IMG/VR virus record: IMGVR_UViG_3300035698_010352
Span: 1-24,955 of that record
From: a virus
DNA: 24,955 bases
Strand: one strand, 5' to 3'
In this document: positions 1 to 24,955 of the stretch, piece by piece
Layout of the letters: each line of letters opens with the position of its first letter
Numbering within the stretch: position 1 is the first letter of the stretch
Position numbers and translations under genes: made by a program
Notes under the pieces: model-generated
The model's input: the letters and a program-made list of their open reading frames with translations, nothing else
The model's database searches: none
What the model was told of the DNA's origin: nothing

Positions 1-115
1 GCTCCCAATCATGGGAGATCCCCCAAACAGGAGCGTTGTTGATCAATGACCAATCACCATCGATAGCAGTTTTAGCTGCAAGGATAGCTTTTTCTCTTGT
101 TTCAAATACAGACAT
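1..115 (-). CDS. Partial leftward hypothetical protein (N-terminal 38 codons)
   Basis: An open frame on the minus strand starts at the ATG whose complement is at 113-115 and runs without a stop off the left edge of the window. The visible protein starts MSVFETREKAILAAKTA and continues through a Trp-containing segment (GDWSLINNAPVWGI). AGAG lies about 8 bases before the ATG, a weak but plausible ribosome-binding site. I do not recognise the family; 38 residues are too few for a functional call. It points the same way as the gene at 442-702 and shares an upstream repeated motif with it, which suggests that both belong to one leftward (possibly early) transcription unit. Confidence 0.6.
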   Translation of the reverse strand, partial: MSVFETREKAILAAKTAIDGDWSLINNAPVWGISHDWE

Positions 116-410
116 GTTATTACTCTAAAGGTTAATTAAGATCCTTATTTAAAATCAAGGTAGAGTCCAGTAGGTTAGGAGTGAATAGGAAACAGGTGGA
201 ATTATGGTATTTGATAGGGAGAGGATAGGGACGAGATAAAGGGTATGTAGGTAGTTAAGTACTACCTTAGCTTCTCTACCATCATTCTCCCCCATCTTTT
301 CGTCTAACTAAGGTGATTGGGTTACTAGACATTTAAGACGCTTAGAATGGCTCTGAGGCTTTCCTACACCTATCTATCTGATTGTGTATTGTGTAATTGT
401 GTCTCAGTGT
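116..410. other. Leader / intergenic region with no gene
   Basis: No convincing open frame on either strand. The plus strand is strikingly purine-rich from about 170 to 255 (repeated AGGA, GGGAGAGG and AGGG blocks). The region contains copy 1 of the repeated hairpin motif (249-271). It is the 5' side of the leftward partial gene at 1-115. I could not pick out a confident sigma-70 promoter. Confidence 0.5.
249..271 (-). repeat. Hairpin motif, copy 1, upstream of the leftward gene at 1-115
   Basis: Positions 249-267 form a perfect 7-bp inverted repeat (AGGTAGT / ACTACCT) around a 5-base loop. The block at 256-271, read on the minus strand as GCTAAGGTAGTACTTA, matches 15 of 16 bases with the block at 823-838. 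The copy lies about 140 bases upstream of the start codon at 115. Neither strand has a T-run after the hairpin, so it is not an obvious terminator; an operator or promoter element for leftward transcription is an inference. Confidence 0.5.
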
Positions 411-434
411 TAAAGGTCACCCCGAAGGATGACC
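411..434 (-). terminator. Rho-independent terminator of the leftward gene 442-702
   Basis: On the minus strand GGTCATCC pairs with GGGTGACC (8 bp, one G-T pair) around a TTCG tetraloop, followed by TTTA. The stem lies just 8 bases past the stop codon of the leftward gene. The UUCG loop is a classic extra-stable tetraloop. The T-run is short, so efficiency is uncertain. Confidence 0.75.
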
Positions 435-441
435 AGTGAGG

Positions 442-702
442 TTAAGCAGCCTTCTTCTTGGAAGGTTTACGTGGTGTACGAGTTAACGCAGCCAGTTGGA
501 CGCGACGGTCGTTCTTGACTTCATCGAGACGGATCATCTGGAGTTCATTAAGGTTATCGACTTCGTTCTCAACCAGGGATACGGCTTTCTCGGTAGTGCG
601 TGCAGTAGCTACGACAGCTCCGAAGAGTGCTCCGATAGTGGTACGGATGTCAGCCCATAGCGATGTGGTAGGTCGTGCAGTTGTTGCAGTTGTTACGGTC
701 AT
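442..702 (-). CDS. Small leftward protein with basic C-terminus, unknown function
   Basis: The 86-aa protein begins MTVTTATTARPTT and ends in a lysine-rich tail (RKPSKKKAA). The start is supported by a strong ribosome-binding site, GGGAGA, 7 bases before the ATG on the minus strand, and the gene is closed by the terminator at 411-434. Residues about 14-40 are Ala/Thr/Val-rich (TTIGALFGAVVATA), which could be a weakly hydrophobic helix. The rest is charged and helical, with Glu/Asp/Asn-rich residues 43-65. A small DNA- or membrane-associated accessory protein is conceivable, but no family is recognised. An overlapping plus-strand frame (458-766) is judged a shadow because it lacks a ribosome-binding site. 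Confidence 0.75.
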   Translation of the reverse strand: MTVTTATTARPTTSLWADIRTTIGALFGAVVATARTTEKAVSLVENEVDNLNELQMIRLDEVKNDRRVQLAALTRTPRKPSKKKAA

Positions 703-814
703 TGGTAGATCTCCCGTTGACGTAGTTGGTTGGCAATTGCCTCATCTAAAATACTTCGTGAAGTAAAGATAGTTATGTATCGAAGGTAGGGGGGGTACTT
801 TCGCTTTTGATGTT

Positions 815-838
815 GTAGTGAGTAAGTACTACCTCAGC
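815..838 (-). repeat. Hairpin motif, copy 2, upstream of the leftward gene at 442-702
   Basis: The minus-strand block GCTGAGGTAGTACTTA (823-838) matches copy 1 (256-271) in 15 of 16 bases. Both copies can fold GTAGT against ACTAC, but the loop here is 8 bases (815-832) against 5 in copy 1, so the stem is kept while the loop length differs. It lies about 120 bases upstream of the leftward start at 702. Confidence 0.5.
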
Positions 839-889
839 CCTTTTATTATATTATTTCAAAATAATTTTTAATTTATCTCCCGTTCTCCG

Positions 890-897
890 TATGACTT
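890..897 (+). promoter_or_regulatory. TATGACTT motif, copy 1 (candidate promoter element)
   Basis: Intergenic octamer 75 bases before the ATG at 973, preceded by a pyrimidine-rich stretch (876-889). The same octamer in similar context occurs at 1558-1565 and 3520-3527. The following bases (GCAAT) loosely resemble a -10 box in the other copies (TATAAT, TACTAT). Function is inferred from recurrence only. Confidence 0.35.
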
Positions 898-972
898 GCA
901 ATGACAGTAGATTCTGGCATAGAGTGTACTCGCCTAATATTGGGTATGACTGAAAAATAGAGAGAAAATAAA

Positions 973-1515
973 ATGACTGATAACGATATTGAAAATGAAA
1001 TACAGAAAAAAGGCTTAACAGCTCCCCGCATTACTCCTGATGATCTTGAGAAGGTTATTGTAAGTGAAACTTATCATGTGTTTGCTGGTTCTACGTTTAC
1101 CGCCTGTCTGTTGACGCTGAAGAATGGTTACAATTTGATAGGTGAATCAGCTTGTGTAAGTCCTGAAAATTTTAACGCTGAAATAGGTCGGGCTATTGCA
1201 CGTAAGAATGCAGTGAATAAAATCTGGGCATTAGAAGGATATTTATTACGACATATGTTGGTAAATAGAGGTGATCATGTAATGCGAGCCAAGCTTGTAG
1301 TGAACTCAGTAGACGAACAGGAAGAGTTCAGTCGAGTAACGTTTGGAGCAGTGTGTAAGAGTGATGGATATGATACAGATGGATCAGATGAAAATAACAC
1401 CTTCTCGAAGTTTACTCCAACTGCTGATCTGGATATGGTGATACAGAATCCTGAATTGATCGGAAGTCTTCAACTAGGTGATGAATACTACGTGGATTTT
1501 ACTAAAGCTGGTTAA
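973..1515 (+). CDS. N4 gp49 / Sf6 gp66-family protein fused to a second small phage domain
   Basis: The 180-aa protein has two parts. Residues 5-98 match what I know of the Phage_gp49_66 family (N4 Gp49 / Sf6 gene 66): an N-terminal EIQKKGLTAPRITP segment, then Y-H-x-F-x-G-S-T-x-T-x-C-L-L-T-L-K-N-G, G-E-S-A, the Asn-Phe/Ile-Gly/Ala segment and W-A-L-E-G-Y. Residues 104-180 resemble a separate small phage protein type ending in YYVDFTKA, with a Ser/Thr-Phe-x-Lys-Phe-Thr-Pro segment (145-150) and Asn-Pro (159-160). Met104 sits exactly at the joint. Neither domain has an established biochemical role that I can name. An AGAGAG run 9-14 bases upstream gives a modest ribosome-binding site. Confidence 0.8.
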   Translation: MTDNDIENEIQKKGLTAPRITPDDLEKVIVSETYHVFAGSTFTACLLTLKNGYNLIGESACVSPENFNAEIGRAIARKNAVNKIWALEGYLLRHMLVNRGDHVMRAKLVVNSVDEQEEFSRVTFGAVCKSDGYDTDGSDENNTFSKFTPTADLDMVIQNPELIGSLQLGDEYYVDFTKAG

Positions 1516-1528
1516 TAACGAAATGCAC

Positions 1529-1542
1529 TGCCAAGGATGGCA
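1529..1542 (+). other. Short hairpin in the intergenic region
   Basis: TGCCA pairs with TGGCA around an AGGA loop, just after the stop codon at 1515. It is followed by a pyrimidine-rich stretch and not by a T-run, so a terminator call would be weak. It precedes the TATGACTT motif at 1558. Confidence 0.3.
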
Positions 1543-1557
1543 ACCTCTCCTTTCCCA

Positions 1558-1565
1558 TATGACTT
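1558..1565 (+). promoter_or_regulatory. TATGACTT motif, copy 2 (candidate promoter element)
   Basis: The octamer runs directly into a perfect TATAAT (1565-1570), 57 bases before the ATG at 1623, and is preceded by a pyrimidine-rich stretch. A TATAAT here could act as a -10 box, but I see no good -35 box 16-18 bases upstream, so a phage-modified or activator-dependent promoter is possible. Confidence 0.4.
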
Positions 1566-1622
1566 ATAATAGCATTCCTCCTGTACTATGCTCTGCCTAT
1601 ATGTTAACTGAGGTAAGAGAAC

Positions 1623-1883
1623 ATGGGTAGTACTTATATTGATCCAGCTAAGCCAACAGTAGGTGAGTATTACAGGCTTCGGTTTAGGGGGCAGGTCATA
1701 TCACCTGTTCCTTTTGACGCAGTATGGAAGCTGATGGGCTTTATAGATCGTACTTCTGCAACAATGCCTGTATACGGTCTAACGACAGCACATGTTGGAC
1801 AAAAATATGGATTCTTTCAGCAGCAGGAATTGTTGGATTTATTGGAAGATGCTTTTCATAAGATGTGGGTTAGTGTGGATTAA
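1623..1883 (+). CDS. Hypothetical 86-aa protein
   Basis: The protein begins MGSTYIDPAKPTVGEYYRLRF and has a Phe/Trp-rich middle (PFDAVWKLMGFID). A GAGG lies 9 bases before the ATG and fixes the start. There is no signal peptide or membrane segment. It is a compact, probably folded protein of no family I recognise, sitting between the gp49-family gene and the 41-aa basic protein. Its own upstream TATGACTT/TATAAT motif suggests that it may begin a short transcript. Confidence 0.7.
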   Translation: MGSTYIDPAKPTVGEYYRLRFRGQVISPVPFDAVWKLMGFIDRTSATMPVYGLTTAHVGQKYGFFQQQELLDLLEDAFHKMWVSVD

Positions 1884-1906
1884 TATTACTGGATTTTACT
1901 GATAAG

Positions 1907-2032
1907 ATGAAACGAACACTTAAAATGATGGGTCGCCGTATTGCTGGGTGTTGGGGCAAGGTGACTAAGAAGAAGAATAAGCGTATAGCTAATAAGGCTA
2001 CTCGACGGGTACCAGTGGAGGATGCACCGTGA
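1907..2032 (+). CDS. Small basic protein, 41 aa
   Basis: A short open frame reads MKRTLKMMGRRIAGCWGKV followed by a Lys/Arg-rich segment and ends RRVPVEDAP. It lies between the 86-aa gene (24-base gap) and the tRNA. About one third of its residues are Lys or Arg, which would allow binding to nucleic acid. The ribosome-binding site is poor (only GGA about 14 bases upstream), so translation could depend on the gene before it. Small basic proteins of this look are frequent in phage genomes, but I cannot assign a function, and the frame could be fortuitous. Confidence 0.5.
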   Translation: MKRTLKMMGRRIAGCWGKVTKKKNKRIANKATRRVPVEDAP

Positions 2033-2041
2033 TTCATGTAA

Positions 2042-2116
2042 AGTTTCATTGGCCTGGTGGTTAGGCAGTGGGTTTTGATCCCACGTACTCAGGTTCGAAC
2101 CCTGATGGAGCTTCCA
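2042..2116 (+). tRNA. tRNA-Gln (anticodon TTG)
   Basis: The cloverleaf can be drawn by hand. The acceptor AGTTTCA pairs with TGGAGCT (two G-T pairs). The D arm is GCC/GGC around a loop containing GG. The anticodon stem GTGGG/CCCAC encloses the loop TTTTGAT, giving anticodon TTG. The T arm TCAGG/CCTGA encloses TTCGAAC. The 3' CCA is encoded at 2114-2116. The variable loop is 4 bases and no long variable arm is present. The anticodon reads CAA, a common codon in the neighbouring phage genes. Position 73 is T and the first pair is A-T, unlike the G73 and U1-A72 of E. coli tRNA-Gln, so the charging identity should be treated as inferred from the anticodon. Confidence 0.85.
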
Positions 2117-2172
2117 TTTAGTATGTGGATTAGTTATGGTGTACACCCATTAAACATATGAAGATAAATGAA

Positions 2173-2511
2173 ATGAGTAAAGATACCAATACGGATAACC
2201 AGACTGGGATAACTTCTAAGACACTTAAAAATTCAACTGTGTCAGGGGCTAAAACGAATATGAGTGATCTTGTGATAGTTGGGAATGATGATATGTTCCA
2301 GTTACTACATAGAGCGCATTCTAAAAATGAAGGTTGGACGAAGAGTACTAAAGCGATGCAGGTAGGTCGTAATTGCGTTGTCCAGGTCACAACGCAATTA
2401 CGTAACCCTGATGGGTCATACACAGTTGCGGAAGCTATCACTACTGTTCCTGATTGTACTATTGTAGCTGATAGTAATGACGGACGTAAGTTGACACCCC
2501 GAAAAACTTAA
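2173..2511 (+). CDS. Conserved phage protein, 112 aa
   Basis: I start the gene at ATG 2173 because the purine-rich GAAGAT precedes it, while the earlier in-frame ATG at 2158 has no ribosome-binding site. The central and C-terminal part (H-S-K-N-E-G-W-T-K-S-T-K-A-M followed by C-V-V-Q-V-T-T-Q, R-N-P-D-G-S-Y and V-A-E-A-I-T-x-V-P) matches a small conserved protein that I recall from many tailed phages, whose function is not established. The N-terminal 35 residues are polar and probably disordered. It lies 56 bases after the tRNA and 94 bases before the terminator hairpin, as the last gene of the left small-gene block. Confidence 0.75.
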   Translation: MSKDTNTDNQTGITSKTLKNSTVSGAKTNMSDLVIVGNDDMFQLLHRAHSKNEGWTKSTKAMQVGRNCVVQVTTQLRNPDGSYTVAEAITTVPDCTIVADSNDGRKLTPRKT

Positions 2512-2604
2512 TATAAAGTGCGCCCGTATTCCACGCTCCCTGAAAGCGAGTCAAATCATCTCAGTCAGTGCTGAGTGCGACGACGGAATGAAAGTAGTAT
2601 GAAT
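2512..2604 (+). ncRNA. Possible structured RNA upstream of the terminator
   Basis: Between the stop at 2511 and the terminator, three helices can be drawn. An outer stem pairs 2527-2532 with 2585-2590 (ATTCC/GGAAT plus a T-G pair). It encloses CGCT/AGCG (2534-2537 with 2545-2548) and CTCAG/CTGAG (2560-2564 with 2571-2575). Together they form a three-way junction about 64 bases long, leading directly into the terminator. No ribosome-binding site or open frame of note is present. It could be a small RNA, a 3' UTR structure or chance pairing. I found no match to riboswitch or hammerhead core motifs. Confidence 0.35.
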
Positions 2605-2643
2605 AGCCCTTGTTTTTCTGCGGAGTTTTGCAAGGGCTTTTTT
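2605..2643 (+). terminator. Rho-independent terminator
   Basis: AGCCCTTG (2605-2612) pairs perfectly with CAAGGGCT (2631-2638), and six T follow (2638-2643). The loop is 18 bases, longer than usual. It closes the left small-gene/tRNA block before the packaging genes. Confidence 0.85.
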
Positions 2644-2689
2644 ATGTCTGGAGAATATCTTTCTTTGGAAACTATCTTAGAAAACTTAC

Positions 2690-2717
2690 TTTACAGAACT
2701 ACATACCTGCCTATATA
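2690..2717 (+). promoter_or_regulatory. Candidate sigma-70-like promoter for the packaging/structural genes
   Basis: TTTACA (2690-2695) and TATATA (2712-2717) are separated by 16 bases, about 35 bases before the ATG at 2752 and just past the terminator at 2605-2643. Position and spacing fit a promoter that restarts rightward transcription. AT-rich sequence gives such matches easily, so this is a moderate call. Confidence 0.4.
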
Positions 2718-2751
2718 GTACCTCGTGCCTAGCCGAGAGAATAAAATTATA

Positions 2752-3462
2752 ATGACTGACGATACTTCAATGGAAGTTGTTACTAGAGAACAGTTACTGA
2801 GAGTGCTTCCTAAGAAAGCTATCCCCAACTTAACTGATGACATCCTGACAACATTAAATAGTACTATTAGTGATCCCAGCTTTCGGGAAATTTATCGGGA
2901 TAACCTGATTGGGTTCACAAGTGTTATCAAGGAAGGTAAGTTTAAACTTCAGAGCTATATTGATGCTGTCCGGTACGTGAGCTATGCTTCTACTGGATCA
3001 AATGGTGTAGAAGCCTATTCCAAAACCTTCCCCGACAGGTATCAGCGACTTGTCGCTGATGGCGCATCGAGCAAAACGATAAGTAGCTACGCAACCACAT
3101 TTAAGAAGACTCAATTGGTTCAAAAGATCTTTGAACAGTCGATGATCCCTATTCATATATTTAACCAGGATGTATTTCAAAAGGCGATTAACGTTCAAGC
3201 TACTTTGATGTGTTCGGCTATTAGTGAGAAGGTTCGGAGTGATGCTGCCAATAGTTTAATGACGCACCTTAAGCCACCTGAGACCAAGAAAATTGAATTA
3301 GATATTGGGATTAAGCAAGACAAGACTCTTAATGATTTTCGGGATGCTGCACAAATACTTGTTAAACAACAATTAGCAGAACTAGAATCTGGTCGAATGT
3401 CTGCTAAAGACGTTGCAGTTATAAAAGTTATTTCAGCTGAAGATATTGAAGATGTTAATTGA
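2752..3462 (+). CDS. Probable terminase small subunit
   Basis: I start at ATG 2752 (MTDDTSMEVVTRE; GAGAGA about 11 bases upstream); an in-frame GTG at 2725 would add nine residues. The 236-aa protein is mostly helical. It contains a segment A-V-R-Y-V-S-Y-A-S-T-G-S-N, then E-A-Y-x-K-T-F-P-D-R-Y, and a conserved-looking K-V-R-S-D-A-A-N-S-L-x-T-H-L-K-P-P-E-T-K-K near residue 185. This pattern, and the position directly before the large terminase, fit the DNA-recognition subunit that selects the phage genome for packaging. The family assignment rests on remembered similarity and on gene order, not on a catalytic motif. A 162-base gap separates it from the large subunit. Confidence 0.6.
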   Translation: MTDDTSMEVVTREQLLRVLPKKAIPNLTDDILTTLNSTISDPSFREIYRDNLIGFTSVIKEGKFKLQSYIDAVRYVSYASTGSNGVEAYSKTFPDRYQRLVADGASSKTISSYATTFKKTQLVQKIFEQSMIPIHIFNQDVFQKAINVQATLMCSAISEKVRSDAANSLMTHLKPPETKKIELDIGIKQDKTLNDFRDAAQILVKQQLAELESGRMSAKDVAVIKVISAEDIEDVN

Positions 3463-3495
3463 TGCTATTAGAAGTAACATAGTAAAACAGTTAAA

Positions 3496-3508
3496 ATGCT
3501 TCGAGCAT
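3496..3508 (+). other. Short hairpin before TATGACTT copy 3
   Basis: ATGCT pairs with AGCAT around a TCG loop, 11 bases before the TATGACTT motif. No T-run follows, so it is not a standard terminator. A hairpin also lies upstream of the other two TATGACTT copies, at varying distance. Confidence 0.3.
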
Positions 3509-3519
3509 ACACCCTCATA

Positions 3520-3527
3520 TATGACTT
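3520..3527 (+). promoter_or_regulatory. TATGACTT motif, copy 3 (candidate promoter element)
   Basis: Lies in the gap between the small and large terminase genes, about 98 bases before the ATG at 3625. It runs into TACTAT (3527-3532), which resembles a -10 box, as in copy 2. The preceding bases are pyrimidine-rich. Confidence 0.35.
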
Positions 3528-3624
3528 ACTATTATTTTATTGGATCACGACTACAAACACACTATTACGTCCATAATCTTCCACATTCTTGTGGGATTTT
3601 AGGCTGTCCAGTGAATAATAAAAT

Positions 3625-5259
3625 ATGACTACTGCTGTCGCTCCTCCAGTTAAAAAAGAACTTGAGGACTATATCCTTGAAGTTGATTATAAGGCTCTAA
3701 ACGAAACGTATATCCCATCAGCATTTGCTTTGGAATTTATATTGTTTATCAAAGCAGTGAATGGCGCAGAAGGTGAGGAAAACACTTCTCCTGTTATTCA
3801 TATGGACATGTTGGATCAACTTGTAATTGAGTGGGAAAATTTATTTGTAGCATTTCGTGGTAGTGCGAAAACATCTGTCATACATGAATACATGTTTCTT
3901 TATATTGCTGTTCATGGATCAGTCCCAGGATTTGGTAATATTGACGTTGCGATATACGTAAGTGATACCATTGAGAATGGAATTAAAAGTATGCGCCAAC
4001 AACTTGAGTATCGTTGGAATACTTCCGAATTTTTACAAAAATACTTACCTCGAATTGTTACTAATGAGAAAGGTGAACAGGTTATTGGTACCAAGTTTAC
4101 TGAAGCTCGGTGGGAATTTACAAATCTAGAGGGGCATAAGTTCTGCGTTCGTGGTTTTGGTGCCACTACAGGCGTTCGTGGTTTCAAAGAGTACGGTAAA
4201 CGTCCTGTTTGGTTAGGTATGGATGATCTATTATCGGATAAGAATTCTGATTCTCCTACGATCATTAAGGATATCCGAAACATCGTGTACAAAGCAGCTC
4301 GACAAGCCATGCACCCAGCCAAGCGAATGATACTATGGACCGGCACACCTTTTAATAAAAGAGACCCCTTGTATACTGCTGCGGGATCTAAAGCATGGAA
4401 TACTCGAGTATATCCAATATGTGAAAAATACCCCTGTACAAAGGAAGATTTTAGAGGTGGCTGGGAAGATCGATTTCCATACGAATTTGTACAGAATGAG
4501 TATAATCGTCTTTTAGAAAGTGGAGAGATATCCGCATTTAACCAGGAGCTTATGTTGAAAATTGTATCAGAAGAAGATCGATTAATTCAAGACAACGATA
4601 TCATGTGGTATAGCCGTGATAGTGTTATGCGTAATAGGCACCTGTTTAATTTTTACATAACAACTGATTGGGCTACAAGTGAAAAAGATGCCTCTGATCC
4701 AAGTGTGACGTTAGTATGGGCATACAGCTCTGTTGGTGACTGGTTTCTTGTAGAAGCGGTCGTAAAGCGGCAGTTAATGGATAAAAATATCGAAGATGTA
4801 TTTCGGTTATCCCAGTTTTATAAACCACAACAAGTAGGCATTGAAATATCGGGGCAACAGAAAGGATTTATTCCGTGGATCAAACAGAAAATGATAGATC
4901 GGAATCAGTGGTTTATATTGGCTAGTGATAATAATGGGAATCAAGAAGGGATTCGACCAGTCACTAAAAAGATTACCCGATTTTTATTGGTAGTACCTTG
5001 GTTTAAGGCTAAAACAATGTATTTCCCTGCTGACCTTAAACAAACACTTGAAATGCAGGAAATTTTGGAAGTACTTGTATTAGCTACAATGGAGGGGTTT
5101 AAGTCAAAAATTGACGACCCTGGGGATGCAATAAGCCAGTTGTCATCATTAACTCCGTGGAGACCTTCACCGGAAATGACTCTAGTAGTAAATGATCAAG
5201 AAATTTGGGGATATGAAGAAGAAGAAGTAATATCTGCGCGGGAGTCTTATATTGTATAA
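3625..5259 (+). CDS. terL: Terminase large subunit (packaging ATPase and nuclease)
   Basis: This 544-aa motor docks on the portal, translocates DNA into the prohead using ATP, and cuts the concatemer. The N-terminal ATPase has a Walker A-type AFRGSAKT (residues 76-83, Lys82), a Walker B region ending in Asp200-Asp201 (WLGMDDLLSDKN), and a coupling motif WTGTP (238-242). The C-terminal RNase H-like nuclease begins at YITTDWA (Asp348), continues with VGIEISG (Glu407) and ends with DDPGDAISQLS (Asp501), giving the expected acidic triad. The length is normal for the family. The ribosome-binding site is weak. It follows the probable small subunit and precedes the connector gene. The ATPase and nuclease halves are both intact. 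Confidence 0.96.
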   Translation: MTTAVAPPVKKELEDYILEVDYKALNETYIPSAFALEFILFIKAVNGAEGEENTSPVIHMDMLDQLVIEWENLFVAFRGSAKTSVIHEYMFLYIAVHGSVPGFGNIDVAIYVSDTIENGIKSMRQQLEYRWNTSEFLQKYLPRIVTNEKGEQVIGTKFTEARWEFTNLEGHKFCVRGFGATTGVRGFKEYGKRPVWLGMDDLLSDKNSDSPTIIKDIRNIVYKAARQAMHPAKRMILWTGTPFNKRDPLYTAAGSKAWNTRVYPICEKYPCTKEDFRGGWEDRFPYEFVQNEYNRLLESGEISAFNQELMLKIVSEEDRLIQDNDIMWYSRDSVMRNRHLFNFYITTDWATSEKDASDPSVTLVWAYSSVGDWFLVEAVVKRQLMDKNIEDVFRLSQFYKPQQVGIEISGQQKGFIPWIKQKMIDRNQWFILASDNNGNQEGIRPVTKKITRFLLVVPWFKAKTMYFPADLKQTLEMQEILEVLVLATMEGFKSKIDDPGDAISQLSSLTPWRPSPEMTLVVNDQEIWGYEEEEVISARESYIV

Positions 5260-5307
5260 TTCTTTTTATAGGATATACTCCGAAATATTCCCGATCTGGT
5301 AAAGGCT

Positions 5308-5997
5308 ATGCTTCTTACTGACATCTTTAGTAATATTACAACATTAGATTCCGCTAACACAAATTTAGCAGATCCAACTGGTGTACTCGCTACTGAACAT
5401 TACCCGAAAGTAATCAATGCTATTAATCGAGCATTGATAGAAATTTATTCCCAGTTCCCTGTAAAAGAAAAAATGCTTACTGTACAACTGTTTGCACATA
5501 TTTCTGAGTATATGCTGACTACTGAATACGCTGACACTAATACTGACTCGACACAACCTTACCGATATATTATGGATACATCATTTGATCCATATGATAA
5601 CGAAGTATTAAAGATTCAGACCATCACGAATGAAGAAGGTACTGAACTAGCACTGAATCAAGCAAATGATTCGTACTCGCTGTATACCCCATCGTATAAC
5701 GTAGTACAGCATCCTTACCCAACTAATGAAAACGCCATTTTTGTCACGTATCACGCATTACCAAAAACAATTCCAATGGATGTTGTTCCAGCGACTTACG
5801 ATGTTGATATCCCTGGGCATGTTTTAAATCTATTCTTAATTTTTGTAGCACATAAGGTACTTACAAGTATTAACCCAAAAGAGGCTGCATTTAAATTAAA
5901 TGAGTATATGAATTTATTAATTTCAACAAAAAATTTGGGGCTATTTGTTAAAGAAAACAGTTCAAATGAAAAATTTGAGGCGAATGGTTGGGTATGA
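5308..5997 (+). CDS. Head-tail connector / adaptor protein (gp4-like)
   Basis: The 229-aa protein has an N-terminal helical part (ADPTGVLATEHYPKVINAINRALIEIYSQF, residues about 21-50), a beta-rich middle, and a helical C-terminal part (VDIPGHVLNLFLIFVAHKVL) ending in FEANGWV. This layout, and the closing N-G-W-V, fit connector proteins of podovirus-like phages that add to the portal ring after packaging. The comparison is from memory of the family and there is no single diagnostic motif. AAAGG lies very close to the ATG. Its TGA overlaps the ATG of the first tail-fibre gene by 4 bases, so the two are probably translationally coupled. Confidence 0.65.
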   Translation: MLLTDIFSNITTLDSANTNLADPTGVLATEHYPKVINAINRALIEIYSQFPVKEKMLTVQLFAHISEYMLTTEYADTNTDSTQPYRYIMDTSFDPYDNEVLKIQTITNEEGTELALNQANDSYSLYTPSYNVVQHPYPTNENAIFVTYHALPKTIPMDVVPATYDVDIPGHVLNLFLIFVAHKVLTSINPKEAAFKLNEYMNLLISTKNLGLFVKENSSNEKFEANGWV

Positions 5998-6968
5998 CTA
6001 GTGAAGCGTCAGCTGTAGAAAAGTATATAAACACCTCATACGATGTTGTTAAAGCAGTTTATGATAATTTGGCTAAACTTACCCAATTAGCGGATAACCT
6101 CGCCATATTCGAAGCAATTAAGCCGCCTGTAATCGTCGCAGCTACAACTGATATAACGTTGTTTGGTTTACAGACGATCAATACAGTGGTTCTGGCCGTG
6201 GGTGATCGAGTGTTAGTTACGAATCAGAATATACCTGTAGAACACGGCATTTACATCGTGTCAGCAACCGATTGGATACGTTCTTCAGATTGGGATGAGT
6301 CAGCTGAAGTTAAATCTGGAATGCTTGTTTGTGATCAACAGGACAACGTTATTTATAAGAGTGCATTCTTAGGTGATTTTAATATTACAACAACTGAAAC
6401 CACATTTACCATAATACAGGCGCAGATTGGGGCCGTTGCCTCTACTGCAGGCGTATGGGTTGAGGTTAGTGATGGCGTTCCCCGCAATGGAGACACAGAC
6501 CTTGATCTGATATGGGATGAAACTCTGTATTACGCGATTCGAATTGTATTGGCGGGTGTACGGGTGGCCACAAGTCCCGCGACGATAACCGCGAGATTTG
6601 GGCATACAAATGGGTCTACATTTATAACGTCTAGTACTGGGTACACTGGAGCTATTGGAGGAAATATGGCCACCTTAGCCAGTGTTGGGGCGGTTAGTAG
6701 TATGAGTCTAGCCAGTGCCGGTGCCGTGTATGCGGGGAGCGACATTAGTATGGTTATTGATGTTATAAACTTTGAAGACGCGGGATCGGGCGCGAAGTTA
6801 TCTTGCGAAAGCACGTATCGTAATAGTAGCGGAATTCAATCACATTACAGCACTAGAATGTACACTAATGGGTCCACCTCAGCAGCTGTCGTAGATGCCC
6901 TTCGAATATCTTCCAATACTTCGTGGACAGCCTCTGGAGCCTATAAAGTGTACGGGCTATTAAAATGA
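5994..6968 (+). CDS. Tail fibre/spike protein A
   Basis: I start at ATG 5994, which overlaps the preceding TGA (ATGA); a TTG two codons earlier is less likely. Residues 1-140 are the virion-side domain shared with the next gene: a helical EKYINTSYDVVKAVYDNL, then the widespread phage fibre domain D-I-T-L-F-G-L-Q-T-I-N-T-V, G-D-R-V-L-V-T-N-Q-N, E-H-G-I-Y-I-V and W-I-R-S-S-D-W-D. Residues about 150-324 are beta-rich, rich in Ser, Gly and Ala, and end in GAYKVYGLLK, like receptor-binding C-terminal beta-sandwich domains of other fibres. At 324 aa it is short, so it may be a spike or a fibre attached to another. The tip-coding DNA is locally GC-richer than the surroundings (32 of 60 bases are G or C at 6661-6720). 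Confidence 0.85.
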   Translation: MTSEASAVEKYINTSYDVVKAVYDNLAKLTQLADNLAIFEAIKPPVIVAATTDITLFGLQTINTVVLAVGDRVLVTNQNIPVEHGIYIVSATDWIRSSDWDESAEVKSGMLVCDQQDNVIYKSAFLGDFNITTTETTFTIIQAQIGAVASTAGVWVEVSDGVPRNGDTDLDLIWDETLYYAIRIVLAGVRVATSPATITARFGHTNGSTFITSSTGYTGAIGGNMATLASVGAVSSMSLASAGAVYAGSDISMVIDVINFEDAGSGAKLSCESTYRNSSGIQSHYSTRMYTNGSTSAAVVDALRISSNTSWTASGAYKVYGLLK

Positions 6969-8506
6969 GCAATAAGGCAGTTCAAGTTGAACAATATATA
7001 AATACCTCGTATGACACCGTAAAGGCAGTCTATGATAACCTAGCCCAGCTCACCCAGTTAGCAGAAAACTTGGCTATATTTGAGGCGATTAAGCCTCCAG
7101 TCCTCGTAGTTACAGACGCAAGTATAACTCTCTTTGGTATCCAGACAATTAAGTCCGTTACAGTGGCTGAAGGTGATCGTGTATTAGTCACCAGCCAGAA
7201 TGCTGGAGTGGAGAATGGTATTTATATAGCGTCGACTGTCGCATGGGCTCGTTCGACTGATTGGGATGCTAATTCAGAAGTAAAGTCTGGAATGCTAATC
7301 TGTGATACAGATGAAACCGTATTATATAAAAGTTCGTTTACCGGTGATTTTGATATCACTAGCACGGTGGTGACGTTTATTCAGTTTTTAGATGTGACCG
7401 TGAATGAGGTTCCTTGGACACGAGATACAGCTGCAAACTGGACTGCGCTAAACACCGTCATTGCCTCGGGCATTGGTGGAATTGAGTCAGATACAGGGCA
7501 CTTTAAATTAGGCGACGGGAGCACAGCTTGGAACTCTTTGGGTTATAGTGGATTTGCTACGAAAGACTCAAATAACAATATTATCATGGGCACGGGCAGT
7601 GGAGGTAGCCTGGCCAGTAATGGCACGGTCGACGCTACGGTAATCGGTAATAACGCCCTTGCAGGAACATTAGTCCAGAACATAGATGGCATAATTGCTA
7701 TTGGTGATGGCGTTGGTGCCCAAGTAACAGGCGGAACAGGTTCAATCTTAATAGGACAAAATGCTGGCCCTGCAACCCCTAGCTCTATTAGTAACTCACT
7801 ATGGATATCAAACACTGAGACAGATACACCACTAATACATGGTGCGTTCAATACACGCGATCTACTTTTCAACATACAGAATGGTAGTTATACAGTAGCT
7901 GGTGCAACAGTAAAATTTGACTGCACATCCTTTGATTACTGGTCTGCAAATCCTGTATTAACTATACTGGACACTAGTGCTAGTAATGCTGGCAACGCAG
8001 TGGTGTCTATACAGATAGCGAGTCTTAACGGTGTACATGTTAAGTGTGGTTATCACTCAGCCGCTAACACTATCTATGAAATAGATAATACTGAAGGCCC
8101 AATTGAATTACTCGCTGGATCAAGCAACGGCGGGAAGGACATATTCCTAAACGGAGAGGTTCATTGTGAACAGGGCTTCCATTGCTCTGGGTTAAGCTAC
8201 TCTATAACAGCAGGTACTAAAACACTTGTGTTGAACCTAGCTAATCACTTCTATGCAGCTTCAGCAATGACTGCTGTGGCATACACCTTTGCGTTCAGCC
8301 TACCACCACCATCTGGACGGACTACAGAGTTTATAGTGGAAATAGAAGCTGGTTCGTCAGCATCAAGTATAACATGGCCTGCTTCAGTGCAATGGAGTGG
8401 TGGGAGTGAGCCGGTTTGGACAGCTAACACAGACTTAGTTAAATTTTATAGCCGTGACCAGGGTACAATTTGGCATGGTGTACGAATCATTTCTAACTCG
8501 TCATAA
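6965..8506 (+). CDS. Tail fibre protein B with MTD-like and beta-rich tip
   Basis: The start overlaps the previous stop (ATGA). Residues 1-140 align without gaps to protein A, with 92 of 140 identical by my hand count, so this is a paralogue in its anchor. Residues about 151-197 (WTRDTAANWTALNTV to KLGDGSTAWNSLGY) match a short domain common in phage tail proteins and in the N-terminal part of major tropism determinants. Residues about 225-300 hold Gly/Ile-rich repeats (IGNNALAG, IAIGDGVGA, ILIGQNAG) typical of a trimeric beta-helical shaft. The C-terminal part (about 430-513) contains SITWPASVQWSGG and ends in IWHGVRIISNSS, a common fibre tip. No C-type-lectin variable repeat is seen. It probably forms a trimeric receptor-binding fibre. 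Confidence 0.87.
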   Translation: MSNKAVQVEQYINTSYDTVKAVYDNLAQLTQLAENLAIFEAIKPPVLVVTDASITLFGIQTIKSVTVAEGDRVLVTSQNAGVENGIYIASTVAWARSTDWDANSEVKSGMLICDTDETVLYKSSFTGDFDITSTVVTFIQFLDVTVNEVPWTRDTAANWTALNTVIASGIGGIESDTGHFKLGDGSTAWNSLGYSGFATKDSNNNIIMGTGSGGSLASNGTVDATVIGNNALAGTLVQNIDGIIAIGDGVGAQVTGGTGSILIGQNAGPATPSSISNSLWISNTETDTPLIHGAFNTRDLLFNIQNGSYTVAGATVKFDCTSFDYWSANPVLTILDTSASNAGNAVVSIQIASLNGVHVKCGYHSAANTIYEIDNTEGPIELLAGSSNGGKDIFLNGEVHCEQGFHCSGLSYSITAGTKTLVLNLANHFYAASAMTAVAYTFAFSLPPPSGRTTEFIVEIEAGSSASSITWPASVQWSGGSEPVWTANTDLVKFYSRDQGTIWHGVRIISNSS

Positions 8507-8533
8507 TATTAATGACCATCAGAGATAACATTT

Positions 8534-10003
8534 ATGTCTAGAAAAACGAATCCATCAAATCCAGCAGGGCTTATACAAAAATTTGCTAACACTGCCTATG
8601 ATAAAATATTAACAGTCTATAATAATTTAACTGGTATCACGTTAGTTTCTGACAATATCGCGGCAGTTATTGAAATTGGTACAGTCACAGATTTGTCTAA
8701 TTTAGAAAGTAATTTAATACTATTCTTTAGTACACCACCTATCGGTGTTAAAGCACCTACAGTCGTATCGACTATTGGTAATATCACCCTTAGTGGTGAA
8801 CAAACAATTAATACTGTACCTGTTTTAGCCAATAATCGAGTTCTTGTCCGAAACCAGACAGATCCAACTGAAAATGGTATTTATAACGTAAATGTAAGTA
8901 CATGGATTCGCTCAACAGATTGGGATGATGCAACAGATGTTCTAAATGGTGTGACGATCATAGATAGTCATACTAGTGCGCTCTATCGTTGTACTTTCAC
9001 AGGTACGTATGACCCAGGTACCTCATCCGTGACCTTTAATGTCATTACTGCTCCTACTGTGATTGATGATCTTAGTGATGTGGATACAAGTTCAATTGCT
9101 CCTACTGATGGACAAATTCTAGTATTTGATAACGCGTCCGGTGATTGGCTACCTGCATCAACATTTGTAGGTGATGTTACGGGGGATCTCACTGGTGACA
9201 TTACAGGTAATACTACTATTGGTGGTAACGCGATTATCACTGGCGATCTTACGGTTAACGGTACAACAACTACGATAAATACAACTGAGCTGGAAGTTCA
9301 AGATAATATTATTCGATTAAATATCGATGAAGCTGGAACACCTTCTCAAAACGCAGGAATTGAGGTTGAACGGGGTACATCAGCTAATGTTCAAATTAGG
9401 TGGAATGAATCAGGAGACTATTGGGAAATTACAAATGATGGGTCGACCTATTCTCAGCTATTAAACGCTACACTTACAGATGCGTTAATTAAGACAGCAA
9501 ATGAACGAAATACAAATACTAATGAATTCAACGACGCTGAGAAAACTAAGTTAGGTACTGTTAGTTCTGGTGCTGAGGTTAACCCTGGTGTTATTAGCCA
9601 AGCTGAAGCTGAAGCTGGTACTGCAACAGATGAACGTATCTTTACTGCTGAACGTGTTAAACAGGCAATCGTCGCTCAAGCAGGAGGAGGCTTACTTACT
9701 AAGACCATTGAGATTGGTTCCTGGGATATGGACACTGTTTATTCTGTTAATGTTGCTCACGGTCTTGACATCGCTAATATCCGGGATGTAAGTGTGTCAA
9801 TACGTTCAGATGGCGACAGCATTCGACGACCTCTTAATGGTACCCGAGGTCAAGCTGTTACTATGGCTCAATTAGGTTTTTGGCACGCAGATGCAACAAA
9901 TGTGATATGTCAAGCACCTACTGGTAGTCCATATGATGGAGATGGTGACTATAATGGGTCAGCCAATCGAGGTTGGGTCATTATCCAACACGTAACACCT
10001 TAA
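8534..10003 (+). CDS. Tail fibre protein C with collar-type repeats
   Basis: The 489-aa protein starts with the same helical plus beta anchor layout as proteins A and B, but with a longer linker: residues 82-170 include NITLSGEQTINTV, NNRVLVRNQ, ENGIYNV and WIRSTDWDD. Residues 213-260 form a Gly-Asp-x-Thr repeat stretch (GDVTGDLTGDITGNTTIGG, then GDLTVNGTTTTINT) known from T4-type long-tail-fibre and many other fibre shafts. Residues 350-385 (EVNPGVISQAEAEAGTA, then RIFTAERVKQAI) are a widespread fibre segment. Residues 390-489 form a beta-rich tip. AGAGAT 10 bases upstream fits a ribosome-binding site. Its codon use is AT-rich like that of the rest of the operon. Confidence 0.88.
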   Translation: MSRKTNPSNPAGLIQKFANTAYDKILTVYNNLTGITLVSDNIAAVIEIGTVTDLSNLESNLILFFSTPPIGVKAPTVVSTIGNITLSGEQTINTVPVLANNRVLVRNQTDPTENGIYNVNVSTWIRSTDWDDATDVLNGVTIIDSHTSALYRCTFTGTYDPGTSSVTFNVITAPTVIDDLSDVDTSSIAPTDGQILVFDNASGDWLPASTFVGDVTGDLTGDITGNTTIGGNAIITGDLTVNGTTTTINTTELEVQDNIIRLNIDEAGTPSQNAGIEVERGTSANVQIRWNESGDYWEITNDGSTYSQLLNATLTDALIKTANERNTNTNEFNDAEKTKLGTVSSGAEVNPGVISQAEAEAGTATDERIFTAERVKQAIVAQAGGGLLTKTIEIGSWDMDTVYSVNVAHGLDIANIRDVSVSIRSDGDSIRRPLNGTRGQAVTMAQLGFWHADATNVICQAPTGSPYDGDGDYNGSANRGWVIIQHVTP

Positions 10004-10025
10004 TAAGATTCTGCTGAGATAGAAT

Positions 10026-12173
10026 ATGACTAATGAAGCTTCAATCAATCACACTCCATTAACAAAATGGGTTAACGAGCCTACGCTAGCTAATTTAAAG
10101 AAGGATCTCGAAGATGCTCAAAGTGATCATACTTCTCAGGTTGTTAAGATAGATCGATGGCTTGATAATTTAAATGTAACAGGTACAGCAAAACCTGTAA
10201 AAATTAAAGGCCGTTCTGCGATTCAACCGAAATTAATTCGGAAGTTAGCAGAGTGGCGGTATGCTGCTCTGTCAGAACCTTTCTTGAGTACTGAAGACGT
10301 TTATAACGTATCCCCTGTTTCCGCAGGAGATAAAGCCGCAGCACTCCAGAATGAGTTAATACTTAATAATCAATTTAATACAAAACTGAATAAAGTTCAT
10401 TTAATTGACTCTGCCGTTCGTGCAGTTGTAAATGAAGGTACCCTGATATTTCGAGTGGGTTGGGCGAATGAGGAAGAGGAAGTAGAGGAAAACGTTCCTG
10501 AAATAACCTATACACGTAACCCTGATATTCAGGCTGGATCTCAACAAGAAATTCAGTTACATCAGATGATGACCTCTGCGCCGGATACTTATAATCAGTT
10601 ACCCCCTGAAATAAAAGGTGCTCATGATCGATTCATGAAAACAGGCATTCCTCAAATTGGCGAAGTGACTGGCTCTACCACGCAAAAAGTTACTAAAATA
10701 ATCAGGAATCACCCAACAGTTGATGTTTGTGATTACCGGCACTTAACACTTGATCCGACTGCTAAAGGTGATCCAGAAAAATTACAATTTGCTGTCTATG
10801 AGTTTGAAACCTCTTTATCTGAGCTTGAAAAATCTGCAGTCGACTATAAAAATCTAAATCAGATTATGTTAGAAGGGGTTTCTCCTTTATCAATGCCTGA
10901 TCATACGATTACAGGAGAAACTCCTACCTTTAATTTTCAAGATGATCCTCGTAAGAGGCTTGTTGCTAAAGAGTACTGGGGATTTTTTGATATTAATAGT
11001 ACAGGTAAAACTGAACCATTTGTTGCTACATGGATTGGGAACACCCTGATTCGTATGGAAGAGAACCCGTTTCCTGATAAAAAGCTTCCTTTTGTCATTA
11101 TTCCCTATTTACCTGTACGCCTATCAGTATACGGTGAGCCTGATGGTGAGCTGTTAGAAGATAATCAGAAGGTCATAGGAGCGATTACCAGGGGACTAAT
11201 GGACATTATGGGTCGAAGTGCTGCTGGGCAAATTGGTATGCGCGTAGACGCTCTGGATGTCACTCAGAAGCGTCGATATGAAGCTGGCTTAGATTATGAG
11301 TTTCTTCCACATGTTAATCCACTACAAGCAGTCATTAATCACACTTACCCCCCTATTCCTGACTCTGCACAGTATATCTATAATATTACGACTGCTGACG
11401 CAGAAAGTTTAACCGGCGTTAAAGCGTTTACGGGTCCAGATGGAATTACTGGTGCCGCTTTAGGAGATAACGTAGGGGGTATTAAAAGTGCTGTAGATGC
11501 TACTGCTAAACGTGAATTAGGTATATTACGACGAGTAGCTGAAGGTATGAAACAGGTAGGTCGAAAGATTATATCTATGAATGGTGAATTCCTTTCAGAT
11601 ACCGAAGTAGTTCGTGTTACTGATGAAACTTTTGTTGATATTCGTCGAGATGACCTTGAAGGAAACTTCGACCTTAAGCTGGCAATCTCAACACCAGAAG
11701 CTGATAACGAAAAAGCCTCTGAATTGTCATTTATGTTACAGACAGTAGGCCCAAATACGGACCCTGAAATGACATATATGATTATGTCAGATATCGCCCG
11801 ATTACGAAAAATGCCTAATCTTGCTAAGAAGCTTGAAAACTTCAAACCAACTCCGAATCCGGCAGCAGAAAAACGAGAAGCGTTAGAGATACAATTACTT
11901 GAAGCTCAGATTCGAAATGAGGACGCTAAGGGTCAAGAAAATGCTGTTGATGTGGATCTTAAGAAAGCCAAAATTCGTGAATTAAATTCTAAATCGGATT
12001 TAGCAGATTTAGACTTTCTTAAACAAGAAAGTGGTGTGACGCGCTCTGAAGAACTTGAGAACAAAGAAGTTGATAAGCTTCATAAAGTAGATGAAGTTGC
12101 TGCAAAGGCACTCCTTGAAAAAGATAAGCCTGAGGCCACACCAAAAGCTAAAAAGAAACCAGCTAAAAAATAG
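10026..12173 (+). CDS. Portal protein
   Basis: The 715-aa protein is close in size to P22 and N4 portals, the twelve-fold ring at the capsid vertex that takes the terminase and later the tail. The N-terminal segment has RWLDNLNVTG and RSAIQPKLIRKLAEWRYA, followed by NEGTLIFRVGW, as in the wing of this portal type. Residues about 440-500 (TGVKAFTG, ALGDNVGGIKSAVDATAKR) resemble the long-helix/stem region. The last 110 residues are charged and coiled-coil-like (EALEIQLLEAQIRN) and end in a Lys-rich tail (KAKKKPAKK), which could form an inner barrel or a flexible tail. GAGATAG precedes the ATG. Together with the terminase, scaffold and capsid genes it forms the prohead unit. Confidence 0.87.
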   Translation: MTNEASINHTPLTKWVNEPTLANLKKDLEDAQSDHTSQVVKIDRWLDNLNVTGTAKPVKIKGRSAIQPKLIRKLAEWRYAALSEPFLSTEDVYNVSPVSAGDKAAALQNELILNNQFNTKLNKVHLIDSAVRAVVNEGTLIFRVGWANEEEEVEENVPEITYTRNPDIQAGSQQEIQLHQMMTSAPDTYNQLPPEIKGAHDRFMKTGIPQIGEVTGSTTQKVTKIIRNHPTVDVCDYRHLTLDPTAKGDPEKLQFAVYEFETSLSELEKSAVDYKNLNQIMLEGVSPLSMPDHTITGETPTFNFQDDPRKRLVAKEYWGFFDINSTGKTEPFVATWIGNTLIRMEENPFPDKKLPFVIIPYLPVRLSVYGEPDGELLEDNQKVIGAITRGLMDIMGRSAAGQIGMRVDALDVTQKRRYEAGLDYEFLPHVNPLQAVINHTYPPIPDSAQYIYNITTADAESLTGVKAFTGPDGITGAALGDNVGGIKSAVDATAKRELGILRRVAEGMKQVGRKIISMNGEFLSDTEVVRVTDETFVDIRRDDLEGNFDLKLAISTPEADNEKASELSFMLQTVGPNTDPEMTYMIMSDIARLRKMPNLAKKLENFKPTPNPAAEKREALEIQLLEAQIRNEDAKGQENAVDVDLKKAKIRELNSKSDLADLDFLKQESGVTRSEELENKEVDKLHKVDEVAAKALLEKDKPEATPKAKKKPAKK

Positions 12174-12243
12174 TTTACGTAAGTAAGGGTAACAGGCAAC
12201 CTTATAGCCTTTAATGTAATAATCTCTAGATGAGGACACAAAA

Positions 12244-12600
12244 ATGAATGATTCCCAACAGGTACAAGCAATTGATATCACAATCGATGATGCTAAAAAG
12301 AAAATTGAAATGGCTAATGATGTCATTGCACTTCGAAAAAATAAACATTTTAAACGATTAATTGAAGACGGATATTTTAAAGACGAAGCTCAACGAGTCG
12401 TGTATGCACGAGCAAATATTGAAAATCTAGACGAACTGAATCAAGCTTATCTTCTTAAATCAACCGATTCTATCGCGTTCTTTCGAGCGTACTTAGCCGC
12501 GATTCAAATAGAGGGGCGTTCGGCCCGAAACGCATTAACACAGCATGAGCTTACTCGTGAAGAGATACTCGCTGAAGAATTACTTGATGCTAACGAATAG
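12244..12600 (+). CDS. Conserved small helical protein between portal and scaffold
   Basis: The 118-aa protein is highly charged and helical, with the segment NKHFKRLIEDGYFKDEAQRVVYARA and then SIAFFRAYLAAIQIEG. I recall similar small proteins, with a G-Y-F-x-x-E-A-x-R pattern, between portal and scaffold genes of other tailed phages, but their role is not established; a part in prohead assembly is an inference from position. GAGG 8 bases upstream of the ATG gives a clear start. It ends 11 bases before the scaffold gene. Confidence 0.72.
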   Translation: MNDSQQVQAIDITIDDAKKKIEMANDVIALRKNKHFKRLIEDGYFKDEAQRVVYARANIENLDELNQAYLLKSTDSIAFFRAYLAAIQIEGRSARNALTQHELTREEILAEELLDANE

Positions 12601-12611
12601 GGAGATTTATT

Positions 12612-13772
12612 ATGTCTGAAGAAGAAATTACAGAAGAGGTTACAGAAGAAACCGCCACTCTTGAAACTGAAGAGCCAAGTTTACTTGAAATGTCTGATGA
12701 TGCTTTTGAAGAGCTGGAGCTAAATAATTATGCAGCGGCAGCCATTAGTGAAACGGCTAAGGAAGAAAATCCAACTCCAACTGAAGAGTCCGAGGAAGAA
12801 GAATTAGAAGCTATTGAAAAGACCCTTAATAGTGATGAGACTGAGACTGAGGAGGAAACTGAGACTGAGGAGGAAACTGAAACCGAGGAGGAAACTGAAA
12901 CCGAGGAGGAAACTGAAGAAGATCCTACCGAAGAAGAAGAAGTTTCTCATGAAGCTCAATTAACAGAACTGTTCAAACCCTTTCGGGCCAACGGTAAAGA
13001 CATGAATGTAACTACCGTTGATGATGCACGTACTCTTATGAAGATGGGAGCAAACTATAATAAAAAGATGGTAGGTTTAAAGCCTCATCTTAAATTAGTG
13101 AAAATGTTAGACAATAACGGATTACTGGATGAAGCTAAATTATCATTCTTGATTGACCTGGATAAAAAAGATCCAGAAGCAATTAAAACATTACTACGTG
13201 ATAGTAAACTTGATGTGTCAGAACTTGACAGTGAAGAACCTATAGCATATAAAGCAAAGACTTACACTGTAAATGATGAAGAAATGAATTTATCCGAAAC
13301 GCTGAACGATATCAGTGACACAGAAGGATACGCTCAAACTCTTAATATTATTAGCAATAAGTGGGATGAATCAAGTAGAGAAGAACTGTTGAAAAATCCA
13401 GCAGGAGTGAAAGTACTAAATTCCCATGTTGAAATGGGAATTTATGAAAAGGTCTCCGCTGCTGTCGAATCTGAAAGAATGTTTGGCAGGATACCAACAA
13501 GCTTCTCTGACTTGGAAGCATACAAATTAGTTGCAGCACAGATCAATGAGCGAGGAGGTTTTAAAAACCCAGCCTCGAATACATCCAAAACTGAAACAGT
13601 TGTAGGCGAGGTGGTAAAGGAAGCCACAGATCCAAAACTTGTTAATAAGCGGAAAAAAGCCGCTAGTTCTACAAAGAGTTCGAAGAAGTCTACAACTACT
13701 GAGACTTACAATCCTCTCGCAATGTCTGATGAAGATTTTGAAAAAGAGAGTTTAGCGAGATTTTTAACTTAA
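12612..13772 (+). CDS. Capsid scaffolding protein (acidic)
   Basis: Scaffolds fill the prohead and leave before or during packaging. This 386-aa protein sits directly before the major capsid gene. It has an extremely acidic N-terminal 110 residues, including four ETEEET repeats (78-101). A folded, mostly helical middle follows (FKPFRANGKDMNVTTVDDA, MKMGANYNKKMVGLKPHLK, NNGLLDEAKLSFLIDLDKK), then a basic Lys/Ser segment (346-360) and a short closing helix. The middle resembles scaffold-like proteins of other podovirus-like phages. A motif is shared by both ends: MSDDAFEE (27-34) and MSDEDFEK (371-378). GGGAGA lies 8 bases upstream of the ATG, a strong ribosome-binding site that fits high expression. 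Confidence 0.85.
   Translation: MSEEEITEEVTEETATLETEEPSLLEMSDDAFEELELNNYAAAAISETAKEENPTPTEESEEEELEAIEKTLNSDETETEEETETEEETETEEETETEEETEEDPTEEEEVSHEAQLTELFKPFRANGKDMNVTTVDDARTLMKMGANYNKKMVGLKPHLKLVKMLDNNGLLDEAKLSFLIDLDKKDPEAIKTLLRDSKLDVSELDSEEPIAYKAKTYTVNDEEMNLSETLNDISDTEGYAQTLNIISNKWDESSREELLKNPAGVKVLNSHVEMGIYEKVSAAVESERMFGRIPTSFSDLEAYKLVAAQINERGGFKNPASNTSKTETVVGEVVKEATDPKLVNKRKKAASSTKSSKKSTTTETYNPLAMSDEDFEKESLARFLT
12843..12914 (+). repeat. Four tandem 18-bp repeats in the scaffold gene
   Basis: Four head-to-tail 18-base units (12843, 12861, 12879, 12897). Units 1 and 2 are identical, and units 3 and 4 are identical to each other with GAAACC in place of GAGACT. They encode Glu-Thr-Glu-Glu-Glu-Thr four times. 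The pairwise identity suggests recent expansion by slippage or unequal recombination. Confidence 0.95.
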
Positions 13773-13789
13773 ATTTACGGTGAATTAAA

Positions 13790-15376
13790 ATGAGTATTGA
13801 ATATGGTAGTCCCGTCGTTGACGGGGCAGAATCTGGGATCGGTCCACAAATACGGACGGATACTTTTAACAAGAAAGCACTTGTTGATGCTGCTAAAGAA
13901 TCATACTTTGGGCAGATGTCTTCAACTGAGTCCATGCCTAAAAACATGGGCAAGAAAATCAAGCGTTTTCATTATCTTCCTATGCTGGATGACCGCAACC
14001 TGAATGATCAGGGTATTGATGCGACTACTGCAGCAACTGGTGACGCAGGACAACCTATCGGCCTATCCGGTGCGAATACTGCTAAAAAAGTCGCGTACAT
14101 CTCAATCCTGTTAACAGGTCAAGCTACCCCACAAACATTTTATGTACGCGGTGATAGTACGACTAGTGCTGCAGCTGCATTGATTGAAGCACAGACTAAC
14201 TTTGTTGCCTGGGCATTAGGTGAAGGCTTTAGTGGTATTACGGATATTGATCAAACAGGCTTTCCAGCTGATATCCAAACTGCCTATGGTGAGCTTACCG
14301 ATGGTTCTGCTGATGCAGTTTCTCAAGATGTGGCCGGTGGTGTTACAGGAGTCTATACAGTTACTGAAATCGCTGCTACTGATACGAGCAACTACGGTAA
14401 CTTATATGGATCATCCAAGGACATCGGTACAATTCAGGGTAAGATTCCTGCATTGTCTGAAAATGGTGGACGAGTAAACCGAGTTGGTATGCGTCGAGTT
14501 CAGCTTGAAGGAACACTTGAAAAGTTCGGTTTTTTCGATGAGTACACTCAAGAGTCTTTAGACTTTGATTCAGACCCAGAACTGTTAATGCGGATTACTG
14601 GTGAAGCTGTTAAAGGCGCAAATGAGCTTACAGAAGATCAGATTCAAATCGATCTAATTAATGGTGCTGGTGTTATTCGTTATGCTGGTGGAGCTACCTC
14701 TATTGCTACCCTCCAGGGTGATGATGTTGCAGATCCTTTTGCAGTTGGGAATACCAATGATATCGTAACCTATGATGACCTTGTGAAGCTGGGCATTGAA
14801 CTAGATCAAAACCGTACACCAACAAATACAACAATCATTGCCGGTTCGCGTATGGTGGATACTAAAGTAATTAACGCTGCTCGGTATATTTATATTGGTG
14901 CAGAGCTACAAACTGTCATTATGCGTATGACTGACTATCATGGTGTGAAAGCATTTATTCCGGTCGCTCAGTATGCTAATGGTGGCAATATCGCTCGTGG
15001 TGAGATTGGTGCGGTAGATAGTTTTCGTTTTATTCTTGTACCTGAAATGATGCATAAAGCAGCAGGAGGAGCAGCGATTGCTACTACGGTTGAAGAAACT
15101 ACTCCATTCCGGTATTCATCTACAGCTGATGGTGCATTGTTCGCCTATAACGCTTATCCAATGCTTGTAGTTGGTGATGGTGCCTTTGTTACAGTCGGTT
15201 TTCAAACTGATGGTAAAACTGTGAAGTATGTTATTCACCATAAAGCACCTGACCAAAATGTTCGACCAGAAGAGCCTTTTGGCGAAACTGGGTTTTATAG
15301 TATTAAGTGGTACTATGGAATGATGATTCTTCGAGCAGAGCGTATTGCAGTACTTTGGACCCTTGCCGAGTGGTAA
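13790..15376 (+). CDS. Major capsid protein (N4-gp56 family, HK97 fold)
   Basis: The 528-aa shell protein matches the N4-gp56 family in several places: the N-arm segment SMPKNMGKKIKRFHYLPML (48-66), GRVNRVGMRRVQLEGTLEKFG (227-247), DLINGAGVIRYAGG (288-301) and an A-D-N-type C-terminal part ending in ERIAVLWTLAEW. Known family members are usually about 350-400 aa. The extra length lies mostly at residues about 80-225, Ala/Thr/Gly/Asp-rich, placed between the N-arm and the conserved core. GGTG precedes the ATG by about 8 bases. A strong terminator follows at 15402, which would let the capsid transcript end here in high amount while the neck genes get less. Confidence 0.88.
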   Translation: MSIEYGSPVVDGAESGIGPQIRTDTFNKKALVDAAKESYFGQMSSTESMPKNMGKKIKRFHYLPMLDDRNLNDQGIDATTAATGDAGQPIGLSGANTAKKVAYISILLTGQATPQTFYVRGDSTTSAAAALIEAQTNFVAWALGEGFSGITDIDQTGFPADIQTAYGELTDGSADAVSQDVAGGVTGVYTVTEIAATDTSNYGNLYGSSKDIGTIQGKIPALSENGGRVNRVGMRRVQLEGTLEKFGFFDEYTQESLDFDSDPELLMRITGEAVKGANELTEDQIQIDLINGAGVIRYAGGATSIATLQGDDVADPFAVGNTNDIVTYDDLVKLGIELDQNRTPTNTTIIAGSRMVDTKVINAARYIYIGAELQTVIMRMTDYHGVKAFIPVAQYANGGNIARGEIGAVDSFRFILVPEMMHKAAGGAAIATTVEETTPFRYSSTADGALFAYNAYPMLVVGDGAFVTVGFQTDGKTVKYVIHHKAPDQNVRPEEPFGETGFYSIKWYYGMMILRAERIAVLWTLAEW

Positions 15377-15401
15377 GCAGTAAGCAGTAAAGAAGTAAAC
15401 T

Positions 15402-15429
15402 GAGGTAGCTCTTTTGAGCTACCTCTTTT
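15402..15429 (+). terminator. Rho-independent terminator after the major capsid gene
   Basis: A perfect 10-bp stem (GAGGTAGCTC / GAGCTACCTC) around TTTT is followed by TTTTA. It is the strongest hairpin found in the window and the only one between late genes. The stop codon of the capsid gene is 25 bases upstream. Confidence 0.93.
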
Positions 15430-15473
15430 ATAAATAAATCCAACAAAAACCTATTTAAGTAGAGATTAATATT

Positions 15474-16070
15474 ATGAATACCGAAATACAAACTAATGAT
15501 TCTGTTACTGATGAAGAAGCAATTCAATTAGTAGCATTAAAAAACCAGGCAACCCAAATTGGACTTACTTTTAGTCCTAATATTGGAGCTGACACTTTAC
15601 GTACTCGAATTAAAAACCATCTTAATGATGTTCCTCAAAATATCCCTACAAAGGAACGAGTTTTCCCTAAAGTAAACTTACTATCACATGCTGAATACCT
15701 AAAAGAAGTTTCTGAAGTAATTAAACGGGATATAAAACGATTAGTACGAATTCGACTAACTTGCATGAATCCAAACAAATCCCAGCATGTTGGTGAAATT
15801 TTTTCAGTTGGATCAGCTAAACGAGGGACACAAAAAGAATTTGTTCCCTTTGATACTCAAGATGGTTGGCATGTTCCTTTAATAATATTCAATCATATCA
15901 AAGAACGACAGTACACAGCCTATCGTACAGTTCGTGGAGTACGCGGCCAAAAAATTCGTAAAGGTCGCCTTGTTCCTGAGTTTAGTGTAGAAGTACTTCC
16001 TCCATTAACCGCTGCTGAGTACAAAGCACTAGGTCAGCGACAAGCAATGGCTCGTGGAGCTGACGATTAA
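15474..16070 (+). CDS. Conserved virion-module protein with N-terminal HeH/SAP-like fold
   Basis: The 198-aa protein begins with a 50-residue segment, LVALKNQATQIGLTFSPNIG followed by TLRTRIKNHL (about 20-50), which has the helix-extended-helix pattern of HeH/LEM/SAP-like domains that often bind nucleic acid. Residues about 83-185 (RLVRIRLTCMNPNKSQHVGE, FVPFDTQDGWHVPLIIFNHI, RKGRLVPEFSVEVLPPLT) match a conserved protein that I recall next to capsid genes in other tailed phages. Its role is not established; a head decoration or completion protein would fit the position. AGAG lies 9 bases before the ATG. The C-terminal GQRQAMARGADD tail is typical of this type. Confidence 0.72.
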   Translation: MNTEIQTNDSVTDEEAIQLVALKNQATQIGLTFSPNIGADTLRTRIKNHLNDVPQNIPTKERVFPKVNLLSHAEYLKEVSEVIKRDIKRLVRIRLTCMNPNKSQHVGEIFSVGSAKRGTQKEFVPFDTQDGWHVPLIIFNHIKERQYTAYRTVRGVRGQKIRKGRLVPEFSVEVLPPLTAAEYKALGQRQAMARGADD

Positions 16071-16094
16071 CTTTAAATAACCTGAGAGATACAC

Positions 16095-17036
16095 ATGGTT
16101 GCTATTACAGATATTACAACAGGTGCCATAGCTGGTACTGGTTATTTTGATAAGCTTATGGTTGCTGTTAAGATACATTTAACAGAGGAACTTTCTAACA
16201 ATCGTATACTTCAAACTGAATACGCCACTGTGTATCTCGGAGCGTTACAAACCGTATTGGGACAAGCCATACAGTTCGCGATGATCACTGAACAAGTTGA
16301 TGCCTCTATCGCAAATACTATTAATTTGGATGCACAGTCAGCACAAGACCTATTGAATAAGGCAGCACAACTTACTGCATTACAGGATAAAACAGCCTCT
16401 GAAATAGCATTATTGGCTCAACGTACATTGACTGAAAAAGCTCAGATTAATGACATTGTTGATGGGATTACTATTTATGCTGAAGACTCAGACGGTGTAC
16501 CTACTATTTATTTAGGATCATTAGGAAAGCAACAAGGATTACAAAAAACACAGGCTAATAGTTTTAATCGAGATGCCGAACAAAAGGCACTCAAAATTCT
16601 TACTGACATTTGGAGCGTATCTAAATCAGTATCAGGGGATAGTATCGATACACCAGATGGTGCTCGAAATGATGATATTGAGGACTTAATTATTAAGCTT
16701 CGTCAAGGTATCCGAATTACTTCAAGTATTTATAAATTAGCTGCTGATGCCGGATCAGCTAAACTAGTTGTTGCGGGTGAGTACGTTTTGCTCGACGCAT
16801 CAAACTCTACAACACCTTTTGATGACTTAACAGCTCCAGAAGTAATTGCTACTTATGCATGGGTACAGCTATCAGGTACTAACGCAGCAATTACTGATGC
16901 GACACTAGAAGTTACCTCAATAACAGCTCCTGCTGTAAGTGCTACGCTTAGTGAAAATATCTTGGTATTTCAGCTTACTATTACGAGTGACCTGGGCAAT
17001 ACTCGTGTCGATACAGTTGAAATCACCGTTGAGTAA
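16095..17036 (+). CDS. Neck/tail structural protein with C-terminal PKD/REJ-like Ig domain
   Basis: The 313-aa protein has an N-terminal helical part (residues 16-120, KLMVAVKIHLTEELSNNRIL, QLTALQDKTASEIALLAQRT, EKAQI) and a segment GKQQGLQKTQANSFNRDAEQ (144-163) that I recognise from conserved phage virion proteins encoded downstream of capsid genes. Residues 222-313 look like a PKD/REJ-type immunoglobulin-like domain: LVVAGEYVLLDASNS, ATYAWVQLSGT, VTSITAPAVS, LVFQLTITSDLGN and VDTVEITV. Such surface Ig-like domains on phage particles are thought to bind sugars or cells weakly. GAGAGA precedes the ATG. The exact place in the virion (neck, tail or surface) cannot be told from sequence. Confidence 0.75.
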   Translation: MVAITDITTGAIAGTGYFDKLMVAVKIHLTEELSNNRILQTEYATVYLGALQTVLGQAIQFAMITEQVDASIANTINLDAQSAQDLLNKAAQLTALQDKTASEIALLAQRTLTEKAQINDIVDGITIYAEDSDGVPTIYLGSLGKQQGLQKTQANSFNRDAEQKALKILTDIWSVSKSVSGDSIDTPDGARNDDIEDLIIKLRQGIRITSSIYKLAADAGSAKLVVAGEYVLLDASNSTTPFDDLTAPEVIATYAWVQLSGTNAAITDATLEVTSITAPAVSATLSENILVFQLTITSDLGNTRVDTVEITVE

Positions 17037-17041
17037 TTATT

Positions 17042-19087
17042 ATGGGGTTTGGTCTATTTAGTGGTAAGACAGTAGTATCTGTCAATGTATCAACAGTACC
17101 TATTAACGAAACCATTCCTGAAAATCGCCTATCCAATTTATTAATGGCGGGCAGTAAGCAAAATAAACGTATTGCCAATACCCTGTTACTTCATAATTTA
17201 ACTAGCTATAAAAACATGTTAAATCAGTTCTATGCTTATGGTAATTCTGGGTATACCTATGGCTTGCCAGAATCTAATTTAGCAAATAACAAATATAACC
17301 TTAGTGCTGTTAATACTGTTTTAGAGGGCTTATTTGGACCAAATATCACAACAATCGAAAGCTTCCTATATCGACCTACTATCGCTGTATGGGGTCGTTG
17401 GTGGCTACAAGAAAATGAAGGTGGTTACGACTACACTGCAAATACCTTATTAATTGACAGCACCACTTGGGATGTTGTAGGTTTTTCTGAAAATGTAGAT
17501 AAAACTGAAATTACAGTATTGCTTGAAGATGGGTCAAATACGAGTACTTACGGACCAATTACTGATTACTATGTAAACGAAATTTATTACTGTGCTGAGT
17601 ACCATTTTGATTCTGCCCCAACAGTTGATTACACATGGCTATACCAACCCTCATTAGGCACACACGTTACATTGAATGTGACCAATACATTTGATACAAC
17701 GGATCTATTCCCAATTGTTCCATTACGAACAGATAGTGTGAATATAAACGCTGATAAAACCTCTACGGTTTATAGTACTTCGCGTCAAGTTCTTTCTCGT
17801 GTCAAGATGGATATTAATGCTTTAACTAATTCAGTTACAAAACAGGTTAATGACGACGGAACGCTTCGAGATACTGATGACCTGGAAAATGTGTCAGATA
17901 TTTTTTTGCTTTTTGGGTTGAATATCTATGGACAAACACTACTAGAAAAACAAACTGCGTATTTAATATTTAATAGTCTTGAAGGATTAGCTCGTATTAG
18001 TGAGGCAACCTATGTTGCTGCTGTTGCTGCTGATGGAGAAATACCAACTAATACTTTTTTAGTGGATTCAGCTACATTTAATTATGAAGTCGTATTTAAT
18101 TACATTACAGCATCTACGATAGCTGGACGTATTGGTAATAAGGGAGAATCTAAGATTAGTTTCTCGATTAATGTGAATACGAGCACTACTGGAGGTACTC
18201 GATTAATCAATGACTATATCGTCATAAAACATCAGATTACCTCCAGTAGCTATGTTAACTTACTGGTTCATGGGCTATACCTGACACACACACTTAAAAC
18301 TGATCGAGGGGAACGTATTGCTGAAATCTTTCTTGATAGTTTTAATGAAGGTGATTCATTATCAGCTAACCAAAAGAACTTTATAATTCCTTTATCTAAA
18401 AACTATTTAAACACCTTAACTACAATTGAAGCTGATACACTAATTTCCCGTACCACGCATTTAGTTGTATACGCCTCAGATTCCCAGTACATAGAATGGT
18501 ATAAAACCTCAGCCTTTACATCATTGTTGAATATCACACTTAGAGTTGTGGCTGTTGTGATGCTTTTTTGGGACTTTAGTGGAACTACTTCAGAAGCTTT
18601 GTATTTGCTTGGAGAACTCTTGGTGTATCAGTACGCACTTGAATTGGTACTCACGTTATTATTTGAAACTTTTGCAGATTCTTCCGATAAAACTAAAGCT
18701 GCAGTTATTATCCTTGCTGCAGTTATTACTTATAAAATAACACCTAGTATGGCTGATCTATCTTCGGCGGATGTTTTACTTAAATCGGTAAATGCATTGA
18801 GCCAGAGTACGGCAGTATTTACTCAAGTCGAGATGGCTGGGTTAATTGAGGACTATAAGACATTTCTTGCTAGTGCCGATGAGGTTCAAGACGAAATCAC
18901 TGCTGCAAATAGATTATTAGAGGTTGATCCCAGTAATATACTAACTTCAATGGATGCAACGATTAGTAGTGAGTTCGAACAACCCGAAGACTTTTTTACT
19001 AGAACTTTAAATACTACCCCTGGTCAACTTACTTTTGACCAATTACATAGTTATGTAGATAATAACCTTAATTTAAGGTATATATAG
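17042..19087 (+). CDS. Large virion structural protein of the tail/neck region
   Basis: The 681-aa protein starts MGFGLFSGKTVVSVNVSTVP and soon shows the segment YAYGNSGYTYGLPES, a Y-G-L-P pattern that I associate with a conserved structural protein of other podovirus-like phages. Most of the protein is beta-rich. Near residues 490-570 it carries three unusually hydrophobic stretches (ITLRVVAVVMLFWDF, LYLLGELLVYQYALELVLTL, AAVIILAAVITYKI), followed by a helical C-terminal part. These could be buried helices or membrane-interacting segments used during DNA entry. It begins 5 bases after the previous stop, with only a weak ribosome-binding site, so coupling to the upstream gene is likely. The precise role is not known. 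Confidence 0.65.
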   Translation: MGFGLFSGKTVVSVNVSTVPINETIPENRLSNLLMAGSKQNKRIANTLLLHNLTSYKNMLNQFYAYGNSGYTYGLPESNLANNKYNLSAVNTVLEGLFGPNITTIESFLYRPTIAVWGRWWLQENEGGYDYTANTLLIDSTTWDVVGFSENVDKTEITVLLEDGSNTSTYGPITDYYVNEIYYCAEYHFDSAPTVDYTWLYQPSLGTHVTLNVTNTFDTTDLFPIVPLRTDSVNINADKTSTVYSTSRQVLSRVKMDINALTNSVTKQVNDDGTLRDTDDLENVSDIFLLFGLNIYGQTLLEKQTAYLIFNSLEGLARISEATYVAAVAADGEIPTNTFLVDSATFNYEVVFNYITASTIAGRIGNKGESKISFSINVNTSTTGGTRLINDYIVIKHQITSSSYVNLLVHGLYLTHTLKTDRGERIAEIFLDSFNEGDSLSANQKNFIIPLSKNYLNTLTTIEADTLISRTTHLVVYASDSQYIEWYKTSAFTSLLNITLRVVAVVMLFWDFSGTTSEALYLLGELLVYQYALELVLTLLFETFADSSDKTKAAVIILAAVITYKITPSMADLSSADVLLKSVNALSQSTAVFTQVEMAGLIEDYKTFLASADEVQDEITAANRLLEVDPSNILTSMDATISSEFEQPEDFFTRTLNTTPGQLTFDQLHSYVDNNLNLRYI

Positions 19088-19123
19088 CTATACTGATACT
19101 CACCTATCTCTTTAGGCTCTTAC

Positions 19124-19660
19124 ATGACAAATAATCAACGTATAAACGGTCGGGATAATCGGTACCAACCCATCCCTACATATAACCCAGATTACCCACA
19201 ATTTGATGCGAATAACCAATCCAGTTTTCAAAATATTCCATCATTGGATAGTCTTGGTCCGGCAAACAGTATTCCTAACTTTCCCAATTTTGATGCAAAT
19301 GACCCGAGTACCTTTCAAGGTATCCCAAATCTCGATAGTCTTGGATCTGCTCAGAAATTACCTAAGAAAAATGGCTTTAATTGGTTAGGTAAAGATGGTG
19401 TGTTAATTCCAAGTCTAGAAACATTCGGTGCCGCTTCAGCTGCCTATATTGGATTGGAACAATTAAAGTTAAATAAAGAAACCTTTAAGTTTAATAAAGA
19501 CCTTACTAAAGCTAATTTTGGTAATCAGGCACAGACTACCAATAACGCTATAGAGGATCGATCTCGAGCGGGTGCTGTACAATCTGGAGAATCTGGATCT
19601 AGCTTAGATCAGGTTGTCGCCCATCGAACTGCGAATCGACGAGTACGAGCGAGCATATAA
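19124..19660 (+). CDS. Small internal/structural virion protein with a 29-residue tandem repeat
   Basis: The 178-aa protein has a Pro/Asn-rich N-terminal half with two copies of a repeat, residues 25-51 and 54-80 (P-x-F-D-A-N-x-x-S-x-F-Q-x-I-P-x-L-D-S-L-G). The C-terminal half is helical and polar (LEQLKLNKETFKFNKDLTKA, then NQAQTTNNAIEDRSRAG). This C-terminal pattern (lots of Phe-Asn-Lys, N-Q-A, D-R-x-R-A) is frequent in small proteins just before the large internal virion proteins of podovirus-like phages. An AGG 8 bases before the ATG fits a start. The stop overlaps the next ATG by one base (TAATG). Confidence 0.68.
   Translation: MTNNQRINGRDNRYQPIPTYNPDYPQFDANNQSSFQNIPSLDSLGPANSIPNFPNFDANDPSTFQGIPNLDSLGSAQKLPKKNGFNWLGKDGVLIPSLETFGAASAAYIGLEQLKLNKETFKFNKDLTKANFGNQAQTTNNAIEDRSRAGAVQSGESGSSLDQVVAHRTANRRVRASI
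19196..19363 (+). repeat. Two-copy tandem repeat of about 87 bp (29 residues)
   Basis: Copies start at about 19196 and 19283. The encoded peptides share P-F-D-A-N, S-F-Q, I-P, L-D-S-L-G and the closing Pro in register, with several codon-level differences, so the duplication is not very recent. Confidence 0.8.
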
Positions 19661-21687
19661 TGGCTAGTCAAATTAAATTTCAAAGTGTAAGTGCTGCTAA
19701 CCTACAAGCCCCTGATGTAACGAAAGCAGGGGCTATTTTTAGCGGTGCTATTCAATCACTGGCTAAAACGGTCAAGGGTGTTGAGATCGGACGACAGGAG
19801 GCAGCTACGGACGATGTGAAGACCAACCTTCGTAATGCTAATAACCAGAGTGATCTACAAGACATCAAAACCACACAAATTGGTGATTTAGCTGATTTAG
19901 GTGTAGATGGTGAGCAACTTGATGCTTTGACTGGTCGGGTACAAAATAAACAGACTGATGTGTTCGGTCGAGCGTTAGAAGACAACTATAATAATCAGAC
20001 TGACCGTAACTCTTCAGCTGTTCAAAGAATTCTAGCAGGTAACCCTGATCTTGGTAGAAGTGTTCAATTGGATAGTGGTGGAAACTTTGCTTTTTCTGCT
20101 CCAAATGAAAATCTGTCTGCACAGCAAATCGAAGAAGATAAAGTTAACTTTTTTCAAACTTTACGAGATAGTGCGTTTAAACCTGTCAATAATGAGCGGC
20201 AGCAAAATAAACAAATTCGTGAAGAAGCGAAAGCCTTTAATGCTACACCAGAACAGACTAATAAATTAGTCAGTAATTTCAAATCGTTTAAAGATGGTTT
20301 GAAGTCTCTCACCGATGAAGATCAACTTCAGGTCAATCAAGTTGTTGGTCAAAATCAGGCTGATCTGGATCAAGAAATTGAGGAGATTAATTTTCAGAAA
20401 CGGACCTTAGAAGATCGTTATCAAATTACTCAGGAAGAGGCGCGAACTGAATTAAATACAAAACGACAAGATGTTGAAGCTTGGGTTACTGCTAAGCTTC
20501 CAACTGAATTAAACTTTCTATATTCATTTTTCACTGGTGGTGCTCAGAAAGGTGGGCAAGATATTAAAGAATATTTTTCTAAAATTTTTAATGGGAAAAT
20601 TACTAAATTTAAAGACCATAAAGTACAGCCGTGGATGTTACAACGTGCTTTATCAAGTACAGTAGATCTTGAAGCTGATGGTAGACCTAATATAGATATC
20701 AGTGACTTTGAAGATCGATTATTAGAACTTGCTAAAGATAAGGATATGCACAAAGATATGCGGTATATCGCTAATTCAGATGTCATTGTTAAACGAGATA
20801 TTGCAAATGCGACTGCACGAGCTAGTATTCGTAATAAGGACATTGTTGCTGAGTTCAAACGGTCAACCATTGGTATTCGTGATCCAAACCGAAATGCTAA
20901 AATCTTTCAAGATTATTTTAATAAGGTAAGTAGTCTTGAAAATCCTCTAGAGGCTAGTGTGGCTATCGCTAACGCTGAGAAAAGAATAACAGCTCCTAAA
21001 ACAGCGCAAACAGATCCAACTACAATTGAACCTTCGGATTCATTCTTTGAAGATGATCTACCACCTGCTGATGATGGTACTCCTGCAGATCCAGTATTGG
21101 CGGCAAATATTGAGGCAGCTGAGATCTTTGATGTAGAAAACTCTGTTGATGTCGGCAACTTAACCCCAGAAATTGTAAAACAATTAGCACCTGAACAAAT
21201 TGGTGAGGGGTTTCCACCAGAAGTCGTTAAATCGTTAGATATACTCACTCGTCAAGCGTATCTTAATAAACTTGATACCAGTAAGCGTTATGGTAAGGCT
21301 TCACGACAAGTACTTACAGATGCAATGGAAGGCCTTATTAACCTTAAAGATGGTTTTATGTCCATTATTGATAAAATATTTTCTGCCCCTGAAGCTGAAA
21401 GTAACCCAGTAATAAATCCCCAAATACCCGCAGATCCTATTCAAAAAGCAGCCCAAAAACGTGTTACGAGTTTACAATTAAATCTTGATAGGATTCTTTC
21501 AAATGCAACGAAAGAACGTCAAGTAAGTCTCCAACGTGAATTTGATGTGCGAAAAAAACAACTGTCTAGAGGTGAGCCGCTATCTGAAGCAAAATTGAAA
21601 GAAATGCTAGATATCGGGGAAGAGTTAGCTTTACTTGTAGGGGCATCTCCTAGTGATATCAAAAAACTTAGAAACCAGTATAAATAA
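19660..21687 (+). CDS. Internal virion protein (probable ejection protein 1)
   Basis: The 675-aa protein begins MASQIKFQSVSAANLQAPDV followed by a helical segment (AGAIFSGAIQSLAKTVKGVE), a start style that I know from internal virion proteins of many podovirus-like phages. It is overwhelmingly hydrophilic and helical, with coiled-coil-like parts near residues 205-270 and at the C-terminus (about 600-670), and an acidic Pro-rich linker near residues 445-475. No enzymatic motif is seen. Its position directly before another large protein with hydrophobic segments suggests a pair that enters the cell with the genome. The start is one base into the previous stop. Confidence 0.7.
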   Translation: MASQIKFQSVSAANLQAPDVTKAGAIFSGAIQSLAKTVKGVEIGRQEAATDDVKTNLRNANNQSDLQDIKTTQIGDLADLGVDGEQLDALTGRVQNKQTDVFGRALEDNYNNQTDRNSSAVQRILAGNPDLGRSVQLDSGGNFAFSAPNENLSAQQIEEDKVNFFQTLRDSAFKPVNNERQQNKQIREEAKAFNATPEQTNKLVSNFKSFKDGLKSLTDEDQLQVNQVVGQNQADLDQEIEEINFQKRTLEDRYQITQEEARTELNTKRQDVEAWVTAKLPTELNFLYSFFTGGAQKGGQDIKEYFSKIFNGKITKFKDHKVQPWMLQRALSSTVDLEADGRPNIDISDFEDRLLELAKDKDMHKDMRYIANSDVIVKRDIANATARASIRNKDIVAEFKRSTIGIRDPNRNAKIFQDYFNKVSSLENPLEASVAIANAEKRITAPKTAQTDPTTIEPSDSFFEDDLPPADDGTPADPVLAANIEAAEIFDVENSVDVGNLTPEIVKQLAPEQIGEGFPPEVVKSLDILTRQAYLNKLDTSKRYGKASRQVLTDAMEGLINLKDGFMSIIDKIFSAPEAESNPVINPQIPADPIQKAAQKRVTSLQLNLDRILSNATKERQVSLQREFDVRKKQLSRGEPLSEAKLKEMLDIGEELALLVGASPSDIKKLRNQYK

Positions 21688-24201
21688 ATGGAAAATTTAA
21701 TACGAGAGTTAAAAACTCGTACACTGGCTGCTGCGAGTGCTGATAAGCGTTCTTTATTGAATATACCTTCTATTGAACAAAAACTAGCATCTGGGCAGTC
21801 TGGACTTTTAAATACATCTCTAGCAGATCAACCATCAATTTCTTCAAGTAGTCTTGATGAATTTGAACCACTTACTGAGAGAGTTGCAGCACATACAACT
21901 GCTGATCAAGCTAGGTCATTAACCCCTGCCCGAGATAACAAAGCTTTCTTAGATGATAATTCTGTTGAAAATGGTTTGGGGTACTTAACCAACTTTATTG
22001 GAGCAGGTGTAGCGGGTATTGGTCAATTAGATAATTTTGTCCTCTCTGCTCCAAATATTTTACTTAATACTGCAGATGGTCTAATAAAACCAGCTGATCA
22101 AAAAATTACTGATTTCGTAAATGAGACTTTTCCAGGCGTTAATGATATTGCCCATTTGCTTTTAGGTGCTCCGAGTAAACTTATTAGGAATACAGCTCAA
22201 GGATTAGATCAAGTTGGTGATACGATCGAAGAAGGTACTGCACCCTTTTTTAATACTGTTCAAGTTGAACGGTTGTCTCGTCAAGTGTCTCAGGCGTACA
22301 CCGATAATACTGGCGCTGCTGATGTGCTCGTCGAGATGCTTTCTACAACGGTCAATAACAAAGAAGCACTTCCTCAAGTACTCATGCAATCCATTGGGAT
22401 TATGAAAGCTATGGCTCAAGGCGGATCAGTATTGGCAGGTACTTTTGTTGGCTTAAGTGGTCAAAGATCTAAGGAAGCTATTCAACTGTATAGTGATACA
22501 CATGATGGTGAAGTACCTACTGGTAAGGAAAACGCCGCAATAGTGGCCGGTGCAATTCTTTCGACCACTATTGAAATGGTTGAATCGCGTTTTTTACTGG
22601 GTAAAAGTGCTCAATTACAAGCTGCCAAATCTATTAAATTAGCAGCAATACCTGGGGCAGGCGTAGTTGCTAAAGGTACTGCTGGTGGATTATCTGAAGC
22701 TGGCCAAGAATTTTCAGCTGAAGTCATTACTCAAGTGACTGGTAGACAGGACAAGATTACAAATAAAGATGAAATTCTTAAACCAGCACTGACTAATGCT
22801 GCCATAGGTGCTGGTGTAGGTACTGGTATAGCCGCTACAGTCCAAGCTGTGCCTGAAACCACAGATACACTAGGGAAAGTTGCTAAGATTGCTAAGAAGG
22901 GCATTAACAAGCTCTCAGAGAAGGTTGAAGAAAAGGTTACTGTAGATCAAGGTAAACGCTTTGATAAGGCAGTGGCTAATGGTGACAAGGTTAAAGCTAT
23001 TGATATTGGACTTGAAGCTAATATTTCAAAGATACCCACTTATGATGAACGTGTAGCTCATGTTCAAGAGCTATTTGATATATTCGATACGTTAGATGAA
23101 ACCACCTCAATTGAGGACACTAATCGTATTGGTAGTAAATTGGATACTACGCTGCAACAAATTACAGAATTGGATTTACAAGAAGGTGATTCTGTAACTA
23201 CGAAACAAGCTGATACAGTTCTTTCAGATATTACCAATGCTTCCGAAAATGATGTTACTACAGCTATATCAACAGTAGTTGATGGCATCCTTTCTGGTAA
23301 AGAAATTAAACCAGTTACAGTAGCCAGTATTAAAGGTAGTACAGTATTTGAAACACTTCCTACTGAACAAAAACAAGCAATTGAGGTATACAGTGAATTC
23401 TTAGAAGCAAGTAACGATCTACAAAAAGTTAGTTCAGATATCTTAGAGGGAAATGTAAAAGAAGGGCATATCGGGATTAATCAGCATCGTAAAAATATTG
23501 CTCGTGCTGTTACACTTAAAAATCAAGGTTTAGCTGATATTACTCTGAAGCAGTTGGTTAAGTTACGAGCTGCAATACTAGTAAAATTGGCTACACCCTT
23601 TCGTGATCAAAAACCTAATACTGATGGTTTTGTCAGGCAGCTATCATCTGAAGTACGAGCGATTACAGCTGCCCTTAATATTATGGATACGAGTGTTAAA
23701 ACAACACTTACAAGTCCACTAACTGCTGAGGATTTAAAGGGGCCACCTATTGTGGTATGGACCCCTAATTCATCGGTAAACTCTACGAGTACTGATACCG
23801 ATACTAAAGTGTCAGAAGAAGCTAAAGCCCAGTTACTCTCAAATATTAAAAAAATTACTGACCCAAAACTAAAAGAAAAGGTTTTACAGCTGTTTAATGA
23901 TCCTAAACGCACCAGTAAGAAAGGATTTACAGCTTTACGAGAGCAAGTAAAGAAAGCACTTATTGCCCAGGATACTACTGAGCAGCCTGATGAAGTTTCA
24001 CCAATAGTTGCAAGAGCTGATAGTTTTGATGCATTATTGGATACTGAGATACCAGCTCCTGATTTATATAACACTCCAGCGTTGCAAAAGAAGATTGTAT
24101 TTCAAGGCAAAGCATTAAGAGAAACCTATAAACAGGCTATTGTAAATAACGATAATATTCTAAGAGCGGTTCAGGATATTGTACGAGAATGTAATGGCTG
24201 A
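21688..24201 (+). CDS. Internal virion protein with hydrophobic segments (probable ejection protein 2)
   Basis: The 837-aa protein starts directly after the preceding TAA. A polar N-terminus (1-90) is followed by hydrophobic, Gly/Ala-rich helices: GLGYLTNFIGAGVAGIGQLD (96-115), GSVLAGTFVGLSG (246-258), NAAIVAGAILSTTIEMV (282-298), LAAIPGAGVVAKGTAGGL (318-335) and ALTNAAIGAGVGTGIAATVQ (367-386). The segment GGLSEAGQEFSAEV (333-346) resembles the G-x-x-E-x-x-Q-E pattern found in many phage internal proteins and large polyvalent proteins. The C-terminal half is hydrophilic and helical. No lytic transglycosylase Glu motif was found. A role in building a channel across the host envelope during DNA entry is an inference. 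The 8-base overlap with the next gene suggests coupling. Confidence 0.72.
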   Translation: MENLIRELKTRTLAAASADKRSLLNIPSIEQKLASGQSGLLNTSLADQPSISSSSLDEFEPLTERVAAHTTADQARSLTPARDNKAFLDDNSVENGLGYLTNFIGAGVAGIGQLDNFVLSAPNILLNTADGLIKPADQKITDFVNETFPGVNDIAHLLLGAPSKLIRNTAQGLDQVGDTIEEGTAPFFNTVQVERLSRQVSQAYTDNTGAADVLVEMLSTTVNNKEALPQVLMQSIGIMKAMAQGGSVLAGTFVGLSGQRSKEAIQLYSDTHDGEVPTGKENAAIVAGAILSTTIEMVESRFLLGKSAQLQAAKSIKLAAIPGAGVVAKGTAGGLSEAGQEFSAEVITQVTGRQDKITNKDEILKPALTNAAIGAGVGTGIAATVQAVPETTDTLGKVAKIAKKGINKLSEKVEEKVTVDQGKRFDKAVANGDKVKAIDIGLEANISKIPTYDERVAHVQELFDIFDTLDETTSIEDTNRIGSKLDTTLQQITELDLQEGDSVTTKQADTVLSDITNASENDVTTAISTVVDGILSGKEIKPVTVASIKGSTVFETLPTEQKQAIEVYSEFLEASNDLQKVSSDILEGNVKEGHIGINQHRKNIARAVTLKNQGLADITLKQLVKLRAAILVKLATPFRDQKPNTDGFVRQLSSEVRAITAALNIMDTSVKTTLTSPLTAEDLKGPPIVVWTPNSSVNSTSTDTDTKVSEEAKAQLLSNIKKITDPKLKEKVLQLFNDPKRTSKKGFTALREQVKKALIAQDTTEQPDEVSPIVARADSFDALLDTEIPAPDLYNTPALQKKIVFQGKALRETYKQAIVNNDNILRAVQDIVRECNG

Positions 24202-24529
24202 ATTAACTTTACAAGATCTACTAGATTCAGGCTTATCTCTTGAAAACCTCATTATGGGTAAAGGAGAGGCTCCTATTGTACAGGTAACACTAGATAGTCG
24301 TGAATTAGCTAAAGCTTTGCGTGAATTAAAAAATTCGCATAGTTTAGAAATGTCTAGTGTGTTGGACCGCATTGACATTAATAATAAATCAAATAAAGAT
24401 ATACTAGTTAAAGCAATTAGTTTGCTAGTCCAAAAAGCAAAACAAACACCACCAATTAAGCCTGTTAAAGGCTTACGAGTACTACGTAATAGTTTAAATT
24501 TAATCACTGAATTGAGGTACATCACCTAA
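24194..24529 (+). CDS. Hypothetical 111-aa protein before the endolysin
   Basis: I start at ATG 24194 (CGAGAA about 4-9 bases upstream); an in-frame TTG at 24179 is less likely. The protein (MAELTLQDLLDSGLSLENLI and on) is helical and charged, with one long helix (ELAKALRELKNSHSLEMSSV) and a Lys-rich middle. There is no signal peptide or membrane segment, so it is neither a typical holin nor a spanin. It overlaps the preceding gene by 8 bases, and its stop overlaps the endolysin ATG by one base. Its place suggests an internal-virion or lysis accessory role, but no family is recognised. Confidence 0.65.
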   Translation: MAELTLQDLLDSGLSLENLIMGKGEAPIVQVTLDSRELAKALRELKNSHSLEMSSVLDRIDINNKSNKDILVKAISLLVQKAKQTPPIKPVKGLRVLRNSLNLITELRYIT

Positions 24530-24955
24530 TGGGTAACCTATCCCCCCGATTGAGTCGCTATGAGTTCGAATGTCCTTGTGCGAATAAACATGACTGTAAT
24601 CGAACACCCGTCGATATAAAACTAATTGAAATGTTAGAAACCTGTGCTAACCATTTTCAATATTTTACTCGTACTAGTGTAGCTCGTGTTATCATTCATG
24701 TTAATTCAGGTTATAGGTGTAAACAACATGATGCTGATATTAAAAAAGGAAAGAAACCTAACCCCAAATTGAGTGAGCACCTATTTGGCATAGCTGCTGA
24801 TTTTTGGTTAGAGTACGTGTACCAAGATGGTTCTCGGGATAAAATATCAGATGATGAAGTTGCTGACTTTCTTGAATTAGAATACCCAGGTGTATATGGC
24901 ATTGGCCGGTATGATACACGAACACACGCTGACGCAAGACCCGATGGTCCTGCAC
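24529..24955 (+). CDS. M15-family zinc peptidase, probable endolysin (partial at the 3' end)
   Basis: The visible 142 residues belong to the Peptidase_M15_3 (D-Ala-D-Ala carboxypeptidase-like) type, which cleaves the peptide of peptidoglycan. After LSRYEFECPC (8-17), the core has VNSGYRCKQHD (58-68), then the zinc motif SEHLFGIAAD (82-91; His84 and Asp91 as likely ligands) and GIGRYDTRTHADARP (124-138; His133 as the third ligand). An unusual Cys-rich start (Cys15, Cys17, Cys23) may be a small metal or disulfide site. The frame runs off the right edge, so a cell-wall-binding or membrane segment after it cannot be excluded. The ATG overlaps the previous stop (TAATG). Confidence 0.9.
   Translation, partial: MGNLSPRLSRYEFECPCANKHDCNRTPVDIKLIEMLETCANHFQYFTRTSVARVIIHVNSGYRCKQHDADIKKGKKPNPKLSEHLFGIAADFWLEYVYQDGSRDKISDDEVADFLELEYPGVYGIGRYDTRTHADARPDGPA

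Follow-up and report, generated by a model that had tools for sequence, protein, structure and literature searches.

A phage open reading frame that joins an Acb4-type domain to a second small phage family

The open reading frame at positions 973–1515 of the window (the whole 24,955-base stretch of viral DNA analysed here) raises the question of whether its 180 codons encode one protein or two that have been joined, and, if two, what the joining means. A sequence-only reading had divided the frame at Met104 into a gp49/Sf6-66-type domain, normally found alone, and a different small phage protein. It had further suggested that a stop codon between two adjacent genes had been lost, that translation may start again at Met104 and that the two halves, both taken to be of unknown role, work together. 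The contig matches terminase, portal, major head protein and a partial virion RNA polymerase, and among the phages of the collection Vibrio phage phi50-12 (Schitoviridae) matches it best; from these matches the window virus is probably N4-like. In phi50-12 the gene for Acb4 sits one gene upstream of that for the terminase. The features of the frame are collected in Table 1.

Table 1 Features of the open reading frame and of its joint.
Feature	Positions	Strand	Basis
Fused ORF, 180 aa (Acb4-type sponge domain + small phage domain)	973–1515	+	ATG start; Pfam, PHROGs
PF13876/Acb4 domain, residues 20–95	1030–1257	+	Pfam, family HMM vs 9E4W, Foldseek
Joint, residues 96–103	1258–1281	+	Short tails of Acb4 homologues end here (13 close homologues)
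GAGGTGATC, likely internal ribosome-binding site (predicted)	1268–1276	+	9-nt exact complement, E. coli-type 16S rRNA 3' end
TAATG stop/start overlap	1280–1284	+	TAA in frame 1, ATG (Met104) in frame 0
C-terminal domain, residues 104–180	1282–1512	+	phrog_6978; 128 loci including the window; AF2

Two protein families in one frame

The frame comprises two unrelated protein families. The N-terminal half matches PF13876 with an E value of 4.6e-29 (101.2 bits against a curated cut-off of 27), which bears out the gp49/Sf6-66-type assignment. A single family covering all 180 residues is ruled out: no profile of that span was found, and the best PHROGs profile of the whole protein, phrog_322, starts at residue 1 and stops at residue 115. 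Residues 104–180 match no Pfam or NCBIfam model at E ≤ 1, and their sole match in PHROGs is to positions 212–282 of the 284 positions of phrog_6978 (E = 1.7e-11). With no profile in common to the two halves, and with separate homologues of residues 104–180 present as stand-alone proteins in other phages, the second half is indeed a different small phage protein, and the two families meet exactly at Met104.

The homology of the N-terminal half to Acb4 makes this identity close to certain. The solved Acb4 structure 9E4W is both its best sequence match and its best structural match, being reached by the single sequence with phmmer at E = 9.6e-5 and by an HMM built from the family alignment (A2) at E = 2.3e-9. 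The top 13 rows of a Foldseek search with the full-length model are all chains of 9E4W (best E 4.9e-4, nine at E ≤ 0.001), with an RMSD of 1.4–1.7 over 66–70 columns in six of the 13 and of at least 4.7 in the other seven. The full-length model, computed from a 16-row alignment because larger mixed alignments misaligned the halves, is weak (pLDDT 72.3, pTM 0.45), and pLDDT falls below 50 at residues 94–96. The elements of its N-terminal half (H22–28, E29–36, E42–49, E54–60 and H69–97) reproduce the SPO1 Acb4 fold, in which helices flank three strands.

According to Chang et al. (PMC11722364), SPO1 Acb4 is a tetrameric member of PF13876 that sequesters CBASS signals, and N4 gp48 is treated as an Acb4 in PMC12657230. 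The description of both halves as being of unknown role is thus wrong for the N-terminal one. In PMC11722364, 3'3'-cGAMP was bound by all eight homologues assayed, whereas 3'3'-cAA was bound solely by homologues from phages of Gram-negative hosts; with a Gram-negative host, binding of 3'3'-cAA would thus be predicted for the present protein too. Nine of the ten ligand contacts of SPO1 Acb4 were mapped through the phmmer alignment, with K81 left out. The window protein retains F62, N63 and I66 (as F67, N68 and I71), and the aromatic F48 corresponds to Y53. The other five of the nine (K36, E49, V56, Y57 and T70) are changed to T41, N54, C61, V62 and I75, all of which except N54 are the commonest residue among 27 aligned family members. 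Acb4 activity of the N-terminal half is likely.

The C-terminal domain is a member of a distinct family of small phage proteins, which normally stand alone. A profile scan detected it in 128 of 250 loci, the window included, some viral and genome-collection loci being identical and the 128 thus not all independent. In viral contigs, 276 places hold a confirmed relative, 80 of them being retained, and a genome scan contributed 40 loci. By eye, in most copies listed the start of a protein of ~70–95 residues coincides with Met104 or precedes it by a few residues; some listed copies extend upstream as a longer open frame. In an alignment of 111 sequences including the window (A4), K4, P46 and D72 are invariant and R2, A3, V24, E37, N56, G66, Y70 and F73 nearly so; the window domain carries the family features, namely the MRAK start, P46, G66 and the YxDF end. 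At another locus (L112), the domain is followed by a further 67-residue tail that has no Pfam match at E ≤ 0.1.

The AlphaFold2 model of the C-terminal domain (pLDDT 91.2, 111 sequences) is a compact β fold with the order E-E-H-E-E (E2–12, E17–23, H37–44, E49–54 and E68–72), perhaps OB-like. Its fold matches, among them MopII/ModE, riboflavin synthase and an RNA polymerase II subunit, are weak, with a best Foldseek E value of 0.26 and VIA Z scores of 4.1–5.5 among the matches listed, many of them tied and the best at 5.5. None of the 376 Foldseek matches in the PDB (E ≤ 10) reaches E ≤ 0.001, and the fold comparison therefore says nothing on the function of the domain; nor is its being missing from the known sponge folds evidence. 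The profile of A4 gave no match at E ≤ 10 among solved structures. Assignment of the C-terminal half to the Tad2-like, RyR or crAss001_48 families was ruled out, as no Pfam family matches at E ≤ 1, and none of the PADLOC models matches it at E ≤ 0.01.

These observations bear on an account of the C-terminal half in which it is a nucleic-acid-binding protein, or a virion or lysis accessory protein, unrelated to immune evasion. We regard this as a substantial possibility, short of probable; it concerns this half alone and is compatible with the explanation of the whole protein that we favour below. The weak fold matches that speak for it include telomerase Teb1, MCM domains and the RNA polymerase II subunit, all of which we take to be OB folds. 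Stand-alone copies lie among genes of various kinds (head-tail, endolysin and nucleotide metabolism functions among 75 neighbours scanned, picked from 212 candidates defined by a crude ORF rule), and in Marinobacter phage AS1 the gene lies between those of the major tail protein and the tape measure. However, the lack of any PDB match at the Foldseek threshold given above weighs against this account, and an accessory anti-defence gene would equally be expected to be small and to vary in its genomic position.

The joint and its internal start

The sequence GATCATGTAATG occupies positions 1273–1284 and ends with the Met104 codon (1282–1284), with the predicted ribosome-binding site 5 nt before this ATG. 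Scored against an E. coli-type 16S 3' end, a sequence that we assumed and that may not be the host's, the duplex of this site has an energy of −16.6 kcal/mol, which ranks first among 112 internal in-frame ATGs, the runner-up having −9.3, and is stronger than that at each of 19 gene starts (best −9.0). We estimate that a 9-mer match within 20 bases would arise by chance about twice in 10,000 cases. Eight L-series loci with extended Acb4 frames have no site of like strength at the joint; one internal start away from the joint reaches −10.8 in these loci. Promoter-like sites near the frame occur at the chance level (two found against 3.1 expected), and RNA folding of positions 1240–1320 is ordinary (z = −0.34).

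Internal translation from Met104, which the sequence-only reading had raised as a possibility, is well supported by this 9-nt Shine-Dalgarno match. Since Met104 is also the start of the stand-alone relatives, a free 77-residue protein would be expected in addition to the fusion, and the gene likely yields two products. The proposed loss of a stop codon between adjacent genes differs in one detail from what is observed. The Shine-Dalgarno match and the TAATG overlap make the joint look like the former junction of two genes, of which the second probably still has its own start. The TAA at 1280–1282, however, lies in a different frame from the open reading frame and belongs to the stop/start overlap; it is not an in-frame stop. 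TAATG also joins two adjacent open frames at 24527–24531.

Because the fusion of Acb4 with this C-terminal domain is seen in one record only, an error of sequencing or assembly has to be considered, in which two adjacent genes with a Shine-Dalgarno sequence and a stop/start overlap were fused by a small error near the joint. The marks of two genes at the joint (the Shine-Dalgarno match, TAATG and a start codon where the stand-alone protein starts) are in keeping with such an error, as are the stops that frames 1 and 2 contain within the joint, at 1262 and 1280 and at 1266 and 1272, respectively. We nevertheless judge it unlikely. An unsystematic look at the 18 other ORFs taken as genes noticed no broken gene, and eight of the ten ORFs scanned have a PHROG match, which in six extends across roughly three quarters of the ORF or more; the two with no PHROG match are 19660–21687 and 24179–24529. 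A frameshifted virion RNA polymerase near 24190 was considered as a sign of poor assembly and rejected, as the arrangement at that place resembles a normal gene overlap; the 116-residue frame near that position has neither a PHROG match nor a phage match at E ≤ 1. Genuine Acb4 fusions, described in the next section, also argue against an error.

Several other genes of the contig were noted in passing. Upstream of the Acb4 gene, a small ORF on the minus strand (442–702) has a weak relative in locus L014 (25% over 65 columns), which is on the reverse strand upstream of a terminase. The adjacent proteins of 5988–6968, 6965–8506 and 8534–10003 share, by eye, alike N-terminal stretches of the VEQYINTSYDTVKAVYDNL type, and that of 6965–8506 matches tail-fibre families. 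The frame at 24530–24955 is cut by the contig end and by eye resembles a peptidase M15-type endolysin.

Occurrence of the pairing and of other Acb4 fusions

The expectation that the two halves would occur as separate neighbouring genes in other phages was not borne out. None of the 127 other C-domain loci has an Acb4 match in its flanking stretch, none of the 118 other Acb4 loci has a C-domain in its own, and neither domain occurs in the flanks of the terminase relatives L013–L016. Searches of whole records, many of which are probably fragments, found Acb4 in 0 of 49 C-domain records (the same search being positive in 5/5 known records) and the C-domain in 0 of 48 Acb4 records (positive controls 2/2). 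As Acb4 matches occur in 844 of 50,697 phage records at E ≤ 1, absence from some 50 records is insignificant, and avoidance is neither shown nor excluded. Pseudomonas phages RSP and KPP23 seemed to match residues 1–151, but in RSP the gene stops once the Acb4 part is complete, and the gene annotated next to it is on the opposite strand. Of the argument from Rosetta-stone logic that the halves work together, the fusion itself stands; the argument has this one fusion in one record as its basis, and the halves were never found as separate neighbours.

Acb4 is mostly a stand-alone domain, as had been supposed: the tail beyond it is of 15 residues or fewer in 94 of 120 hits and of 16–40 residues in nine. 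The view of a tail as an exception does not hold, since 17 of the hits, the window included, have more than 40 residues beyond the domain. Pfam was run on eight of the 16 other long tails, and on the N-terminal extension of L026 and the tail of L112. A known second domain exceeds its curated cut-off in five of the eight: a Tad2-like domain in L053 (IMGVR_UViG_2832576359_000003, 4623–5753; E = 2.4e-20), RyR in L230 (4992–5648; 8.4e-11) and crAss001_48 (PF21825) in L226 (5001–5552; 4.8e-17), L234 (4992–5498; 2.5e-15) and L041 (3717–4562; 6.8e-8). No second Pfam domain was found in the L216, L030 and L035 tails, the L026 extension or the L112 tail.

The same joins recur in all four named phages checked: Acb4-Tad2 in Pasteurella phage Pm86 (AWY03314; L261:289–846), Acb4-RyR in Vibrio phage 1.151.O (AUR90902; L260:301–957) and, scanned without its first codons, Salmonella phage pertopsoe (QIO03259; L263:1–825), and Acb4-crAss001_48 in Vibrio phage 1.013.O (AUR81814; L262:286–777). 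By tblastn, phage records with one place covering at least 80% of the query number 96 of 500 for the L226 type, 13 of 769 for L230 and 0 of 290 for L053, where a place may join two pieces and is not guaranteed to be a single frame in each record. Fusion of Acb4 to a second domain is thus genuine and recurrent. The literature covered, which leaves out most subscription papers, yielded no description of a fusion of Acb4 with Tad2, RyR or the C-terminal domain. PMC11722364 mentions 'additional extensions' in several members of the Acb4 family; in PMC11722364 and PMC13232231 the word 'fusion' occurs twice each, in every case with reference to purification tags, and PMC13232231 makes no mention of 'Acb4'.

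Three further arrangements were observed. The Acb4-RyR gene of pertopsoe adjoins a putative nicotinamide phosphoribosyltransferase gene. In L225 (contig G078, ~49989–50592), an Acb4 match that begins at 50311 has a Tad2-like match (49989–50264) immediately upstream of it, both on one strand. The extensions N-terminal to Acb4 in L053 and L026 are alike (27% over 81 columns, E = 5e-6 in a single comparison) and form another unnamed small domain fused to Acb4.

These fusions also bear on whether the window protein is real but neutral, its frame opened by accident, the internal start still making the C-terminal domain and the fusion having no joint function. No second fused or neighbouring pair was found and the internal Shine-Dalgarno sequence is fully kept, as a recent event would predict. 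On the other side, Acb4 is fused to other domains in different phages, so that appended domains are tolerated or useful there, and the eight extended-Acb4 loci lack a comparably strong site at the joint. We consider a neutral fusion rather improbable.

Putative role and relation to known systems

We lean, with modest confidence, towards a counter-defence protein with two domains, from a phage that is probably N4-like, in which protein an Acb4 sponge carries a β domain that is also made free. The N-terminal half would be a tetrameric Acb4-type sponge that sequesters CBASS cyclic dinucleotides. The C-terminal half would be a separately folded small β domain, elsewhere a stand-alone accessory protein and here carried on the sponge, and the strong internal ribosome-binding site would let the same mRNA also yield the free 77-residue domain from Met104. 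The two domains may also share a role. Against it stand the occurrence of the fusion in a single record, the lack of records shared by the two families, the five changed contacts out of nine, the weak full-length model and the assumed E. coli-type 16S sequence.

To our knowledge, crAss001_48 has no known role. Tad2 is a Thoeris sponge (PMC11722364), and the RyR proteins of phages act on the cADPR signals of Thoeris by degrading or sequestering them (PMC13232231). The partners of Acb4 whose role is known thus belong to anti-Thoeris families, which makes the C-terminal domain a candidate anti-defence family, and by analogy crAss001_48 is another anti-defence candidate. In a bolder form, which we offer as speculative and doubt on balance, the C-terminal domain would found a new family of phage immune-signal-binding proteins, either sponges or hydrolases, being a further module on Acb4 that is also made free. 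Phages would, in the same reading, combine Acb4 with anti-Thoeris modules (Tad2, RyR) and further ones and so defeat several nucleotide-signalling defences with one polypeptide. The lack of a known role for crAss001_48 weighs against an anti-defence C-terminal domain, as do the mixed neighbourhoods, in which one of the 75 neighbours scanned is Tad2-like (E = 2.7e-25), and the presence of Tad2 in 1 of the 49 C-domain records. Tad2 occurs in 5 of the 48 Acb4 records, the fusion L053 among the five, and this sharing of records does not tie the C-terminal domain to defence. Acb4 fusions may serve as bait for anti-defence domains yet to be recognized, with crAss001_48 and the C-terminal domain (276 places in viral contigs and no Pfam or NCBIfam model) as candidates.

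Among known systems, the N-terminal half resembles Acb4 (SPO1 gp1.3, PDB accession number 9E4W; N4 gp48) in its family profile, its fold and an ENFN core with the equivalents of F62, N63 and I66. SPO1 Acb4 consists of 96 residues alone, whereas the window protein adds a second domain of 77 residues and departs from SPO1 at five of the nine contacts mapped. This second domain resembles the last ~71 positions of phrog_6978. It also ends the 282-residue protein of PMBT3 and the 132-residue protein of Lana, the only two BFVD structures matched at E ≤ 0.001; their N-terminal parts look of low complexity by eye and are not Acb4. The Acb4-Tad2, Acb4-RyR and Acb4-crAss001_48 proteins differ from the window protein in their second domain and, in the L loci, in having no comparably strong Shine-Dalgarno sequence at the joint, but they share its architecture, Acb4 followed by a second small phage domain.
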